A stretch of 64,000 bases of DNA from Streptomyces seoulensis. Lineage in GTDB: Bacteria > Actinomycetota > Actinomycetes > Streptomycetales > Streptomycetaceae. Below the pieces are notes generated by a model. The model was not told the origin of the DNA. It saw only the letters and a program-made list of their open reading frames with translations, and did no database searches. Made by a program: the position numbers and the translations under genes. The stretch covers positions 4,030,001 through 4,094,000 of the forward strand of contig NZ_CP032229.1 in NCBI RefSeq assembly GCF_004328625.1, read 5' to 3'. Below, piece by piece: positions 1-64,000 of the stretch (positions are counted from its first letter, which is position 1; the number at the start of each line of letters is the position of its first letter).

Positions 1-1
1 C

Positions 2-52
2 GTCCCGGCCGTCCGCGAGATCGCCGCACGCCTCGGCGCGCAGGCGCGCTGA
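2..52 (+). CDS. 3' end of a gene cut by the window edge
   Basis: An open frame enters from the left edge and ends at TGA 50-52, giving the C-terminal peptide VPAVREIAARLGAQAR. Fifteen of its sixteen codons end in G or C, the expected coding bias, so this is very likely the true end of an upstream plus-strand gene. Too little remains to name a family. Confidence 0.45.
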   Translation, partial: VPAVREIAARLGAQAR

Positions 53-235
53 CCGGCGTACGGGGTGTGTCGCCCGGCGTACGGGGCCGGACCCCGGCCG
101 GGACCCGGCGGCTGTACGCCGTTCGTGCCACAGTGCCCCGGCCCGCGCGGTACTGGTCACTGGATACCGGGTATGTGGCCAGTAACCCCATGAAATCGGA
201 CATGGGTGGGCCCGCTTGCCTGGGAAGTGATCGGC

Positions 236-634
236 GTGTTCGACACCGAGGGCGACTGCGCCGAGTGGACGTTCCCCTCGGAACCCGGCGCGGTGCGCGC
301 GGCCCGTGCCGCTGTCCGGGGCCAGTTGGGCCGCTGGCATCTGGAGTCCCTGGCCGATCTGACGGCGCTGCTGGTCAGCGAGCTGGTGACCAACTCCCTG
401 CGGCACGCGGACGGCCCGATCGGACTGCGCCTGGTGCGGCCGGCGGGGCTCGGCGGGGTGCTGCGGGTGGAGGTCTCCGACCAGGTGCCGGACCCGCCGC
501 GCGAGCGGACCGCGCGGCCCGAGGACGAGAGCGGGCGCGGGGTGGCGCTCGTCGCCGGTTCCTCCGCCCGCTGGGGCACCCGGCCCGGCGGGAACGGCAA
601 GACCGTCTGGTTCGAACTGGCCATCCCCGAATGA
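236..634 (+). CDS. RsbW-like ATP-binding anti-sigma/regulatory protein (HATPase_c_2)
   Basis: A small cytoplasmic protein made almost entirely of a GHKL ATPase domain of the RsbW/SpoIIAB kind, which in Streptomyces occurs as many stand-alone copies and is presumed to bind or phosphorylate sigma-factor regulators. The N box is LLVSELVTNSLRH, the G box lies around ESGRGVALV, and the C terminus is GKTVWFELAIPE. I place the start at GTG 236 because GGGAAG (222-227) sits 8 nt upstream; GTG 206 and GTG 227 are in frame but have no ribosome binding site. The domain closely resembles the C-terminal ATPase of the next gene, including an identical stretch of DNA around the N box. The partner sigma or anti-anti-sigma factor is not in the window. 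Confidence 0.8.
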   Translation: MFDTEGDCAEWTFPSEPGAVRAARAAVRGQLGRWHLESLADLTALLVSELVTNSLRHADGPIGLRLVRPAGLGGVLRVEVSDQVPDPPRERTARPEDESGRGVALVAGSSARWGTRPGGNGKTVWFELAIPE

Positions 635-956
635 TGCCCGCCCAGGCCCCACGACCCGGAGCGCGGGCGGGGGCATCAGGGGCACAGCGGGGTGAGCCGG
701 GGGTGCGGAGGGGGTGCGCGCGCCCCCGCGTGGGTCGGCTCGTGCCCCGGTGCGCAAGCGCGTTGCCGGGCGCGTGGTTCGAGGCCGTGTTCGCTGGTTA
801 GAAGACTGGAAGTGTTGTCGCGGCGCGGTCCGGAAGGCACCCGTACCGAGCTGTGATCGTGAACACCGTGTCGTGCGGCGCCGTAGTGCTGGATACTGCG
901 GGCAGCCGCCCCCGGTGACCGGTGCCGGACGCGGTGAGCTGGAGGGGACGGTTCGC
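635..956 (+). other. Intergenic region before the signalling phosphatase
   Basis: No gene is supported here. The first half is extremely GC-rich; the second half (about 775-900) is less so and contains GATACT at 892-897, a possible -10 element for the downstream phosphatase gene with no convincing -35. The frame of the downstream gene stays open back to 714, but codon usage and the ribosome binding site favour starting at 957. Confidence 0.4.
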
Positions 957-3539
957 GTGAGCGAGATACCAGCGAAGGCCACGGAGTCCGAGGACCCGTC
1001 GGGCGGCGCGAGGAGCCGGGCCGCCGAGGAGGCGGCCCCCGCTGACATGTGGCAGAGCAGTCCGCCCGGCTCGATCTACGACTACATAAAGGTCGCGTCC
1101 TTCTCCCTCAGCCCCGGCGGGCTGATCGAGCAGTGGAGCCTGCGCGCCGAACAGCTCTTCGGCATCCCCGCCCACCGGGCCGTGGGCCTGGACCCGATCG
1201 AGGCGTTCGTCGATCCCGACCTGCGCAGTCGCGGCCAGCGGAAGATGGCCGAGATCCTGGACGGGCGGGAGTGGACCGGTGTGGTCCCCTTCCGGATGCC
1301 GGACGGCGAGGACGGCTCGCGCGGCGAGGAGGGCATGGCGGAGGTCTATGTCATGCCCACCCGTACCGCCGAGGGCGACAAGGCCGCCGTCTGCATCGTG
1401 GTGGACGTGCGGACCCTGCGCAGCATCGAGACCGACCTCGCCGCCTCGCAGGCGATATTCGGCCAATCTCCGTTCGGGTTCCTGCTGATCGACACCGATC
1501 TGCGGGTGCGCCGGGCCAACACCCGGTTCGCGTCGATCTTCGGCGGCACCCCGGACGACCACCGGGGTAAGAGCGTGCGCGACTATCTGCCGCGCGCCGA
1601 GGCCGACCGGGTCTCGGCCACCATGCGCCGGGTGCTGGAGTCCGGCGACTCCATCACGGACATGCACGTCACCGGGTTCGTGCCGGACTCCGACGAGCGC
1701 CGGCACTGGTCCATCAACCTCTACCGGGTGCACAGCGGCAGCGGGCGCCCCATCGGTGTGGCCTGGCTCGGCACCGACATCACCGCCCGGCGCGAGGCCG
1801 CCCGCGAGGCCGCCTCCGCGCGGCGCAACCTGGCCCTGCTGAACGAGGCCGGCGCCCGCATAGGGAATTCGCTCGACCTGGAGACGACCGCCCGCGAACT
1901 GCTCGACGTGGTCGTCCCCGGCTTCTGCGACCTGGCCACCGTCGACCTCTACCAGGCCCTGCTGACCGGCGACGAGGCGCCGCCCAAGCTGGCCGACGGC
2001 AGCGCGGAGCTGCGCCGGGTCGCCTTCGCCAGCGCCGTCTCCGACGCGCCCTTCGGCGGGTCGGGGGAGCGGGTGGAGCTGGGCGCGGTGCACCGCTTCC
2101 CGTTCAACTCCCCGTGCGCGGACGCCCTGCGCACCGCCCGGCCGCAGCGGGTGCCCGCCGAGGAGGGCGGGCTGGTGCAGTCCACGCTCGCCGTGCCGAT
2201 GGTCGCGCACGACACCGTGGTGGGCATCGTGCAGTTCGCCCGCACCAAGGGCAGCGAGCCGTTCGGCGACCGGGACCGCGACCTCGCGGTGGAGCTGGCC
2301 GCGCGCGCCGCCGTCTGCATCGACAACGCCCGGCTCTACCGCCGCGAGCACGAACGCGCGCTGATACTCCAGCGGTCCCTGCTCCCGCCCGGCGACCCCG
2401 AGGCGTCCGGCCTGGACATCGCCTGCCGCTATCTGCCGGGCAACGCGGCCACCGAGGTCGGCGGCGACTGGTTCGACGTCATCGAACTCCCCGGCCACCG
2501 CACGGCGTTGGTGGTCGGCGACGTGATGGGACGCGGGCTGCGCGCGGCCGTGGCGATGGGCGAACTCCGTACGGCGGTACGCACCCTGGCCCTGCTCGAC
2601 CTCGAACCGGCCGAGGTGCTCTCCGCGTTGGACGAGATCGCCCGGGGTCTCGGCACCCCCGGCGGGGTCCAGCAGGCCACCCGCGCGGCCCGCCAGCCGC
2701 GCGACGCCGACCTGTGCGAGGTCTACCTCGCCACCTGCGTGTACGCGGTCTACGACTCCGTCACCCGGCGCTGCACCTTCGCCAACGCGGGGCATCTCCC
2801 GCCGGTGCTGGTGGAGCCCGGCGAGGCCGCGCTGATGCTGGACGTGCCGCCCGGGATGCCGCTGGGCGTCGGCGGCGAGCCGTTCGAGGAAGTGGAGGTC
2901 GAGCTGCCCGAGGGCGCCCTGCTGGCCCTCTACACCGACGGCCTCGTGGAGTCCCGCGACCATCCGCTGGACGAAGGGCTCCAGGCGTTCGTGCAGGCGC
3001 TCACCGACCCCTCCCGACCGCTGGAGGACGTCTGCGACCACGTGCTGAACAGCCTCGACACCCGGCACGGTGAGGACGACATCGCGCTGCTCATGGCCCG
3101 CGTCCAGGGCCTGCCCACCGAGTCGGTCGGCGACTGGACGCTGCCCCGCGAGCCGCGCAGCGTGGGCCGGGCCCGCGAGTACGCGCGGGCGCAGCTGCTG
3201 AGCTGGGACCTGGAACCCCTGGTCGACACCACGGAACTCCTGGTCAGCGAGCTGGTGACCAACGCCCTGCGGTACGGCGAGGGCGAGATCAGGCTCCGGC
3301 TGCTGCTGGACCGCACCCTGGTCTGCGAGGTCTGGGACGCCGGTCTGGTCCAGCCCCGCAGGCGGCGCGCCCGGGACACCGACGAGGGCGGACGCGGCCT
3401 GCAACTCGTCGGCCTCCTCAGCGCCGCCTGGGGCTCCCGCCGCACCCCGCGCGGCAAGACGGTCTGGTTCGAACTCCCCCTGCCGGGCGCCGACAGCCCC
3501 CTGACCGACCCGGCGGAGGCCCTGCTCAGCCTGTTCTGA
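957..3539 (+). CDS. PAS-PAS-GAF-PP2C (SpoIIE)-HATPase signalling phosphatase
   Basis: A soluble 860-residue signal integrator of the RsbU/RsbP type. In order: a PAS-like domain (about 39-160), a second PAS (about 163-283, ending in an ITARREAAREAA linker), a GAF domain (about 300-465), a PP2C/SpoIIE serine phosphatase domain (about 490-725) and an RsbW-like ATPase domain (about 740-850). The phosphatase metal motif is visible at D504-D507 (GGDWFDV), followed by VVGDVMGRG, FANAGHLPP and LYTDGLVE. Such proteins dephosphorylate anti-anti-sigma factors in response to ligand, redox or light sensing by PAS/GAF; the fused kinase-like domain suggests both activities in one chain. The start is GTG 957, with GGAGGGG (941-947) 9 nt upstream. 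The gene overlaps the convergent gene by 14 bp. Confidence 0.9.
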   Translation: MSEIPAKATESEDPSGGARSRAAEEAAPADMWQSSPPGSIYDYIKVASFSLSPGGLIEQWSLRAEQLFGIPAHRAVGLDPIEAFVDPDLRSRGQRKMAEILDGREWTGVVPFRMPDGEDGSRGEEGMAEVYVMPTRTAEGDKAAVCIVVDVRTLRSIETDLAASQAIFGQSPFGFLLIDTDLRVRRANTRFASIFGGTPDDHRGKSVRDYLPRAEADRVSATMRRVLESGDSITDMHVTGFVPDSDERRHWSINLYRVHSGSGRPIGVAWLGTDITARREAAREAASARRNLALLNEAGARIGNSLDLETTARELLDVVVPGFCDLATVDLYQALLTGDEAPPKLADGSAELRRVAFASAVSDAPFGGSGERVELGAVHRFPFNSPCADALRTARPQRVPAEEGGLVQSTLAVPMVAHDTVVGIVQFARTKGSEPFGDRDRDLAVELAARAAVCIDNARLYRREHERALILQRSLLPPGDPEASGLDIACRYLPGNAATEVGGDWFDVIELPGHRTALVVGDVMGRGLRAAVAMGELRTAVRTLALLDLEPAEVLSALDEIARGLGTPGGVQQATRAARQPRDADLCEVYLATCVYAVYDSVTRRCTFANAGHLPPVLVEPGEAALMLDVPPGMPLGVGGEPFEEVEVELPEGALLALYTDGLVESRDHPLDEGLQAFVQALTDPSRPLEDVCDHVLNSLDTRHGEDDIALLMARVQGLPTESVGDWTLPREPRSVGRAREYARAQLLSWDLEPLVDTTELLVSELVTNALRYGEGEIRLRLLLDRTLVCEVWDAGLVQPRRRRARDTDEGGRGLQLVGLLSAAWGSRRTPRGKTVWFELPLPGADSPLTDPAEALLSLF

Positions 3540-4917
3540 ACCTTCCGGTGCCGGATTCCGGGAGGCCGTGGGTGCGTACGTCGCGTTCGGCCAGTTCCAG
3601 GGCGCGGTGGGCGAGGACGGCTGCCTCGACGGGGTGGGGGGCGGCGAGGGTGCGTACGGCGGCGGTGAGCAGGGAGCGGGGGTCGGCGCCCACCGCGCCC
3701 CGGTGCACCGCGACGAAGTCCTCCCCCTCGCCGAGGGCGGCCCGCGCCACGAGGTCGGCGGCGGTGTCCAGCACCCCGCTCCGGGCACCCGGCAGCCGCA
3801 CCAGGGCGCGGGTGATCCGGCGCAGCGCGTCCAGCGGGTCGTACGGGCCCGCCGTCAGCTCCGTGCGCACGGCGGCCAGGGTGTCGTCGGCGCCCGACGG
3901 CACCGGTGTGCCCGTGGCCCGCGCCTCCGCCAGCACCGCCTCCGCGCCGGTCAGCGCGGCCGGGACCAGCGCCGCCGCCTCCCGCAGCCGGCGGGCGGTA
4001 CGGTCCACGCCCGCGAGCAGAATCCCGGCCTGCGCCACCGCGCCCTCGGCGACCCGGAGTTGGCGTACCGCCTCTTCCTCCTCGCCCAAGTCGGCCGCGC
4101 GGCGGGACTCGTTCAGCCGGGCGGTGGCGAACACCAGCCGGTCCATGGCCTCTTCGACGCAACCGGCGACCCGCGCGCCGACCGAGGGGCCGTACCGTTC
4201 GCGCAGCTGCGACACCGTGGCCCGCGCGGCCGCCGCACGTGCCGTCAGCCGGCGGAACGCCCCCTCCGCCACCTCCAGCGCCGGGGCCAGCTCCGCCCGG
4301 CGCAGCCGGTCCAGCTCACCGGCCCGCGCGTCCAGCACCCGTCCCGCCTCCGCACACCGGCCGACGATCCCGGCCAGGGCCTGCCCCCGGTCGCCGGACT
4401 CGCCCTCCGCGTACCGGTGCCACAGGGCGAAGGCGGCGGAGAGCTCCGTGCGGGCGGCGTGGACCGCCCGGCGGAAGGGGGCGAGGGTGCGCTCGTCCAG
4501 GAGCGCGGCGGCGAAGGGCAGCTCCTCCTCGCTCGCCCGGACGCTGTCGTCCGCCTCGACCAGGGCCGCGCGGGCCCGGCGGTCGGACTCGGCCGGGGTG
4601 GGGGCGGCGGTCGCGGAGGGGACGGCCCCGGAGGCGCGGCGGCCCCGGCGTACGTAGCTGTACGCGGCCACCACCCCGGCGGTGCCGAGCACGGCGACCG
4701 GGAGGATCAGGTCGACGGCGGAGGACTCGTCGTCCCGGGGCGCGGCGGGAGCGGCCGTCGTGTGCGGAGGGGACGCGGTCGCCGGTTCCTGCGCCGCGAG
4801 CACCGGGATGGCCAGCCAGCCCGCGCCCGCGACCGCGCCGACGAGCGCGTGCGCGAGCCGTACGCGTATGTGCGCCGTGGCGTGCCGGGGGCGGCCCCGG
4901 ACCAGGGATGACGTCAC
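3526..4917 (-). CDS. Membrane protein with long helical/coiled-coil region (TPM-protein-like, TPM domain absent)
   Basis: A 463-residue protein with an N-terminal signal sequence (hydrophobic stretch about 20-42, AQE after it), a second membrane segment (about 68-86, VDLILPVAVLGTAGVVAAYS) followed by RRGRR, and then a long Ala/Arg/Glu-rich helical region. The segment beginning LPFAAALLDERTLAPFRRA resembles the cytoplasmic part of Streptomyces TPM-domain proteins, but the TPM domain normally found between the two membrane segments is replaced by about 25 Pro/Ala residues. Function unknown. The start is GTG 4917 with a poor ribosome binding site; no better in-frame start precedes the signal sequence. 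It is convergent with the phosphatase and divergent from the binding lipoprotein (195 bp apart). Confidence 0.75.
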   Translation of the reverse strand: MTSSLVRGRPRHATAHIRVRLAHALVGAVAGAGWLAIPVLAAQEPATASPPHTTAAPAAPRDDESSAVDLILPVAVLGTAGVVAAYSYVRRGRRASGAVPSATAAPTPAESDRRARAALVEADDSVRASEEELPFAAALLDERTLAPFRRAVHAARTELSAAFALWHRYAEGESGDRGQALAGIVGRCAEAGRVLDARAGELDRLRRAELAPALEVAEGAFRRLTARAAAARATVSQLRERYGPSVGARVAGCVEEAMDRLVFATARLNESRRAADLGEEEEAVRQLRVAEGAVAQAGILLAGVDRTARRLREAAALVPAALTGAEAVLAEARATGTPVPSGADDTLAAVRTELTAGPYDPLDALRRITRALVRLPGARSGVLDTAADLVARAALGEGEDFVAVHRGAVGADPRSLLTAAVRTLAAPHPVEAAVLAHRALELAERDVRTHGLPESGTGRFRTG

Positions 4918-5112
4918 TTTGGGAGCGTATGGGTGGGTTCGCTGCCCCGCGAGCGGACGAGGTTGCGCCGCACGGGTGGGGTTGCCGCGCGGCGCGGTCG
5001 TGTCGCCCCGTTTCCCCCGGTGCGGTCGTTTTCAGTGGGTGCATAGATCTGATCAGCTCCATATACCGCCAAAAGTGATCAACACGCCCGCGGCTTTCCG
5101 GAGGTAGCAGAG

Positions 5113-7275
5113 ATGTCCCACGACGGCGTCGGCTCACGCGCGGTCCTGCGCGCGACCGCCTTCCTCACCGCGGGCGCCCTCGCGGTGCCCCTCCTCGCCG
5201 GCTGCGGCTCGGACGACAAGGCCGGCCGCCCGCTGGCCGGACCGGACATCGCCCATGTCACCCGCGACAAGGTCGCCGAGGGCGGCACCGTGAAGTGGGC
5301 CATGGACGCGCTGCCGGAGACGCTCAACGCGTACCAGGCCGACGCCGACGCGGGCACCACCCGGGTCGCCCAGGCCACCCTCCCCTCGATGTTCCAGCTC
5401 GACGCGAACGGCCGCCCGGCGGTGAACCCCGCCTATCTGGAGTCCGCCAAGGTCATCGAGACCGAGCCCCGCCAGGTCGTGCTGTACAAGCTGAACCAGC
5501 AGGCGGTGTGGAGCGACGGCCGCGAGATCGGCGCCGCCGACTTCGTCGCCCAGTGGCGCGCCCTGTCCGGCAAGGACAGCGCCTACTGGACCGCCCGCAA
5601 CGCCGGGTACGACCGCATCTCCAAGATCGAGCGCGGCGCCAGCGACCTCCAGGTCCGGGTCACCTTCTCCCGCCCGTACGCCGACTGGAAGTCGCTGTTC
5701 TCCCCGCTGTACCCGAAGGACGTCATGGGCACCCCGGACGCCTTCAACGACGGCGCCCGGCGCAAGCTCAAGACCACGGCGGGCCCCTTCCGGGTGGACA
5801 AGGTCGACACCGCCGGCAAGGACGTCGTCCTCACCCGCAACCCGCGCTGGTGGGGCCAGCCCGCCAAGCTCGACGAGATCGTGCTGCACACCGTCCCGCG
5901 CGACGAGCGGGCCACCGCGCTGGCCGACGGCAAGGTCGACGTCGCCGACGTGGACGCCTCCACGGCCGGCCGGATCACCGGTGCCGCGGGCGGCACCGGA
6001 AGCCCGCTGGTGGGCGGCGGCAAGACCTCCGCCAAGAAGCTCCGCTCCTGGGCGCTCGCCCACGGCCTGGAGGCGGAGAAGGTCGAGCACGCGGGCCAGA
6101 AGAAGCTGCGCAAGGCCATCACCCGGTACCTGGAGGAGCAGGACGGGCTCCGCTCCTACGAGGTGCGCAAGTCCCTGGAGCCCGCCTACACCCAGCTCGC
6201 CCTGAACGGCGCCGGTGGCCTGCTCGCGGACGAGCGGGTGCGCCGGGCCGTGGCCCGCGCGCTGGACCGCAAGGAGCTGGCCAGGCTGGTGCTGACCCCG
6301 CTCGGCCTGCCCGCCGAGCCGGTCGGCAGCCACCTGGCGCTGGAGGGCCAGCCCGCCTACGCCGACAACAGTGACGCCCTCGGCGGCCAGGACACCAAGG
6401 AGGCGCAGGCCCTGCTCTCCGACGCCGGATGGGTGCCGGGCGGCCCGGTCAAGGAGGAGAAGAAGGGGGACAAGGCCGCGGGGCCCGAGAGCAGCACCAA
6501 GGGCGACGACGACCAGTCCGAGGGCGGCAAGGACGGCGAGTACATCGTCGGCGAGGACGACAAGAACACCGACGGCAAGAACGAGCACGGGGACGGCAGC
6601 GGCCGGCACCTCGCCCAGGACGGCAAGCAGTACACCGGCCAGGGCGGTGCCCCCGGCGCCTACGCCCCCAAGGGCACGGCCGCCCCGGCGGGCGCGGTCA
6701 ACGGGCCGCTCGCCAAGGACGGCCAGGCGCTCAACCTCCGCTTCGTGCTCCCCACCGGCGCCGGCTCGGAGACCCTGAACACCGTCGCCGGGCGGATCTC
6801 CGCGATGCTGGAGAAGGTCGGCATCCGCACCACGGTGATCAAGGTCCCGGACGAGAGCTACTTCAAGGACCACATCGCGGCCGGCGACTTCGACCTCGCC
6901 CTGTACTCCTGGCCCGCCTCCGCCTTCCCGGCCACCGACGCGCGCCCGATCTTCGCCAAGCCCGCGCCCGCCGCCGACGGCTCGGTGAACGTCGAGCAGA
7001 ACTACACCCGCGTCGGCACCGACCAGGTGGACCAGCTCTTCGACCAGGCCGCCTCGACACTGGACGAGGACGAGTCCCGCGACCTCATCCGCAAGGCCGA
7101 CACCCGCATCTGGGCGGCGGCCGGCTCCATCCCGCTCTACCAGCGCCCCCAGCTCGTCGGCGTACGGAAGACCCTGGTCAACACGGGTGCCTTCGGCTTC
7201 CAGGCGCCGGTCTACGAGGACATGGGCTTCCTGAAGAAGGGCGCGAAGGTCTCGCCGAGCCCGACCAAGAGCTGA
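5113..7275 (+). CDS. Orphan family-5 (peptide/nickel-type) ABC solute-binding lipoprotein
   Basis: A 720-residue lipoprotein with signal peptide and lipobox LLAGC (C31), so it should be tethered to the outer face of the membrane. The two halves of an SBP_bac_5 domain are visible (GGTVKWAMDALPETLNAYQ near 57; WSDGREIGAADFVAQW; LYSWPASAFPATDARP; SIPLYQRPQLVGV near the end). They are separated by a long hydrophilic insert (about 440-535) rich in Lys, Asp, Glu and Gly, and a second Lys-rich insert (about 290-350). Both are unusual; the family is normally near 540-600 residues. GGAGG at 5100-5104 fixes the start. No permease or ATPase genes adjoin it, so it may feed another importer or act as a signal sensor. 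Confidence 0.88.
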   Translation: MSHDGVGSRAVLRATAFLTAGALAVPLLAGCGSDDKAGRPLAGPDIAHVTRDKVAEGGTVKWAMDALPETLNAYQADADAGTTRVAQATLPSMFQLDANGRPAVNPAYLESAKVIETEPRQVVLYKLNQQAVWSDGREIGAADFVAQWRALSGKDSAYWTARNAGYDRISKIERGASDLQVRVTFSRPYADWKSLFSPLYPKDVMGTPDAFNDGARRKLKTTAGPFRVDKVDTAGKDVVLTRNPRWWGQPAKLDEIVLHTVPRDERATALADGKVDVADVDASTAGRITGAAGGTGSPLVGGGKTSAKKLRSWALAHGLEAEKVEHAGQKKLRKAITRYLEEQDGLRSYEVRKSLEPAYTQLALNGAGGLLADERVRRAVARALDRKELARLVLTPLGLPAEPVGSHLALEGQPAYADNSDALGGQDTKEAQALLSDAGWVPGGPVKEEKKGDKAAGPESSTKGDDDQSEGGKDGEYIVGEDDKNTDGKNEHGDGSGRHLAQDGKQYTGQGGAPGAYAPKGTAAPAGAVNGPLAKDGQALNLRFVLPTGAGSETLNTVAGRISAMLEKVGIRTTVIKVPDESYFKDHIAAGDFDLALYSWPASAFPATDARPIFAKPAPAADGSVNVEQNYTRVGTDQVDQLFDQAASTLDEDESRDLIRKADTRIWAAAGSIPLYQRPQLVGVRKTLVNTGAFGFQAPVYEDMGFLKKGAKVSPSPTKS

Positions 7276-7303
7276 CCCGGAGACCGACCCGGAAATCGGG
7301 CCC

Positions 7304-7339
7304 CGTGGCCCTGCGGAGGCCGTCCCCCGCAGGGCCACG
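7304..7339 (+). terminator. Hairpin terminator after the orphan binding protein
   Basis: A 13-bp perfect inverted repeat (CGTGGCCCTGCGG at 7304-7316 and its complement at 7327-7339) with a 10-nt loop, 28 bases after the stop codon. There is no U tract, as is common in Streptomyces. Confidence 0.65.
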
Positions 7340-7436
7340 TACCATGGGGTGAGGCCGTGGCGTGTCCAGCCCGGCAGGTCCCGCGCAAGAGAATCCCGCG
7401 CAGGGCAGTCCGCACACTCCGGGAGTACGCCGCAAT

Positions 7437-9344
7437 ATGGCCACGCGCCACGACATCCGTAACGTCGCCATCGTCGCCCACGTCGACCATGGCAAGACCA
7501 CCATCGTCGACGGCATGCTGAAGCAGGCCGGCGCGTTCGCCGCTCACCAGCTCGACTCCGTCGACGACCGGGTCATGGACTCCAATGACCTGGAGCGTGA
7601 GAAGGGCATCACGATCCTCGCCAAGAACACGGCGGTGAAGTATCACCCCAAGGACGGCGGCGAGCCGATCACCATCAACATCATCGACACCCCCGGCCAC
7701 GCCGACTTCGGTGGCGAGGTCGAGCGCGGTCTGTCGATGGTCGACGGTGTCGTCCTCCTCGTCGACGCCTCCGAGGGCCCCCTTCCGCAGACCCGCTTCG
7801 TGCTGCGCAAGGCGCTCCAGCAGCGGCTGCCCGTCATCCTGTGCATCAACAAGACGGACCGCCCCGACTCGCGCATCGACGAGGTCGTCAACGAGACCTA
7901 CGACCTCTTCCTCGACCTGGACGCGGACGAGGAGCAGATCGAGTTCCCGATCGTCTACGCCTGCGGCCGCGACGGCATCGCCTCGCTGACCAAGCCGGAC
8001 GACGGCACGGTCCCGGCCGACAGCGACAGCCTGGAGCCGTTCTTCTCCACCATCCTGGAGCACATCCCGGCCCCCACGTACGAGGAGGACGCGCCGCTCC
8101 AGGCCCACGTCACCAACCTCGACGCGGACAACTTCCTCGGCCGTATCGCGCTGCTCCGCGTCGAGCAGGGCGAGCTGCGCAAGGGCCAGACCGTCGCGTG
8201 GATCAAGCGTGACGGCACGGTCGCCAACGTGCGCATCTCCGAGCTGATGATGACCGAGGCGCTCACCCGCAAGCCGGCCGAGGTGGCGGGCCCCGGTGAC
8301 ATCTGCGCCGTCGCCGGTATCCCGGACATCATGATCGGTGAGACCCTCGCCGACCCGGAGAACCCCGTCGCGCTCCCGCTGATCACGGTGGACGAGCCCG
8401 CGATCTCCATGACCATCGGCACCAACACCTCGCCGCTCGTCGGCCGTGGTGGCACGGGCAAGGGCGCGGACGCCAAGTCCGCCGTCAAGGACCGCAAGGT
8501 CACCGCCCGCCAGGTCAAGGACCGCCTCGACCGCGAGCTGATCGGTAACGTCTCCCTCCGCGTGCTCGACACCGAGCGCCCGGACGCCTGGGAGGTCCAG
8601 GGCCGTGGTGAGCTGGCGCTCGCCATCCTGGTCGAGCAGATGCGCCGCGAGGGCTTCGAGCTGACCATCGGCAAGCCGCAGGTCGTCACGCAGATGATCG
8701 ACGGCAAGGTGCACGAGCCGGTCGAGCGCATGACGATCGACGTCCCCGAGGAGCACATGGGCGCGGTCACGCAGCTCATGGGCGTCCGCAAGGGCCGCAT
8801 GGACAACATGTCCAACCACGGCTCCGGCTGGGTCCGCCTGGAGTTCGTCGTCCCGTCCCGCGGCCTCATCGGCTTCCGTACCGAGTTCCTGACCGGCACG
8901 CGCGGCACGGGCATCGCCCACTCCATCCACGAGGGCCACGAGCCGTGGTTCGGCACCCTGACGACCCGTAACAACGGCTCGCTCGTCGCCGACCGCTCCG
9001 GCGCCGTCACCGCGTTCGCGATGACGAACCTCCAGGAGCGCGGCGTGCTCTTCACCGACCCGGGCACCGAGGTGTACGAGGGCATGATCGTCGGCGAGAA
9101 CTCGCGCTCCGACGACATGGACGTCAACATCACCAAGGAGAAGAAGCTCACGAACATGCGGTCGGCCTCGGCCGACTCGTTCGAGGCGATCGTCCCGCCG
9201 CGCAAGCTCTCCCTGGAGCAGTCCCTGGAGTTCTGCCGCGACGACGAGTGCGTCGAGGTGACCCCGGAGGCGATTCGCATCCGCAAGGTCGTCCTGGACC
9301 AGAAGGAGCGCGGCCGCTCCGCGAGCCGCGCCAAGCACAGCTGA
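7437..9344 (+). CDS. typA: Translational GTPase TypA/BipA
   Basis: A 635-residue ribosome-associated GTPase related to EF-G and LepA that binds 70S ribosomes and affects ribosome assembly and stress or low-temperature growth. G motifs are clear: AHVDHGKTT (G1), EREKGITI (G2), DTPGHADFGGEVER (G3) and NKTDRPD (G4), followed by domain II, two alpha/beta domains (VQGRGELALAIL; MGVRKGRMDNM) and the BipA-specific C terminus. ATG 7437 is chosen because it gives the usual length and N terminus (MATRHDIRNVAIVAHVDHG) with GGGAG upstream; GTG 7362 would add 25 unconserved residues. It forms its own transcription unit between two hairpins. Confidence 0.96.
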   Translation: MATRHDIRNVAIVAHVDHGKTTIVDGMLKQAGAFAAHQLDSVDDRVMDSNDLEREKGITILAKNTAVKYHPKDGGEPITINIIDTPGHADFGGEVERGLSMVDGVVLLVDASEGPLPQTRFVLRKALQQRLPVILCINKTDRPDSRIDEVVNETYDLFLDLDADEEQIEFPIVYACGRDGIASLTKPDDGTVPADSDSLEPFFSTILEHIPAPTYEEDAPLQAHVTNLDADNFLGRIALLRVEQGELRKGQTVAWIKRDGTVANVRISELMMTEALTRKPAEVAGPGDICAVAGIPDIMIGETLADPENPVALPLITVDEPAISMTIGTNTSPLVGRGGTGKGADAKSAVKDRKVTARQVKDRLDRELIGNVSLRVLDTERPDAWEVQGRGELALAILVEQMRREGFELTIGKPQVVTQMIDGKVHEPVERMTIDVPEEHMGAVTQLMGVRKGRMDNMSNHGSGWVRLEFVVPSRGLIGFRTEFLTGTRGTGIAHSIHEGHEPWFGTLTTRNNGSLVADRSGAVTAFAMTNLQERGVLFTDPGTEVYEGMIVGENSRSDDMDVNITKEKKLTNMRSASADSFEAIVPPRKLSLEQSLEFCRDDECVEVTPEAIRIRKVVLDQKERGRSASRAKHS

Positions 9345-9369
9345 CGCGGAGGCTGTCCGCAGCCGACGT

Positions 9370-9417
9370 GAAGAAGAAGGGCCCGCCCGGCATCCGCCGG
9401 GCGGGCCCTTCTTCTTC
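9370..9417 (+). terminator. Strong hairpin terminator after typA
   Basis: A 21-bp perfect inverted repeat (9370-9390 and 9397-9417, arms starting GAAGAAGAAGGGCCCG) with a 6-nt loop CATCCG. The right arm ends CCCTTCTTCTTC, giving a pyrimidine-rich tail, 26 bases after the typA stop. Confidence 0.9.
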
Positions 9418-9888
9418 CGGCCATTCCGTCAGGACCATGCAGGGTTTTCCCTATGAATGCGGATCAGGTTCACTCAGGGTTATGGCCGGGTCCCGCGCGG
9501 CGTTAAAGTGGCCGGAATCGGTGAGTCGTTGGGAGACTCCCGCGCCCCTTCGAGCGCAACCGGTTTTCTCTTGGTCTGTCCGCTATTCGGACTACTGCAT
9601 CCGATAGTTGTGTAACAAGTCCGTTTCGCAGGGATCTTTCGCCCAGGCGTTTGTCCGGATTTTGGGAGAAGTAGACGGCAGGTGTGATCGAACCGAGACC
9701 TCGAAGGTGTGGTTCGCTCCGGCCTGCATGGCAGATAGTTAGGCGCGTAGATAGCTCGGGTCACGCGCTGTTGTTGAGGGCGCCGGCTCACGAGCGCGGG
9801 GGCACTTGAGCATTTCAGGCACCGGCAACGGTGGTGCGTCCAGTGCCCCTCCATGCGGTGAACCAATGGACTCATGAGGAGGAGCCCC
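9418..9888 (+). promoter_or_regulatory. Long upstream control region of importer 1
   Basis: About 470 bp with no supportable gene and clearly lower GC than its surroundings, as expected for a promoter region. Visible elements are the inverted repeat GTCCG-N5-CGGAC (9578-9592), TTGTGTAACAA (9608-9618), a match to the AdpA consensus TGGCSNGWWY (TGGCCGGAAT, 9509-9518; such matches are expected by chance several times per window), and two AGATAG direct repeats 16 bp apart (9733 and 9749). TTCGCT-N17-TAGTTA is the best sigma-70-like pair but is weak. Confidence 0.45.
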
Positions 9889-11523
9889 ATGCGTGGTGCC
9901 AAGAGCGCCAAGTGGGTTGCGATAGCGGCGATTGTGGCGCTGGGTGCGACGGCCTGCGGCGGTGGCGGGGACGACGGCTCGGGCGACGGCGGCTCGCGCG
10001 CGGTGAACGCGAAGGGCGTGTTCAGCTACCAGAGCAACGAGCCCCAGCACCCCATCCAGCCGGCGAACGTCATGGAGACCGGCGGTGGCCGTATCACCGA
10101 CGCCCTCTTCAGTGGCCTGGTCGACTACAACGCGAAGTCGGGCAAGCTGGAGAACCTGGTCGCCGAGTCCATCAAGCAGGACGACGCCAGTCACTACACG
10201 ATCAAGCTGAAGCAGGGCTGGACCTTCCACAACGGTGAGAAGGTCACCTCGCACTCCTTCGTGGACGCCTGGAACTGGGGCGCCAACTCGAAGAACGCCC
10301 AGCAGAACGCCTCCTGGTTCTCGGACATCAAGGGCTACGCCGACGTCCACCCGGACAAGGGCGACCCGAAGACCGACAAGATGTCCGGTCTGACCACCCC
10401 GGACGACTCGACCATCAAGGTCGCGCTGGCCGCCCCCGTTCCGTACTGGACCTACAAGCTGGGCTACAGCGCGTTCTATCCGCTGCCCAAGGTCTTCTAC
10501 ACGAACCCCAAGAAGTACGGCCAGGAGCCTGTCGGCAATGGCGCGTACAAGTTCGTCAAGTGGAACCACAACCAGGACTTCCTGGTGAACACGTACGCCG
10601 ACTACGCGGGCCCCAAGCCCAAGAACGGCGGCATCGACTTCAAGTTCTACACGACCGCCGAGGCCGCCTACCAGGACGCCGTCTCCGACAACCTGGACGT
10701 GCTGGACCAGGTCGCGCCGAGCGCGATGTCCAAGTACCACCAGGACCTGGGCGACCGCGCGGTAGACGCCCCGCAGAACGCGATCCAGACCGTCGCCGTC
10801 GCCGAGTACGCGCCGACGATCAAGAACCTCAAGGACCGCGGGAAGTTCATCAAGGGCCTGTCCATGGCCATTGACCGGAACACCATCACCAAGACGGTGC
10901 TGGCCGGCTCGCGTGAGCCCGCCACGAGCTTCGTCCCGCCGGCTGTCGAGGGTTACAAGGCCAACGCCTGTGGCGAGGCCTGCGCGTACAACCCGAAGAA
11001 GGCCAAGCAGCTGATCCAGGAGGCGGGTGGCGCCAACGCGACCATCTCGATCCTGTACAACGCCGACGGCGGCCACAAGGAATGGGTGACGGCCGTGTGC
11101 GCCAACATCACCCAGAACACCGGCGTCAAGTGCGAGGGCGACTCGAAGGCCGACTTCAAGACGGCCCTGGACGTCCGCACCAAGAAGAAGGTCCAGAGCC
11201 TCTACCGCTCCGGCTGGGTGCAGGACTACCCGCTGAACGCCAACTTCCTCAAGGACCTGTACGGCAGCACTGCCGCCGGCAACGAGGGCGGCTACTCCAA
11301 CAAGGAGTTCGACAAGCTGGCGGACAAGGCGGACAAGGCTTCTTCGCTGGACGAGTCGGTGAAGCTGTACCAGGATGCCGAGGCGTCCCTGTACAAGGAC
11401 ATGCCCGCCATCCCGCTGTGGTACTACAAGACGAACGCGGGTTACTCCAAGAACGTCACGCACGTCAGCTACGACACCTTCGGCAAGCCGGTCTTCGCGG
11501 ACGTCGAGGTCTACAAGAAGTAA
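9889..11523 (+). CDS. Importer 1 oligopeptide-binding lipoprotein (BldKB/DppA-like)
   Basis: A 544-residue SBP_bac_5 lipoprotein that should capture oligopeptides outside the membrane and hand them to the permeases encoded next to it. The signal peptide ends in GATAC (C23), followed by a Gly/Asp/Ser linker. Family features include WTFHNGEKVTSHSFVDAWNWG, YSAFYPLPK, PVGNGAYKFVKW and a C-terminal PAIPLWYYKTNAGYS. ATG 9889 is preferred because AGGAGGAG (9877-9884) lies just upstream; ATG 9874 would put the ribosome binding site inside the gene. It is similar along its length to the importer 3 protein at 22867. In S. coelicolor this family includes BldKB, needed for aerial growth; orthology cannot be settled here. 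Confidence 0.92.
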   Translation: MRGAKSAKWVAIAAIVALGATACGGGGDDGSGDGGSRAVNAKGVFSYQSNEPQHPIQPANVMETGGGRITDALFSGLVDYNAKSGKLENLVAESIKQDDASHYTIKLKQGWTFHNGEKVTSHSFVDAWNWGANSKNAQQNASWFSDIKGYADVHPDKGDPKTDKMSGLTTPDDSTIKVALAAPVPYWTYKLGYSAFYPLPKVFYTNPKKYGQEPVGNGAYKFVKWNHNQDFLVNTYADYAGPKPKNGGIDFKFYTTAEAAYQDAVSDNLDVLDQVAPSAMSKYHQDLGDRAVDAPQNAIQTVAVAEYAPTIKNLKDRGKFIKGLSMAIDRNTITKTVLAGSREPATSFVPPAVEGYKANACGEACAYNPKKAKQLIQEAGGANATISILYNADGGHKEWVTAVCANITQNTGVKCEGDSKADFKTALDVRTKKKVQSLYRSGWVQDYPLNANFLKDLYGSTAAGNEGGYSNKEFDKLADKADKASSLDESVKLYQDAEASLYKDMPAIPLWYYKTNAGYSKNVTHVSYDTFGKPVFADVEVYKK

Positions 11524-11572
11524 AGGCCGCAACGGTCGATTCACTGAGGTGCCCACGCAAGCCGCGGGCGCC

Positions 11573-11592
11573 CCACCGTTCGCAACCGGTGG
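11573..11592 (+). other. Small intercistronic hairpin between binding protein and permease
   Basis: CCACCG (11573-11578) pairs with CGGTGG (11587-11592) in the 141-bp gap after the binding-protein gene. Such hairpins often protect the abundant binding-protein transcript and lower expression of the permease genes; that role is inferred. Confidence 0.35.
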
Positions 11593-11664
11593 CCGCCCCG
11601 CACCACCCCCCATCAGGAGAGCGCGGCAGGGGCGGCCACCAGAGCGGCTGACAATGGAGGCTCG

Positions 11665-12594
11665 ATGGGGCGCTATGTCGCGCGGCGACTGCTCCAGATG
11701 ATCCCGGTGTTCGTCGGGACCACTCTGCTCATCTTTTTGATGGTCTACTCCCTGCCCGGTGACCCTGTCCGGGCGCTGTGGGGCGACAGACCTGCCGATC
11801 CCCAGGCGATGGCGCGCCTGAAGCACGAGTACTGGCTCGACAGGCCGGTTCTTGAGCAGTACTGGCACTACATCAGCAATGTTTTCACGGGAGACTTCGG
11901 CACCAGCTTTGTGACGGGGCGCAAGGTCGTGGACGTCATGTCCGAGGTCTTCCCGGTGACGATCCGGCTCGCGCTGGTCGCCTTCACCATCGAGATCGTG
12001 GTCGGCCTGGTCCTGGGCCTGGTGTCCGGCCTGAACCGCGGCAAAATCTACGACAAGCTCGTCCTGGTGATCACGCTGCTGCTGGTCTCCATCCCGATCT
12101 TCGTGCTCGGCTTCATCGCCCAGACGGTCTTCGGCAACCAGCTCGGGTGGGTGACCCCGACGGTGCAGGACTCCAACGACATCACCCAGTTGATCCTGCC
12201 CGGCATCATCCTGGGTTCCCTGTCCTTCGCGTACGTGGCCCGGCTCAGCCGGACCTCCATCGCAGAGAACCTCCGGGCCGACTATGTGCGCACGGCCGTG
12301 GCCAAGGGTCTGCCGCGCCGCCGTGTCATCGGCGTCCACCTGCTGCGCAACTCGCTGATTCCCGTGGTCACGTTCCTCGGCACCGACCTGGGCGCCCTGA
12401 TGGGTGGCGCCATCGTCACCGAGGGCATCTTCAACGTCCACGGCATCGGCAACACGCTGTACCGGTCCATCAACCAGTCCGACAACACGACGGTCGTCGG
12501 CATCGTGACCGTCCTTGTGATCGTCTACCTGGTCTCCAGCCTCGTCGTCGACCTGCTCTACGCCGTCCTGGACCCGAGGATCCGCTATGTCTGA
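11665..12594 (+). CDS. Importer 1 permease A (DppB/OppB family)
   Basis: A 309-residue inner-membrane permease with six predicted membrane segments. The N terminus MGRYVARRLLQMIPVFVG and the segment LPGDPVRALWG are typical of the DppB subfamily. The EAA loop that contacts the ATPase is visible at RADYVRTAVAKGLPRRRV (about 205-225). GGAGG at 11656-11660 fixes ATG 11665. The gene overlaps the next permease by 8 nt, indicating translational coupling. It should form a heterodimeric channel with the product of the gene at 12587. Confidence 0.94.
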   Translation: MGRYVARRLLQMIPVFVGTTLLIFLMVYSLPGDPVRALWGDRPADPQAMARLKHEYWLDRPVLEQYWHYISNVFTGDFGTSFVTGRKVVDVMSEVFPVTIRLALVAFTIEIVVGLVLGLVSGLNRGKIYDKLVLVITLLLVSIPIFVLGFIAQTVFGNQLGWVTPTVQDSNDITQLILPGIILGSLSFAYVARLSRTSIAENLRADYVRTAVAKGLPRRRVIGVHLLRNSLIPVVTFLGTDLGALMGGAIVTEGIFNVHGIGNTLYRSINQSDNTTVVGIVTVLVIVYLVSSLVVDLLYAVLDPRIRYV

Positions 12595-13528
12595 GGCACT
12601 CACGACCGAGACGGCCCTGGAGGAAGAGGTCGCCGGCACGGCGGCCCCCAACCCCTCGCAGGACAGGCCGCGCAGCCTCTGGTCCGACGCGTGGCGGGAC
12701 CTGCGCCGCAATCCGTTCTTCGTCATCTCGGCAGTACTCATCCTCCTGCTGATCGCGATCGCCGCCTTCCCAGGTGTGTTCACCTCGACCGACCCGAAGC
12801 ACGCGGACCTCGTGCACCACTACCTGACCGGGCCCAACTGGAGCCACATCGGGCAGGCCGACTGGTTCGGCTACGACGGCCAGGGCCGCAGCGTGTACTC
12901 GCGGACGATGTACGGCGCCCGTGCGTCGATCATCGTCGGCATCTTCACCACGCTCGGTGTCGCGATTCTCGGCAGTGTGGTCGGTATGCTCGCCGGCTAC
13001 TACGGAGGCTGGCTCGACGCGGTCCTGTCCCGGGTCACCGACGTGTTCTTCGGCATTCCGCTGCTGCTCGGCGCGATCGTCGTCCTGAACGCCTTCACAC
13101 ACCGCACGGTGTGGACAGTGGTGGCCGCGATGGTCTTCCTCGGCTGGACTCAGATCACCCGCGTCATGCGCGGCTCCGTGATCACCGTCAAGCAGCAGGA
13201 CTTCGTGCAGGCCGCGCGGGCGCTCGGCGCCGGCACCGGCCGCATCCTGGTGCGGCACATCCTGCCGAACGCCGTCGCGCCGGTGATCGTGGTCTCCACC
13301 ATCGCGCTCGGTGGTTACATCTCGCTGGAGGCGACCCTGTCCTTCCTGGGCATCGGTCTTCCGCCCAGCACGGTCTCCTGGGGCAACGACATCTCGTCCG
13401 CGCAGACGGTCATCCGTACCGCGCCGCACGTGCTGTTCTTCCCCAGCGCCATGCTGAGCCTCACCGTGCTCGCGTTCATCATGCTCGGCGACGCGGTCCG
13501 CGACGCCCTCGACCCGAAGCTGCGCTGA
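12587..13528 (+). CDS. Importer 1 permease B (DppC/OppC family)
   Basis: A 313-residue permease with a cytoplasmic N-terminal extension of about 40 residues, the DppC-type motif RSLWSDAWRDLRRNPFF before the first membrane segment, and an extracytoplasmic loop containing FGYDGQGRSVYSRTMYGA. The EAA loop is QQDFVQAARALGAGTGRIL. The end, MLGDAVRDALDPKLR, is the family signature. It starts inside the end of the previous gene (8-nt overlap) and is followed 11 nt later by the first ATPase gene. Confidence 0.94.
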   Translation: MSEALTTETALEEEVAGTAAPNPSQDRPRSLWSDAWRDLRRNPFFVISAVLILLLIAIAAFPGVFTSTDPKHADLVHHYLTGPNWSHIGQADWFGYDGQGRSVYSRTMYGARASIIVGIFTTLGVAILGSVVGMLAGYYGGWLDAVLSRVTDVFFGIPLLLGAIVVLNAFTHRTVWTVVAAMVFLGWTQITRVMRGSVITVKQQDFVQAARALGAGTGRILVRHILPNAVAPVIVVSTIALGGYISLEATLSFLGIGLPPSTVSWGNDISSAQTVIRTAPHVLFFPSAMLSLTVLAFIMLGDAVRDALDPKLR

Positions 13529-13539
13529 GGGAGGCGTAC

Positions 13540-14592
13540 GTGACGATCATCCAAGATTCCGAATCCGACTTCGCCTCAGGCGAGGCGCACACCGGACCGC
13601 TACTCGAAGTACGCGACCTGCACGTCGAGTTCCACACCCGGGACGGGGTGGCCAAGGCCGTCAACGGTGTCAACTACAACGTGAGCGCGGGCGAGACGCT
13701 CGCCGTGCTCGGCGAGTCCGGCTCCGGCAAGTCCGTGACCGCACAGGCGATCATGGGCATCCTCGACATGCCGCCGGCGAGGATCCCGCGGGGAGAGATC
13801 CTCTTCCGCGGCCAGGACATGCTGAAGATGTCCGGTGAGGATCGACGCAAGATCCGGGGCCGCCGGATCGCCATGATCTTCCAGGACGCGCTCAGCTCCC
13901 TGAACCCGGTGCTGTCCGTCGGCTACCAGCTCGGTGAGATGTTCCGCGTCCACCGGGGCCTGTCCAAGAAGGACGCCAAGGCCAAGGCGATCGAGCTGAT
14001 GGACCGGGTGAAGATCCCGGCCGCGGCGTCCCGGGTGGACGACTACCCGCACCAGTTCTCGGGCGGTATGCGCCAGCGCATCATGATCGCCATGGCGCTG
14101 GCCCTGGAGCCGGACTTGATCATCGCCGACGAGCCGACCACGGCTCTCGACGTGACAGTCCAGGCCCAGGTCATGGACCTGCTTGCGGAGTTGCAGCGCG
14201 AGTACAACATGGGTTTGATCCTGATCACCCACGACCTCGGTGTCGTTGCGGACGTCGCCGACAAGATCGCGGTGATGTACGCGGGCCGAATCGTGGAGGC
14301 CGCCCCGATCCACGAGCTGTACAAGCGCCCCGCGCACCCGTATACCCGGGGTCTGCTGGACTCGATCCCGCGTCTGGACCAGAAGGGCCAAGAGCTCTAC
14401 GCGATCAAGGGCCTGCCGCCCAATCTGCTGCACATCCCCAGTGGTTGCGCCTTCAATCCCCGCTGCCCCAAGGCCCAGGACATCTGCCGCACGCAGAGCC
14501 CCGCCCTGCTGCCGGTCACAGAACAGGACGGCAGCGACGTGGTCGGCCGCGCCTCGGCGTGCCACTTCTGGAAGGAGACGATCCATGGCTGA
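13540..14592 (+). CDS. Importer 1 ATPase D (OppD/DppD family)
   Basis: A 350-residue ABC ATPase that powers oligopeptide uptake with its partner at 14585. Walker A is GESGSGKS (58-65), the signature is FSGGMRQR, Walker B is [13 protein letters not shown], and the C-terminal oligopeptide-transporter domain contains the Cys-rich tail (GCAFNPRCPKAQDICR) that binds an Fe-S cluster in studied OppD/DppD homologues. The start is GTG 13540, preceded by GGGAGG (13529-13534). Compared with the importer 3 paralogue it has an extra 20-residue N terminus. It overlaps the next gene by 8 nt. Confidence 0.94.
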   Translation: MTIIQDSESDFASGEAHTGPLLEVRDLHVEFHTRDGVAKAVNGVNYNVSAGETLAVLGESGSGKSVTAQAIMGILDMPPARIPRGEILFRGQDMLKMSGEDRRKIRGRRIAMIFQDALSSLNPVLSVGYQLGEMFRVHRGLSKKDAKAKAIELMDRVKIPAAASRVDDYPHQFSGGMRQRIMIAMALALEPDLIIADEPTTALDVTVQAQVMDLLAELQREYNMGLILITHDLGVVADVADKIAVMYAGRIVEAAPIHELYKRPAHPYTRGLLDSIPRLDQKGQELYAIKGLPPNLLHIPSGCAFNPRCPKAQDICRTQSPALLPVTEQDGSDVVGRASACHFWKETIHG

Positions 14593-15733
14593 GCTCAGCA
14601 AGAACGACGGGCGGCAGGACGCCACGCCGAACGTCTCCGAAGTCGAGGTTGTGGACGCGCACTCCGAGCAGGAGGCGGTCGCCGCCATCGAAACCCCCGT
14701 GGAGAGCGGCGAGCCGATCCTGCAGGTGCGCAACCTGGTGAAGCACTTCCCGCTCACCCAGGGCGTCCTCTTCAAGCGCCAGGTCGGTGCGGTCAAGGCT
14801 GTCGACGGCGTCTCCTTCGACCTGTACCAGGGCGAGACTCTGGGCATCGTGGGCGAGTCCGGCTGCGGCAAGTCGACGGTGGCCAAGCTCCTGATGACCC
14901 TGGAGCGGGCCACGGCGGGAGAGGTCTTCTACAAGGGCCAGGACATCACCAAGCTGTCCGGGCGCGCCCTGAAGGCCGTACGCCGCAACATCCAGATGGT
15001 GTTCCAGGACCCGTACACATCGCTCAACCCCCGCATGACGGTGGGCGACATCATCGGCGAGCCCTTCGACATCCATCCCGAGGTGGCCCCCAGGGGCGAT
15101 CGGCGCCGCAAGGTGCAGGAACTGCTGGATGTCGTCGGTCTCAACCCCGAATACATCAACCGCTATCCGCACCAGTTCTCCGGCGGCCAGCGCCAGCGCA
15201 TCGGCATCGCCCGCGGCCTTGCGCTCAACCCCGAGATCATCATCTGCGACGAGCCGGTGTCGGCCCTGGACGTCTCGGTGCAGGCCCAGGTCATCAACCT
15301 GATGGAGCGACTGCAGGACGAGTTCAACCTCTCCTACATCTTCATCGCGCACGACCTGTCGATCGTCCGGCACATCTCGGACCGCGTGGGCGTGATGTAC
15401 CTCGGCAAGATGGCCGAGATCGGCACGGACGAGCAGATCTACGACCATCCGACGCACCCTTACACCCAGGCCCTGCTGTCGGCGGTCCCGGTGCCGGATC
15501 CGGAGGCCCGCGAGCGCCGCGAGCGGATCATCCTCACCGGTGACGTGCCCTCCCCGGCCAACCCGCCCTCGGGCTGCCGCTTCCGCACCCGTTGCTGGAA
15601 AGCCCAGGACAAGTGCGCCGATGAGGTGCCGCTGCTTGCCGTCCCCGAGCGCTTCAAGAGCGCCGACAGCCCGGCGGCCCACGAGTCCGCCTGCCACTTC
15701 GCCGAAGAGAAGGACGTGGTCCACGCAGTCTGA
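14585..15733 (+). CDS. Importer 1 ATPase F (OppF/DppF family)
   Basis: A 382-residue ABC ATPase, the second nucleotide-binding subunit of importer 1. Walker [10 protein letters not shown], signature [17 protein letters not shown], Walker [14 protein letters not shown], and a C-terminal oligo_HPY region with [15 protein letters not shown]. An acidic 45-residue N-terminal extension precedes the conserved start (ILQVRNLVKHFPLTQGVLFKR) and is absent from the importer 3 copy. The start is ATG 14585, overlapping the upstream stop by 8 nt. It is the last gene of the operon, followed by a strong terminator. Confidence 0.94.
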   Translation: MAELSKNDGRQDATPNVSEVEVVDAHSEQEAVAAIETPVESGEPILQVRNLVKHFPLTQGVLFKRQVGAVKAVDGVSFDLYQGETLGIVGESGCGKSTVAKLLMTLERATAGEVFYKGQDITKLSGRALKAVRRNIQMVFQDPYTSLNPRMTVGDIIGEPFDIHPEVAPRGDRRRKVQELLDVVGLNPEYINRYPHQFSGGQRQRIGIARGLALNPEIIICDEPVSALDVSVQAQVINLMERLQDEFNLSYIFIAHDLSIVRHISDRVGVMYLGKMAEIGTDEQIYDHPTHPYTQALLSAVPVPDPEARERRERIILTGDVPSPANPPSGCRFRTRCWKAQDKCADEVPLLAVPERFKSADSPAAHESACHFAEEKDVVHAV

Positions 15734-15751
15734 TCCCTCCAACGGTCGGAC

Positions 15752-15796
15752 CGGTTCCCGGCGCCCTCACTCACGAGGCGCCGGGAACCGTTTTTT
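15752..15796 (+). terminator. Rho-independent terminator of importer 1 operon
   Basis: A 14-bp perfect stem (CGGTTCCCGGCGCC at 15752-15765, complement at 15777-15790), an 11-nt loop and a run of six T (15791-15796). This is the clearest classical terminator in the window and begins 18 bases after the stop. Confidence 0.93.
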
Positions 15797-15851
15797 CATG
15801 ACACTGCCCGCGGCCACCTTGCCGGATCCCCCCGCCACCCCTCGCCAGCCG

Positions 15852-16844
15852 TCACCCGGACACCCGGGGCCGCGCCCAGTGGCAGGCCACCCCGGGTTCG
15901 GGACCCGCGCCGAGGACGGCGGGGTCCTCGGTGCGGCAGGCGCCCGCGACCCCCGCCCGGTCCGCCTCGCCGCTCGCCAGGACCGGGCAGCGTGCGCGGA
16001 AGCGGCAGCCGGTGGGGATGCGGGAGGGGTCCGGGGCTTCGCCGGTGAGGATCACCGGGTCGCCGGGGGCGTCCGGCAAGACGGACAACAGGGCCTGGGT
16101 GTACGGATGCTTGGGGGCGGTCAGCACCTCCTCGACCGGGCCCGTCTCCACGATCCGGCCGAGGTACATCACGGCCACCCGGTCGGCGATGTTCCATGCC
16201 AGGCCGAGGTCATGGGTGACGATCAGGGAGGCCAGTCCCAGTTCGGTGCGCAGTCTCAGCAGCAGCGCCAGGATCTCACCGCGCACCGACGCGTCCAGCG
16301 AGGCCACCGGCTCGTCGGCGACCAGGAGTTCGGGTTCCAGGACGAGCGCGCCGGCGATCACCACACGCTGGCGCTGGCCGCCGGAGAGTTCGTGCGGGTA
16401 GCGGAGGAAGAAGCGCTCGGGGGGCCGCAGTCCCGCCCGGGACAGAGCGGCGGCGACCGCGTCCCGTTCGTCGCCGTCCGTGCCGTGGATGCGCAGGCCC
16501 TCGGCCACCGCCTCGTAGACGGTGTGCCGAGGGTTCAGGGAGCCGCTGGGGTCCTGGAGCACGAGCTGTACCCGGCGCCGGTACGCCTTCAGGGCCCGGG
16601 AGGAGTGGTCGAGCTGCTTCCCGTCGAACCGGATGCTGCCCGAGGTCGGCCGGACCAGGCCCAGCAGCGACCGGGCCAGCGTCGTCTTGCCGCACCCGGA
16701 CTCACCGACCAGGGCGACCGTCTCACCGGTGCGGATGTCGAGCTCGACCCCGTCCACGGCTCGCGCCACCGGGTCACCGTTGCGCCCCGGAAAGGACACA
16801 TGCAGTCCCCGCGCGCTCAGCAGCGCCGGAGCGGGCGTCGTCAT
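15852..16844 (-). CDS. Importer 2 ATPase (OppF/DppF type)
   Basis: A 330-residue ABC ATPase, the last gene of the minus-strand importer 2 operon. Walker [10 protein letters not shown], signature [19 protein letters not shown], Walker [14 protein letters not shown], and a Cys-containing oligo_HPY tail ([11 protein letters not shown]). ATG 16844 overlaps the upstream stop in an ATGA arrangement and has GAGGAG upstream. It is clearly more distant from the two plus-strand OppF copies than they are from each other. Confidence 0.92.
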
Positions 16845-17839
16845 GTGGTGCTCCTCGTGTCCTCGGCCCCGGCCGCTCGGCCGGAGGCGGTCGCCGCCAC
16901 GTGGACGCAGGCGGCCCGCCGCCCGTGGGACACGTCGCGCAGCGGCTGATCCCGGGTGGCGCACTCGTCCAGCACGACCGGGCAGCGCGGATGGAACGCG
17001 CAGCCGGCGGGCAGCGCGAACGGGTCGGGCGGATCACCGGGCAGACCCCGTGGGGCGAAGCGGGAGGCCGGGTCCCCGATGTGCGGGAACGCCATGGACA
17101 GAGCCTCGGCGTAGGGGTGCCTGGCGTCCTCGTGCACAACGCGGGCCGGCCCCTCTTCTACGACCCGCCCGGCGTACATCACCGCCAGCCGGTCACAGGT
17201 GTCCGCGAGTATGGCCAGGTCGTGACTGATCATCATCAGAGCGACGTCCTGATCGGTGACGAGCCGTTCGATCAGCCGCAGGATCTGCGCCTGAACCATC
17301 ACGTCCAGAGCGGTGGTGGGCTCGTCGGCGATGACCAGCTGCGGGTCGCAGGCCAGGGCCATGGCAATCATGACGCGCTGCCGCTGGCCGCCGGAGAGTT
17401 CGTGCGGATACGCCGATGCCCGCGCGGCCGGCAGCCCGACCTGCTCCAGGAGCTCGCCGGTCCTCTTCCTGGCCGCCGCGGGGGTCGCCCGGCCGTGCAG
17501 CATGACCGGCTCGGCGATCTGCTCCCCGACCCGCTGCACGGGGTTGAGGGCGTGCATCGCGCCCTGGAAGACGATCGAGGCCCCGGCCCAGCGGACGGCC
17601 CGGACCCGGCCCCAGCGCATCGTCAGCACGTCCTCCCCGTCGAGGAGGATCTCACCGCTCACCCGTGTCCCGACAGGCAGCAGTCGCAGCACGGCGAGCG
17701 CCAGCGTCGACTTCCCGCAGCCCGACTCGCCGGCGATACCCAGCTTCTGGCCGGCCGCCACCGAGAGGTCCACGCCGCGTACGGCGGCGGCTCCGCCGGG
17801 GTAGGTGACGGTGAGGTCGCGTATGTCGAGGAGGGTCAA
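16841..17839 (-). CDS. Importer 2 ATPase (OppD/DppD type)
   Basis: A 332-residue ABC ATPase. Walker A is GESGCGKST (rather than the usual GESGSGKS of OppD proteins), signature [19 protein letters not shown], Walker [14 protein letters not shown], with a Cys-rich tail ([15 protein letters not shown]). The start is TTG 17839, overlapping the TGA of the permease gene; no ATG or GTG start lies near the conserved N terminus ([14 protein letters not shown]). The frame is open far upstream, but that part is a shadow of the permease gene. Confidence 0.9.
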
Positions 17840-18747
17840 CGGGAGGCCCCCAGCCTGGGGTTGAGCGCGGACTCCACGGCACGTCCGCACAGCGTGAACG
17901 ACAGGGCGACCAGGGCGATCGCCACGCCGGGCGGCACCAGATACCACCAGTCGCCCGCACTCACCGCGCCCGCCTCGCGCGCGTCCTGGAGCAGCCCGCC
18001 CCACGAGACGACGGTGGGGTCGCCGAGGCCGAGGAAGGCGAGGGTCGCCTCGGAGAGGATGGAGGAGGAGACCATCAGCGTGGTCTGCGCCAGGATGAGG
18101 GGCATGACATTGGGCAGCACATGGCGGGTCATGACGTGCCAGTGGCCGCCCCCCAGCGCCTTGGCCCGCTCTATGTAGGGGCGTGACTCCACGGCCAGCG
18201 TCTGTGCCCGCACGAGCCGGGCGGTCGTCGGCCAGGAGGTGACGCCGATGGCGAGGATCACCGTCCCGAGGGAACGGGACATGACGGTGGCCAGCGCGAT
18301 GGCGAGCACCAGGGTCGGCATCACCAGGAACCAGTCCGTGACACGCATCAGCACGGTCGCGTACACACCGCGGAAGTGACCGGCGGTGATGCCGACCACC
18401 GCGCCGATCGCCACCGACAGGACGGCCGCGAGGAGCCCCACGAGCAGCGACACCCGCGCGCCCCAGATCACCAGGGCCAGCAGATTGCGCCCGAACCGGT
18501 CGGTGCCCAGCGGGAATTGGCCGCTGGGCGCCTCCAGCGGGGCGCCCGGTGCGTCGGTGACGCTCGTGATGTCCGAGCCGACGATCAGCGGTGCCGCCAG
18601 CGCGGTCACCGCGAACAGGACGAGTGCGGCCAGCCCGGTGATACCGGCACGGTGGGCGCGGTACCGCTGCCAGAACCGCTTGGCGGAACGCCACCGCCGT
18701 CGGCGGGCGAGTGCCCGGGGGCCGGCCGGCGCGACCGAGGTACTCAT
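17836..18747 (-). CDS. Importer 2 permease (DppC/OppC family)
   Basis: A 303-residue permease with an Arg-rich cytoplasmic N terminus (RRRRWRSAKRFWQRYRAHR), a first membrane segment near 38-57, the extracytoplasmic motif FPLGTDRFGRNLLALVIWGA and an EAA loop around SRPYIERAKALGGGHWHV. The C terminus [18 protein letters not shown] matches DppC proteins. ATG 18747 overlaps the upstream stop (ATGA) and its own stop overlaps the TTG start of the next gene, so translation of the operon is tightly coupled. Confidence 0.92.
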   Translation of the reverse strand: MSTSVAPAGPRALARRRRWRSAKRFWQRYRAHRAGITGLAALVLFAVTALAAPLIVGSDITSVTDAPGAPLEAPSGQFPLGTDRFGRNLLALVIWGARVSLLVGLLAAVLSVAIGAVVGITAGHFRGVYATVLMRVTDWFLVMPTLVLAIALATVMSRSLGTVILAIGVTSWPTTARLVRAQTLAVESRPYIERAKALGGGHWHVMTRHVLPNVMPLILAQTTLMVSSSILSEATLAFLGLGDPTVVSWGGLLQDAREAGAVSAGDWWYLVPPGVAIALVALSFTLCGRAVESALNPRLGASR

Positions 18748-19808
18748 CGGCCCACCCGGGGGTCGAACAGGGGGTAGACCAGATCGGCCAGTGTGTTCAT
18801 GACGATGACCGCCGAGGCGAAGAAGAGGAACAGGCCCTGCACCAGCGGCAGGTCGGGGACGCTCAGGGCCTGGTAGAAGAGTCCGCCGAGCCCCGGCCAG
18901 GAGAACACGGTCTCGACCAGGATCACTCCGGCGACGGTTCGGCCGAGGTTCACGAAGACGAGGGTGACGGTCGGCAGCAGCGCGTTCGGCACGGCGTGCC
19001 GACGGCGCACCAGATCGTCCCGCAGGCCCTTGGCACGCGCGGTCGTCAGGTAGTCGCTGCCCATCTCGTCCAGCAGGGCCGAGCGGGTGACCAGCAGGGT
19101 CTGGCCGTACTCGACCGCGACGAGTGTGATCACCGGAAGGACGAGATGGTGCGCGATGTCGAAAACCCGCGCGAAGCCCCCCGTGCCGCCGGCCTCCATG
19201 CCGCCGGTGGGGAACAGACCTGGCACGGGGCCCAGGCCCACGGAGAACACGATGATCAGCAGCAGGCCGAGCCAGAAGGACGGGAGCGAGTACAGGGTCA
19301 GAGCCAGACCGGTGTTCACCCGGTCTCCCAGGCTGCCGTGCCGCCACGCCGAGCGCGTACCCAGGTACATGCCGAGCGCCGTGTAGAGCACGAACGCCGT
19401 ACCCGTCAGCAGCAGGGTGTTCGGCAGGGCTTCGGTGATCTTGTCGATGACCGGCGTGCGGAACTGGTACGACGTGCCGAGATCGCCGGTGAGTGCCTTG
19501 CCGCAGTAGTCCGTGAACTGCTGCCACAGCGGCAGGTCGAGGCCGAACTGCTTCCGATAGGCGGCCAGTTGCTCCGCCGAGACGGGCCGGCCGCCGGTCA
19601 TGGTCTTGACCGGGTCGCCCGGGATCAGACGGAAGAGGAAGAAGCCGGTGACGAGGACGGCGAGCAGGGAGACGATCGCGCCACCCAGCTTGCCGGCCCC
19701 GTACCGCACGTAGCCGGCCCCCACCCGGGGCCGTGGCCCGGGGGCCGCGGGCCCGGTGATGACCGGGCCCGCGGTGTCGGCCGGTGTCGGCTCGGTGTCA
19801 GCGGTCAT
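18744..19808 (-). CDS. Importer 2 permease (DppB/OppB family)
   Basis: A 354-residue permease, longer than the importer 1 and 3 copies because of a 30-residue Pro/Thr-rich N-terminal extension before the first membrane segment. Family motifs: FRLIPGDPVKTMTGGRP, FGLDLPLWQQF, GDLGTSYQFRTPV and an EAA loop around GSDYLTTARAKGLRDDLV. The 3' end overlaps the next gene by 4 nt. ATG 19808 has a weak ribosome binding site and lies 47 nt after the binding-protein stop. Confidence 0.92.
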   Translation of the reverse strand: MTADTEPTPADTAGPVITGPAAPGPRPRVGAGYVRYGAGKLGGAIVSLLAVLVTGFFLFRLIPGDPVKTMTGGRPVSAEQLAAYRKQFGLDLPLWQQFTDYCGKALTGDLGTSYQFRTPVIDKITEALPNTLLLTGTAFVLYTALGMYLGTRSAWRHGSLGDRVNTGLALTLYSLPSFWLGLLLIIVFSVGLGPVPGLFPTGGMEAGGTGGFARVFDIAHHLVLPVITLVAVEYGQTLLVTRSALLDEMGSDYLTTARAKGLRDDLVRRRHAVPNALLPTVTLVFVNLGRTVAGVILVETVFSWPGLGGLFYQALSVPDLPLVQGLFLFFASAVIVMNTLADLVYPLFDPRVGR

Positions 19809-19855
19809 GGCGCGCAGCCCACGGGCCGCCGGACGGAAATGGTCTGGTTCATGCG

Positions 19856-21724
19856 CTACTCACGGTCGTCGGCGGTGGTGCGGCGTCGCCGGGCGAGGAA
19901 GAACCCGGCACCCGCGAGGACCAGGACGCCGGCGGCGACGCCGACGATCACGCCGGTCGAGCTCTGGCCCCCGGACGAGCCGGACTGCGCGGGGACCGCC
20001 GACCACCAGCTCCAGTAGCCGTCCTGGCCATAGATGTTGCCCGCTGCCTTGGGCATCGTCTCGATCGACTTGATCCGGTCGGTGCGGTAGGCCTCCACGG
20101 CGTTCGGATACGCCATGACGTTCATGTAGCCCAGGTCGTACAGCCGTGACTCGGCCTGCTTCACGAGTGCCGCCCGCCGGGCCGGGTCGTACTCGGCGAG
20201 CTGCTTGGCGTAGAGGCCGTCAAAACCCTTGTCGCAGATGAAGTTGTCGGTGGCGCCCGTGTCCTTGGGGGTGGCGGGGAGCGCACCGCAGGTGTGGATG
20301 GACAGCACGTAGTCCGGATCCGGGTTGACCGACCAGCCGTCGAAGGCGAGATCGTACTTGCCGGCGAGCCAGGGGTCGGTGACATTGTCCAGGCAGTCGA
20401 GGGTCATGCCGATGCCGAGCTTGCCCCACCACTCCTTGAGGTACTGCCCGACCGCCTTGTCGTTCGGGTCGGTGGCATGGCACAGGACACGGTAGGTGAG
20501 CGGCTTGCCGTCCTTCCCGAGCCGTTTCCCGGCGCTGTCGGTCCGGTAGCCCGCCTGATCGAGGAGCCGGGCCGCCTTGGCCGGGTCGTAGGCGAGTTCC
20601 TGGCCGGCGGCGGGCTTCCAGAAGTAGCTCGAGAAGCGCGGCGGTATGTAGCCCTGGCCCTGGACCGCGTGCCCCTGGAAGACCTTGTCGACGATGGTCT
20701 TGCGGTCGACCGCGCTGAACAGGGCGTGGCGCACCCGCTCGTCCAGCAGGGACGGGTCGCCGTCGCCGAACTTCTGCCCGTTCTTCGACCGGGCGCCGGG
20801 GTTGACGGCCAGGGCGTAGAAGCGCCGGCCGGGGGCGTCGTTGACGCGGATGTTCTTCTCGCCCTCGAGGGAGGCCGCCTGGGCGGGAGTGAGGGAGGGG
20901 GAGCCCGCCACGAAGGAGACCTCACCCTTGCGCAGGGCGGCCACCGCCGCGTCCTGGTCCTTGTAGTACTTGAAAACCAGTTCGTCGAACTTCGGCGCTC
21001 CCCGCCAGAAGTTTTTGTTCGCCCTCAGCCGTACGTAGCTGTCGGCCTTGTAATCGGCGAGTATGAACGGTCCGTCGCCGACGACGGGGAAGTTCTTATC
21101 GTTGTTGAATTTGGAATAATCCTTGACCTTCTCCCATATGTGCTTGGGCACTATGGGCACGTCAAGGGCGGCCATCGTGGCTTGCGGCTTCTTCAGCTCG
21201 ATGACCAGCTTGGTGGGGCTCGGCGCGGAGACCTTGCGGAAGTTGGTGACGAAGCTGCCGTTCGCGGTGGCGGCAGCCTCGTCCGTCATCAGCTTGTTGA
21301 AGGTCCACGCCGCGTCCTCGGCGGTCACCTGCTGTCCGTCCGACCACTTGGTGCCGGAGCGGATGGTGTACGTCCAGGTGAGCTTGTCGGTGGAAGGCTT
21401 CCAACTCGTGGCCAGGCCGGGGATCGGGCGGGCGTCCTCGGGGGCGTAGTCCGTCAGGTACTCGTAGGTCAGCCGCAGGAGGCTGGTGCTGACCAGGCGG
21501 ACCGCCAGGAAGGGGCTGAGCGAGTCGACGCTCTGTGCGACGGCGACGGTGAGGACCTTGTCGGCGGGGGCGGCCTCCGCCGTCTGCGTCTTCGGGGCGA
21601 GCGGAGTGGCGAGGCCGGCGGTGAGCGCCATGGCGGCCGTCCCGGCGGCCACGAGCCGGCGGACAGGGGACCAGGGGCGTCTTTGCGCCGGCTGCTCCAC
21701 TCCTTGCTGGTCGTGTGGGCTCAT
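19856..21724 (-). CDS. Importer 2 peptide-binding protein with C-terminal membrane anchor
   Basis: An SBP_bac_5 protein of about 622 residues, first gene of the importer 2 operon. It has a Sec signal peptide ending near TAEAAP but no lipobox cysteine. Instead the C terminus holds a Ser/Gly linker, one membrane segment (VIVGVAAGVLVLAGAGFFLA) and an ARRRR stop-transfer tail, so the binding domain is anchored from its C terminus. Family motifs include WTYTIRSGTKWSDGQQVTAEDAAW, VVGDGPFILADYK and DLAFDGWSVNPDPDYVLS; four cysteines lie in the second half. ATG 21724 has GAGG 9 nt upstream; ATG 21739 is also possible. Confidence 0.9.
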   Translation of the reverse strand: MSPHDQQGVEQPAQRRPWSPVRRLVAAGTAAMALTAGLATPLAPKTQTAEAAPADKVLTVAVAQSVDSLSPFLAVRLVSTSLLRLTYEYLTDYAPEDARPIPGLATSWKPSTDKLTWTYTIRSGTKWSDGQQVTAEDAAWTFNKLMTDEAAATANGSFVTNFRKVSAPSPTKLVIELKKPQATMAALDVPIVPKHIWEKVKDYSKFNNDKNFPVVGDGPFILADYKADSYVRLRANKNFWRGAPKFDELVFKYYKDQDAAVAALRKGEVSFVAGSPSLTPAQAASLEGEKNIRVNDAPGRRFYALAVNPGARSKNGQKFGDGDPSLLDERVRHALFSAVDRKTIVDKVFQGHAVQGQGYIPPRFSSYFWKPAAGQELAYDPAKAARLLDQAGYRTDSAGKRLGKDGKPLTYRVLCHATDPNDKAVGQYLKEWWGKLGIGMTLDCLDNVTDPWLAGKYDLAFDGWSVNPDPDYVLSIHTCGALPATPKDTGATDNFICDKGFDGLYAKQLAEYDPARRAALVKQAESRLYDLGYMNVMAYPNAVEAYRTDRIKSIETMPKAAGNIYGQDGYWSWWSAVPAQSGSSGGQSSTGVIVGVAAGVLVLAGAGFFLARRRRTTADDRE

Positions 21725-21818
21725 AGCTCGTGACCTCATGTCATCACTCGTACGAACAGCGCCTGTCGGACTGGCGATCGGACCGGTTCCAGGGGGCGGC
21801 GGTCGCGATGGATGAGCT

Positions 21819-21848
21819 TGTCTATCAGCGCTGATCTGCGCGCGTCAA
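21819..21848 (-). promoter_or_regulatory. Candidate sigma-70-type promoter of importer 2
   Basis: Read on the minus strand, TTGACG (21848-21843) is followed after 18 bp by TAGACA (21824-21819). Both fit the Streptomyces principal sigma consensus TTGACR / TAGRRT. The leader to ATG 21724 would be about 85 nt. Confidence 0.5.
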
Positions 21849-21998
21849 CGGCCCGGAGGACCGTCGTGGCCTGCGGAAAAACGTGCCGTCACCGACGCGG
21901 TGCCGGTTATTGGTCTAGTCCGGTGAAGCGATCCTGGTGAGGGCCTGACGGGTGGTGCGGCAGGCGTGGACCGCCTGGTGAGAGGGGTGGGCGAAAGC

Positions 21999-22035
21999 GC
22001 TGTGCCCCCACCGGATTCTCCGGCGGGGGCACAGC
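21999..22035 (-). terminator. Hairpin terminator after the secreted 178-aa protein gene
   Basis: A 16-bp stem (21999-22014 with 22020-22035, arms starting GCTGTGCCCCC) with one mismatched position that can form G-U in one orientation, and a 5-nt loop, 12 bases downstream of the minus-strand stop. A second small hairpin, CAGGCG-N5-CGCCTG, lies at 21961-21977. Confidence 0.75.
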
Positions 22036-22047
22036 GTGACATCTGGA

Positions 22048-22584
22048 TCATCCGTACTGGATGCCCCAGACGTTGTTGTTGCGCTTGGCCGGCGCGACGA
22101 TGCCGGTCTTCTTCCAGATCTTGCTCTTCACGCACTGCTGCCGGCCGTTGGCCACCAGCCGGTACTTGGTGACGCTGAAGCCCTTGGCCTCGTGGCTCAT
22201 CATCAGGCGGCCCTTGGACTTCCCGGGCTTCTTCTTGACCGTGGCGGAGTAGGTCCACGTGTCGGACTTGGACCAGGTCTTCCCGACCGAGACGCTGAAG
22301 GAGGTCGAGGCCTTGGCGAAGATGATCCCCGCCTCGGTGCCGAGCTGGGCGGTGCCCGTGGCGCTCCAGGTGCCGGTCTTGTTCTTGGCGTAGCTGATGG
22401 TCACGCCCGGCCGCGCCCAGTCGCTGTGGACGTTGGTCGGCTTCCAGACCGTGTGCTTGTCCGAGATCGTGTAGATCGGCGAGTCGTTGCAGACGATTCC
22501 GGCGGCAGCGGGTGACGCGGATATCGCCATCGCGCCGCCGCTGAGGAGCGCGGTGGACAGGACTGTGCTCAGGGCACGTCTCAT
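22048..22584 (-). CDS. Secreted protein of unknown function
   Basis: A 178-residue protein with a clear Sec signal peptide (MRRALSTVLSTALLSGG..., cleavage after about ASPAAA, residue 28). The mature part is Lys/Ser/Thr/Trp-rich with alternating hydrophilic and aromatic residues (TWSKSDTWTYSATVKKK), suggesting beta structure, and has just two cysteines (C32, C151) that could form one disulfide. I recognise no enzyme motif. ATG 22584 has GGGGAAGG upstream. It is monocistronic, lying between importer 2 and importer 3; a role related to peptide uptake is only suggested by location. Confidence 0.75.
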   Translation of the reverse strand: MRRALSTVLSTALLSGGAMAISASPAAAGIVCNDSPIYTISDKHTVWKPTNVHSDWARPGVTISYAKNKTGTWSATGTAQLGTEAGIIFAKASTSFSVSVGKTWSKSDTWTYSATVKKKPGKSKGRLMMSHEAKGFSVTKYRLVANGRQQCVKSKIWKKTGIVAPAKRNNNVWGIQYG

Positions 22585-22866
22585 GAAATGCCTTCCCCGT
22601 GGAGACATAAGGGCGTTGGTCGTTCCGCCCGTTTGTTCAGGACGCGTCAGATACTTCACGCAACTCACGTACCAGTAAACGCATTTGAGTGCTTCTTGAG
22701 GTTGTCGCAGCTATGTGGACCGACTGATTTCGCTTTGCGCCGCTCCTGGATCGGCCGAAAGGGTTGAGGAACGCCGCATATGGGTCCGTGCACATGCGCC
22801 GGGCGGAGTTCATGTCGATATTTGGCACCAGGAACAGCGTGCTGGAAATGGACGGCGGAGGTGGCC
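22585..22866. promoter_or_regulatory. Divergent control region between the secreted protein and importer 3
   Basis: A 282-bp divergent intergenic region whose centre (about 22620-22790) is AT-richer than the genes on either side. It must hold promoters for both directions, but I see no pair matching the principal consensus well; TTGAGG (22697) and TATGTG (22713) are possible plus-strand parts with wrong spacing. Confidence 0.4.
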
Positions 22867-24489
22867 ATGCGCGGATTCACGCACACCCGATGGCTGACCG
22901 GCGCCGCTGCGGTGGTGCTCATGGCCACCGGGTGCGGCGGGGGAGCGAGCGGGGCGGCGGACGGCGGGATGCTCACCTCCTCCTGGGGCGACCCGCAGAA
23001 CCCGCTGGAGCCGGCCAACACCAACGAGGTGCAGGGCGGCAAGGTGCTCGACATGGTCTTCAGGGGCCTGAAGCGGTACGACCCGAGGACCGGCGAGGCC
23101 CAGAACATGCTGGCCCGGTCGATCGACACCACCGACTCCCGGCACTACACCGTCAGGCTCAGGGACGGCTGGACCTTCTCCAACGGCGAGAAGGTCACCG
23201 CCCGCTCCTTCACCGACGCCTGGAACTACGGCGCGAGCCTGAGGAACAAGCAGAAGAACGCCTACTTCTTCGGCTACATCGAGGGCTACGACCAGGTCCA
23301 CCCCGAGATGGGCGGCCAGCACGCCGACACCCTCTCCGGGCTCAAGGTCGTCGACGACCACACCTTCACCGTCACCCTGAACCAGAAGTTCTCCGGCTTC
23401 CCCGACACCCTCGGCTACGCCGCCTTCGCCCCGCTGCCCCGCGCCTTCTTCACCGACCACGCCGGCTGGCTGAAGACCCCGGTCGGCAACGGCCCGTACG
23501 CCATCGAGTCCTACACCAAGGGCTCCCAGATGACCCTGCGGAAGTGGAACGGCTACCCCGGCGGGGACAAGGCGCTCAACGACGGGGTGATCCTCAAGGT
23601 CTACACCGACAGCAACACCGCCTACACCGACCTGATGGCCGGCAACCTCGACCTCGCCGACGACATCCCGGCCGCCCAGCTGAAGAACGTCAGGACCGAC
23701 CTCGGCGACCGGTACATCAACACCCCGGCCGGCATCATCCAGACCCTCGCCTTCCCGTACTACGACCAGCGCTGGAACCGGCCCGGCATGGAGAAGGTCC
23801 GTACCGGGCTCTCCATGGCCATCAACCGGGACCAGATCACCAAGACCATCTTCCAGCGCACCCGTACCCCCGCCACCGACTGGACCTCACCCGTCCTCGG
23901 CGCCGACGGCGGCTTCAAGGCGGGCCTGTGCGGACGCGCCTGCACCTACGACCCGGCGGCGGCCAAGCGGCTGGTCCGGCAGGGCGGCGGCATCCCCGGG
24001 GGCTCCCTGCGGCTCACCTACAACGCGGACACCGGCTCGCACCGGGATTGGATCGACGCGGTCTGCAACTCCATCAACCACGCGCTCGGCGACGACAACG
24101 CCTGCGTCGGCAACCCGGTCGGCACCTTCGCCGACTTCCGCAACCAGATGGCCCAGCACAAGATGAGCGGCCCCTTCCGGGCGGGCTGGCAGATGGACTA
24201 CCCCCTGATCCAGAACTTCCTCCAGCCGCTGTACTTCACCGGCGCCTCCTCCAACGACGGCCAGTGGACCAACTCCGAGTTCGACGAGCTGGTGGACCGC
24301 GCCAACGCCGAGACGGACCCGGCCAAGTCGGTCGCCACCTTCCAGCAGGCCGAGGAGGTCGTCCGGGACAACATGGCCGCCATCCCGCTCTGGTACCAGA
24401 ACGGCAACGCGGGCTACTCCCAGCGCCTCACCGGCGTGGCGCTCAACCCGTTCAGCGTGCCGGTGTACAACGAGATCAAGGTGAGCTGA
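22867..24489 (+). CDS. Importer 3 oligopeptide-binding lipoprotein (BldKB/DppA-like)
   Basis: A 540-residue SBP_bac_5 lipoprotein with lipobox MATGC (C23). It is a close paralogue of the importer 1 protein: WTFSNGEKVTARSFTDAWNYG, GYAAFAPLPRAFF, PVGNGPYAIESY and AAIPLWYQNGNAGYSQ correspond segment by segment. From memory, the stretch DPQNPLEPANTNEVQGGK resembles S. coelicolor BldKB, so this may be the bldK-equivalent importer. The start is ATG 22867 with GGAGG at 22857-22861; the longer upstream frame lacks coding character. The first permease gene follows only 4 nt after the stop, unlike importer 1, where the gap is 141 nt. Confidence 0.92.
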   Translation: MRGFTHTRWLTGAAAVVLMATGCGGGASGAADGGMLTSSWGDPQNPLEPANTNEVQGGKVLDMVFRGLKRYDPRTGEAQNMLARSIDTTDSRHYTVRLRDGWTFSNGEKVTARSFTDAWNYGASLRNKQKNAYFFGYIEGYDQVHPEMGGQHADTLSGLKVVDDHTFTVTLNQKFSGFPDTLGYAAFAPLPRAFFTDHAGWLKTPVGNGPYAIESYTKGSQMTLRKWNGYPGGDKALNDGVILKVYTDSNTAYTDLMAGNLDLADDIPAAQLKNVRTDLGDRYINTPAGIIQTLAFPYYDQRWNRPGMEKVRTGLSMAINRDQITKTIFQRTRTPATDWTSPVLGADGGFKAGLCGRACTYDPAAAKRLVRQGGGIPGGSLRLTYNADTGSHRDWIDAVCNSINHALGDDNACVGNPVGTFADFRNQMAQHKMSGPFRAGWQMDYPLIQNFLQPLYFTGASSNDGQWTNSEFDELVDRANAETDPAKSVATFQQAEEVVRDNMAAIPLWYQNGNAGYSQRLTGVALNPFSVPVYNEIKVS

Positions 24490-24493
24490 GCGC

Positions 24494-25417
24494 ATGGGAC
24501 GCTACGTCGTCCGGCGCCTGCTCCAGATGGTGCCGGTGTTCGTCGGAGCCACCCTGCTGATCTTCCTGATGGTCAACGTGATGGGCGACCCCATCGCGGG
24601 CCTGTGCGGGGAGCGGCAGTGCGACGCGGCCACCGCCGCGCAGCTCCGGAGCGAGTTCGGCCTCGACCAGCCGCTCTGGCAGCAGTACGCGACCTACATG
24701 GGCAACGTCTTCACCGGCGACTTCGGCACCGCCTTCAACGGACAGCCCGTCACCGAGCTGATGGCGGCCGCGTTCCCGGTCACCGTCCGGCTGACCATCG
24801 TCGCGATCCTCTTCGAGCTCGTCGTCGGCATCAGCCTCGGCGTGCTCACCGGACTGAGCCGGGGCCGGCCCGTCGACACCGGGGTGCTGCTGCTCACCCT
24901 CGTGGTGATCTCCGTGCCGACCTTCGTCACCGGCCTGGTGCTGCAGCTGCTGCTCGGCGTGGAGTGGGGGTGGATCAAACCCTCCGTCTCGCCACAGGCG
25001 CCGTTCGACGAGCTGATCGTGCCGGGGCTGGTGCTGGCCTCGGTCTCGCTGGCCTACGTCACCCGGCTGACCCGTACCTCGATCGCGGAGAACCGGCGCT
25101 CGGACTACGTCCGTACCGCCGTCGCCAAGGGGCTGCCCCGGCGCCGGGTCGTCGTACGGCACCTGCTGCGGACCTCGCTGATCCCGGTGGTCACCTTCAT
25201 CGGCACCGACATCGGGGCGCTGATGGGCGGCGCGATCGTCACCGAACGGATCTTCAACATCCACGGCGTCGGCTTCCAGCTCTACCAGGGCATCCTCCGG
25301 CAGAACACCCAGACGGTGGTCGGCTTCGTGACCGTCCTGGTCCTGGTCTTCCTGGTCGCCAACCTGCTGGTCGACCTGCTCTACGCGGTACTCGACCCGA
25401 GGATTCGCTATGCCTGA
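24494..25417 (+). CDS. Importer 3 permease A (DppB/OppB family)
   Basis: A 307-residue permease whose N terminus (MGRYVVRRLLQMVPVFVG) and EAA loop (RSDYVRTAVAKGLPRRRV) are nearly identical to the importer 1 copy. A small insertion, LCGERQCD, after the first membrane segment introduces two cysteines in the first extracytoplasmic loop that the importer 1 protein lacks. It ends LYAVLDPRIRYA and overlaps the next permease gene by 8 nt, the same overlap as in importer 1. Confidence 0.94.
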   Translation: MGRYVVRRLLQMVPVFVGATLLIFLMVNVMGDPIAGLCGERQCDAATAAQLRSEFGLDQPLWQQYATYMGNVFTGDFGTAFNGQPVTELMAAAFPVTVRLTIVAILFELVVGISLGVLTGLSRGRPVDTGVLLLTLVVISVPTFVTGLVLQLLLGVEWGWIKPSVSPQAPFDELIVPGLVLASVSLAYVTRLTRTSIAENRRSDYVRTAVAKGLPRRRVVVRHLLRTSLIPVVTFIGTDIGALMGGAIVTERIFNIHGVGFQLYQGILRQNTQTVVGFVTVLVLVFLVANLLVDLLYAVLDPRIRYA

Positions 25418-26393
25418 GCCGTCGTCGTACGAGTCGCGGGGAGCCATCGCCGGGACCGGGATGGGCGGGACCATGGACCTGGCGGCCGGCGAGGCCGCCA
25501 CGCTGGAGCGGGTGCCGGGCGGACCGGCGGGCGGCGGTCCGGACAGCAGGCCCCGCTCGCTCTGGTCCGACGCCTGGCGGGACCTCAGGCGCAACCCGGT
25601 CTTCCTGCTCTCCGCGCTCGTCATCCTCTTCCTGGTCTTCATCTCCCTCTGGCCGTCGGCCATCACCTCCGGCAACCCCCTCGACTGCGACCTCGCCAAG
25701 GCCCAGGACGGCTCCTCGCCGGGCCACCCCTTCGGCTTCGACGGGCAGGGCTGCGACGTCTACACCCGGACCGTCTACGGCGCCCGTACGTCGGTCACGG
25801 TGGGCGTGTGCGCCACGCTCGGGGTCGCGTTGCTGGGGTCGGTGCTCGGCGGGCTCGCCGGGTTCTTCGGCGGGGCCTGGGACGCGGTGCTGTCCCGGAT
25901 CACCGACGTGTTCTTCGCCATCCCGGTCGTGCTCGGCGGCCTGGTGCTGCTGTCGGTGGTCACCAGCAACACCGTCTGGCCGGTGATCGGGTTCATGGTG
26001 CTGCTCGGCTGGCCGCAGATCTCCCGGATCGCCCGCGGCTCCGTCATCACCGCCCGGCAGAACGACTACGTCCAGGCGGCCCGCGCACTCGGCGCCTCGC
26101 CCGCCCGGCTGCTGCTGCGGCACATCGCGCCCAACGCGGTCGCCCCCGTCATCGTCGTGGCCACCATCGCGCTCGGCACCTACATCTCGCTGGAGGCCAC
26201 CCTGTCCTACCTCGGCGTCGGCCTGAAGCCGCCCAGCGTCTCCTGGGGCATCGACATCTCCGCCGCCTCCCCCTACATCCGCAACGCCCCGCACGCCCTG
26301 CTCTGGCCCTCCGGGGCGCTGGCGATCACCGTCCTGGCCTTCATCATGCTCGGCGACGCGGTACGCGACGCCCTCGACCCGAAGCTGAGGTGA
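25410..26393 (+). CDS. Importer 3 permease B (DppC/OppC family)
   Basis: A 327-residue permease with a 50-residue Gly/Ala-rich cytoplasmic extension followed by the same RSLWSDAWRDLRRNPVF entry motif as importer 1. The periplasmic-side loop contains LDCDLAKAQDGS and FDGQGCDVYTRTVYGA; the two cysteines again distinguish it from importer 1 and could pair with those of its partner permease. EAA loop: QNDYVQAARALGASPARLL. It ends MLGDAVRDALDPKLR. Confidence 0.94.
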   Translation: MPEPSSYESRGAIAGTGMGGTMDLAAGEAATLERVPGGPAGGGPDSRPRSLWSDAWRDLRRNPVFLLSALVILFLVFISLWPSAITSGNPLDCDLAKAQDGSSPGHPFGFDGQGCDVYTRTVYGARTSVTVGVCATLGVALLGSVLGGLAGFFGGAWDAVLSRITDVFFAIPVVLGGLVLLSVVTSNTVWPVIGFMVLLGWPQISRIARGSVITARQNDYVQAARALGASPARLLLRHIAPNAVAPVIVVATIALGTYISLEATLSYLGVGLKPPSVSWGIDISAASPYIRNAPHALLWPSGALAITVLAFIMLGDAVRDALDPKLR

Positions 26394-26400
26394 CGGCGCC

Positions 26401-27384
26401 ATGCTGCTCGAAGTACGCGACCTGCACGTGGAGTTCCGCACCCGCGACGGCGTCGCCAAGGCCGTCAACGGGGTGTCGTACGGGGTCGGCGCGGGCGAAA
26501 CGCTCGCGGTGCTCGGGGAGTCCGGGTCCGGCAAGTCGGTGACCGCGCAGGCCGTGATGGGCATCCTCGACATGCCGCCCGGCCGGATCACCGGCGGCCA
26601 GATCCTCTTCCAGGGCCGCGACCTGCTCACCATGAAGGAGGAGGAGCGGCGGAAGATCCGGGGCGCCGGAATGGCGATGATCTTCCAGGACGCGCTGTCC
26701 GCCCTCAACCCGGTGCTCTCCGTCGGCGACCAGCTCGGCGAGATGTTCACGGTCCACCGGGGGATGTCCCGCAAGGACGCGCGCAAGCGGGCCGTCGAGC
26801 TGATGGACCGGGTGCGCATCCCGGGCGCGGCCCAGCGGGTGCGGGACTATCCGCACCAGTTCTCCGGCGGCATGCGCCAGCGGATCATGATCGCCATGGC
26901 GATCGCGCTGGAACCCGCGCTCGTCATCGCCGACGAACCCACCACCGCGCTCGACGTCACCGTCCAGGCCCAGGTGATGGACCTGCTCGCGGAGCTGCGC
27001 CGGGAGTACGACATGGGGCTGGTCCTCATCACCCACGACCTCGGCGTCGTCGCGGACGTGGCCGACCGGATCGCGGTGATGTACGCGGGCCGGATCGTGG
27101 AGTCGGCACCCGTGCACGACATCTACAAGGCACCGGCCCACCCCTACACGCGCGGCCTGCTCGAATCCATCCCCCGGCTCGACCACAAGGGCCGGGAGCT
27201 GTACGCCATCCAGGGTCTGCCGCCCAGCCTCACCCACGTCCCTGCCGGCTGCGCCTTCCACCCGCGCTGTGCGATGGCGCGGGACGTCTGCCGCACCGAC
27301 GAGCCCCCGCTGTACCCGGCGGGGCCCGACCGGGTGAGCGCCTGCCACTTCTGGAGGGAGTGCCTCGATGGTCTCGACGGCTGA
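26401..27384 (+). CDS. Importer 3 ATPase D (OppD/DppD family)
   Basis: A 327-residue ABC ATPase starting directly at the conserved [16 protein letters not shown] segment. Walker [13 protein letters not shown], signature [19 protein letters not shown], Walker [14 protein letters not shown], and a Cys-rich tail ([16 protein letters not shown]) as in Fe-S-binding OppD/DppD proteins. GAGGTG precedes ATG 26401 by 7-8 nt. It overlaps the final ATPase gene by 17 nt. Confidence 0.94.
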
Positions 27385-28441
27385 ACCCGTGCTGGAGGCG
27401 CGCGGCCTGGTCAAGCACTATCCGCTGACCCGGGGCATCGTGCTGCGCAAGCAGATCGGCGCCGTGAAGGCCGTCGACGGCGTCGACTTCAGCCTCGGCC
27501 GGGGCGAGACCCTCGGCATCGTGGGCGAGTCGGGGTGCGGCAAGTCCACGGTGGCCAGGCTGCTCTGCCATCTGGAGCGGCCCACCGAGGGCGAGATCCG
27601 GTTCCGGGGCGAGGACATCACCGGTGCGTCCGGGCGACGGCTGAAGGAGGTGCGCCGGAACATCCAGATGGTGTTCCAGGACCCGTACACCTCGCTCAAC
27701 CCCCGGATGACGGTGGGGGACATCGTCGGGGAGCCGTACGAGATCCACCCCGAGGCCGCGCCGAAGGGTGAACGGCGGCGCAAGGTGCAGGAGTTGCTGG
27801 AGGTGGTGGGGCTCGACCCGGAGTTCCTGAACCGGTATCCGCATCAGTTCTCCGGCGGTCAGCGGCAGCGGATCGGCATCGCACGGGCGCTGGCGCTGCG
27901 CCCCGAGGTGATCGTCGCGGACGAGCCGGTGTCCGCGCTGGACGTGTCGGTGCAGGCGCAGGTGATCAACCTGCTGGACCGGCTCCAGGCGGAGTTCGGG
28001 CTGTCCTACGTGTTCATCGCGCACGACCTGTCGATCGTCCGGCACATCTCGGACCGGGTCGCGGTGATGTACCTGGGCCGGATCGTGGAGACCGGCACGG
28101 ACGCGGAGATCTACGAGCACCCCACCCACCCGTACACCCAGGCGCTGCTGTCGGCGGTGCCGGTGCCCGACCCGGAGGCGCGGGCGCACCGGGACCGGAT
28201 CATCCTGAGCGGTGATGTGCCGTCCCCGACCGCGATCCCGTCCGGCTGCCGGTTCCGCACCCGGTGCTGGAAGGCGGAGGAGCGGTGTGCGCGGGAGGTG
28301 CCGGAGCTGGCGGTGCCGGAGGAGTTCCGTGCCGTGGGCGGGCCGGTCGCGCATCCGTCGGCGTGCCTGTTCGCGGCCGAGCGGCAGGTCGTGCCGGGGG
28401 CCATGGAGGATCACGGCGGGCACGGCAACGGGCCGGGATGA
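27368..28441 (+). CDS. Importer 3 ATPase F (OppF/DppF family)
   Basis: A 357-residue ABC ATPase, last gene of the importer 3 operon. Walker [10 protein letters not shown], signature [19 protein letters not shown], Walker [14 protein letters not shown], Cys tail [15 protein letters not shown], then a His/Gly-rich end ([12 protein letters not shown]). It lacks the acidic 45-residue N terminus of the importer 1 copy. GGAGGG upstream supports ATG 27368. Its stop codon lies in the left arm of the terminator. Confidence 0.93.
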
Positions 28442-28460
28442 CATGGCGTGATCCCGGCCC
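28430..28460 (+). terminator. Hairpin terminator of importer 3 operon
   Basis: A 10-bp perfect stem (GGGCCGGGAT at 28430-28439, ATCCCGGCCC at 28451-28460) with an 11-nt loop that includes the stop codon of the last ATPase gene. Confidence 0.7.
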
Positions 28461-28542
28461 GTCTCACGGCACCCGCACGGCCGTACGCGATCAGCCTCGC
28501 GGGTGCTCATATCTGTGCGGCTTCGGCGAAGTTGCCGGTGCG

Positions 28543-30678
28543 TTAACGCTGTTCGGGCCGGCCCAGAGCGCGCTTGAGGAAGTCGACCTGGAGGAGGAGC
28601 AGGTTCTCCGCGACCTGTTCCTGCGGGGTCATGTGGGTGACGCCGGACAGCGGGAGCACCTCGTGCGGGCGGCCGGCGGCCAGCAGGGCGGAGGAGAGCC
28701 GGAGGGTGTGTGCGGCCACCACATTGTCGTCGGCGAGGCCATGGATGATCATCATGGGCCGGTGCGGCTCGGCCGGATCGGAGAGGCCCTCGTCGGTGAT
28801 CAGGGAGCTGCGGGCGTAGCTCTCCGGGTCCGCGTCGGGGTCGCCCAGGTAGCGCTCGGTGTAGTGGGTGTCGTACAGCCGCCAGTCGGTGACCGGGGCG
28901 CCGACGACGCCCGCGTGGAAGACGTCCGGGCGGCGCAGGACGGCCAGCGCGGAGAGGTAACCGCCGTACGACCAGCCCCGGATGGCCACGCGGTCGAGGT
29001 CCAGCGGGTAGCGCTTGGCCAGGTCGTGCAGGGCGTCGATCTGGTCGTCGAGGGTGACCGTGAAGTCCTGGTGGATGGACTTCTCCCACTCGGGGGAGCG
29101 CCCGGGGGTGCCCCGGCCGTCCGCGACGATCACCGCGAAGCCCTGGTCGGCGAACCACTGCGAGGTCAGATGGGCGTTGTGGGCGGCGACGACCCGCTGG
29201 CCGTGCGGGCCGCCGTAGGGGTCGAGCAGGACGGGCAGGGGAGTGTCGCCGGGGTAGTCCGACGGCATAAGCACGGCGCACGGAATTCGCCGTGCGCCCC
29301 CCTCGGTCAGGGTCACGCGGGGGGACAAACCGGGGTCTTCGGCGTACGAGCGGACAGCGAGCGCCGATTTTCCGTCACGCAGCACCTGGACACGGGCGCC
29401 GGGACTGTCCAGGGTCGCGGAAATCAGCACGGTCACCTCGCCCGAGCGCACCGCCGAGTGCACGCCGGGCTCCTGCGACACGCGCTCCACGCCCGCCTCG
29501 CCGACCCGGTACACATGGATCTCGCCGGTCTCGGGGTCCTCGGCCGCCGCTCCCGCCGAGGCCGAGACCAGTACGCCGTCCGACGACACGTCCAGCACCG
29601 CGCGGATGTGCAACTCCGGTCCGGTCAGCGGGCGTTCGCCCACGGTGAGGACCCGCGCGCCGCCCTCGTCCGCGATGCGGACCAGCTGTCCGGAGGGGGT
29701 CCAGGCGGGCACCCCGGCGAAAAGATCAAGCCATGTTGGATCTTCGTCGGCGTGCAGGGTCCGGGTCTCGCCGGTGTCCGGGTCGAGGGTGAGGACGAGG
29801 GTGCCGCGCTGGTCCCGCGACTGCACCTGGAGAAGGGGCGCACCCGCCTGTGACCAGTGCACTCGCGTCAGATAGGGGTACCGCTCACGGTCCCAGCGGA
29901 TCTCGGTGCGGGTGCCGTCCAGGCCGATGACGAACAGGGTCACCTCGGCGTTGGCGGTGCCGGCGGCCGGGTAGCGCACGTGGTGTGGCTCACGGTCGGG
30001 GTGTGACGTGTCCGCGATCCACCAGCGCCGCACCGGCGTGTCGTCCACCCGCGCCACCAGCAGCCGGTCCGACGCGGGGGACCACCAGAAGCCCCGCGTA
30101 CGGTCCATCTCCTCGGCCGCGATGAACTCCGCCAGGCCGTAGGTCACTTCGTCGCTCTCGGGGGTGGCCAGCGCCCGGTCGTCGTCGCCCTCGGCACCGA
30201 CCACGCGCAGCTCGCCCCCGGCGACGTACGCGACGCGGGTGCCGTCGGGGGCGGGGCGGGGGTCGATCACCGGGCCGGGGACGGGGAGTTCGCGAGCGGT
30301 GCCGGCGCGCAGCTCGGCCGTGAACAGCCGCCCGGACAAGGCGAAAGAGGCCAGTTCGGCGGCGGCGTCGGTGGCGTATCCGACGATGCCCGCGCCGCCC
30401 TCGCGGCTGCGTTCGCGGCGGGCGCGTTCCTCGGGGGACAGCTCCTCGTCGGCACCCGCGAGGAGGGCTCCGGGGTCGGCGGCGAGGCGTTCGGTGCCGT
30501 CCGAGGTGTCCAGTACCCACAGGGAGTTGGCGCGGTCCGTGCCGGAGCCGGAGCGCAGGAACGCGACACGGGAGCCGTCGGGGGCCACGGTGAACGCGCG
30601 CGGCGCGCCGAGCGAGAAGCGCTGCGTCCGGGCGTGTCGGCGGGGGAAGGAGTCGGTGCCGGCTGTCTGGGTCGTCAT
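28543..30678 (-). CDS. S9 family peptidase (prolyl oligopeptidase / dipeptidyl-peptidase IV-like)
   Basis: A 711-residue serine peptidase without a signal peptide, so probably cytoplasmic. The N-terminal two thirds form a beta-propeller (repeated W and DG motifs; EEMDRTRGFWWSP holds the Glu-Glu pair typical of DPP-IV-like enzymes that hold the substrate amino terminus). The C-terminal hydrolase domain has the nucleophile elbow GWSYGG (S570), the acid at D650 or D651 (ADDNV) and H682 (GVTHM). ATG 30678 is preferred; earlier in-frame starts add an unconserved stretch. It is convergent with importer 3, so cleavage of imported peptides is an attractive but unproven role. Confidence 0.93.
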   Translation of the reverse strand: MTTQTAGTDSFPRRHARTQRFSLGAPRAFTVAPDGSRVAFLRSGSGTDRANSLWVLDTSDGTERLAADPGALLAGADEELSPEERARRERSREGGAGIVGYATDAAAELASFALSGRLFTAELRAGTARELPVPGPVIDPRPAPDGTRVAYVAGGELRVVGAEGDDDRALATPESDEVTYGLAEFIAAEEMDRTRGFWWSPASDRLLVARVDDTPVRRWWIADTSHPDREPHHVRYPAAGTANAEVTLFVIGLDGTRTEIRWDRERYPYLTRVHWSQAGAPLLQVQSRDQRGTLVLTLDPDTGETRTLHADEDPTWLDLFAGVPAWTPSGQLVRIADEGGARVLTVGERPLTGPELHIRAVLDVSSDGVLVSASAGAAAEDPETGEIHVYRVGEAGVERVSQEPGVHSAVRSGEVTVLISATLDSPGARVQVLRDGKSALAVRSYAEDPGLSPRVTLTEGGARRIPCAVLMPSDYPGDTPLPVLLDPYGGPHGQRVVAAHNAHLTSQWFADQGFAVIVADGRGTPGRSPEWEKSIHQDFTVTLDDQIDALHDLAKRYPLDLDRVAIRGWSYGGYLSALAVLRRPDVFHAGVVGAPVTDWRLYDTHYTERYLGDPDADPESYARSSLITDEGLSDPAEPHRPMMIIHGLADDNVVAAHTLRLSSALLAAGRPHEVLPLSGVTHMTPQEQVAENLLLLQVDFLKRALGRPEQR

Positions 30679-30893
30679 GGCCCGACCATATTGGCCATGC
30701 GCCCCCTTGTGCGGCCGTGCGCCGAGCGATGCGCGAGCACACATAGTTATGATCACTGTCGCTGCGTGGGTATGAACCTGGCGGCGTCCGCGTGGACTTG
30801 GCTTCCGGGCCGGTCCGCCGGGGCTGTACCGAAGTCACAACCCCCATAGTCCGAACCCCCCGTGTCCCTGGGATTCATTGGAGGTGAGCCGCC

Positions 30894-31088
30894 GTGGCAC
30901 TCTCGATTTCGGCGGTGGTGCTGCTGGCGATCATCGTCTTCCTGCTGATCAAGAAGTCGGGACTGAAGGGGGGACACGCCGCCATCTGCATGCTCCTCGG
31001 CTTCTATCTCGCCTCCTCGACCATCGCACCCACGATCAGCGAGCTGACCACGAACGTCGCCAGCATGATCGGCAGCATCAAGTTCTGA
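30894..31088 (+). CDS. Small integral membrane protein, 64 aa
   Basis: GTG 30894 with GGAGG at 30880-30884 opens a 64-codon gene with two hydrophobic segments (ISAVVLLAIIVFLLI, 5-19; AAICMLLGFYLASSTIA, about 29-45) and a Ser/Thr-rich tail ending IGSIKF. Codon bias is that of a real gene. From memory, short proteins with a GFYLAS-type motif recur in Streptomyces, but I know no assigned function. It is monocistronic, between the peptidase (divergent) and the Rho paralogue (convergent, 44 bp away). Confidence 0.8.
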   Translation: MALSISAVVLLAIIVFLLIKKSGLKGGHAAICMLLGFYLASSTIAPTISELTTNVASMIGSIKF

Positions 31089-31132
31089 CGCGGGGCGGGG
31101 TGATGGCGTCCGCCGTCGCCCCTCCTGTGTGA

Positions 31133-32254
31133 TCAGCTCGTCGGCAGCGTGGGCTGGACGCGGCGCAGGAACGTGGCGTTGTCCGGGGTCTCGCGCAGTC
31201 GTCCCAGCAGGGTCTCCAGGGACGCGTCCCCGTGTGCGCGCAGGGCGCGGCGCAGGCCCCTGGTGATGGCCAACTCTTCTCGGGTGAAGAGGAGTTCCTC
31301 GCGGCGGGTGCCGGTGCGGTCGATGTCCACGGGCGGGAAGACGCGGCGGGACGCCAGTTCGCGGTCCAGCCGGAGTTCCATGTTGCCGGTGCTCTTCAGC
31401 TCCTCGAAGAAGAAGCCGTCGGCGCGGGAGCCGGTGTCCACGAGCGCGGTCGCGAGGATCGTCAGCGAGCCGCCCTCCTCCGCCTGCCGTGCGGCGCCGA
31501 AGAACCGCTTGGGGCCCAGCAGCGCGCCCGCGTCCACGCCTCCGCTGAGGGTACGGCCGCCCGCCGCCGAGGCGTTGTTGTGCGCGCGGCAGAGGCGGGT
31601 CAGCGAGTCCAGCAGGATCACCACGTCCTCCCCGGCCTCCACCTGCCGCTTGGCCCGCTCCACGACGAGGTCCGCGAGCGCGATGTGGTCCTTGGCGGGG
31701 CGGTCGAAGGTGGAGGCGTACACCTCGCCGCGTACCGACCTGCGCATGTCGGTGACTTCCTCCGGGCGTTCGTCCAGCAGCAGCACCATCAGGCGGCACT
31801 CGGGGTGGTTGCCCGCGACGGCCGCGGCGAGCTGCTGGATGAGTACGGTCTTGCCGCTCTTCGGCGGCGCGACGATGAGGCCCCGCTGTCCCTTGCCCAC
31901 GGGGGCGAGCAGGTCGGTCAGGCGGCCGGCCAGGCCGGAGGCGGGGTGCTCCAGGCGCATCCGCCGGTGGGGGTGGAGGGGGGTCAGGTCGCGGAAGTTC
32001 CTCCGCTGCCCTGCGGGGGCGTCGGCACTGGTCACCTCCGTGAGGGCCCGCTGGGGTCCGGCGACGCCCTCCACGAGGTCGCCCTTGCGGAGGCCGTGGC
32101 GCCGGATCAGCGACGCCGGGACCTGCGGGTCTCCCGGGGCGGGCAGGAGGCTCGCGGCGGCCCGCAGGTGGCCCTTGCCGTGCGCGTCGATGTCGAGGAC
32201 GCCGGTGAGGGTGGTGTTCTGGGTTCTGATCGGGCGTTCGAGGGTGGTGGTCAT
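31133..32254 (-). CDS. rho: Rho-family transcription termination factor, short paralogue
   Basis: A 373-residue RecA-fold hexameric helicase homologue. All motor motifs are present: Walker A APPKSGKT (129-136), MVLLLDERPEEVTDM, VVILLDSLTRL (Walker B), the GGVDAGALLGPKRFFGAAR R-loop region and TGNMELRLDRELASRRVFP. It lacks the long Arg-rich N-terminal extension of the usual actinobacterial Rho and starts at the RNA-binding OB fold. There the aromatic residues that hold RNA in E. coli Rho (F62, F64, Y80) align with K27, H29 and Q44. It is therefore probably a paralogue with altered RNA recognition rather than the housekeeping factor. ATG 32254 is close to an AAAGGA-like site. It is monocistronic with a leader of about 210 nt. 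Confidence 0.88.
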   Translation of the reverse strand: MTTTLERPIRTQNTTLTGVLDIDAHGKGHLRAAASLLPAPGDPQVPASLIRRHGLRKGDLVEGVAGPQRALTEVTSADAPAGQRRNFRDLTPLHPHRRMRLEHPASGLAGRLTDLLAPVGKGQRGLIVAPPKSGKTVLIQQLAAAVAGNHPECRLMVLLLDERPEEVTDMRRSVRGEVYASTFDRPAKDHIALADLVVERAKRQVEAGEDVVILLDSLTRLCRAHNNASAAGGRTLSGGVDAGALLGPKRFFGAARQAEEGGSLTILATALVDTGSRADGFFFEELKSTGNMELRLDRELASRRVFPPVDIDRTGTRREELLFTREELAITRGLRRALRAHGDASLETLLGRLRETPDNATFLRRVQPTLPTS

Positions 32255-32360
32255 GATGGGGTGTGTCCTTTCCGGACAGGTTCAGGAAGGGCCGCAGATC
32301 ACGAAGACGCCTGCCTCCGGGCGACGGAAACGCACCACTGACGGAGCGAGAAAGCCCTGG

Positions 32361-32405
32361 TCACGGGGTGCTGAAGCGAAGAAGCCCGGCCTGGTCGAAG
32401 ACCAT
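32361..32405 (-). CDS. Possible leader peptide upstream of the Rho paralogue
   Basis: Between the candidate promoter and the Rho start lies a 14-codon frame (ATG 32405 to TGA 32361) encoding MVFDQAGLLRFSTP, with 12 of 14 third positions G or C. No Shine-Dalgarno is visible, so translation is uncertain. E. coli rho also has a translated leader frame (rhoL), which makes the position suggestive. Confidence 0.25.
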   Translation of the reverse strand: MVFDQAGLLRFSTP

Positions 32406-32474
32406 CGGCACGAGGGCTGAGAGAGAAGTGCGACACCGGCGCCGGACATGGGGCGCGGGCATGCCGCTCATTGC

Positions 32475-32502
32475 ACTGTACCGGGGTGGAGGGTCACGTC
32501 AA
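32475..32502 (-). promoter_or_regulatory. Candidate sigma-70-type promoter of the Rho paralogue
   Basis: On the minus strand TTGACG (32502-32497), a 16-bp spacer and TACAGT (32480-32475) form a good principal-sigma promoter. Transcription would start near 32468, giving a leader of roughly 210 nt before ATG 32254. The remaining stretch 32255-32474 holds no other gene than the possible leader peptide. Confidence 0.55.
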
Positions 32503-32626
32503 GGGGGAGACGGTACGGAGGGGTGTGCCGGGGCGCAACATCGTCTGTGCTGAACTGGGCCCGGTGCCGCACCAGTCGACGTTCGCCCTGTAGCGAGGCC
32601 CGCCGTCGGCGGCGTCCGGGGCTGGC

Positions 32627-32632
32627 GATAAT
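32627..32632 (+). promoter_or_regulatory. -10 element for a probably leaderless DinB/DUF664 gene
   Basis: GATAAT ends 6 nt before ATG 32639 and no Shine-Dalgarno is present, so transcription should start at or next to the start codon. Confidence 0.5.
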
Positions 32633-32638
32633 CGGCCG

Positions 32639-33151
32639 ATGAGCGCCATCGATCGTCCTATCCCGCCCCTGAACGCCGACGAGCGCACGACGCTGGAAAG
32701 CTGGCTCGACTTTCACCGCGCCACACTGGCCATGAAGTGCGAGGGGCTGGACGATGAGCAGGCCGCCGTCGCGTCCGTGCCGCCGTCCGGCTTCACGTTG
32801 ACCGGCCTGGTCCAGCACATGGCGGAGGTGGAGCGGAACTGGTTCCGTCGCGTGTTCGCCGGCGAGCAGGCTCCGCGCATCTACGGCCCGCAGGCCGACT
32901 CGGACGGCCCCGACGGCGGCTTCGACCTTGCTGAGGGCGCCACCCTGAGCGACGCCCTCGCCACCTGGCACGCGGAGATCGCCCGCGCCCGCGAGCACTG
33001 CGCCGGCCGCGCTCTGACCGATACGGGCCGCTTCATGGAGCAGGACGTCAACCTCCGCTGGATCCACGTCCACATGATCGAGGAGTACGCCCGCCACAAC
33101 GGCCACGCCGACCTGATCCGGGAACGCGTCGACGGCACCACCGGCGTGTAG
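32639..33151 (+). CDS. DinB-superfamily protein (DUF664), possible mycothiol S-transferase
   Basis: A 170-residue four-helix-bundle protein of the DinB/YfiT superfamily. Conserved DUF664 segments are [18 protein letters not shown] (with the first metal-type His) and [22 protein letters not shown] (second and third). Members of this superfamily in actinobacteria include mycothiol-dependent S-transferases (the M. smegmatis MST is, as I recall, a DUF664 protein), and mshB lies 1.2 kb downstream, so conjugation of mycothiol to electrophiles is a reasonable guess. The mRNA is probably leaderless. Confidence 0.82.
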
Positions 33152-33478
33152 CGCCGGATCATGCCGCCCTGCTCCTTGTGAGTGATCCGGCGCGTTCGCG
33201 GCTCGTGGCCGCACCGGAACCGGGGCCACCGTGCTCCGGTCGGACGGGTGGTCATTAAGACCTGGAAGACCGGGGGAAAGCACCCCACCAAACCCCACCC
33301 CTCCCGCCCACGGCGGCAGCCTCACTCGGGCGGGTGAACTTGACTGTTTCCGCTGGCAATTGGCACCCTCGGCGGCTCTAGGCTCAGCGGCAAGACAACA
33401 GCGGACATACGTCGGCCCCCGCCGGGAGTGGCTTCCCAGTGCGAGGGCCTGACCATCAAGGAAGAGAACCGCTTCCCG
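33152..33478 (+). promoter_or_regulatory. Intergenic region before the winged-helix regulator
   Basis: No gene is supported. TTGACT (about 33340) and TAGGCT (about 33380) are present but too far apart to form one promoter. If the regulator starts at GTG 33428 instead of ATG 33479, the last 51 bases are coding. Confidence 0.35.
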
Positions 33479-34303
33479 ATGGGTAACCAGAACCCTAGCG
33501 CGCCCTCGCGCGTCCGGTCCCGTATTGCGGGACACGACCACCCGAACCGGGGTGGTCTCATCCACGACAACTCCCGCCACACCGCCCGCTTCACGGTGAT
33601 CGGCAACCACCTCGCCCAGCACGCGGACCTCTCCCTGCTGGCGATCGGCCTCGGCACGCACATCCAGTCGCTGCCGCGAGGCGCCCGCATCGACATCAAG
33701 ACCCTGGCCGCCCGCTTCCCCGAGGGCGTCACCCGTATCGCCGCCGCCCTGCGGGAGCTGGAGAAACACGGCTACCTGCGCCGCGAACGGCTGCGCATCC
33801 CCGGCGGCCGCATCGTCACGCGTACGGTCTCCTGCAACCAGCCGGGTCACAGCCGCGAGGCGAACGAACCCCGCCCGCGCCGCACCCCGACCCCACGCCC
33901 CAAGGCCCTCCCCGCCGTACCCACACCGGTCACCTCCGCCCTCCTCCACCCCGCCACCGACCTCCTCGCGGGCCTCCGCCGCCACGACAGCCGCCTGCTG
34001 CTCTCCGTCACCGACACGGCACACCTCGCCCCCGGTGTCGCCGCGTGGCTGGAGCGGGACGTCGCCCCGGCCGAGGTACGCCGCGCCCTGATCGACGGCC
34101 TGCCGACGGAGCCGCTGCACCGCCCGGCCGCCCTGCTCGCCCACCGCCTGACCAGGCACCTGCCACCCCCACCCCCGTTCAGGCCGCCCGCCCCGGAACC
34201 TCCGGTACGCCACCCCCTCCAGAACTGCGACGGCTGCAACCGGGCCTTCCGGGCCCCGGAGCCGGGCCGCTGCCGCGACTGCCGGAGGCACCCAGCCCAC
34301 TGA
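33479..34303 (+). CDS. Winged-helix DNA-binding protein with C-terminal zinc ribbon
   Basis: A 274-residue protein. An N-terminal winged helix-turn-helix is visible in residues about 30-110 ([22 protein letters not shown], then [18 protein letters not shown] as the wing). A basic Pro/Arg linker follows, then a helical middle ([22 protein letters not shown]) and a Pro-rich segment leading to a C-terminal CDGCNRAF...GRCRDC zinc ribbon. This arrangement recurs in Streptomyces proteins annotated only as helix-turn-helix proteins; target unknown. The start is uncertain: GTG 33428 is in frame, 17 codons upstream, and the intervening peptide looks conserved-like (EGLTIKEENRFP). Confidence 0.78.
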
Positions 34304-34370
34304 GGCGTGGGAGACCGAGCTGCACGGTCCCCGATGGGACCGTCGGGAGTACCACGGGTGCCCCGCCTCG

Positions 34371-34376
34371 TACGCT
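34371..34376 (+). promoter_or_regulatory. -10-like element directly upstream of mshB
   Basis: TACGCT ends 7 nt before ATG 34384 with no Shine-Dalgarno between, consistent with a leaderless mshB transcript. Confidence 0.4.
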
Positions 34377-34383
34377 GGACCCC

Positions 34384-35226
34384 ATGACCGAACTGCCCGC
34401 CCGGCGTCTGCTGCTCGTGCATGCGCATCCTGATGACGAGTCGATCAACAATGGCGCGACCATGGCCAAGTACGTGGCCGAGGGGGCTCATGTGACTCTG
34501 GTGACCTGCACGCTGGGGGAGCGGGGGGAGGTGATCCCGGCGGAGCTGCGGCATCTGGAGGGGGCCGCGCTCGGGGCGTACCGGCGGGGCGAGCTGGACG
34601 CCGCCCTCACGGAGCTGGGGGTCGAGGACGTGCGGGTGCTCGGGTATCAGGACTCCGGGATGATGGGGCTGCCCGACAACGACGACCCCGCCGTCTTCTG
34701 GCAGGCCGGCCTCGATGAGGCCGCCGGGGCGCTCGCGGACGTGATGGTGGAGGTCCGGCCGCAGGTCGTCGTCGCGTACGACGACAACGGCGGGTACGGC
34801 CACCCCGACCACATCCAGGCCCACCGGATCGCGATGCGCGCCGTCGAGCTGGCCGAGGGCCGGGGGCACCGGGTGGACAAGGTCTACTGGAACCGCATGC
34901 CCCGCTCGGTCGTCGAGGACGCCTTCGCGCGGCTCGCCGAGGAGCTGCCCGGCCTGCCGTTCGGCAAGAGCGCCGACATCGCCGACCTGCCCGGTGTGGT
35001 CCCGGACGAGCGGATCACCACCGCCGTCGACGGCACCGCGTACGCCGCCGCCAAGGCCGCCGCGATGCGCGCCCACGCCACCCAGATCACCGTCGCGGGC
35101 GAGTACTTCGCGCTCTCCAACGACCTCGCCCAGCCGCTGTTCACCACCGAGTACTACGAACTGGTGCGGGGCAGCGCCGAACCCGGCGAGAGCGACCTCT
35201 TCGCCGGAGTGGAGGTGGCGTCATGA
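34384..35226 (+). CDS. mshB: GlcNAc-Ins deacetylase (mycothiol biosynthesis)
   Basis: A 280-residue zinc amidase of the PIG-L/LmbE family that removes the acetyl group from N-acetylglucosaminyl-inositol, the second step of mycothiol synthesis. The active-site motif is AHPDDE: H15 and D18 are zinc ligands and D17 is the catalytic base. The second motif, [10 protein letters not shown], supplies the third ligand H143. The later segment [12 protein letters not shown] is typical of MshB rather than of the mycothiol-conjugate amidase Mca, which supports the specific call. The 3' end overlaps the next membrane-protein gene by 4 nt (ATGA). Confidence 0.93.
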
Positions 35227-35627
35227 GCGCCTCGATGCTCGCCCAGCCGCTGCAACGCCCGTCGCTGGGCCGGATGGCCGCGCTGCTCGGGCTCGCCCTG
35301 CTCGGCGCGGTCGTCGGCGTCGCCGGGGCGCTGGTGCAGGCCGGCTGGTTCCCGCTCGGCCTGCTGCTCGCCCTCGCGGGCGCGGGCGGGCTGTTCCTCG
35401 GCGGCGGCTACGCGCTGCGCGGCCGCTCCGGCGCGGTCGCCCCGGTGCTCGGCTGGGTCGTCGCGGTCATCCTGCTCACCGCCAGCCGCCCGGAAGGTGA
35501 CTTCCTGTTCGGCGCGGGTGGCGGCTCGTACGTCTTCCTGCTCGGAGGCATGGCCCTCGCTGTGATCTGCGCCACCTTGGCCCCCGGACGGCAACCCGAC
35601 GGCGACGCCGACCGACTTGGCAAGTGA
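35223..35627 (+). CDS. Small membrane protein translationally coupled to mshB (DUF6113-like)
   Basis: A 134-residue protein with four hydrophobic segments (about 18-38, 44-62, 72-86, 99-119) and short Arg-containing loops. It starts at ATG 35223 overlapping the mshB stop as ATGA. I know no function; the same pairing of mshB with a small membrane protein occurs in other actinobacteria (from memory), so it may assist mycothiol metabolism or simply share expression. It ends in a short hydrophilic tail ([13 protein letters not shown]). Confidence 0.8.
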
Positions 35628-35779
35628 CGTACCACTTCGCGGGGCCCTCGTGCGGGTCCAGTGCGGATTTCCCCGGCGGTCGTGGGATTCGCGCCAGAGG
35701 TGGCCAGTATGGTGGTGCGCGCCGCCGAGATGCCCGCTGAGGTCGTGACGGGCGGCGGAGCCAACCGGGAGAACCTGCC

Positions 35780-38002
35780 TTGAGTCGTGAAACTGACACT
35801 CCGTCCTCCGGGCCCAACGGGCGCGGCGGAGCCGCATACCCCTCCGGCACCCCGCCGTACGGGACCCCCATGGCTTCCGGCGACGGGACCGGCGCGGGAA
35901 GTCCGGACGCGCGTCCGGAGGACCGCAAGACCGAGACCACGCTGACCACGCGCATCCGGATCAACATCCCCGGATCGCGGCCGATCCCGCCGGTCGTCGT
36001 GCGCAAGACCGTCGACGGCGCCCCGGCCGGCGAGAGCGGCGGCGACGAGCCCGCCGCCGCGGCGCGGCCCGAACCCGCCGCGCCGCCCGCGCCCGAACCG
36101 GCCGCCGAGCCCGCCCCGCAGGCGGAGGAGAAGACCAGCGACTGGTTCGCTCCCCGCAAGGGCGGCGCCCCCAAGGGTGGTTCGGGCGGCGGCGGCACCA
36201 ACGGCGCCGGAATGCCCGGCGGTTCCGCCGCCGGCACGAGCGCTCCGCGCCCCGGCGCCCCCGCGCTCGGCCCCGGCCCCTCCGCGCAGCGGCCCGCCAC
36301 CCCCGCGCCCAACGCCCCCCGCCCCGGCGGCACCAACGGCTCCGGCATGTCCGGCGCCACCGGTGGCCCCGTCGCGCCGGGCCACGGCGGCGGCACCGGC
36401 TCGTTCGACGTGACCGAGGCGCTGGCCTCGGGCCCGCGCGGCGGCACCCGCCCCGGCGAGCCCGCCCGCGACGACCTGCCGTTCTTCTCCGACAACGGCG
36501 GTGCCCCCGCCGGTGGTCCGGGTGCCCCCGGCGCAGGCGGCCTCGGCGGGCCTGGAGGTCCCAGCGGCTTCAACGGCCCCGGCGGCCAGGGCTCCCCCGG
36601 CCCGAACGGCCCCGCGGGCCCGACCGGCGGCCCGGTCACCGGCGACGGCCCGCTGCCGACGCGTCCGGTACCGGGCAACGCGCCCGGCGCCCCCGGGATG
36701 CGCGGCATGGAGCCCGGCGAGCCCTTCGACGGCCCGCCCGCGTTCCGCGCCCCCGGCGGCGGCCCGCCCAAGAGCGCGCAGGGCCCCCAGGGTGGTCCGC
36801 AGGGTGCTCCGCAGCCCGGCAACCCCCTCAGCGACGACACCGCGATCCTCACCCCGCAGCAGCTCGCCGCCGCCCCGAACGCCCCCGGCCGCGCCCCGCA
36901 CGGCACCGTCTCCGGGCACACCGTCACCAGCGGCATCCCGGTCTTCCCCGGCGACGAGGCCGACCCCTTCGGCCCCACCCCGGCCGCCGACCGCCCGGCG
37001 TACACGGCCCCCAAGCCGCCCGCGCCGCAGGCGAAGGCCGCGCCGCAGCCCAAGAAGAAGAAGGGCCGCAGCAAGCTGATGCTGCTGGTCGCCGGTGTGG
37101 TCGTCGTCGTGGGCGGTGCCTACGGCGCCGGTCTGCTGATGAACCGCACCGACGTGCCCAAGGGCACCACCGTGCTCGGTGTGGACATCGGCGGCGGCAC
37201 CCGGGACAACGCGGTCAAGAAGCTGGACGACGCCTTCCGGGACCGGGTCGACAAGCCGCTCCAGCTCTCCGTGGGCGGCGGCAACGTGGCCCTGACCCCG
37301 GACAAGGCGGGCCTGCAGTTCGACTACCAGGCCACCGTCAGCAAGGCCGCCACCAGCGACTACAACCCGCTCTCCGTGATCGGCTCCCTCTTCGGGCAGA
37401 AGCGGGTCGTCCAGCCGGAGACCCCGGTGGACGAGGAGAAGCTCCAGGTCGCCCTCCAGCAGGCGGGCGGCGGTTCGGGCTCGGTCGTCGAGGGCGGCAT
37501 CAAGTTCGAGTCCGGCAAGGCCGTCGCGGTCTACGGCAAGCCCGGCAAGGCCATCGACGCGGCCGGCTCCACCAAGGCCGTCGAGCAGGCGTACCGCACC
37601 CTGATCGAGACCGGCTCGGCCACCCCGGTCACCGTCCCCAGCACCACCCGGCAGCCCACGGTCCCGAACGCCGAGGTCGACCGCGAGATGAAGGCGTTCG
37701 CCGAGCCGGCGATGTCGAACCTCGTCACCGTCCAGACCGACGCGGCGCACAAGATCCCGTTCGGCCCCCGCTCGCTGCCGAAGATCCTCGGATTCAAGGC
37801 CGTGAACGGCAAGCTCGTCGACACCTACAACCTCGAGGCGCTCAAGGCGGCCTACGGCCAGACCTTCGACGGAGTGCAGGTCGAGACGGCCACCGGCAAG
37901 CGGGGCGTGCTCCCGCAGGACGTGGTGGGCGCCCTCCGCAAGGCCCTGCTGGGCAAGACCCCGGCCGAGCGGATCGGCGTGATCGACACCAAGCCGAACT
38001 GA
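35780..38002 (+). CDS. Membrane-anchored peptidoglycan-binding (VanW/YoaR-type) protein with long disordered N terminus
   Basis: A 740-residue protein. The first 430 residues are a Pro/Gly/Ala-rich, probably disordered cytoplasmic region with acidic patches. A Lys stretch (KKKKGRSK) leads into one membrane segment (LMLLVAGVVVVVGGAYGAGLLM, about 433-455). The outer part has one or two PG_binding_4 domains (GTTVLGVDIGGGTRDNAVKKL; VALTPDKAGLQFDY), as in VanW/YkuD-associated proteins, and a second such unit near 630-740. The start is TTG 35780 with GGGAG about 9 nt upstream; the next in-frame ATG would remove 30 residues. A wall-linked structural or regulatory role is likely. Confidence 0.85.
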   Translation: MSRETDTPSSGPNGRGGAAYPSGTPPYGTPMASGDGTGAGSPDARPEDRKTETTLTTRIRINIPGSRPIPPVVVRKTVDGAPAGESGGDEPAAAARPEPAAPPAPEPAAEPAPQAEEKTSDWFAPRKGGAPKGGSGGGGTNGAGMPGGSAAGTSAPRPGAPALGPGPSAQRPATPAPNAPRPGGTNGSGMSGATGGPVAPGHGGGTGSFDVTEALASGPRGGTRPGEPARDDLPFFSDNGGAPAGGPGAPGAGGLGGPGGPSGFNGPGGQGSPGPNGPAGPTGGPVTGDGPLPTRPVPGNAPGAPGMRGMEPGEPFDGPPAFRAPGGGPPKSAQGPQGGPQGAPQPGNPLSDDTAILTPQQLAAAPNAPGRAPHGTVSGHTVTSGIPVFPGDEADPFGPTPAADRPAYTAPKPPAPQAKAAPQPKKKKGRSKLMLLVAGVVVVVGGAYGAGLLMNRTDVPKGTTVLGVDIGGGTRDNAVKKLDDAFRDRVDKPLQLSVGGGNVALTPDKAGLQFDYQATVSKAATSDYNPLSVIGSLFGQKRVVQPETPVDEEKLQVALQQAGGGSGSVVEGGIKFESGKAVAVYGKPGKAIDAAGSTKAVEQAYRTLIETGSATPVTVPSTTRQPTVPNAEVDREMKAFAEPAMSNLVTVQTDAAHKIPFGPRSLPKILGFKAVNGKLVDTYNLEALKAAYGQTFDGVQVETATGKRGVLPQDVVGALRKALLGKTPAERIGVIDTKPN

Positions 38003-38016
38003 CACCGCGTGCCCAT

Positions 38017-38058
38017 GAGGAGGAGCCCCCACCCGTCACCGGGCGGGGGCTCCTCCTC
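38017..38058. terminator. Bidirectional hairpin terminator
   Basis: A 19-bp inverted repeat (38017-38035 with 38040-38058, arm starting GAGGAGGAGCCCCC) with a 4-nt loop and one mismatch that becomes G-U on the minus strand. It lies between two convergent genes and can serve both. Confidence 0.85.
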
Positions 38059-38073
38059 GTCCGCCGGTGTGCG

Positions 38074-38406
38074 TCAGGGGCGCGTGATGCAGTACAGGGC
38101 CACGTAACCCTTGATGCCCTGGTAGTTGATCGCGATCCAGAAGTAGCCGTTCTTGTAGCCGCAGGCCGTGAAGGTGCCGCCCTCGATGGCACCCCCGCAG
38201 TCGGCCCCCGCGCCCTTGGGGAAGAGCCCCAGAGCGGCGGAACTGGTCGTCGCGGACTTGCGAATCCGTACGCTCTCCGCGGCGTGACAGTTGATCGCCC
38301 GTACCTGGGCCGTGTCCGAGGGCGCCGCCTGCGCGGGTGCGGCGAAGACGAGCCCGGCGGCGGCGACCACGGTGGTGGCGGCCCCGGCAAGGAGCTTGCG
38401 CATCAT
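38074..38406 (-). CDS. Small secreted SH3-like protein
   Basis: A 110-residue protein with a Sec signal peptide (MMRKLLAGAATTVVAAAGLV..., cleavage near AQA). The mature domain has the bacterial SH3 pattern ESVRIRKSATTSSAALGLFPKGAG followed by WIAINYQGIKGYVALYCI, with four cysteines (NCH, ADCGG, TACGY, LYCI) likely forming two disulfides. Such domains bind cell wall or stand alone as small secreted proteins. ATG 38406 has GAGGAGA upstream; the next codon is also ATG. Confidence 0.85.
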   Translation of the reverse strand: MMRKLLAGAATTVVAAAGLVFAAPAQAAPSDTAQVRAINCHAAESVRIRKSATTSSAALGLFPKGAGADCGGAIEGGTFTACGYKNGYFWIAINYQGIKGYVALYCITRP

Positions 38407-38609
38407 GGGTTCTCCTCTGGGTGGCTGTGCCTGACGGGTGGAGCGGAACGGCGGCCAAGCTAGTGACCCGACCGTGCGCATGCCATCGAATTCGGGCGGA
38501 TACGACGGGATCGCGCCACCCATTCCGCCGGCCGGCATGACATCTGTCATCCGGCACTCAGGACCGACGGCACTGCCGTCGCCGCCCCCCTTCCGGTCAG
38601 AGTGGGGGC

Positions 38610-39545
38610 ATGACAACGACTGCGGTGGCGACCGCGACCGACGTGCCGGTGGTGGCCGGGTTCGAGCAGGTGAGCAAGGCGTACGGGAGTGTGCGGGCGG
38701 TGGACGGGCTGTCGCTCACGCTGCGGCCCGGGGAGACCGTCGCGCTGCTCGGGCCCAATGGCGCGGGCAAGTCCACCACGCTCGACCTGCTGCTCGGGCT
38801 GAAGCAGCCGGACGAGGGGCGGGTGACCGTGTTCGGGACCGGTCCGCGCGAGGCCATCGTCGCCGGGCGGGTCGGGGCGATGCTGCAGAGCGGTGGGCTT
38901 ATGGAGGACGTGACGGTCGCCGAACTGGTCGGTCTGGCCTGCTCGTTGCACCCCCGTCCGCACCCCGTCTCCGACGTGCTGGCCCGCGCGGGCGTCACCC
39001 AGATCGCCGACCGCAAGGTCAACAAGCTCTCCGGCGGCCAGGCCCAGCGCGTCCGCTTCGCCCTGGCCACCGCCGGGGACAGCGACCTCATCGTGCTGGA
39101 CGAGCCCACCACCGGGATGGACGTCTCCGCCCGGCAGGCGTTCTGGGCCACCATGCGCGAGCAGGCCGACCAGGGCCGTACCGTCCTCTTCGCCACGCAC
39201 TACCTCGAAGAGGCCGACGCCATCGCGGACCGGGTGCTCGTGCTGCACCGGGGCCGCCTGCTGGCCGACGGCACCGCCGCCGAGATCAAGGCCCGCGCGG
39301 GCGCCCGCCGGGTCTCCTTCGACCTGACCGGCGCCGTCGACGAGACCGCGCTGGCCGCCCTGCCCGCGCTGACCTCGCTGGACGTCTCCGGGCAGACCGT
39401 CCGCATCCAGTCCTCCGACGCCGACGCCACCGTGCACGCCGTGTACGGGCTCGGTCTCTACCCCCGCAACCTGGAAGTCGCCGGCCTCGGCCTGGAGCAG
39501 GCTTTCGTCGCCATCACCGAGGCCGAGGAGGCCAAGCGCGCATGA
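38610..39545 (+). CDS. ABC exporter ATPase (drug/lipid type)
   Basis: A 311-residue ABC-2-type ATPase. Walker A GPNGAGKST, Q loop in MLQSGGLMEDVTV, signature LSGGQAQRVRFALATAG, Walker B LIVLDEPTTGMD, switch His in FATHYLEEAD, followed by a C-terminal accessory domain of about 90 residues. GTGGGGG lies just before ATG 38610. It is the first gene of a four-gene operon with the permease at 39542 and a DesK/DesR-type sensor and regulator, a layout common in envelope-stress or antimicrobial-detoxification modules. Confidence 0.92.
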   Translation: MTTTAVATATDVPVVAGFEQVSKAYGSVRAVDGLSLTLRPGETVALLGPNGAGKSTTLDLLLGLKQPDEGRVTVFGTGPREAIVAGRVGAMLQSGGLMEDVTVAELVGLACSLHPRPHPVSDVLARAGVTQIADRKVNKLSGGQAQRVRFALATAGDSDLIVLDEPTTGMDVSARQAFWATMREQADQGRTVLFATHYLEEADAIADRVLVLHRGRLLADGTAAEIKARAGARRVSFDLTGAVDETALAALPALTSLDVSGQTVRIQSSDADATVHAVYGLGLYPRNLEVAGLGLEQAFVAITEAEEAKRA

Positions 39546-40300
39546 CCGGCATCCTCGCCTCACGGGCCCTGATCAAGCTGGAACTCGCCCGCGCCCTGCG
39601 CAACCGCAAGTTCCTGTTCTTCTCCGTGCTCTACCCCTCGATCATCTTCCTGATCTTCGCGGGCAGTTCGGGCACCGGCGAGAAGGTGGACGGCACCGGC
39701 CTGACCGTCGCCACCTACCTGATGGTCTCCATGGCCTCCTTCGGCGCGCTGACCGCCGTCCTGATGGGCAACAGCGAGCGCATCGCCAAGGAGCGGGAGA
39801 GCGGCTGGGTGCGCCAGCTCCGGCTGACCCCGCTGCCCGGCCACGGGTACGTCCTCGCCAAGACCGCCAGCGCGGCCGTGGTGAGCCTGCCGTCCATCGT
39901 GATGGTGTTCATCGTCGCCGCCGTCGTGAAGGACGTACGGCTCGACGCCTGGCAGTGGCTCGCCCTGACCGGCGTCATCTGGGCCGGCAGCCTCGTCTTC
40001 GCCGCGCTCGGCGTCGCCATCGGCTACCTCGCCTCCGGGGACGCGGTACGGCCCATCACGATGATCGTCTACTTCGCGCTCTCCCTCCTCGGCGGCCTGT
40101 GGATGCCCTCGGCAGGGTTCCCGCGCTGGCTCCAGGACATCGCCGAGTGGCTGCCGACGTACGCGTACGCTGCCCTGGGACGCGCGGTCGAGCAGAGCCA
40201 GGCCCCGCACGGGCGGGACGTCGCCGTCCTCGCCGTGTACTTCGTCCTCTTCGCGGGCGGCGCGGCCTGGCTGTACCGGAAGGACACGCTGAAGGCGTGA
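39542..40300 (+). CDS. ABC-2 type exporter permease
   Basis: A 252-residue membrane protein with six predicted segments: KFLFFSVLYPSIIFLIFAG, TYLMVSMASFGALTAVLMG, the central VSLPSIVMVFIVAAVV, then LTGVIWAGSLVFAALGVAIGYL, MIVYFALSLLGGLWMP and a last one before YRKDTLKA. The cytoplasmic loop ERIAKERESGWVRQLRLTPL is the coupling helix region typical of ABC-2 permeases. ATG 39542 overlaps the ATPase stop (ATGA), and the kinase gene starts 5 nt after its stop. Confidence 0.9.
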   Translation: MTGILASRALIKLELARALRNRKFLFFSVLYPSIIFLIFAGSSGTGEKVDGTGLTVATYLMVSMASFGALTAVLMGNSERIAKERESGWVRQLRLTPLPGHGYVLAKTASAAVVSLPSIVMVFIVAAVVKDVRLDAWQWLALTGVIWAGSLVFAALGVAIGYLASGDAVRPITMIVYFALSLLGGLWMPSAGFPRWLQDIAEWLPTYAYAALGRAVEQSQAPHGRDVAVLAVYFVLFAGGAAWLYRKDTLKA

Positions 40301-40305
40301 ACGCG

Positions 40306-41490
40306 ATGACGGAGGACCGGTGCGCCGGGACCGAGGCGGACACCCCCGTGGGGCGTCCGCCGCAGGGCCGGCGCGAGCTGTGGGTGAAGCTGCTGTGGAT
40401 CGGCGTCTGGCTGGTCTTCCTCAGCTCACCCGTCCACGACCTGGTGAACGGCAACCACGGGACGGCGGCCACCTGGGCCGGAGCGGTGGGACTCACCGCG
40501 TTCGTCGGGGTCTACCTGGGGCTGGTCTTCCGCAACATGGGCCGGACCTTCTCCGGACCGGCCGTCGTCCTGCTCCTGGTGGTCCTCGGCATCCTCGCGC
40601 CGCTGCTCGCCTACACCCTGGGCAGCGCCTGGCTCGGCCTCTTCGTCTACCTCTCGGTGGCCTGCGGGGCGACCCTCCCGGCCAAGGCCACCTACTGGGC
40701 GATCCCGGCCTCGGCGGCCGTGATGTACCTCGTCGGACTGCACACCGACGAGGAGGAGGCGCGGGACCTGATCCTGCTGGTGGTGCTGATCGGCTTCGCC
40801 ATGACGGGCGTACGGCAGCTGGTGCGCACCACCGTCGAGCTGCGCAAGGCGCGGGCCACCGTGGCGCAGCTCGCCGCGAACGAGGAGCGGCTGCGGCTCG
40901 CCCGTGACCTGCACGACCTGCTGGGGCACTCGCTGTCCCTGATCACGCTCAAGAGCGAGCTGGCGGGACGGATGCTGCCCGGCCGGCCCGAGGAGGCCGC
41001 CCAGCAGGTCGCGGACATCGAGCGGGTCAGCCGGCAGGCGCTGGTCGACGTACGGGAGGCCGTCACGGGGTACCGGCGGCCCCGGCTCGCCGCCGAACTC
41101 GCGGGCGCGCAGGTCGCGTTGACGGCCGCCGGGGTCATCGCCGAGATCCCGGCCGAGCCCGAGCTGGCCGGGCTGCCCGAGGAGGCCGAGGCCGCGCTGG
41201 CGTGGACCTTGCGGGAGGCCGTCACCAACGTGGTCCGGCACAGCGGGGCCGAGCGGTGCGCGGTCGAGCTGCTGCACCGGCACACCCTGGACGGGCCGGT
41301 GCTGGAGCTGTCCGTCGAGGACAACGGCTCCGGCGGCTCGGGCAAGGGGCCCGGCAACGGGCTCACCGGGCTCGTGGAGCGGCTCCAGGGGGCCGGGGGC
41401 ACGCTGGAGGCGGGCCGGTCCGCCAAGGGGTTCCGGGTGGTCGCCCGCGTCCCGTCGGCCGCCGTGGCGGACGTAGTATCCGGGTCATGA
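40306..41490 (+). CDS. DesK-type sensor histidine kinase
   Basis: A 394-residue membrane kinase. Five or so hydrophobic segments (about 25-145) form the sensor region without an obvious extracytoplasmic domain, suggesting membrane-state sensing. The HisKA_3 dimerisation helix carries the phospho-acceptor in RDLHDLLGHSL (H203), and the ATPase has WTLREAVTNVVRHSGA (N box) and EDNGSGGSGKGPGNGLTGL (G1/G2). ATG 40306 follows GAAGG by 11 nt; GTG 40297 is a close alternative. The stop overlaps the regulator start. Confidence 0.92.
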   Translation: MTEDRCAGTEADTPVGRPPQGRRELWVKLLWIGVWLVFLSSPVHDLVNGNHGTAATWAGAVGLTAFVGVYLGLVFRNMGRTFSGPAVVLLLVVLGILAPLLAYTLGSAWLGLFVYLSVACGATLPAKATYWAIPASAAVMYLVGLHTDEEEARDLILLVVLIGFAMTGVRQLVRTTVELRKARATVAQLAANEERLRLARDLHDLLGHSLSLITLKSELAGRMLPGRPEEAAQQVADIERVSRQALVDVREAVTGYRRPRLAAELAGAQVALTAAGVIAEIPAEPELAGLPEEAEAALAWTLREAVTNVVRHSGAERCAVELLHRHTLDGPVLELSVEDNGSGGSGKGPGNGLTGLVERLQGAGGTLEAGRSAKGFRVVARVPSAAVADVVSGS

Positions 41491-42101
41491 CGAGCACGAT
41501 CAAGGTCCTCCTCGCCGAGGACCAGTCGATGGTCCGCGAGGCGCTCGCCGCGCTGCTCGGCCTTGAGGACGACATCGAGGTCGTCGCGCAGGTGGCGCGC
41601 GGGGACGAGGTGCTGGCCGCGGTGGGGGAGCACGGGGTGGACGTGGCCCTGCTCGACATCGAGATGCCCGGCTGCACCGGGATCGAGGCCGCCGCCCAGG
41701 TCCACCGGGCGCACCCCGGCGTGAAGCTCGTCGTCCTCACCACCTTCGGCCGCCCCGGCTACCTCCGCAGCGCCATGGAGGCGGGCGCCGACGCCTTCCT
41801 CGTCAAGGACGCCCCGGCCGCCCAACTCGCCGCCGCCGTACGCAAGGTGCTCACCGGCGAACGCGTCATCGACCCCACCCTGGCCGCCGCCGCCCTCGCC
41901 GAGGGCGCCAACCCCCTCACCGACCGCGAACGCGAGATCCTCCGCGCCGCCGCCGACGGCTCCACCAACGCCGAACTCGCCGCCGCCCTCCACCTCTCCC
42001 AGGGCACCGTCCGCAACTACCTCTCCACCGCCATCCAGAAACTCGCCGCCCGCAACAGGGCCGAGGCGGTCCGCATCGCCCGCGAGAAGGGCTGGCTCTG
42101 A
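41487..42101 (+). CDS. DesR/NarL-type response regulator
   Basis: A 204-residue regulator: a receiver domain with acidic pocket E11/D12 and phospho-acceptor D57 (ALLDIEMPG), the switch Thr in VVLTTFG, Lys in FLVKDAP, then a LuxR-type helix-turn-helix (LTDREREILRAAADGSTNAELAAALHLSQGTVRNYLSTA). It is partner to the kinase immediately upstream (ATGA overlap) and likely controls the exporter genes of the same operon. It ends 6 bp from a convergent gene with no terminator in between. Confidence 0.94.
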   Translation: MTSTIKVLLAEDQSMVREALAALLGLEDDIEVVAQVARGDEVLAAVGEHGVDVALLDIEMPGCTGIEAAAQVHRAHPGVKLVVLTTFGRPGYLRSAMEAGADAFLVKDAPAAQLAAAVRKVLTGERVIDPTLAAAALAEGANPLTDREREILRAAADGSTNAELAAALHLSQGTVRNYLSTAIQKLAARNRAEAVRIAREKGWL

Positions 42102-42107
42102 GGCCGG

Positions 42108-42992
42108 TCAGTTGAGCAGGGCTCTTGCCGCGTGGGCCTGGGCGCGGGCCTTTTCCTCGGCTGTGGGGTCGACCACGGAGACCAGTTCCGCGTAGGCATC
42201 CAGCTCGGCCGCGCCCTCCGTGAAGGCGCCGCGCTGGACGAGGAGGCGGCCTCGGTCGTAGCGCAGGCGGGCCGGGCGGGAGGGGAGGAGCATGGCGAGC
42301 TCCACCGCCCAGAGGGCCACGTCGGAGCGTTCGGGGCGGGCGGTGGCCCAGGCGCGGATGTTGTTGAGGATGCGCTGGATGACCTGGAGCGGGGCCGCCG
42401 GGACCAGCATCGAGGGCTCCAGGGGCGCGCCCGTCGCCCCGGCCACCAGCAGCTCGGTGTCGGCGCCGCTGAGCACCCGGCCGCCTTCGAAGGGGTCCGC
42501 GAGGACCCGGTCTCCGGCCGTGCCGAAGCCGACCACGAAGTGCCCCGGCAGCGCGACCCCGTACACCGGGGCGCCCGCGCGCCGGGCGACCTCCATCCAC
42601 ACCACCGACAGCAGGATCGGCAGCCCGCGCCGCCGCCGCAGCACCGAGTGCAGCAGCGAGGACTCCAGCCGCTCGTACTCCCCGGCCGTGCCGCGGAACC
42701 CGTTGGTGCCGCCCAGCAGCCGGCCCACCGCGCGGGCCCAGGCCAGCGGCTCGCCCGGCCGGTACGGCAGCCGACCGGCGAGTTCGTCCAGCTCGATCTG
42801 GGCCGCGTCCATCCCGGCCTCGTCCAGCGTGCCGTCCGCCTCCGCGCCGATCATCAGGCACAGCGCGGACAGGTCGGGCCACTGCGACCGCGCCTCCTCC
42901 GCGAACCGCCGCCGCAGCTCCGCCGACCGCTCGGGCGGAGGCGGGTAGGGGGGCGGGAAAGCGGGGCGCCGGGCCGGTTCCTGGGGCTCCAC
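42108..42992 (-). CDS. SirB1-family transglutaminase-like/TPR protein
   Basis: A 294-residue protein of the SirB1 (UPF0162) family. The conserved core is LSALCLMIGAEADG, LLGGTNGFRGTAGEYERLESSLLHSVLRRRRGLPILLSVVWMEVARRAG, PVYGVALPGHFVVGFG and a TPR-like C terminus. The usual family motif (N-x-Y-D...-RG-P-I-LS) is recognisable, but the catalytic Cys of true transglutaminases is not. Function is unclear. The start is GTG 42992 with GGAGG 6 nt upstream. It is the second gene of an operon, 9 nt after the GNAT gene. Confidence 0.85.
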   Translation of the reverse strand: MEPQEPARRPAFPPPYPPPPERSAELRRRFAEEARSQWPDLSALCLMIGAEADGTLDEAGMDAAQIELDELAGRLPYRPGEPLAWARAVGRLLGGTNGFRGTAGEYERLESSLLHSVLRRRRGLPILLSVVWMEVARRAGAPVYGVALPGHFVVGFGTAGDRVLADPFEGGRVLSGADTELLVAGATGAPLEPSMLVPAAPLQVIQRILNNIRAWATARPERSDVALWAVELAMLLPSRPARLRYDRGRLLVQRGAFTEGAAELDAYAELVSVVDPTAEEKARAQAHAARALLN

Positions 42993-43001
42993 GACGGCCT
43001 C

Positions 43002-44021
43002 CTACGACCGCCCGGAGCCGGCCGCGTCCGGCTCCCGGTAGTGGTGGTAGGCGTGATGCCGGGCGAAGCCGAGACCGTCGTACAGCCGCCGCGCGCCCTC
43101 GTTGTCCTCCTCGACCTGGAGCCAGGCCGCCGAGGCGCCCTCGTCCAGGGCGCGCCGGGCCAGCGCGGCCATCACGTCGGTGGCCAGCCCCTGGCGGCGC
43201 CGGGCCGGATCGACCTCGACCGCCGCGAACCCGGCCCAGCGGCCGTCCACCACGCACCGCCCGATCGCCGCCGGCGGCTCGCCGTCGGCGCCGGGCACAC
43301 GGGCGAACCACACCGACGGTCCGCCGTGCAGCACCCGCAGGGCCACCTCGCTCACTCCCTCGCGCCCGTACCGCGCGAGCCAGGCCTCGTCCGCCTCGCG
43401 GGAGAGCAGCACGCCGGTGCCGCCGTCCCGGTCCGCGACCGGTGCCAGGGCGCCGGTCCACAGCTCCGCCGTGACCTCCCGCGTCCAGCCGCGCCGCGCC
43501 AGCTCCGCCGACAGCAGCTCCTGCGTGCCCTCGGCGCCGGTGGCGGTCTGGACGTAGGCGGGCAGTCCGCGCTCGCCGTACCAGCCTCTTACGGAAGTCA
43601 GGGCCGCGTCGAGCGGAAGCCCCGGCTCGCCGAGCGGCAGCACGCTGTTGGCCCGCCGGGTGAAGCCGCCCGCGGCCCGCAGCTCCCACGCGCCGAGCCG
43701 CTCGTCCTCCAGCGGAGGCCACGCCCGCGCCGCGATCCGCGCCAGCTCCTCGTACCCCGCCGACGGCCCCCGCCGACGCGCCGGGGCGGCCGGTACGACC
43801 TTGCCCGCGACCAGCGACGACGCCTCGGCCCTGATGACCCGGCCGTCCCGTCGTGTGATCATGAGCACGCCGTCGTCGTCCCAGGATGTGAGAACGCCTA
43901 CCGTGTCGGTGAACTTCTCGCCCGCCGCACCCGATCCCGTCAACTGCCGTACGGATACCCTTTTGCCCACGTCTGCCGGTGTGATGAGGACCTTGAGCAG
44001 TCCTGTCACCGAGATTTCCAC
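43002..44021 (-). CDS. GNAT-family N-acetyltransferase with extra N-terminal domain
   Basis: A 339-residue protein. Residues 1-80 form a small beta-rich domain (GKRVSVRQL, GVLTSWDDDGVLMITRRDGRVI) resembling an SH3-like or Sm-like barrel. The GNAT fold occupies the last 150 residues, with the acetyl-CoA loop ARRRQGLATDV (motif A) and EEDNEGARRLYDGLGFARHH (motif B). The middle part may be a degenerate second GNAT. GTG 44021 is chosen because GGAG lies 6 nt upstream; GTG 44051 would add 10 residues containing that site. Substrate unknown; it is divergent from fdxA. Confidence 0.85.
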   Translation of the reverse strand: MEISVTGLLKVLITPADVGKRVSVRQLTGSGAAGEKFTDTVGVLTSWDDDGVLMITRRDGRVIRAEASSLVAGKVVPAAPARRRGPSAGYEELARIAARAWPPLEDERLGAWELRAAGGFTRRANSVLPLGEPGLPLDAALTSVRGWYGERGLPAYVQTATGAEGTQELLSAELARRGWTREVTAELWTGALAPVADRDGGTGVLLSREADEAWLARYGREGVSEVALRVLHGGPSVWFARVPGADGEPPAAIGRCVVDGRWAGFAAVEVDPARRRQGLATDVMAALARRALDEGASAAWLQVEEDNEGARRLYDGLGFARHHAYHHYREPDAAGSGRS

Positions 44022-44161
44022 GGGTCGCTCCACCCCTCCTGTTCGGATCACGGTCCGGAACGGAGATACTAGGTGCGGGCATCGACGACGCCGCGCTCCC
44101 GCGCGCCAGGCGGCGGAGCCTGAGGAGGCCCGCCAGCGCCCTATCGAGGAGGAACGACAGC

Positions 44162-44482
44162 GTGACCTACGTCATCGCGCAGCCTTGTGTCGACGTCAAG
44201 GACAAGGCGTGCATCGAGGAGTGCCCGGTCGACTGCATCTACGAGGGCCAGCGGTCCTTGTACATCCACCCGGACGAATGCGTCGACTGTGGTGCCTGTG
44301 AGCCGGTCTGCCCGGTCGAGGCGATCTTCTACGAGGACGACACTCCGGAGGAGTGGAAGGACTACTACAAGGCGAACGTCGAGTTCTTCGACGAGCTGGG
44401 CTCCCCCGGCGGCGCCAGCAAGCTGGGTCTGATCGAGCGCGACCACCCCTTCATCGCCGCGCTGCCGCCCCAGGGCGAGTAA
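44162..44482 (+). CDS. fdxA: 7Fe ferredoxin
   Basis: A 106-residue electron carrier with one [3Fe-4S] and one [4Fe-4S] cluster. C9, C17 and C50 fit the 3Fe site and C21, C40, C43 and C46 the 4Fe site (DECVDCGACEPVCP). A further Cys at 25 follows the usual pattern CPVDCI. The length and the acidic C-terminal half (FYEDDTPEEWKDYYKANVEFF) match actinobacterial FdxA/FdxC. GTG 44162 has GAGGAGG upstream. Physiological partners may include cytochromes P450 or oxidoreductases. It lies immediately upstream of dapC, as in mycobacteria. Confidence 0.95.
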   Translation: MTYVIAQPCVDVKDKACIEECPVDCIYEGQRSLYIHPDECVDCGACEPVCPVEAIFYEDDTPEEWKDYYKANVEFFDELGSPGGASKLGLIERDHPFIAALPPQGE

Positions 44483-44518
44483 CCGGTCGGCAAGGCCCCG
44501 CGGCCCGTATGGGCGCGC

Positions 44519-44570
44519 CGCCTCGGTCCCGTACGGCCTGGTGATCCCCCGGCCGTGCGGGACCGAGGCG
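44519..44570 (+). terminator. Hairpin between fdxA and dapC
   Basis: A 20-bp stem (44519-44538 with 44551-44570, arm starting CGCCTCGGTCCCGTACGG) with a single G-U pair and a 12-nt loop, followed by TTT. It ends 32 nt before the dapC start and should terminate or attenuate transcription from fdxA. Confidence 0.8.
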
Positions 44571-44602
44571 TTTCGCGCCCCCAAGGAAAGAGAGCAAGCC
44601 CC

Positions 44603-45700
44603 GTGTCCGCAGTCTCCGACCGGCTCCCCGCCTTCCCCTGGGACAAGCTGGAGCCGTACAAGAGGACCGCCGCCGCGCACCCCGGCGGCATCGTCGACCT
44701 CTCCGTCGGCACCCCGGTCGACCCGGTTCCCGAGCTGATCCAGAAGGCGCTGGTCGACGCGGCCGACTCGCCGGGCTACCCGACGGTCTGGGGCACGCCC
44801 GCGCTGCGCGACGCGATCACCGGCTGGCTGGAGCGCCGCCTCGGCGCCCGGGACGTCACCCACCGGCACATGCTGCCGATCGTCGGCTCCAAGGAGCTCG
44901 TCGCCTGGCTGCCGACCCAGCTCGGGCTCGGCCCCGGCGACAAGGTCGCCTACCCGCGCCTGGCCTACCCGACCTACGAGGTCGGCGCCCGCCTCGCCCG
45001 CGCCGAGTACGAGGTCTACGACGACCCGCGCGAGCTGGACCCGACGAACCTCAAGCTGCTCTGGCTGAACTCGCCGTCCAACCCCACCGGCAAGGTCCTC
45101 TCCCAGGAGGAGCTGACCGGGATCGTGGCCTGGGCCCGCGAGCACGGCGTACTGATCGTCTCGGACGAGTGCTACCTGGAGCTCGGCTGGGAAACCGACC
45201 CGGTCTCGGTCCTGCACCCGGACGTCAACGGCGGCTCCTACGACGGCATCCTTGCCGTCCACTCCCTCTCCAAGCGGTCCAACCTGGCCGGTTACCGCGC
45301 GGCCTTCGTCGCGGGCGACCCGGCGGTGCTGATGCCGCTGCTGGAGATCCGCAAGCACGGCGGCATGATGACCTCCGCGCCGACCCAGGCCGCGGTGGTG
45401 GCCGCCCTCGGCGACGACGAGCACGTACGCCTCCAGCGCGAGCGCTACGCGGCCCGCCGCGACAGGCTCCGCGCGGCCCTTACGGCCCACGGCTTCCGCA
45501 TCGACCACAGCGAGGCCAGCCTCTACCTCTGGGCCACCCGCGGCGACTCCTGCTGGACCACGGTCGCCGCCCTGGCCGACCTCGGCATCCTGGTGGCCCC
45601 GGGCGACTTCTACGGCGAGGCGGGCGAGAAGCACGTCCGCGTGGCGCTGACGGCGACGGACGAGCGTATCGACGCGGCGGTGGCCCGCCTGACGGCGTGA
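44603..45700 (+). CDS. dapC: Succinyldiaminopimelate aminotransferase
   Basis: A 365-residue fold-type I PLP aminotransferase of the DapC kind, making N-succinyl-LL-diaminopimelate in lysine and peptidoglycan synthesis. Visible motifs: SPGYPTVWGTPALRDAI, NSPSNPTGK, the conserved Asp and Tyr in VSDECYLEL, the PLP Lys in HSLSKRSNLAG (K224) and the C-terminal carboxylate-binding Arg in KHVRVALTA. GTG 44603 (MSAVSDRLPAFPWDKLEPYK) has AAGGAAAGAG upstream and the usual N terminus. The neighbour fdxA and the downstream dapE fit the pathway. Confidence 0.93.
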   Translation: MSAVSDRLPAFPWDKLEPYKRTAAAHPGGIVDLSVGTPVDPVPELIQKALVDAADSPGYPTVWGTPALRDAITGWLERRLGARDVTHRHMLPIVGSKELVAWLPTQLGLGPGDKVAYPRLAYPTYEVGARLARAEYEVYDDPRELDPTNLKLLWLNSPSNPTGKVLSQEELTGIVAWAREHGVLIVSDECYLELGWETDPVSVLHPDVNGGSYDGILAVHSLSKRSNLAGYRAAFVAGDPAVLMPLLEIRKHGGMMTSAPTQAAVVAALGDDEHVRLQRERYAARRDRLRAALTAHGFRIDHSEASLYLWATRGDSCWTTVAALADLGILVAPGDFYGEAGEKHVRVALTATDERIDAAVARLTA

Positions 45701-45703
45701 GTG

Positions 45704-45747
45704 CATGACGAAGGGGTCCAGGGAACTCCCTGGACCCCTTCGTCATG
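45704..45747. terminator. Bidirectional terminator between dapC and the small secreted protein gene
   Basis: A 21-bp perfect inverted repeat (45704-45724 and 45727-45747, arm starting CATGACGAAGGGGTCCAGG) starting 4 bases after the dapC stop. Confidence 0.9.
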
Positions 45748-45762
45748 TTCGTCGTGCGACGA

Positions 45763-46050
45763 CTAGCCGAGCGGCAGACCCTTCAGCGGGAGGCCGCCCA
45801 GCACGTTCCCCGCCGCCTTGCCCGCCGCAGGCGCCGGCACGGCCTTCTTGACGGCCTTGCTGTCCGCCAGCCCGCCCACGGTCTTGTCCACGTGCGTCGC
45901 GCCGTCCAGCTTGGTCAGCCCGCCGAGGTCCGGCACCGCCGGCTGGTTGGTGGCCGCACCGGCGGTACCCGCGGCGCCGACCCCGGCGGCCGCCCCCGCG
46001 GCGACGAGCAGCGCGGCACGGGCGATACGGCGGGTCAGGGGGAGGGACAT
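45763..46050 (-). CDS. Small secreted protein, 95 aa
   Basis: A 95-residue protein with a Sec signal peptide (Arg pair, then ALLVAAGAAAGVGAAG, cleavage near AGA-AT). The mature part is short, cysteine-free and Ala/Gly/Lys/Leu-rich (VPDLGGLTKLDGATHVDKTVGG; LGGLPLKGLPLG). I recognise no domain; similar sequences are common in Streptomyces genomes with unhelpful names. ATG 46050 has GGAG 6 nt upstream. Confidence 0.78.
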   Translation of the reverse strand: MSLPLTRRIARAALLVAAGAAAGVGAAGTAGAATNQPAVPDLGGLTKLDGATHVDKTVGGLADSKAVKKAVPAPAAGKAAGNVLGGLPLKGLPLG

Positions 46051-46342
46051 GATGCTCCATTCGGCAGAAGAGAACGGTGTGGTGTCCGAGCCCGGACGCA
46101 CTGACTACCGCTCGAACCCGCCGAAGGTTGCGGACGCCGAAGGTAAAGACTGGATAACGCATCGCATTATCAGGTGTGGATAAAAACGGGCAAAGACCGT
46201 CCCGAAGAGGTCCCGCAGAATCCTTCCAGCTCATGCGCCGCAAGGGCTGAGGACCACTCCCGCACCCCTGCCCCCGGACGCGCCCCCCGACAACCCCCGC
46301 AACCCGTACGGGTAAGCCCCCGCACAAGCGTCCAAGCCCCGC
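46051..46342 (-). promoter_or_regulatory. AT-rich control region of the small secreted protein gene
   Basis: The stretch 46130-46200 is strikingly AT-rich for this genome. Minus-strand reading gives TTTGCC-N17-GATAAT as a possible promoter. An imperfect palindrome ATAACGC-N3-GCATTAT lies at about 46156-46172. The rest of this 292-bp region up to the next gene shows no supportable gene. Confidence 0.4.
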
Positions 46343-47341
46343 TCAGGACCCCGTGACGATCCGCACGGACGCCAGCGACGACTCCGCCCCGGCCGCCCCG
46401 GAGGACGGGGCCCTCACCGGATGCCAGTCCCCGCCGCCGTTGGACGCGGTCCACTCCCGCCCCTCGTACGTCACCCGAGTGATGCGCAGCGCCGAGGAGT
46501 TGGCGACCGCCCACTGTGCGAGCTGCCACCCCCGCTCCCGCTCGGTGCGCCCGTGGGTGTCCGTACGCGTGCCCTGCGGCACCGGCACGGTCACCGTCCG
46601 GCCGTGCGCGGTGGCGGTCACGCTGGGCGAGGGGGAGGGCGAGGGGACGGCCGTACCGCCCACCACCGCGCCGGTCTCCTGGAGCGCGTCCCGCCCGAAG
46701 TCCCGTACCAGCGCGGTCCGTACGGCGTCCGGGCGCGCCGCCTGGGCGGTGCGGGCGGTGCGGCCGTCGCAGGTCAGGGTGGCCGCCGAGCGGCCGGTGA
46801 GGGCGGCGGCCAGCAGCTTCGCGTCCGGCTCGTGCTTGGCGTACGCCTCCGGGAAGCCGCTGCGCTGCACCTTCTGCGCGGCGACGGTGAGCGGGAGTTC
46901 GGCGTAGCCGGGCACATGGGCGAGGTGCGCGTAGAAGATGCCCGCCGAGTACGCCGGGTCCATGATCTGCCGCTCGGTGCCCCAGCCCTGTGAGGGCCGC
47001 TGCTGGAACAGGCCGAGCGAATCCCGGTCTCCGTGGCCGATGTTGCGCAGCCCGGACTCCTGGAGCGCGGTGGCGAGCGCGATGGTCACGGCACGTTCGG
47101 GCATGCCGCGCCCGGTGCCGACGGCCGCGATGGTGGCCGCGTTCACGGCCTGTTCGGGCGTGAAGGCGTACGACACCGTCCTGTCCTGCACCGAGACCAC
47201 GGTGCAGCCGCGCGCGGCACCGCCTCCGGTGACGTACTGGACGACGAGGTACGCGCCGACACCGGCGAGCACGAGCAGGGCCGCACCGATCCGGAGCACA
47301 CGGCCGCGACGCTTGGGGCGAGAGGGGGACGGCTCTGACAC
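46343..47341 (-). CDS. Membrane-anchored lysozyme-like (transglycosylase-fold) protein
   Basis: A 332-residue protein with a short basic N terminus and one membrane segment (VLRIGAALLVLAGVGAYLVVQYV, about 14-36), then an extracytoplasmic domain. The segment IALATALQESGLRNIGHGDRDSLGLFQQRPSQGWG has the lytic-transglycosylase pattern: a Glu in ALQESGLRN and then GLFQQRPSQGWG. A Pro/Ser linker and a C-terminal domain (WQLAQWAVANSSALRITRVTYEGREW) follow. It likely acts on or binds the cell wall. GTG 47341 lacks a ribosome binding site but has a -10-like element 6 nt upstream. Homologues are sometimes misnamed heavy-metal transporters. Confidence 0.82.
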   Translation of the reverse strand: MSEPSPSRPKRRGRVLRIGAALLVLAGVGAYLVVQYVTGGGAARGCTVVSVQDRTVSYAFTPEQAVNAATIAAVGTGRGMPERAVTIALATALQESGLRNIGHGDRDSLGLFQQRPSQGWGTERQIMDPAYSAGIFYAHLAHVPGYAELPLTVAAQKVQRSGFPEAYAKHEPDAKLLAAALTGRSAATLTCDGRTARTAQAARPDAVRTALVRDFGRDALQETGAVVGGTAVPSPSPSPSVTATAHGRTVTVPVPQGTRTDTHGRTERERGWQLAQWAVANSSALRITRVTYEGREWTASNGGGDWHPVRAPSSGAAGAESSLASVRIVTGS

Positions 47342-47347
47342 GCGTAC

Positions 47348-47353
47348 AAGGTA
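47348..47353 (-). promoter_or_regulatory. -10-like element, leaderless start of the lysozyme-like gene
   Basis: On the minus strand TACCTT ends 6 nt before GTG 47341; no Shine-Dalgarno is present. It lies 72 bp from the opposite-facing dapE -10, so two leaderless promoters are back to back. Confidence 0.4.
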
Positions 47354-47425
47354 CTGGAGCCCACGAGGGGTCCCGTCGCGGGCCCGCGCCCGGTGAGCAC
47401 GGCGGGCCCCGTGCCCGGCGGGCGT

Positions 47426-47431
47426 TAGGGT
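47426..47431 (+). promoter_or_regulatory. -10 element, leaderless start of dapE
   Basis: TAGGGT, a perfect TAGRRT, ends 7 nt before ATG 47439 and no Shine-Dalgarno is present. Confidence 0.5.
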
Positions 47432-47438
47432 CACCAGC

Positions 47439-48518
47439 ATGGCCGACACCACCCTTGACCTCACGCTGGACGCCGCCGAGCTGACCGCCCGGCTCGTGGA
47501 CATCCCGTCGGAGAGCGGCACGGAGAAGCCCCTCGCGGACGCGATCGAGGCCGCGCTGCGCGCTCTGCCCCACCTCACGGTGGAGCGCTTCGGCAACAAC
47601 GTCCTCGCCCGCACCGATCTGGGCCGCGCCGAACGCGTCATCCTCGCCGGGCACATCGACACCGTGCCGATCGCGGAGAACGTCCCCTCCCGTCTCGACG
47701 GGGACGGCGTGCTGTGGGGCTGCGGCACCTGCGACATGAAGGCCGGCGTCGCGGTCCAGCTCCGGATCGCGGCCACCGTGCCGGAGCCCAACCGCGACCT
47801 GACCTTCGTCTTCTACGACAACGAGGAGGTCGCCGCCGAGCTGAACGGCCTCAAGCACCTCGCCGAGGCCCGCCCGGAGTGGCTCCGGGGCGACTTCGCG
47901 GTGCTTCTGGAGCCCTCCGACGGCGAGGTCGAGGGCGGCTGCCAGGGCACCCTCCGAGTGCTGCTGAGGACCAAGGGCGAGCGGGCCCACTCCGCGCGCG
48001 GCTGGATGGGCTCCAACGCCATCCACGCGGCCGCCCCGATCCTCTCCCGCCTCGCCTCCTACGAGCCCCGGTGGCCGGTGATCGACGGTCTGGAGTACCG
48101 CGAGGGCCTGAACGCGGTCCGTATCGGCGGGGGAGTGGCCGGCAACGTCATCCCGGACGAGTGCGTGGTCACCGTCAACTTCCGCTACGCCCCCGACCGC
48201 ACCGAGGAGGAGGCGATCGCGCACGTGCGTGAGGTGTTCGCGGACTGCGGGGTCGAGGAGTTCGTGATCGACGACCACAGCGGCGCCGCCCTGCCCGGCC
48301 TGTCCCACCCGGCCGCCGCGGCCTTCATCGAGGCGGTCGGCGGCACCCCGATGCCCAAGTACGGCTGGACGGACGTCTCCCGCTTCGCCTCCCTCGGCAT
48401 CCCGGCGGTCAACTACGGTCCCGGCAATCCGCACCTGGCGCACAAGCGGGACGAGCGGGTCGAGGTGGCCAAGGTCCTCGCCGGTGAGGAGCGGCTGCGC
48501 GCCTGGCTCACCGCGTGA
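47439..48518 (+). CDS. dapE: Succinyl-diaminopimelate desuccinylase
   Basis: A 359-residue M20-family dinuclear zinc hydrolase that releases LL-diaminopimelate for lysine and peptidoglycan synthesis. Metal ligands and catalytic residues: H72 and D74 (AGHIDTVP), D99 (GTCDMK, bridging), E129 (catalytic base) and E130 (DNEEV), followed by the lid domain ([19 protein letters not shown]) and the last His in [13 protein letters not shown]. The length fits actinobacterial DapE. It probably has a leaderless mRNA. The companion gene dapD, adjacent in mycobacteria, is not in the window. Confidence 0.94.
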
Positions 48519-48624
48519 CGCCCGCACCACGCGGCGCCGCGTTCCGGACATGCTCACGTCCCCCCTCCGTAACGGTTGCGGATCTAGGCTGAGGACGAAA
48601 TACCGGCAAGCGGAGGGAGCGCAC

Positions 48625-49383
48625 ATGGCTACCGGAAACCCCGAGGGGAAGAAGCGCCCACCGGACGAGCAGCGGCTCGGCCCGGTGCTCCGGCGGCGGG
48701 GCCAGGTGCAGGCCAGCACCACGGACCAGCGGCTGCTGGACGAGCGCGCCCCCACCGACTGGGTGCACACCGACCCCTGGCGGGTGCTGCGCATCCAGTC
48801 GGAGTTCATCGAGGGCTTCGGCACCCTCGCCGAGATCCCGCCCGCGATCAGCGTGTTCGGCTCGGCCCGGACCCCGGTCGACTCGCCGGAGTACGAGGCG
48901 GGTGTGCGGCTCGGGCGGGGTCTGGTCGAGGCCGGCTGGGCGGTGATCACCGGGGGCGGTCCCGGCGCCATGGAGGCGGCCAACAAGGGCGCGCTGGAGG
49001 CGGGCGGCCTCTCGATCGGCCTCGGCATCGAGCTGCCCTTCGAGCAGGGGCTCAACCAGTACGTCGACATCGGACTCAACTTCCGGTACTTCTTCGTCCG
49101 GAAAATGATGTTCGTGAAGTACGCGCAGGGCTTCGTCGTGCTGCCCGGCGGGCTCGGCACGCTGGACGAGCTGTTCGAGGCGCTCACCCTGGTGCAGACC
49201 CAGAAGGTGACCCGCTTCCCGATCGTGCTGTTCGGCAGCGAGTACTGGGGCGGCCTGATGGACTGGCTGCGGAACACGCTGGTCGCGCAGGGCAAGGCGG
49301 CGGAGAAGGACCTGATGCTGTTCCACGTGACGGACGACGTGGACGAGGCGGTCGCGCTGGTGTCCAAGGAAGCGGCGCGTTAG
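48625..49383 (+). CDS. LOG-family nucleoside 5'-monophosphate phosphoribohydrolase (TIGR00730)
   Basis: A 252-residue Rossmann-fold enzyme that cleaves the N-glycosidic bond of cytokinin-type or other nucleotide monophosphates. Signature motifs GGGPGAMEAANKGA and PGGLGTLDELFEALTLVQ (PGGxGTxxE) are present, and an Arg-rich N-terminal extension of about 60 residues precedes the domain (ISVFGSART). ATG 48625 has CGGAGGGAG upstream, and TAGGCT (48585-48590) is a plausible -10 giving a leader of about 28 nt. The M. tuberculosis counterpart (Rv1205) degrades cytokinins, as I recall. Confidence 0.92.
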   Translation: MATGNPEGKKRPPDEQRLGPVLRRRGQVQASTTDQRLLDERAPTDWVHTDPWRVLRIQSEFIEGFGTLAEIPPAISVFGSARTPVDSPEYEAGVRLGRGLVEAGWAVITGGGPGAMEAANKGALEAGGLSIGLGIELPFEQGLNQYVDIGLNFRYFFVRKMMFVKYAQGFVVLPGGLGTLDELFEALTLVQTQKVTRFPIVLFGSEYWGGLMDWLRNTLVAQGKAAEKDLMLFHVTDDVDEAVALVSKEAAR

Positions 49384-49389
49384 TACCGC

Positions 49390-49426
49390 CCCCCTGGGGC
49401 CGGCTCCGGGAGCCGCCCCCAGGGGG
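49390..49426. terminator. Bidirectional hairpin between the LOG gene and folP
   Basis: An outer 10-bp stem (CCCCCTGGGG 49390-49399 with 49417-49426), one C-C mismatch, then an inner 5-bp stem (49401-49405 with 49411-49415) and a 5-nt loop. Confidence 0.8.
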
Positions 49427-49435
49427 AGATCCCCG

Positions 49436-50296
49436 TCAGGCGAGGCCCCTGCGGGCCGTCGCGGGGGGCCGGTGGCCCGCGATCGACGCCACCATGTCCA
49501 GCACCTGCCGGGTCTCCGCGACCTCGTGCACCCGGTACACCTGCGCCCCGAGCCACGCCGAGACCGCCGTGGTCGCCAGCGTGCCGATGAGCCGCTCCTT
49601 GACCGGGCGGTCCAGCGTCTCCCCGACGAAGTCCTTGTTGGACAGCGACACCAGCACCGGCCAGCCCGTCGCCACCATCTCGTCCAGCCGGCGCGTGGCC
49701 TCCAGGCTGTGCCGGGTGTTCTTGTTGAAGTCGTGCCCCGGATCGATCAGCACCGACTCGCGCGGTACCCCCAGCGCCACCGCCCGCTCGGCCAGCCCCA
49801 CGGTCACGTCGAGGACGTCGGCCATCACGTCGTCGTAGGCCACCCGGTGCGGCCGGGTACGGGGCTCCGCGCGACCGGCGTGCGTGCACACCAGGCCCAC
49901 CCGATGGCGGGCCGCTACCTCCGCCAGGCCGGGGTCCACACCGCCCCACGCGTCGTTCAGCAGGTCCGCGCCCGCCTCGCACACCGCCTCGCCGACCTCG
50001 GCCCGCCAGGTGTCCACGCTGATGATCACGTCGGGGAAGCGGCGCCGGACCTCCGCCACGAAACCGACCGTGCGCCGGGCCTCCTCCTCGGCGGTGACCT
50101 CCTCGCCCGGCCCGGCCTTCACCCCGCCGATGTCGACGATGGCCGCGCCCTCGGCCACGGCGCGCTCCACACGCGCGAGGGCGGCGTCGTCGGCGAACGT
50201 CGCGCCCCGGTCGTAGAAGGAGTCCGGGGTCCGGTTGACGATCGCCATGATCACCGGTTCGTGTGCCCCGAATTCCCGCTTGCCCAGCCTGAGCAT
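49436..50296 (-). CDS. folP2: Dihydropteroate synthase homologue, FolP2 type
   Basis: A 286-residue TIM-barrel protein of the DHPS family. The loop-1 motif reads VNRTPDSFYDRGATF instead of the canonical NVTPDSFSDGG; this variant characterises the second actinobacterial copy (FolP2, Rv1207 in M. tuberculosis), which, as I recall, does not replace FolP1. Pterin-site features remain: VDIGGVKAGPGEEV in place of DIGGESTRPG, ISVDTWRAEV, LLNDAWGG, VLIDPGHDFNKN and the SLSNKDFVGE loop. The true folate enzyme is probably encoded elsewhere. ATG 50296 has GAGGAGAGG upstream. The neighbours (LOG, DivIVA-domain, tag genes) match the mycobacterial folP2 locus. Confidence 0.9.
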   Translation of the reverse strand: MLRLGKREFGAHEPVIMAIVNRTPDSFYDRGATFADDAALARVERAVAEGAAIVDIGGVKAGPGEEVTAEEEARRTVGFVAEVRRRFPDVIISVDTWRAEVGEAVCEAGADLLNDAWGGVDPGLAEVAARHRVGLVCTHAGRAEPRTRPHRVAYDDVMADVLDVTVGLAERAVALGVPRESVLIDPGHDFNKNTRHSLEATRRLDEMVATGWPVLVSLSNKDFVGETLDRPVKERLIGTLATTAVSAWLGAQVYRVHEVAETRQVLDMVASIAGHRPPATARRGLA

Positions 50297-50451
50297 CCCC
50301 TGTGACCTCTCCTCGTGCCTCGGACGTCCGGCGCCTCGCGGCCCGGACTGTCAGCCTCGCATGGCACGATCGGACCCAGACACATCCGGCTTCCGGACGC
50401 GGGGTCCGAAGGGCCCGCCGTCCGGCACATCGAGCTTGGGGAACCCTGGCG

Positions 50452-50799
50452 ATGCTGATGTTCTTGTTCCTGGTCCTCGCGCTGGCCGTCGTGGTCGGCG
50501 CGGTGACGCTCGCCGTGGTGGGCGGCGGCGAGAGCGCCCCGCTCCAGGACGCCGCGCCCGAGCGGCTCCAGGACCCGCTGCCCGCGGACCGCCCGCTGCA
50601 CGGCACCGATGTGGAGAGCCTGCGCTTCCCGGTCGCCGCGCGCGGCTACCGCATGGCCGACGTGGACGACGCGCTCAGCCGCCTGGCCGCCGAACTCGGC
50701 GAGCGGGACGCCCGGATCGCCGACCTGCAGAGCGCCCTCGCCGGTGCCCGCGCGGTGCAGCCCCGCCCGGACGGGCCCGGCCCGGAGGACCTCCGATGA
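50452..50799 (+). CDS. DivIVA-domain small membrane protein
   Basis: A 115-residue protein with an N-terminal membrane anchor (FLFLVLALAVVVGAVTLAVVGG) and a short DivIVA-type helix region (LRFPVAARGYRMADVDDALSRLAAELGERDARIADLQ), the FPxxxRGYxxxxVDxxL pattern that occurs in polar-growth proteins. It matches the Rv1209 position of the mycobacterial locus. ATG 50452 has GGGGAA upstream. The stop overlaps tag by 4 nt. It could be a small membrane-tethered partner of the polar growth machinery; this is inference. Confidence 0.85.
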   Translation: MLMFLFLVLALAVVVGAVTLAVVGGGESAPLQDAAPERLQDPLPADRPLHGTDVESLRFPVAARGYRMADVDDALSRLAAELGERDARIADLQSALAGARAVQPRPDGPGPEDLR

Positions 50800-51392
50800 G
50801 CACCGGGGAGGCCCTCGCCGGGGCGGACGGCGCGCTGCGCTGCCCCTGGGCGCTGTCCACCGAGGACTATGTCGCCTACCACGACGACGAGTGGGGGCGC
50901 CCGGTGCACGGGGACGACGCCCTTTTCGAGCGGCTCAGCCTGGAGGCGTTCCAGTCCGGGCTGTCCTGGATCACGATCCTGCGGCGCCGGCCCACCTTCC
51001 GGCTCGCCTTCGCCGGCTTCCGGATCGAGAAGGTCGCCGCCTTCACCGAGGCGGACCGCGAGCGCCTCCTCGCCGACCCCGGCATCATCCGCAACCGCGC
51101 CAAGGTGGACGCCACGCTCGCCAACGCGCGCGTGCTGGCCGGCTGGTCCGAGGGCGAGCTGGACGAGCTGATCTGGTCCCACGCCCCCGACCCGGCGGCG
51201 CGTCCCGTGCCCAAGGTGCTGGGTGACGTGGCCGCGGTGACCCCCGAGTCCACCGCGCTGTCCAAGGCGCTGAAGAAGCGCGGCCTGAAGTTCGTCGGCC
51301 CCACCACGGCGTACGCCCTGATGCAGGCGTGCGGCCTGGTCGACGACCACCTCGAAGCCTGCGTCAGCCGGGGCGCGGCCACGCGCGGCTGA
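50796..51392 (+). CDS. tag: DNA-3-methyladenine glycosylase I
   Basis: A 198-residue base-excision repair glycosylase removing 3-methyladenine. Zinc ligands of the snap motif are recognisable: Cys in RCPWALS near residue 16, His in AYHDDEWGRPVHG, and a C-terminal His and Cys pair in DDHLEACVSR. Core segments LSLEAFQSGLSWITILRRRPTFRLAFAGF and KRGLKFVGPTTAYALMQACG are those of Tag. ATG 50796 overlaps the upstream stop (ATGA) with GGAGG 8 nt before. Confidence 0.94.
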   Translation: MSTGEALAGADGALRCPWALSTEDYVAYHDDEWGRPVHGDDALFERLSLEAFQSGLSWITILRRRPTFRLAFAGFRIEKVAAFTEADRERLLADPGIIRNRAKVDATLANARVLAGWSEGELDELIWSHAPDPAARPVPKVLGDVAAVTPESTALSKALKKRGLKFVGPTTAYALMQACGLVDDHLEACVSRGAATRG

Positions 51393-51398
51393 GACGCG

Positions 51399-51444
51399 GA
51401 ACGGCCGGGGCGGGGGTAAATCAGCTTGCCCCGCCCGGCCGTTC
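51399..51444. terminator. Bidirectional hairpin between tag and the enoyl-CoA hydratase gene
   Basis: A 16-bp stem (51399-51415 with 51429-51444, arm starting GAACGGCCGGG) with one bulged G and a 13-nt loop. Confidence 0.8.
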
Positions 51445-51451
51445 AGGAGGA

Positions 51452-52258
51452 TCAGCGGCCCACGTACTTGGGCTTCTCCTTCTGCACGAACGCCTGCACG
51501 GCGATGACGTGGTCCTCGGAGGCGCCCGCGCGGGTCTGGAGCTCGTCCTCCTTCTCCAGCGCCTCGTCCAGCGAGTGCGTCAGCCCGTACGCCACCGCCT
51601 CCTTGATCGCCGCGTAGGCGACCGTCGGGCCCTCGGCCAGGGCACGGGCCACCTTCTCCGCCTCGGCGCGCAGCTCGGCCGCCGGGACGACCCGGTTGGC
51701 GATGCCCAGCTCCAGCGCCTCCTGGGCGCCGATGGTGCGCGGGAAGAGCAGCAGGTCGGTGGCGCGGCTCGTGCCGATCACGCGGGGCAGCGTCCAGGAG
51801 ATGCCGGAGTCCGCGCTGAGCGCCACGCCCGCGAACGAGGTGTTGAACGCGGCGGTGTCCGCCACCAGGCGGTAGTCCGCGAGCAGCGCGAAACCGAAGC
51901 CCGCGCCGGCCGCCACGCCGTTGACGGCGGCGATCACCGGCTTCTTCGCACCCGCCAGCGCCCGCGCGATCGGGTTGTAGTGCTCCTTGACCGTGCTCAT
52001 CGTCTGGCCGCCGCCCCCGCCCTCCCGGTCGGCGGCGAGCAGCCCGATGTGCTCCTTGAGGTCCTGGCCCACACAGAACGCCCGGTCGCCCGCCGCGGTC
52101 AGCAGGATCGCCCGCACCGCGTCGTCCGCCGCCGCGGCCTCGACGGCCTCGCGCAGGGCGTTCTTGGTGGCGATGTTCAGCGCGTTCATCGCCTCGGGGC
52201 GGTTCAGCGTGATCGTGGCGAGCCCGTCGGTCACCTCGTGGAGCACGGTGTCGGCCAT
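51452..52258 (-). CDS. Enoyl-CoA hydratase/isomerase family protein
   Basis: A 268-residue crotonase-fold enzyme acting on acyl-CoA thioesters. Oxyanion-hole segments AFCVGQDLKEH and AAVNGVAAGAGFGFALLADYRL are clear. The catalytic position around FAGVALSADSGISWTLPRVIG has Asp (SADSG), like PaaG/MenB-related isomerases, rather than the two Glu of a classical hydratase, so an isomerase or unusual hydratase activity is possible. ATG 52258 has GGAGGGG 7 nt upstream. The leader holds a 24-bp palindrome that suggests repression by a TetR-type regulator. Confidence 0.9.
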   Translation of the reverse strand: MADTVLHEVTDGLATITLNRPEAMNALNIATKNALREAVEAAAADDAVRAILLTAAGDRAFCVGQDLKEHIGLLAADREGGGGGQTMSTVKEHYNPIARALAGAKKPVIAAVNGVAAGAGFGFALLADYRLVADTAAFNTSFAGVALSADSGISWTLPRVIGTSRATDLLLFPRTIGAQEALELGIANRVVPAAELRAEAEKVARALAEGPTVAYAAIKEAVAYGLTHSLDEALEKEDELQTRAGASEDHVIAVQAFVQKEKPKYVGR

Positions 52259-52282
52259 GGCGCGTCCCCTCCGTTTCGCGTG

Positions 52283-52306
52283 ACGACGTACCGGCCGGTA
52301 CGTCGT
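52283..52306. promoter_or_regulatory. 24-bp perfect palindrome, probable repressor operator
   Basis: The half-site ACGACGTACCGG is repeated in perfect inversion without spacer, 25 bp upstream of the enoyl-CoA hydratase start. Its core TACCGGCCGGTA resembles operators of TetR-family acyl-CoA/phenylacetyl-CoA regulators. No regulator gene adjoins it. Confidence 0.6.
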
Positions 52307-52487
52307 TGTCCGGGGACAGCATGGCGGAGATCCCGGCCCGGCAGTCGCACCGGACGTGTGACCTGCGTCTAACAAAACCGCCACAGAGGTGGCCGGGGAG
52401 TGTGCCGAGGGTGGCGCAGTATCGCAGGCACATCCCCGCTTTGAGTGGTTTTGCTCGCGCGCGTTGCCCAAGCGATGCGGACCGATG

Positions 52488-52518
52488 TTGGTCATCGGGT
52501 CCTGGGATGCGGGATAAT
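52488..52518 (+). promoter_or_regulatory. Candidate promoter of the DUF3117 gene
   Basis: TTGGTC (52488-52493), a 19-bp spacer and GATAAT (52513-52518). The leader to ATG 52631 would be about 105 nt. The remaining part of the 372-bp region between the palindrome and this promoter shows no supportable gene. Confidence 0.4.
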
Positions 52519-52630
52519 GGCTGGGAAGCAATGTGTTCGATGCCGGTGTCGCGCGTCCCTCCTGGACCGCGGGTGCCCTCCGTGGGGTCGTCGGCAGACG
52601 ATGAGCCTGGTTTCAGGAAGGGGTACGAGC

Positions 52631-52798
52631 ATGGCGGCCATGAAGCCGCGGACGGGTGATGGCCCGCTCGAGGTGACCAAGGAGGGGCGGGGCATCGTCA
52701 TGCGCGTTCCGCTCGAAGGCGGCGGTCGACTCGTCGTCGAGCTGACCCCCGACGAGGCAGAGGCGCTCGGCGACGCCCTCAAGAAGGTCGTCGTCTAG
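52631..52798 (+). CDS. DUF3117 family small protein, 55 aa
   Basis: A very short, strongly conserved actinobacterial protein: AAMKPRTGDGPLEVTKEGRG, then IVMRVPLEGGGRLVVEL and TPDEAEALGDALK. It looks like a small beta-hairpin/helix domain without catalytic residues; function unknown. ATG 52631 has AGGAAGGGG upstream. It corresponds in position to M. tuberculosis Rv1211. It is monocistronic between its own candidate promoter and a strong hairpin. Confidence 0.9.
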   Translation: MAAMKPRTGDGPLEVTKEGRGIVMRVPLEGGGRLVVELTPDEAEALGDALKKVVV

Positions 52799-52820
52799 AC
52801 GCGCTGCGATCTTTTCCTTC

Positions 52821-52858
52821 CGACTGCCCCGGCACCCGTCCAGGTGCCGGGGCAGTCG
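52821..52858. terminator. Bidirectional hairpin after the DUF3117 gene
   Basis: A 16-bp perfect stem (CGACTGCCCCGGCACC 52821-52836, complement 52843-52858) with a 6-nt loop; on the plus strand it is preceded by CTTTTCCTTC. Confidence 0.9.
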
Positions 52859-52890
52859 CGTGTTCCGTCCGGTGCGCCGGTGGAAGGGGC

Positions 52891-53604
52891 TCAGCGCTTG
52901 ACGGCGCAGAGCAGGCCGTCGCCGACCGGGAGCAGCGAGGTCACCAGCTCCGGGCTCTCGCGCACCGTGCGCAGCAGCTCGCGCAGCCGGACCACCTCGG
53001 TGGGCTGCGGGCCGGCGTCGACCGTGCGGCCGCTGGCGAAGACGCCCTCGAAGACCACCAGCCCGCCCGGCCTCAGCAGGCGCAACGATTCAGCGAGGTA
53101 GTCCGAGTACTCCAGCCGGTCGCCGTCGCAGAAGACGAGGTCGTAGCCCGAGTCCGCGAGCCGGGGCAGCACGTCGAGGGCGGGGCCGGGGATGAACCGG
53201 GCGCGGTTGCTGGCGAAGCCGCAGGCGCGGAACGCCTGCCGGGCGAACTGCTGGTGCTCCGGCTCCGGATCGACGGTGGTCAGGACGCCGTCGGGGCGCA
53301 TTCCGTGCAGCAGGTGGATTCCGGACACCCCGCAGCCGGTGCCGATCTCCGCGACGGCCTTGGCGTCCACGGAGGCGGCGAGCAGTCGCAGCGCGGCGCC
53401 CGTGCTGGGCGCCACCGAGCGCAGCCCCGCGTCGCGGGCACGGTCCCGGGCCCAGCGGAGTGCTTCGTCCTCGGCGACAAAGGCGTCGGCGAACGCCCAG
53501 CTCGTCTGCCGGTTGCCGGTAATGACCCTCTCCTGTCCCCGTGGTTGCCTCGGCGTGACTGTATCCGTTGCGCCGGGAACCCGCTGATGGGACCGAGCGT
53601 TCAC
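52891..53604 (-). CDS. O-methyltransferase family protein (Rv1220c-like)
   Basis: A class I SAM-dependent methyltransferase of the catechol/caffeoyl-CoA O-methyltransferase group. SAM motifs: AEIGTGCGVSGIHLLHGM (motif I), TTVDPEPEHQQFARQAF (motif II), YDLVFCDGDRLEYSDYL and LRPGGLVVFEGVF. The start is unusual: the conserved region begins near ITGNRQTSWAFADAF, yet the nearest usual start in frame is GTG 53604, 27 codons upstream and without a ribosome binding site, while AGGAGAGG stands 3-6 nt before GTC-ATT at 53526-53521. Initiation at ATT 53523 is possible (210 residues). It is divergent from the ECF sigma factor, as in mycobacteria. Confidence 0.87.
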   Translation of the reverse strand: MNARSHQRVPGATDTVTPRQPRGQERVITGNRQTSWAFADAFVAEDEALRWARDRARDAGLRSVAPSTGAALRLLAASVDAKAVAEIGTGCGVSGIHLLHGMRPDGVLTTVDPEPEHQQFARQAFRACGFASNRARFIPGPALDVLPRLADSGYDLVFCDGDRLEYSDYLAESLRLLRPGGLVVFEGVFASGRTVDAGPQPTEVVRLRELLRTVRESPELVTSLLPVGDGLLCAVKR

Positions 53605-53761
53605 AGGGGAGAGCCGACGCGCGGAGAGCGCGCCCGGCACGCGACGGGGGTGAGAGGTGACGGAGGGTGTGGATCGCATGCTGACGCGGGTGGCTGAGCC
53701 GGGTCGGCGCGTGTCAAATTTTCGTAAAACCGCTTATCCGGAGCTAACGGGCGAGGTGGCT

Positions 53762-54544
53762 ATGGTAGGGGCTCCACTGGACACCACCAGAGCCGACAGG
53801 GGAGGTGCGGCCGCACCCGAGGACCGAGGGGGAGTGCTGCGGCGCTTTCTCGGGTCGGGCAGGCCGAAATCCGTGACCGACACCGCTGCTGACCACCACG
53901 CCGCCGGTCCCGCCGCAGGCGAGACCCAGACCGCGACCTTCGCCGCCGACGCGGACGGGCAGGCGTGGACTCCGCCCACCTGGGAGGAGATCGTCAGCAC
54001 GCACAGCGGCCGCGTCTACCGCCTCGCCTACCGCCTCACGGGCAACCAGCACGACGCCGAGGACCTCACCCAGGAGGTCTTCGTCCGTGTCTTCCGCTCG
54101 CTGTCGACGTACTCGCCGGGCACCTTCGAGGGCTGGCTGCACCGCATCACCACCAACCTCTTCCTGGACATGGTCCGCCGCAAGCAGCGCATCCGCTTCG
54201 ACGCCCTGGGCGACGACGCGGCCGAGCGCCTGCCCAGCCGCGAGCCGTCCCCGCAGCAGGTCTTCAACGACGCCCACTTCGACGCCGACGTCCAGCAGGC
54301 GCTGGACACCCTCGCGCCGGAGTTCCGCGCGGCCGTGGTGCTGTGCGACATCGAGGGGCTGTCGTACGAGGAGATCGCCGCGACCCTCGGGGTCAAGCTG
54401 GGCACCGTCCGCTCGCGTATCCACCGGGGGCGTTCGCAGCTCCGCAAGGCCCTCGCCCACCGTTCTCCCGAGGCCCGCAAGGCCGAGCGCCGTTCGTTCA
54501 TGCCTCGGGTGCCCGCGCTGGGGGGAGGGGGCACGCCCGCGTGA
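53762..54544 (+). CDS. ECF sigma factor, mycobacterial SigE type
   Basis: A 260-residue extracytoplasmic-function sigma factor closely resembling M. tuberculosis SigE (Rv1221). Region 2 is [29 protein letters not shown] and [20 protein letters not shown]; region 4 is [44 protein letters not shown]. The 90-residue N-terminal extension before region 2 is unusual for ECF factors but also present in SigE. ATG 53762 has GAGGTGG 5 nt upstream; GTG 53657 and ATG 53681 are in frame, but the stretch 53710-53750 is AT-rich and looks like promoter sequence. It is co-transcribed with its anti-sigma gene (GTGA overlap). Confidence 0.93.
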
Positions 54545-55428
54545 GTGGAACCGGAACCGACCCCGCGGAGGCCCGCCTCGCGGAACAGCATCTGGGAGAC
54601 CGCCTCTCCGCCCTGGTGGACGGGGAACTCGGTCATGAGTCGCGCGACCGCGTCCTCGCCCACCTGGCCACCTGCTGCCGATGCCGGGCCGAGGCCGACG
54701 CGCAGCGCCGGCTGAAGAACGTGTTCGCGGAGGCCGCCCCGCCGCCGCCCTCCGAGTCCTTCCTCGCCCGCCTCCAGGGCCTCCCCGGCGGCGACGCCGA
54801 CGGGCCCGGCGAGCGGTTCGCCTTCAGCTACGTACCGGCCGACTCCGGGCACGCGCCCGAGCAGCGCGGCTTCCGTATCCACCCCGTCGCCGACCGGCCC
54901 TCATCGCGCGGGCTGCGGTTCGCGGCGGCGGCCGCCGGAGCGGTCTCCCTGGCGGCGGTGGCCCTCGGCGGAGTCACCACCGCCCTCCCGGGCGACCTCG
55001 CGGCCGACGCCCGCGGCGGTCCGGGCAACGGGAGCAACGTGGCGCCTTCGCGCTCGGCGGGCACGGGCACGGGTACGGGTACGGCGGCCGGTACGGGTAC
55101 CGGTGCCCCTGAGACGCAGCGGCGCCGCTCCACCGCCCCGCTGCTCGCGCAGGGCGGAGGTGCGCTCAACCGCACCCCGGCCGCGCAGGTCTCCGCCACC
55201 GCGCCGCTGCTGCCGGGCATCCCGGCGCCGGTCGACGCCCGGGTCACGGACACCGCGCGGGACCTCGCCATGCCGGTGATGGCCGGCGCGGCCGCGGTCT
55301 CCCCGCTGATACGTCCGCTCGGCGAGACCACCCCGTTCTCCCTGGACTCCTGGCCCCTGGCGGCCCCCTCCGCCGGGACCACCGCGGCAGCCGCCCCGAC
55401 CAACTCCCCCTCACCCTCGGCCCCCTGA
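54541..55428 (+). CDS. Zinc-binding anti-sigma factor (RseA-like), membrane protein
   Basis: A 295-residue anti-sigma factor. The cytoplasmic domain has the ZAS motif H-x3-C-x2-C at H41, C45 and C48, with an additional Cys at 46, in a helical segment ([21 protein letters not shown]). A membrane segment (about 121-142) follows, then a 150-residue Ala/Pro/Ser/Thr-rich outer region with a Gly-Thr repeat. The start GTG 54541 overlaps the sigma-factor stop. By analogy with Rv1222 it should hold the sigma factor inactive until a redox or envelope signal; the extra Cys could add thiol sensing. Confidence 0.88.
55060..55105 (+). repeat. GGGYAC hexamer repeat inside the anti-sigma gene
   Basis: Tandem GGGCAC/GGGTAC units (about 55060-55085 and 55090-55105), encoding alternating Gly-Thr residues in the outer linker. 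The unit number could vary by slippage in steps of two residues without a frameshift. Confidence 0.6.
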
Positions 55429-55497
55429 CCCCCCGATCCCTGGTTGAATCCTGTAAGGCCGTCTCCGTACGGCCTCCACACCGCGACTGGGGAGAGC

Positions 55498-57054
55498 ATG
55501 AACGAGGGTCACCCGAAGCCGCCCGCACCCAGCGACGACTTCGAACTGGCCAAGCCGGCGCCTCCCGCCGGGCCCGACGGTTCCCCGGCGGACCGCGAGC
55601 CCGGCGATCCGGGGGCGTGGGACGAGCCCCGCGACACGGTCTCCGGCCGCCCCAAGCCCCTGCACGACCCCGACCCCTACGGGACCCCTCCCTACGGCGG
55701 GCCGGGCCCCTGGGCCCCCGCACCGCCCGTCCAGCACCCCATGGCGACCCCGGCGCAGGGCACGTCCGTCACGGCCCCGCACGACCCCGTACCCCCTGCC
55801 GAGCCCACCGTCCCGGCCCCCGCGCCCTCGCCGGAGGCCGCCCCCGGCCCGGCCCCCCGCCACGACCCCTGGAACCCCGCGTCCCCTTCCCACCAGGCCG
55901 CCCCCCTCCAGCACCCCGGCACCCCCGCGACCGCCCCCCAGCGGGAGTGGCCCGGATGGAAGAAGCTGATCGGCGTCCTCCTCGGCGTCACGCTGCTCGC
56001 CGCCGGCGTCGGCGGGTTCCTCGGGGCCTGGGTGCAGCGGGAGGGGACGACCACCGTGACGCTGCCGAAGGCCGGGGCCGTGCCCGAGGGGCGGGAGCGG
56101 GACAGCGTGGCCGGGATCGCCGCCCGCGCGCTGCCCGGGGTGGTGACCCTGCATGTGCGCGGCGGGGACGAGGGCGGGACCGGGACCGGGTTCGTGCTCG
56201 ACGGGCAGGGACACATCCTCACCAACAACCACGTCGTGGCACCCGCGTCCGGCGGCGGCGACATCACCGTGACGTTCAGCAGCGGCGACACCGCCCGCGC
56301 GGAGGTCGTCGGCCGGGACACCGGCTACGACCTGGCCGTCGTCCGGGTGAAGGGCGTGCGCGGGCTCACCCCGCTGACCCTCGGCGACTCCGACGCCGTA
56401 CGCGTGGGAGACCCCGTCGTCGCGATCGGCGCCCCCTTCGACCTGGCCGACACCGTCACCTCCGGCATCGTCAGCGCCAAGGACCGCCCGATCACGGCGG
56501 GCGGTGAGAAGGGCGACGGCACCGACGTCAGCTACGTCGACGCGCTCCAGACCGACGCCCCGATCAACCCCGGCAACTCCGGCGGCCCCCTCCTCGACGC
56601 CCACGCCCGCGTGATCGGCGTGAACTCCGCCATCCGCTCCGCCGACCGGGACTCCGACTCCGCCGAGAGCCGCTCCGGCTCGATCGGCCTCGGCTTCGCC
56701 ATCCCGGCCAACCAGGCCCGGCGGGTCGCCGAGGAACTCATCGACACCGGGCACGCCACCCACCCGGTCATCGGCGTGACCCTCGACATGGACTACGCCG
56801 GTGACGGCGCCCGTATCGACACCGAGGGCGGCGCGGCCGGACCCGCCGTGCGGAAGGGCGGACCGGGTGACCGGGCGGGACTGAAGCCCGGCGACCTGAT
56901 CAGCGGGGTCGACGGCCACCCCGTCCACTCGGGTGAGGAACTGATCGTCAAGATCCGCGCCCACCGCCCCGGCGACCGCCTCCGGCTCACCGTGAAAAGC
57001 CCCGGTACCGAGCACACCGTCACGCTGCGCCTCGGGGCGTCCGACCGGAACTGA
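55498..57054 (+). CDS. HtrA/DegP-type trypsin-PDZ serine protease
   Basis: A 518-residue membrane-anchored protease. A 155-residue Pro-rich cytoplasmic tail precedes one membrane segment (KLIGVLLGVTLLAAGVGGFLGAW, about 160-182). The trypsin-like domain has its triad at H245 (TNNHVV), D278 (YDLAVVRV) and S361 (INPGNSGGPL). A PDZ domain follows (GGPGDRAGLKPGDLISGVDGHPV; IRAHRPGDRLRL). It degrades or refolds damaged envelope proteins. ATG 55498 has GGGGAG close upstream. It lies 69 bp after the anti-sigma gene, with an inverted repeat GGCCGT-N6-ACGGCC between them; in M. tuberculosis htrA follows rseA in the same way. Confidence 0.93.
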   Translation: MNEGHPKPPAPSDDFELAKPAPPAGPDGSPADREPGDPGAWDEPRDTVSGRPKPLHDPDPYGTPPYGGPGPWAPAPPVQHPMATPAQGTSVTAPHDPVPPAEPTVPAPAPSPEAAPGPAPRHDPWNPASPSHQAAPLQHPGTPATAPQREWPGWKKLIGVLLGVTLLAAGVGGFLGAWVQREGTTTVTLPKAGAVPEGRERDSVAGIAARALPGVVTLHVRGGDEGGTGTGFVLDGQGHILTNNHVVAPASGGGDITVTFSSGDTARAEVVGRDTGYDLAVVRVKGVRGLTPLTLGDSDAVRVGDPVVAIGAPFDLADTVTSGIVSAKDRPITAGGEKGDGTDVSYVDALQTDAPINPGNSGGPLLDAHARVIGVNSAIRSADRDSDSAESRSGSIGLGFAIPANQARRVAEELIDTGHATHPVIGVTLDMDYAGDGARIDTEGGAAGPAVRKGGPGDRAGLKPGDLISGVDGHPVHSGEELIVKIRAHRPGDRLRLTVKSPGTEHTVTLRLGASDRN

Positions 57055-57138
57055 CGCAAGTCTCACCTCGGGGCGGTACCGGTCCGGCGGGTGTGCCGGG
57101 TACCGTGGGGCGACCGAGGACACGCAAGGAGCTTTCAG

Positions 57139-57588
57139 GTGTTCAATGACATAGGGCCGCTTGAGCTGGTCACGCTCATCGTCCTCGCCGTGCTCGTCTT
57201 CGGTCCGGACAAGCTCCCCAAGTTCATCCAGGACGTCACGCGCACGCTCCGGAAGATCCGGGAGTTCTCGGACAACGCCAAGAACGACATCCGCAGCGAG
57301 CTGGGCCCGGAGTTCAAGGACTTCGAGTTCGAGGACCTGAACCCGAAAGCGTTCCTGCGCAAGCAGCTCGACAACGACGAGCTGGGCCTGAAGGACATCC
57401 GCAGCACCTTCGACCTCAAGCGCGAGATGGCCGAGCTGACGGACTCCGTGAACGGCCACGACACCGCCTCCGCGCTGCCCGGCCCGGCCCCGACCTCCGC
57501 CGCCGCGTCCGGCGGCCGGGTCGACATGACGAAGAAGCCCGAGGCCCCGAAGGACGAGCGCCCGCCCTTCGACGCCGACGCCACCTGA
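57139..57588 (+). CDS. tatB: Twin-arginine translocase subunit TatB
   Basis: A 149-residue membrane subunit that, with TatC, recognises twin-arginine signal peptides. The start MFNDIGPLELVTLIVLAVLVFGPDKLP is the TatB pattern (membrane segment then the F-GP hinge), followed by an amphipathic helix (KFIQDVTRTLRKIREF) and a charged, Pro-rich tail. GTG 57139 has AAGGAG at 57126-57131. It sits after htrA, matching Rv1224 after Rv1223, so it may share envelope-stress control. tatA and tatC are not in the window. Confidence 0.94.
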   Translation: MFNDIGPLELVTLIVLAVLVFGPDKLPKFIQDVTRTLRKIREFSDNAKNDIRSELGPEFKDFEFEDLNPKAFLRKQLDNDELGLKDIRSTFDLKREMAELTDSVNGHDTASALPGPAPTSAAASGGRVDMTKKPEAPKDERPPFDADAT

Positions 57589-57647
57589 CACCGGGGCGGA
57601 CTTCACCCGGTCGGCCCCGCGCCCCCCCGGACAGATCACGACACGCC

Positions 57648-57677
57648 ACGAAACCCGCCCCACCGGGCGGGTTTCGT
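57648..57677 (+). terminator. Hairpin terminator after tatB
   Basis: A 13-bp stem (57648-57660 with 57665-57677, arm ACGAAACCCGCCC) with a CACC loop. Confidence 0.8.
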
Positions 57678-57859
57678 CGTGTGCACCAACGGGACATCCC
57701 GCGTTCGGCCGTCCCCGGGGCCCCGGGCGCCCGTCGCATTCCGGGCAGTCCTCAGCGGTGTGGATATGCTGCCGAGTTGTTGTGCGGACCGGGCGCGTAC
57801 GCCCGAAGGGGGGCGGGCACCTGCCCCGGTCCGACGAGAACGAGGAGGCGTCCGGGCAG

Positions 57860-58531
57860 ATGGAGACCACAAGTCGGGTAAGCGCGCAGACGCCGGCCAC
57901 CGAGAGCGGCCGTCGCGGCCACCTCGGCGGCCGGACGGTCGACGGCTATCTGCGCGCGCCCTTCCCCTGGTACGGGCTCGACGAGGCGTTCACGGGCCAC
58001 CGCTGGCTGCTCCAGGTCGGCCTGGCCGCCGACGGCGCGGTGGAGCACGGTTCGATCGGGCACGGCGACGAGCCCTCCGTACGCAACGAGCACAGCGCGA
58101 ACTCCTCGGACGAGCCGCGGGAGAAGTTCGCCGTCGTCGTCACCGTGCCGGTCAACCCCTCCCGCCGCAGCGCGGACGGCACCGGGCTGCTGGAGGCCAC
58201 CTCGGTCTCCTCGGCGGCCTGGCTGGCCGGGGTGGGCCTGCTGTCGGTCACCTGGCCCGGCCAGATGGACCACACCCTGCGCGACGACTGGCTGGACCAG
58301 CAGACCGAGACCGCCTGGGCACTGGCCGACGACCTCGACGGCTCGGAGTGGGCGAAGCTCTCCCTGCCGGTGGACGGCGTGGCCACGCCCTTCCACTACC
58401 GGGAGTCGGAGTTCGGCTGGGTGCTCGCCGGCGCCACCGAGGCGGGCGTCCACGTCGGCGCGTACGGCCGGGGCATGAGCGCCTACGGGCTCGGGTTCGC
58501 CGTCGTCAAGGACATCGGCGCGTACGCCTGA
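57860..58531 (+). CDS. Conserved hypothetical cytoplasmic protein
   Basis: A 223-residue protein with no signal peptide or membrane segment. It is acidic and Trp-rich, with motifs PFPWYGLDEAFTGHRWLLQVG, VTVPVNPSRR, WAKLSLPVDGVATPFHYRESEFGWVLAG and GLGFAVVKDIGAY that suggest a compact alpha/beta fold but match no family I can name. ATG 57860 with GAGGAGG (57843-57849) is preferred; the frame is open back to 57758. It is monocistronic between two hairpins. Confidence 0.75.
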   Translation: METTSRVSAQTPATESGRRGHLGGRTVDGYLRAPFPWYGLDEAFTGHRWLLQVGLAADGAVEHGSIGHGDEPSVRNEHSANSSDEPREKFAVVVTVPVNPSRRSADGTGLLEATSVSSAAWLAGVGLLSVTWPGQMDHTLRDDWLDQQTETAWALADDLDGSEWAKLSLPVDGVATPFHYRESEFGWVLAGATEAGVHVGAYGRGMSAYGLGFAVVKDIGAYA

Positions 58532-58532
58532 C

Positions 58533-58587
58533 GACACGACGGGAGGGGGCGCCGGCGGAATCCGCCGGCGCCCCCTCCCGTCGTGTC
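58533..58587. terminator. 27-bp bidirectional terminator between convergent genes
   Basis: Two 27-nt perfectly complementary arms (58533-58559 and 58561-58587, arm starting GACACGACGGGAGGGG) around a single central base, within the 61-bp gap between two convergent genes. Confidence 0.92.
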
Positions 58588-58592
58588 CGGGC

Positions 58593-59726
58593 TCAGAACT
58601 TGTTGCGCGGGGTGATGCCCAGCGACAGTCCCGACAGGCCGCGCTGACGGCCGCCCAGCTTGCCCGCGATGGCACGCAGGGCCGAGCCGGCCGGGGAGTC
58701 GGGGTCGGTCAGCACGACCGGCTTGCCCTCATCGCCGCCCTCGCGCAGCCGCACGTCGATCGGGATGCTGCCGAGCACCGGCACCGTGGCGCCCGTCGTG
58801 CGGGTCAGGCCGTCCGCGACGAGCTGGCCGCCGCCGGTGCCGAAGATGTCCACCATCTCGTCGCAGTGCGGGCAGGGCAGGCCCGACATGTTCTCGACCA
58901 CACCGACGATCTTCTGGTGGGTCTGCACCGCGATCGAGCCCGCGCGCTCGGCGACCTCGGCCGCGGCCTGCTGCGGGGTGGTGACGACCAGGATCTCCGC
59001 GTTCGGGACCAGCTGGGCCACCGAGATGGCGATGTCACCGGTGCCCGGGGGCAGGTCCAGCAGCAGCACGTCCAGGTCGCCCCAGTACACGTCCGCCAGG
59101 AACTGCTGGAGCGCCCGGTGCAGCATCGGACCGCGCCAGACGACCGGGGCGTTGCCCGGGGTGAACATGCCGATGGAGATGACCTTCACGCCGTTCGCCG
59201 ACGGCGGCATGATCATGTTCTCGACCTGGGTGGGCTTGCCGTCCGCGCCCAGCATGCGCGGCACGCTGTGCCCGTAGATGTCGGCGTCCACCACGCCGAC
59301 CTTCAGGCCGTCGGCGGCCAGCGCGGCCGCCAGGTTCACCGTCACCGAGGACTTGCCGACCCCGCCCTTGCCGGAGGCGACCGCGTAGACGCGGGTGAGG
59401 CTGCCGGGCTTGGCGAACGGGACCTCGCGCTCGGCCTGCCCGCCGCGCAGCGCGTTGGCCAGCTCCTTGCGCTGCTCGTCGCTCATCACGTCCAGCGTGA
59501 CGTCCACCCGGGTGACGCCCTCGACACGGGAGACCGCGTCGGTGACCCGCTGGGTGATCGTCTCGCGCATGGGGCAGCCGGAGACCGTCAGGTACACCGT
59601 GACCGCGACCGCTCCGTCCGCGCCGATCTCCACCGATTTGACCATCCCGAGTTCGGTGATGGGTCGGTTGATCTCGGGGTCGTTCACCGTCGACAGCGCC
59701 TCGCGCACCGCGTCTTCCGTAGCCAT
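58593..59726 (-). CDS. mrp: Mrp/ApbC-type Fe-S cluster carrier ATPase
   Basis: A 377-residue P-loop protein that carries and delivers Fe-S clusters. The N-terminal MIP18/DUF59 domain (1-90) has the conserved VSGCPM Cys (C51). The deviant Walker A is GKGGVGKSS (119-127), with VVDADIYGHSVPRMLG and LLLDLPPGTGD, and the bridging cluster motif CPHC is near residue 275. ATG 59726 has no ribosome binding site; a -10-like TACCAT 6 nt upstream suggests a leaderless mRNA. It is in the same place as Rv1229c. Confidence 0.94.
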   Translation of the reverse strand: MATEDAVREALSTVNDPEINRPITELGMVKSVEIGADGAVAVTVYLTVSGCPMRETITQRVTDAVSRVEGVTRVDVTLDVMSDEQRKELANALRGGQAEREVPFAKPGSLTRVYAVASGKGGVGKSSVTVNLAAALAADGLKVGVVDADIYGHSVPRMLGADGKPTQVENMIMPPSANGVKVISIGMFTPGNAPVVWRGPMLHRALQQFLADVYWGDLDVLLLDLPPGTGDIAISVAQLVPNAEILVVTTPQQAAAEVAERAGSIAVQTHQKIVGVVENMSGLPCPHCDEMVDIFGTGGGQLVADGLTRTTGATVPVLGSIPIDVRLREGGDEGKPVVLTDPDSPAGSALRAIAGKLGGRQRGLSGLSLGITPRNKF

Positions 59727-59732
59727 AGGACG

Positions 59733-59738
59733 ATGGTA
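59733..59738 (-). promoter_or_regulatory. -10 element, leaderless start of mrp
   Basis: On the minus strand TACCAT ends 6 nt before ATG 59726; no Shine-Dalgarno is present. Confidence 0.45.
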
Positions 59739-59768
59739 CGGCGCCCGTGGGGGCCGCTGGGTAGTGCC

Positions 59769-60338
59769 TCAGCGGTCGTCTGCGTCACGCACCGGCGGCC
59801 GGCTTGTCCGTTCCGTCTCCAGTTCGCGTACGAGGTCCTGCAGCTCGGACCTGATCCAGTCGCGGGTGGCGACCTCGCCGAGGCCCGCGCGCAGGGCGGC
59901 GATCTCGCGGGTCAGGTACTCGGTGTCCGCGATGGACCGCTCGTTCTGCTTGCGGTCCTGCTCCAGGTTGACCCGGTCGCGGTCGTCCTGCCGGTTCTGC
60001 GCGAGCAGGATCAGCGGGGCCGCGTAGGACGCCTGGAGGGACAGCATCAGGGTCAGGAAGATGAACGGGTAGGAGTCGAACCGCACCACGTCCGGCGCGG
60101 CGACGTTCCACACCACCCAGACGATGATGACGACGGTCATCCAGACGATGAAGCGTCCGGTGCCGAGGAACCGGGCGATCCGCTCCGACAGCCGGCCGAA
60201 CGCCTCCGGGTCCCACTCCGGCAGCACCCGGCGGCGCGGCGGCCGGGGCTGGTCCAGTCGCGGCGTGCGCGGCCGGGTGGCCGTGGCGCCCGCGGGGGAA
60301 CGGTCGCGGCCCTCGCGGGCGCCCTCGCGCTCAGCCAT
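59769..60338 (-). CDS. DUF1003 membrane protein
   Basis: A 189-residue protein with an Arg/Pro-rich cytoplasmic start, two membrane segments forming a hairpin (FIVWMTVVIIVWVVWNVAA, about 63-82; FIFLTLMLSLQASYAAPLILLAQNR, about 92-116) and a cytoplasmic coiled coil (RDRVNLEQDRKQNERSIADTEYLTREIAALR). This is the DUF1003 pattern. It overlaps the MgtE-like gene by 8 nt, so the two are co-translated; DUF1003 may supply a membrane platform for that protein, which has none. Confidence 0.9.
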   Translation of the reverse strand: MAEREGAREGRDRSPAGATATRPRTPRLDQPRPPRRRVLPEWDPEAFGRLSERIARFLGTGRFIVWMTVVIIVWVVWNVAAPDVVRFDSYPFIFLTLMLSLQASYAAPLILLAQNRQDDRDRVNLEQDRKQNERSIADTEYLTREIAALRAGLGEVATRDWIRSELQDLVRELETERTSRPPVRDADDR

Positions 60339-61635
60339 GCGTGCCCGCCTCGTGCCCGGCGCCGGTCTCCGGCAGCTCGTCCAGATGGAACTCCGTCTCG
60401 CGCCAGTCCTCGGGCAGCATGTGGTCCAGTACGTCGTCCACGGTCACCGCGCCCAGCAGCGACCCCGACTCGTCCACCACGGGGGCGGCGACCATGTCGT
60501 AGGTGGCGAAGAACCCGGCGATGACGGGCAGCGTGGCGTCCGGGGACAGCGGTTGCAGGTCGTCGTCGAGCTGCGAGCTGACCAGGGTGTACGGGGGGTC
60601 GCGCAGCAGCCGCTGGAAGTGCACGGTGCCCAGGTACTTGCCGGTGGGCGTCTCGTCCGGCGGGCGGCAGACGTACACCTGGGCGGCGAGGGCGGGGGAG
60701 AGGTCGGGGTTGCGGACCCGGGCGAGCGCGTCGGCGACCGTGGAGTCGGGGCGCAGCACGATCGGCTCGGTGGTCATCAGCCCGCCCGCGGTGTGCTCCT
60801 CGTACGACATCAGGCGCCGCATGTCGGCCGCGTCCTCGGGCTCCATCAGGCTGAGCAGGCGCTCCTTGTCGTCCTCCGGCAGCTCGCCCAGCAGGTCGGC
60901 GGCGTCGTCGGGGTCCATGGCCTCCAGGACGTCGGCGGCGCGCTCCTCCTTCAGCTTGCCGAGGATCTCGATCTGGTCGTCCTCCGGCAGCTCCTCCAGC
61001 ACGTCCGCCAGCCGGTCGTCGTCGAGGGCCGCGGCCACCTCCGCGCGCCGCTTGGGGGAGAGGTGGTGCAGGACGTTGGCGAGGTCGGCCGGGCGCAATT
61101 GCTCGAAGGTGGCCAGCAGGTTCTCCGCGCCCTGACCGTGCTCCTCCAGGGAGAACCCGGTGACGGCCGACCACTCCACGGTCAGCGTCTCGCCCTTGGC
61201 CCGCCGGAAGGCGCCGCCCTTCTTCCCCTTGCGGACGTAGACCCGGTCCACCTCCCACTCGCGGCGGGCGGGCAGCTGCTGCACCGAGAGGTCGAGGACG
61301 GTGACCTCCTCGCCGGTCTCCACCAGCTTCACCCGCCGGTCCAGCAGCTCCCCGAAGACCAGGCGCTCGGTGGGCCGCTGCTCGAAGCGGCGGACGTTGA
61401 CCACCCCGGTGGAGATGACCTGACCGGAGTCGATGCCGGTCACGCGGGTCATCGGCAGGAAGATGCGGCGCCGGGTGGACAGCTCCACGACCAGCCCGAG
61501 CACCCGGGGCGGACGGCGGCCGACGCGCAGCATGACGACGATGTCGCGGACCCGGCCGACCTGGTCGCCCGCCGGGTCGAAGACGGGGACCCCGGCGAGG
61601 TGCGACACGAAGATCCGGGGGACACCGGCTGCCAT
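60331..61635 (-). CDS. PRC-barrel/MgtE-N/CBS protein without a channel domain
   Basis: A 434-residue soluble protein. In order: a PRC-barrel-like region (VFDPAGDQVGRVRDIVVML) and a second similar segment, an MgtE N-domain of helical repeats (LRPADLANVLHHLSPKRRAEVAAALDDDRLADVLEELPEDD...), and two CBS motifs (TTEPIVLRPDSTVADALARVR; PVVDESGSLLGAVTVDDVLDHML). Thus the whole Mg-sensing cytoplasmic part of MgtE is present, but the transmembrane channel is missing. AAAGGAAG supports ATG 61635. The corresponding mycobacterial gene is Rv1232c. It probably senses Mg or nucleotides and acts on a partner. Confidence 0.9.
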   Translation of the reverse strand: MAAGVPRIFVSHLAGVPVFDPAGDQVGRVRDIVVMLRVGRRPPRVLGLVVELSTRRRIFLPMTRVTGIDSGQVISTGVVNVRRFEQRPTERLVFGELLDRRVKLVETGEEVTVLDLSVQQLPARREWEVDRVYVRKGKKGGAFRRAKGETLTVEWSAVTGFSLEEHGQGAENLLATFEQLRPADLANVLHHLSPKRRAEVAAALDDDRLADVLEELPEDDQIEILGKLKEERAADVLEAMDPDDAADLLGELPEDDKERLLSLMEPEDAADMRRLMSYEEHTAGGLMTTEPIVLRPDSTVADALARVRNPDLSPALAAQVYVCRPPDETPTGKYLGTVHFQRLLRDPPYTLVSSQLDDDLQPLSPDATLPVIAGFFATYDMVAAPVVDESGSLLGAVTVDDVLDHMLPEDWRETEFHLDELPETGAGHEAGTHG

Positions 61636-61850
61636 CTGTGCTTCCTTTGCCGTGCTCGGGACGCGGGGAGAACGCGAAGTGAATCGGTGCGGATTCGCTC
61701 TGATATGGCCACGCTTGTGCGCTTCAGGCTAGCCCGTACCGATCGGAAACGCCCCGGTGGGGGGTCCGGACGGACGGGCTCCGCTCGGGGCGCGTGCCCC
61801 CGGTACGCTGCCGTACGCCCATTCGGCACGGCAGAGAGGCAGCCCCACCT

Positions 61851-62588
61851 GTGACTGCGATTCCCCAGGCGCGTATCCGGAGAACCGCGCGGGTGGCCGC
61901 GCTGTGCGTGCTGGCCGCGTCGGCGCTGACGCTGCTGACGGGATGCGGCGAGGAGGACCCGGACGCCGGGACCAACGGGGTCGGGCGGCTGCCCGCGCGG
62001 AAGATCCAGACACAGAGCCGGGCGGCGGCCGACGCGGCACCGGCGGTGCACCTGGCCGGGACCGTCGTCACCGGCGGAGTCGCCTTCAAGCTGGACATGC
62101 GGCTGAAGTCCGGCGGCGGCAGCGGCTCGGTGACCTCCAAGGGCTCCACCTTCCAGCTGCTGCGCGTCGGCGACGAGCTGTACGTCAAGGCCGACGCCGC
62201 CTTCTGGAACCACGGCGGTGACACCTCCGCCGCGGGCAAGCTGGACGGCAAGTACGTGAAGGTCCCCCAGAAGGACCCGGCGTACCAGAAGTTCAGCGGC
62301 CTCACCGAGAAGGACGTCCTGCTGCCCGCGCTGCTCACCCTGCACGGCGAGCTGGCCACGGCCGGCCACCACACCCAGGCCGGCACCCGCACCATCCGGG
62401 TCACCGGCGACGGCGGCCCCGGCGGCACCCTCGACGTCTCCCTGGAGGGCAAGCCGTACCCGCTGCGCCTGGTGCGCGGCGGCGGCGCCGGCACGCTCAC
62501 CTTCTCCGAGTGGGGCAAGGACTTCCCCGCCGCCGAGCCCGCCAAGAACGACACGGTCGACTACGGCGGCCAACTGCCGGGCTCCTAG
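61851..62588 (+). CDS. Putative lipoprotein (LppX/LprG-like fold)
   Basis: A 245-residue lipoprotein with lipobox LLTGC (C32). The mature domain has alternating beta strands typical of the LppX_LprAFG family: VHLAGTVVTGGVAFKLDMRL, GSVTSKGSTFQLLRVGDELYVKADAAFWN and GTLDVSLEGKPYPLRLV. Relatives in mycobacteria carry lipids across the cell wall; ligand unknown here. GTG 61851 has GAGAGG about 12 nt upstream, with TACGCT (61804-61809) as a possible -10. It is convergent with the next gene, 12 bp away. Confidence 0.87.
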   Translation: MTAIPQARIRRTARVAALCVLAASALTLLTGCGEEDPDAGTNGVGRLPARKIQTQSRAAADAAPAVHLAGTVVTGGVAFKLDMRLKSGGGSGSVTSKGSTFQLLRVGDELYVKADAAFWNHGGDTSAAGKLDGKYVKVPQKDPAYQKFSGLTEKDVLLPALLTLHGELATAGHHTQAGTRTIRVTGDGGPGGTLDVSLEGKPYPLRLVRGGGAGTLTFSEWGKDFPAAEPAKNDTVDYGGQLPGS

Positions 62589-62600
62589 GGTCTGTCGACC

Positions 62601-63131
62601 TCAGCCCCGCTTGCGTCGCCGGGCCAGGAGCCTCGGCAGCGCGGCCGGTACCGGCACGCGGGTGGTGGCCGGGGTGGGCAGCGGGGGCTCGGCCAGGCTG
62701 CCGGTGGGGGGCGGCTCCACCTGACCGGTGGGGACCAGGCGCAGCACCGTACAGTCACGCGCCCAGCGGGCCGGGATCTCCTCTGCGCCCGGGGCGTTGA
62801 GCCGCTTGCCCTTCAACTCCGCGACGGCGGCCTGCCATTCGGGCGAGGCCGGGTCCAGCCGGTGGACGCTCGCCCGCCAGGTGACGAGCCGGCCGCCCTT
62901 GTCCTTGCTGCGCACCGCGACCTCGGCCGCGCCGCCGTCGGTGAGAGCGGGCAGCGGCTGCTCGCCGGGACCGTCGCCGACCAGCAGGGCCGCGCCCTCG
63001 TGCCAGACGTGCCAGAGCGGGCGGGCGGCGGGCGCGTCGGCGCCCCGGACCCAGATCAGGCCGGACTTCTTGGTGGCCTCCTCGATGAGGGCCTGGTCGA
63101 AAAGGGCCTGGGCGGGCGGCTCACTGCTCAT
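62601..63131 (-). CDS. Hypothetical protein, pyridoxamine-oxidase-like barrel
   Basis: A 176-residue soluble protein. The N-terminal two thirds alternate strands and turns (GLIWVRGADAPAARPLWHVWHEGAALLVGDGPGEQ, then AAEVAVRSKDKGGRLVTWRASVHRL), resembling an FMN-binding split barrel, but no cofactor motif is clear. The C terminus is Pro-rich and ends in ARRRKRG. ATG 63131 has TAGGCT ending 6 nt upstream and no ribosome binding site. Its promoter overlaps the end of the upstream corA gene. Confidence 0.78.
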   Translation of the reverse strand: MSSEPPAQALFDQALIEEATKKSGLIWVRGADAPAARPLWHVWHEGAALLVGDGPGEQPLPALTDGGAAEVAVRSKDKGGRLVTWRASVHRLDPASPEWQAAVAELKGKRLNAPGAEEIPARWARDCTVLRLVPTGQVEPPPTGSLAEPPLPTPATTRVPVPAALPRLLARRRKRG

Positions 63132-63137
63132 GCGCCC

Positions 63138-63143
63138 AGCCTA
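63138..63143 (-). promoter_or_regulatory. -10 element, leaderless start of the hypothetical gene
   Basis: On the minus strand TAGGCT ends 6 nt before ATG 63131; no Shine-Dalgarno is present. Confidence 0.45.
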
Positions 63144-63154
63144 TCCAGCGGCGC

Positions 63155-64000
63155 TCAGAGCCAGCCGTTGCGCTTCAGCGTGCGGTGGATGCCCAGACAC
63201 AGAACGACCGTGACGCTCATGATCACCGGGTAGCCGTACTTCCAGTGCAGCTCGGGCATGTACTTGAAGTTCATGCCGTAGACCCCGCACACCATGGTGG
63301 GTACGGCGATGATCGCGGCCCAGGCGGTGATCTTGCGCATGTCCTCGTTCTGCGCGACGGACGCCTGCGCCAGGTTGGCCTGGAGGATCGAGTTCAGCAG
63401 TTCGTCGAAGCCCATGACCTGCTCGTGCACCCGGGCCACGTGGTCGGCGACGTCACGGAAGTACTTCTGGATGTCAGGGTCGACCAGCCGCATCGGCCGC
63501 TCGCTCAGCAGCTGCATCGGGCGCTGGAGCGGGGCGACCGCGCGCTTGAACTCCAGTACCTCGCGCTTGAGCTGGTAGATCCGGGCCGAGTCGACACCGC
63601 GCGAGACGCCGCCGTTGCGGCCGGGGGAGAAGACCTCCGTCTCCACCTCGTCGATGTCGTCCTGCACCGAGTCCGCGACCGCGATATAGCCGTCCACCAC
63701 GTGGTCGGCGATGGCGTGCAGCACCGCCGAGGGGCCCTTGGCGAGCAGCTCGGGGTCCTCCTGGAGCCGGTGGCGCAGCGCCCGCAGCGAGCCCTGGCCG
63801 CCGTGCCGCACGGTGATGAAGAAGTCCCGGCCGGTGAAGCACATGACCTCACCGGTGTCGATGACCTCGCTGCTGGCGGTGAGCTGGTCGTGCTCGACGT
63901 AGTGGACGGTCTTGAACACGGTGAACAGGGAGTCGTCGTACCGCTCCAGCTTCGGCCGCTGATGGGCCTGGACGGCGTCCTCCACGGCCAGCGGGTGGAG
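63155..64000 (-). CDS. corA: CorA-family magnesium/divalent cation channel, 5' end outside window
   Basis: The frame runs off the right edge; at least 282 residues are seen, beginning LHPLAVEDAVQAHQRPKLERYDD, the usual CorA domain start (HPLAVEDA..RPKLE). The long stalk helix is followed by two C-terminal membrane segments with the selectivity motif GMN (VCGVYGMNFKYMPEL) and a basic tail (HRTLKRNGWL). It transports Mg2+ (also Co2+ and Ni2+) along the gradient as a pentamer. Nearby MgtE-like and DUF1003 genes suggest a magnesium homeostasis neighbourhood. Confidence 0.94.
   Translation of the reverse strand, partial: LHPLAVEDAVQAHQRPKLERYDDSLFTVFKTVHYVEHDQLTASSEVIDTGEVMCFTGRDFFITVRHGGQGSLRALRHRLQEDPELLAKGPSAVLHAIADHVVDGYIAVADSVQDDIDEVETEVFSPGRNGGVSRGVDSARIYQLKREVLEFKRAVAPLQRPMQLLSERPMRLVDPDIQKYFRDVADHVARVHEQVMGFDELLNSILQANLAQASVAQNEDMRKITAWAAIIAVPTMVCGVYGMNFKYMPELHWKYGYPVIMSVTVVLCLGIHRTLKRNGWL

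What the first reader, a model, noticed from the sequence alone, without database searches (positions are those of the whole stretch)
31133..32254. Short Rho paralogue with a rewritten primary RNA-binding site
The motor domain is intact, but the OB-fold aromatics that bind RNA in E. coli Rho (F62, F64, Y80) align with K27, H29 and Q44, and the Arg-rich extension typical of actinobacterial Rho is missing. It may be a second termination/helicase factor with different RNA preference, or a modifier of the main Rho hexamer. Residue alignment is by eye; the E. coli residues are from memory.
Basis: partly seen in the sequence, partly recalled or inferred. Interest (0 to 1): 0.7.

Follow-up and report, generated by a model that had tools for sequence, protein, structure and literature searches.

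The report
Short Rho paralogue in Streptomyces
This soil bacterium carries, besides its normal transcription-stopping motor protein Rho, a second shorter Rho that has lost the usual RNA-gripping site and carries changes near the pocket where a natural Rho-blocking antibiotic binds; such spare Rhos are common in Streptomyces and had been noticed before, but no test of what they do was found here.

Summary
Observation confirmed. Window 31133-32254, MINUS strand, encodes a 373-aa Rho. The genome also has a canonical 691-aa Rho. At least 160 of 295 Streptomyces genomes have two Rho hits. The gene is under purifying selection. Catalytic residues are kept, but the motor is not untouched: Y274H, P279A, S281G, V284T, F335L, G337S. 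Other mutations at Y80, Y274 and P279 make E. coli Rho termination-defective (PMC1950744). A change at one of five presumed bicyclomycin-site positions occurs in 157 of 176 actinobacterial paralogues against 2 of 69 canonical Rhos; one young duplicate gained G337S plus L320M, the latter the M. tuberculosis resistance residue. Reading: a conditional, possibly bicyclomycin-insensitive Rho-family ring motor with non-canonical RNA loading; partner and target unknown. An S. lividans duplicate with RNA-site and drug-site changes was reported in 2013 (seen only as cited in PMC8269248): a new member of a known kind.

The parts
31133..32254 (-). short Rho paralogue, 373 aa, ATG start, stop at 31133-31135
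31997..32215 (-). OB fold (about residues 14-86), Rho_RNA_bind hit at residues 17-69; primary RNA site rewritten: K27 (32174-32176), H29 (32168-32170), Q44 (32123-32125); loop round E. coli Y110 shortened
   Evidence: model blocks of residues 11-80 at pLDDT 62-85
31136..31996 (-). ring ATPase motor (about residues 87-373); Walker A K135/T136, catalytic E162, R163, Walker B D216, R-loop T274-R277, Arg finger R317 kept (roles recalled from Rho structures)
31544..31570 (-). Q-loop (residues 229-237) with P279A, S281G, V284T (E. coli numbers)
31391..31393 (-). S288 = E. coli G337; Ser in 120 of 137 of the short clade, Gly in 69 of 69 canonical Rhos
32475..32502 (-). promoter-like TTGACG-16-TACAGT (9 of 12 matches); a TAnnGT element recurs at this place in many relatives
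32255..32468 (-). inferred untranslated leader with blocks conserved in Streptomyces: 5' hairpin about 32430-32467, second stem about 32332-32371, Shine-Dalgarno hairpin GTCC..GGAC 32265-32277

Best explanation
It is a diverged, single-gene Rho paralogue: an ATP-driven ring translocase on RNA (hexamer and activity inferred from homology) that has lost the N-terminal helical domain, the Arg-rich extension and the aromatic pocket of the OB fold, and has a remodelled Q-loop and G337 region. Most likely it does not load on C-rich rut RNA by itself. It is a conditional accessory motor that keeps working, alone or as subunits mixed into canonical Rho rings, when canonical Rho is blocked by bicyclomycin-like inhibitors made by neighbouring actinomycetes, or that acts on special transcripts handed to it by another factor. 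Shown here: gene, paralogy, purifying selection, residue changes, the same kind of change in at least one independent young duplicate, conserved upstream blocks. Inferred: hexamer, drug insensitivity, altered loading, conditional expression. Not shown: any activity.
For: Homology to Rho over nearly the whole length; canonical Rho elsewhere in the genome. K184, E211, R212, D265, S266, R269, T323, K336 and R366 invariant in 176 of 176 paralogues. dN/dS (NG86) for the whole gene 0.13-0.21 in 5 of 5 pairs; OB fold 0.16-0.41, motor 0.07-0.17. Among 127 motor positions invariant in canonical Rhos only five are changed in more than half of both paralogue groups: Q220, K224, A280, S281, G337. A change at 337, 210, 219, 320 or 208 in 157 of 176 paralogues against 2 of 69 canonical, both L320M. 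L250 is 85% identical to its own genome's canonical Rho L263 (joined with support 0.99), keeps Y80, Y274 and P279, but has Y62Q, L320M and G337S: an independent duplication in which this region changed early. The Leu-to-Met change at 320 is the MtbRho resistance determinant (PMC8828861, abstract and passages). PMC8269248 reports from D'Heygere 2013 that an S. lividans duplicate has bicyclomycin- and RNA-site mutations (passages). Position in chromosome arms in 45 of 57 hand-picked rows, though not in the window's own genome, fits an accessory gene.
Against: E. coli Y80C and P279S are severely termination-defective and not rescued in any condition tested (PMC1950744), so a stand-alone spare terminator is doubtful; the residues here are others (Q, A), so their effect is not known. 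19 of 176 paralogues, 17 of them in the short clade, have no change at the five positions. L208, D210, E211, R212, S266, L320, T323 and K336 are kept in the window protein, so insensitivity would rest on S337 and Q-loop changes alone. The five positions were chosen after seeing G337 stand out and from recalled E. coli resistance sites; only L320M is backed by a text I saw, and three searches found no open text on G337S. Counts are of related, unevenly sampled sequences, not of independent events. No cyclodipeptide-synthase hit in the own genome (its control was silent). Expression is unknown.
Confidence: 0.42

Rival explanations
1. Regulatory subunit: the short protein co-assembles with canonical Rho and weakens or redirects termination (natural dominant-negative or antiterminator).
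For: Catalytic residues that act across the subunit interface (R212, R366; roles recalled) are kept while loading and Q-loop positions linked to RNA release are altered; no N-terminal extension of its own.
Against: Only 57% identity to the own canonical Rho, so mixed rings are uncertain; motor catalysis would not need such strict conservation in a poison subunit.
Confidence: 0.25
2. Dedicated terminator or RNA:DNA helicase with new RNA specificity, recruited by a partner rather than by the primary site.
For: OB-fold residues fixed in the close family: G26, L30, R31, D42 in 100 of 100 and K27 in 99 of 100; purifying selection on the OB fold.
Against: The OB fold evolves faster than the motor; no gene cluster was shared next to the paralogue across all the clades compared; the carboxypeptidase-like neighbour of other Streptomyces is missing in the window, L064 and L065.
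Confidence: 0.25
3. Decaying duplicate without function.
For: Patchy presence; copies with an in-frame stop in G137 and G442.
Against: 160 of 295 Streptomyces genomes have two Rho hits; dN/dS well below 1; invariant catalytic residues.
Confidence: 0.04

Closest known systems
Canonical Rho (TIGR00767), here that of the same genome
   Same: OB fold plus ring motor; Walker A/B, catalytic Glu, R-loop, Arg finger residues; 57% identity to the own canonical Rho
   Different: no Rho_N, no Arg-rich segment, primary-site aromatics lost, Q-loop and G337 changed; score 451 against cut-off 509
NCBIfam NF041509 paralog_Rho2, 'Rho, short form'
   Same: a model for short Rho paralogues; of ten proteins scanned, one, from family f4 of the same class (L255), passes its cut-off (686 against 628)
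   Different: the window protein scores 448.8 and is not a member; it lies in another clade
S. lividans rho duplicate of D'Heygere et al. 2013
   Same: reported mutations in the bicyclomycin and RNA-binding domains (PMC8269248 passage)
   Different: paper not held and not read, sequence not compared; that it is the same family is an inference

Membership tests
Rho superfamily (any Rho) | near full-length similarity with OB fold and RecA-type ring ATPase | tested here: met
   PF07497 and PF00006 over cut-off; PRK09376 443.5 against 315; PDB Rho chains down to E 3.8e-110
Canonical Rho equivalog TIGR00767 | score over curated cut-off 509.45 | tested here: not met
   451.3 bits
Canonical Rho equivalog TIGR00767 | primary-site aromatics at 62, 64, 80 | tested here: not met
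   K27, H29, Q44; 69 of 69 canonical have aromatics at all three
Canonical Rho equivalog TIGR00767 | N-terminal helical domain Rho_N | tested here: not met
   no hit in P0002, hit in L001
Canonical Rho equivalog TIGR00767 | catalytic residues K184, E211, R212, D265, R366 | tested here: met
   all kept
Canonical Rho equivalog TIGR00767 | RNA-dependent ATPase and transcript release | not testable with these tools
   needs protein
NF041509 paralog_Rho2 short form | score over curated cut-off 628 | tested here: not met
   448.8 bits
Bicyclomycin-resistant Rho | Met at E. coli position 320 as in MtbRho | tested here: not met
   L271 in the window protein; Met in L250
Bicyclomycin-resistant Rho | measured insensitivity to the drug | not testable with these tools
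   needs protein or strain

The most novel reading that the evidence does not exclude
Rho has been duplicated more than once in Actinomycetes, and the spare copies converge on the bicyclomycin region (S337 in most, D210G in six that keep G337, once L320M with S337) before losing the rut-binding site: Rho inhibitors would be a widespread selective force, answered by inducible, drug-insensitive Rho subunits behind a structured leader, some of which then became a new class of rut-independent Rho motors.
Probability: 0.22. Interest if true: 0.75.

Novelty: new member of a known kind. Interest (0 to 1): 0.45.

Why it matters
[quoted passage not shown] A widespread second Rho that keeps the motor but drops the rut-binding aromatics and alters residues near the drug site makes two questions directly testable: how far a Rho ring can work without the primary site, which E. 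coli genetics calls mandatory for RNA release (PMC1950744), and whether natural Rho inhibitors shaped Rho evolution. It also warns that 'transcription termination factor Rho' in Streptomyces annotation can name a protein that is not the housekeeping terminator.

Tried and rejected
Housekeeping Rho: rejected, the canonical gene is elsewhere. Pseudogene: rejected by dN/dS and invariance. Phage origin: no PHROG hit at E 0.001. Operon partner: in 58 of 81 loci analysed (80 named loci plus the window) a carboxypeptidase-like gene follows (gap under 300 nt in 53 of the 55 where both frames were called), but not in the window, L064 or L065, and no neighbour cluster spans the clades of the 37 further loci. 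Bicyclomycin cluster in the own genome: no cyclodipeptide-synthase hit, but the control was silent, so absence is not shown. Known RNA family for the leader: nothing at gathering score in the window stretch or in L103, L066, L119, L130. Rut-like leader: -80 to -20 is C-rich and G-poor on average in 100 loci (99th percentile of 60-mers of the window) but not in the window itself (63rd), so not claimed. The window leader folds no better than shuffles (z 0.18). AlphaFold model weak (mean pLDDT 60.6); only its OB strands were used, no fold search was run. Rooting on E. coli is unreliable (one deep node has support 0.06), so the parsimony counts are not used; only the L250/L263 pair (support 0.99) is taken as an independent duplication. 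The table had 12 of 31 canonical sequences mis-extracted and 11 short ones skipped (reverse-strand loci); canonical counts come. Searches counted the window gene twice (as WIN and L002) and five canonical sequences with identical cores; one search recounts without them (176 and 69 instead of 177 and 74). L251 and L258 were put with the paralogues although they branch next to the canonical clade.

Full report
CHECK. The frame at 31133-32254 is on the minus strand and encodes 373 aa. It scores 451 bits on the Rho equivalog model (cut-off 509), 443 on PRK09376 (cut-off 315), and matches 11 distinct PDB Rho sequences from residue 5 or 17 to 359-372. E. coli F62, F64 and Y80 align with K27, H29 and Q44 (1PV4 is named as E. 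coli Rho in PMC8828861). The window lies at C1:4030001-4094000 of a 6.43-Mb genome that also has a canonical Rho at C1:4263042-4264895 (open frame 737, from ATG 691 aa), just after a frame that looks like homoserine kinase, thrB (named by eye). The closest database protein is 97% identical, from Streptomyces seoulensis, already named 'transcription termination factor Rho'.

DOMAINS. Canonical Rho of this genome: Rho_N, Arg/Asp-rich segment, OB fold, motor. Short Rho: OB fold and motor only. The OB-fold hit is truncated (profile 2-53 of 73) and the loop round E. coli Y110 is shortened.

DISTRIBUTION. Of 295 Streptomyces genomes, 160 have two Rho hits at E <= 1e-30, 133 one and 2 none (hand-copied and counted; only six candidates per genome were scored, so a lower bound; a few second hits, such as those of G047, G105 and G184, are more diverged copies). 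In the family search (200 genomes) all 35 of genus g7 have two hits, other genera vary (hand count). In the class search (296 genomes) 10 of 27 genomes of family f17 have two (hand count; second copies located). Among 57 hand-picked rows with a usable position, 45 lie in the outer 15% of the chromosome; the window copy lies at 0.37 from the nearer end (rounded genome sizes, not all rows used).

WHAT CHANGED. 251 Rho frames were aligned and grouped by tree; after removing identical cores: canonical 69 (E. coli and the 7oqh chain included), short clade 137 (window included), other paralogues 39. Canonical: aromatic at 62, 64 and 80 in 69 of 69. Short clade: K at 62 in 122, no Tyr at 80 in any. 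Other paralogues are intermediate: F64 kept in 17 and Y80 in 8 of 39. Of 127 motor positions invariant in canonical, five changed in more than half of both paralogue groups: Q220, K224, A280, S281, G337; of 13 such OB positions, two: F64 and Y80. K184, E211, R212, D265, S266, R269, T323, K336 and R366 are invariant in 176 of 176 paralogues. In the window protein Y274 is H, P279 A, S281 G, V284 T, F335 L and G337 S. E. coli Y80C, Y274D, P279S and P279L are termination-defective; [quoted passage not shown]

DRUG REGION. G337 is Ser in 120 of 137 and 30 of 39 paralogues, in 0 of 69 canonical. Six paralogues have D210G, all with G337. 157 of 176 have at least one change among positions 337, 210, 219, 320 and 208, 19 have none; among canonical only 7oqh and L262 (L320M). 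These positions were picked after G337 had stood out and from recalled E. coli resistance sites, and the sequences are related, so the contrast is suggestive, not a test. L250 is 85% identical to its genome's canonical Rho and carries Y62Q, L320M and G337S with Y80, F64, Y274 and P279 intact. Met at position 320 confers bicyclomycin resistance on MtbRho; [quoted passage not shown] That G337S and D210G are E. coli resistance mutations is my recollection; searches found no open text. The window protein keeps the other presumed pocket residues tested, so drug insensitivity is an inference.

SELECTION. dN/dS against five relatives: whole gene 0.13-0.21; OB fold 0.16-0.41, motor 0.07-0.17. The OB fold is constrained, but less than the motor.

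LEADER. Upstream of the start, 93 of 100 loci share GAAAGGAC at -16, and blocks at about -100, -140 and -200 recur in roughly 40-70 of 100; several of these words are absent from the window. A TAnnGT element precedes a hairpin with paired changes (C-G to T-A in 4, C-G to G-C in 3 of 47 sequences; counts of sequences, not events). A GTCC..GGAC stem enclosing the Shine-Dalgarno core is kept in 47 of 47 with a single one-sided change, so it gives no covariation evidence; the same pattern occurs at three other places in the genome. RNAalifold's covariation term is near zero and the window leader alone folds no better than shuffles. A regulated leader is plausible, its signal unknown.

LITERATURE. 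PMC8269248 (passages) cites D'Heygere et al. 2013: Actinobacteria often have additional rho duplicates, and one in S. [quoted passage not shown] I could not read that paper. In the listings of four searches no title or abstract start treats the function of such a duplicate; of the listed papers I read passages of PMC5930311, PMC8828861, PMC8269248, PMC1950744 and PMC4499133 only, and most subscription papers are not held. NCBIfam already has a 'Rho, short form' model, which L255 passes and the window protein does not.

VERDICT. Real, conserved, not the housekeeping Rho; a member of a known kind for which I found no functional work. The Q-loop and G337 changes and the young L250 duplicate are the most informative additions.

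Noticed in passing
window 32255-32502 (-): Promoter-like element and inferred leader of about 210 nt with blocks and a 5' hairpin conserved upstream of short rho in other Streptomyces; no Rfam family at gathering score.
   Followed up: partly
L064-L143, downstream of short rho: 58 of 81 loci have a gene that looks by eye like a D-Ala-D-Ala carboxypeptidase on the same strand downstream; not in the window, L064 or L065.
   Followed up: partly
L250:3981-5117 (-) and L263: Young duplicate of canonical Rho with L320M and G337S beside an unchanged canonical copy in the same genome.
   Followed up: partly
G441:C1:103147-104247 and 8869728-8870828 of 8973977: Two equally scoring extra Rho copies on opposite strands near both chromosome ends, perhaps in terminal inverted repeats.
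   Followed up: no
L224, L231, L245: Other Streptomycetaceae paralogues appear to keep a Rho_N-like stretch but no Arg-rich segment (by eye): an intermediate domain make-up.
   Followed up: no
window 30894-31088 (+): 64-aa hydrophobic small ORF convergent with short rho, shared with L064 and L065 (S. bauhiniae, S. griseoluteus).
   Followed up: no
L253, L254, L256, L257, L259: In family f17 a 192-196 aa gene lies directly upstream on the same strand in four loci, and a 206-aa relative three genes upstream in L259; not identified.
   Followed up: no
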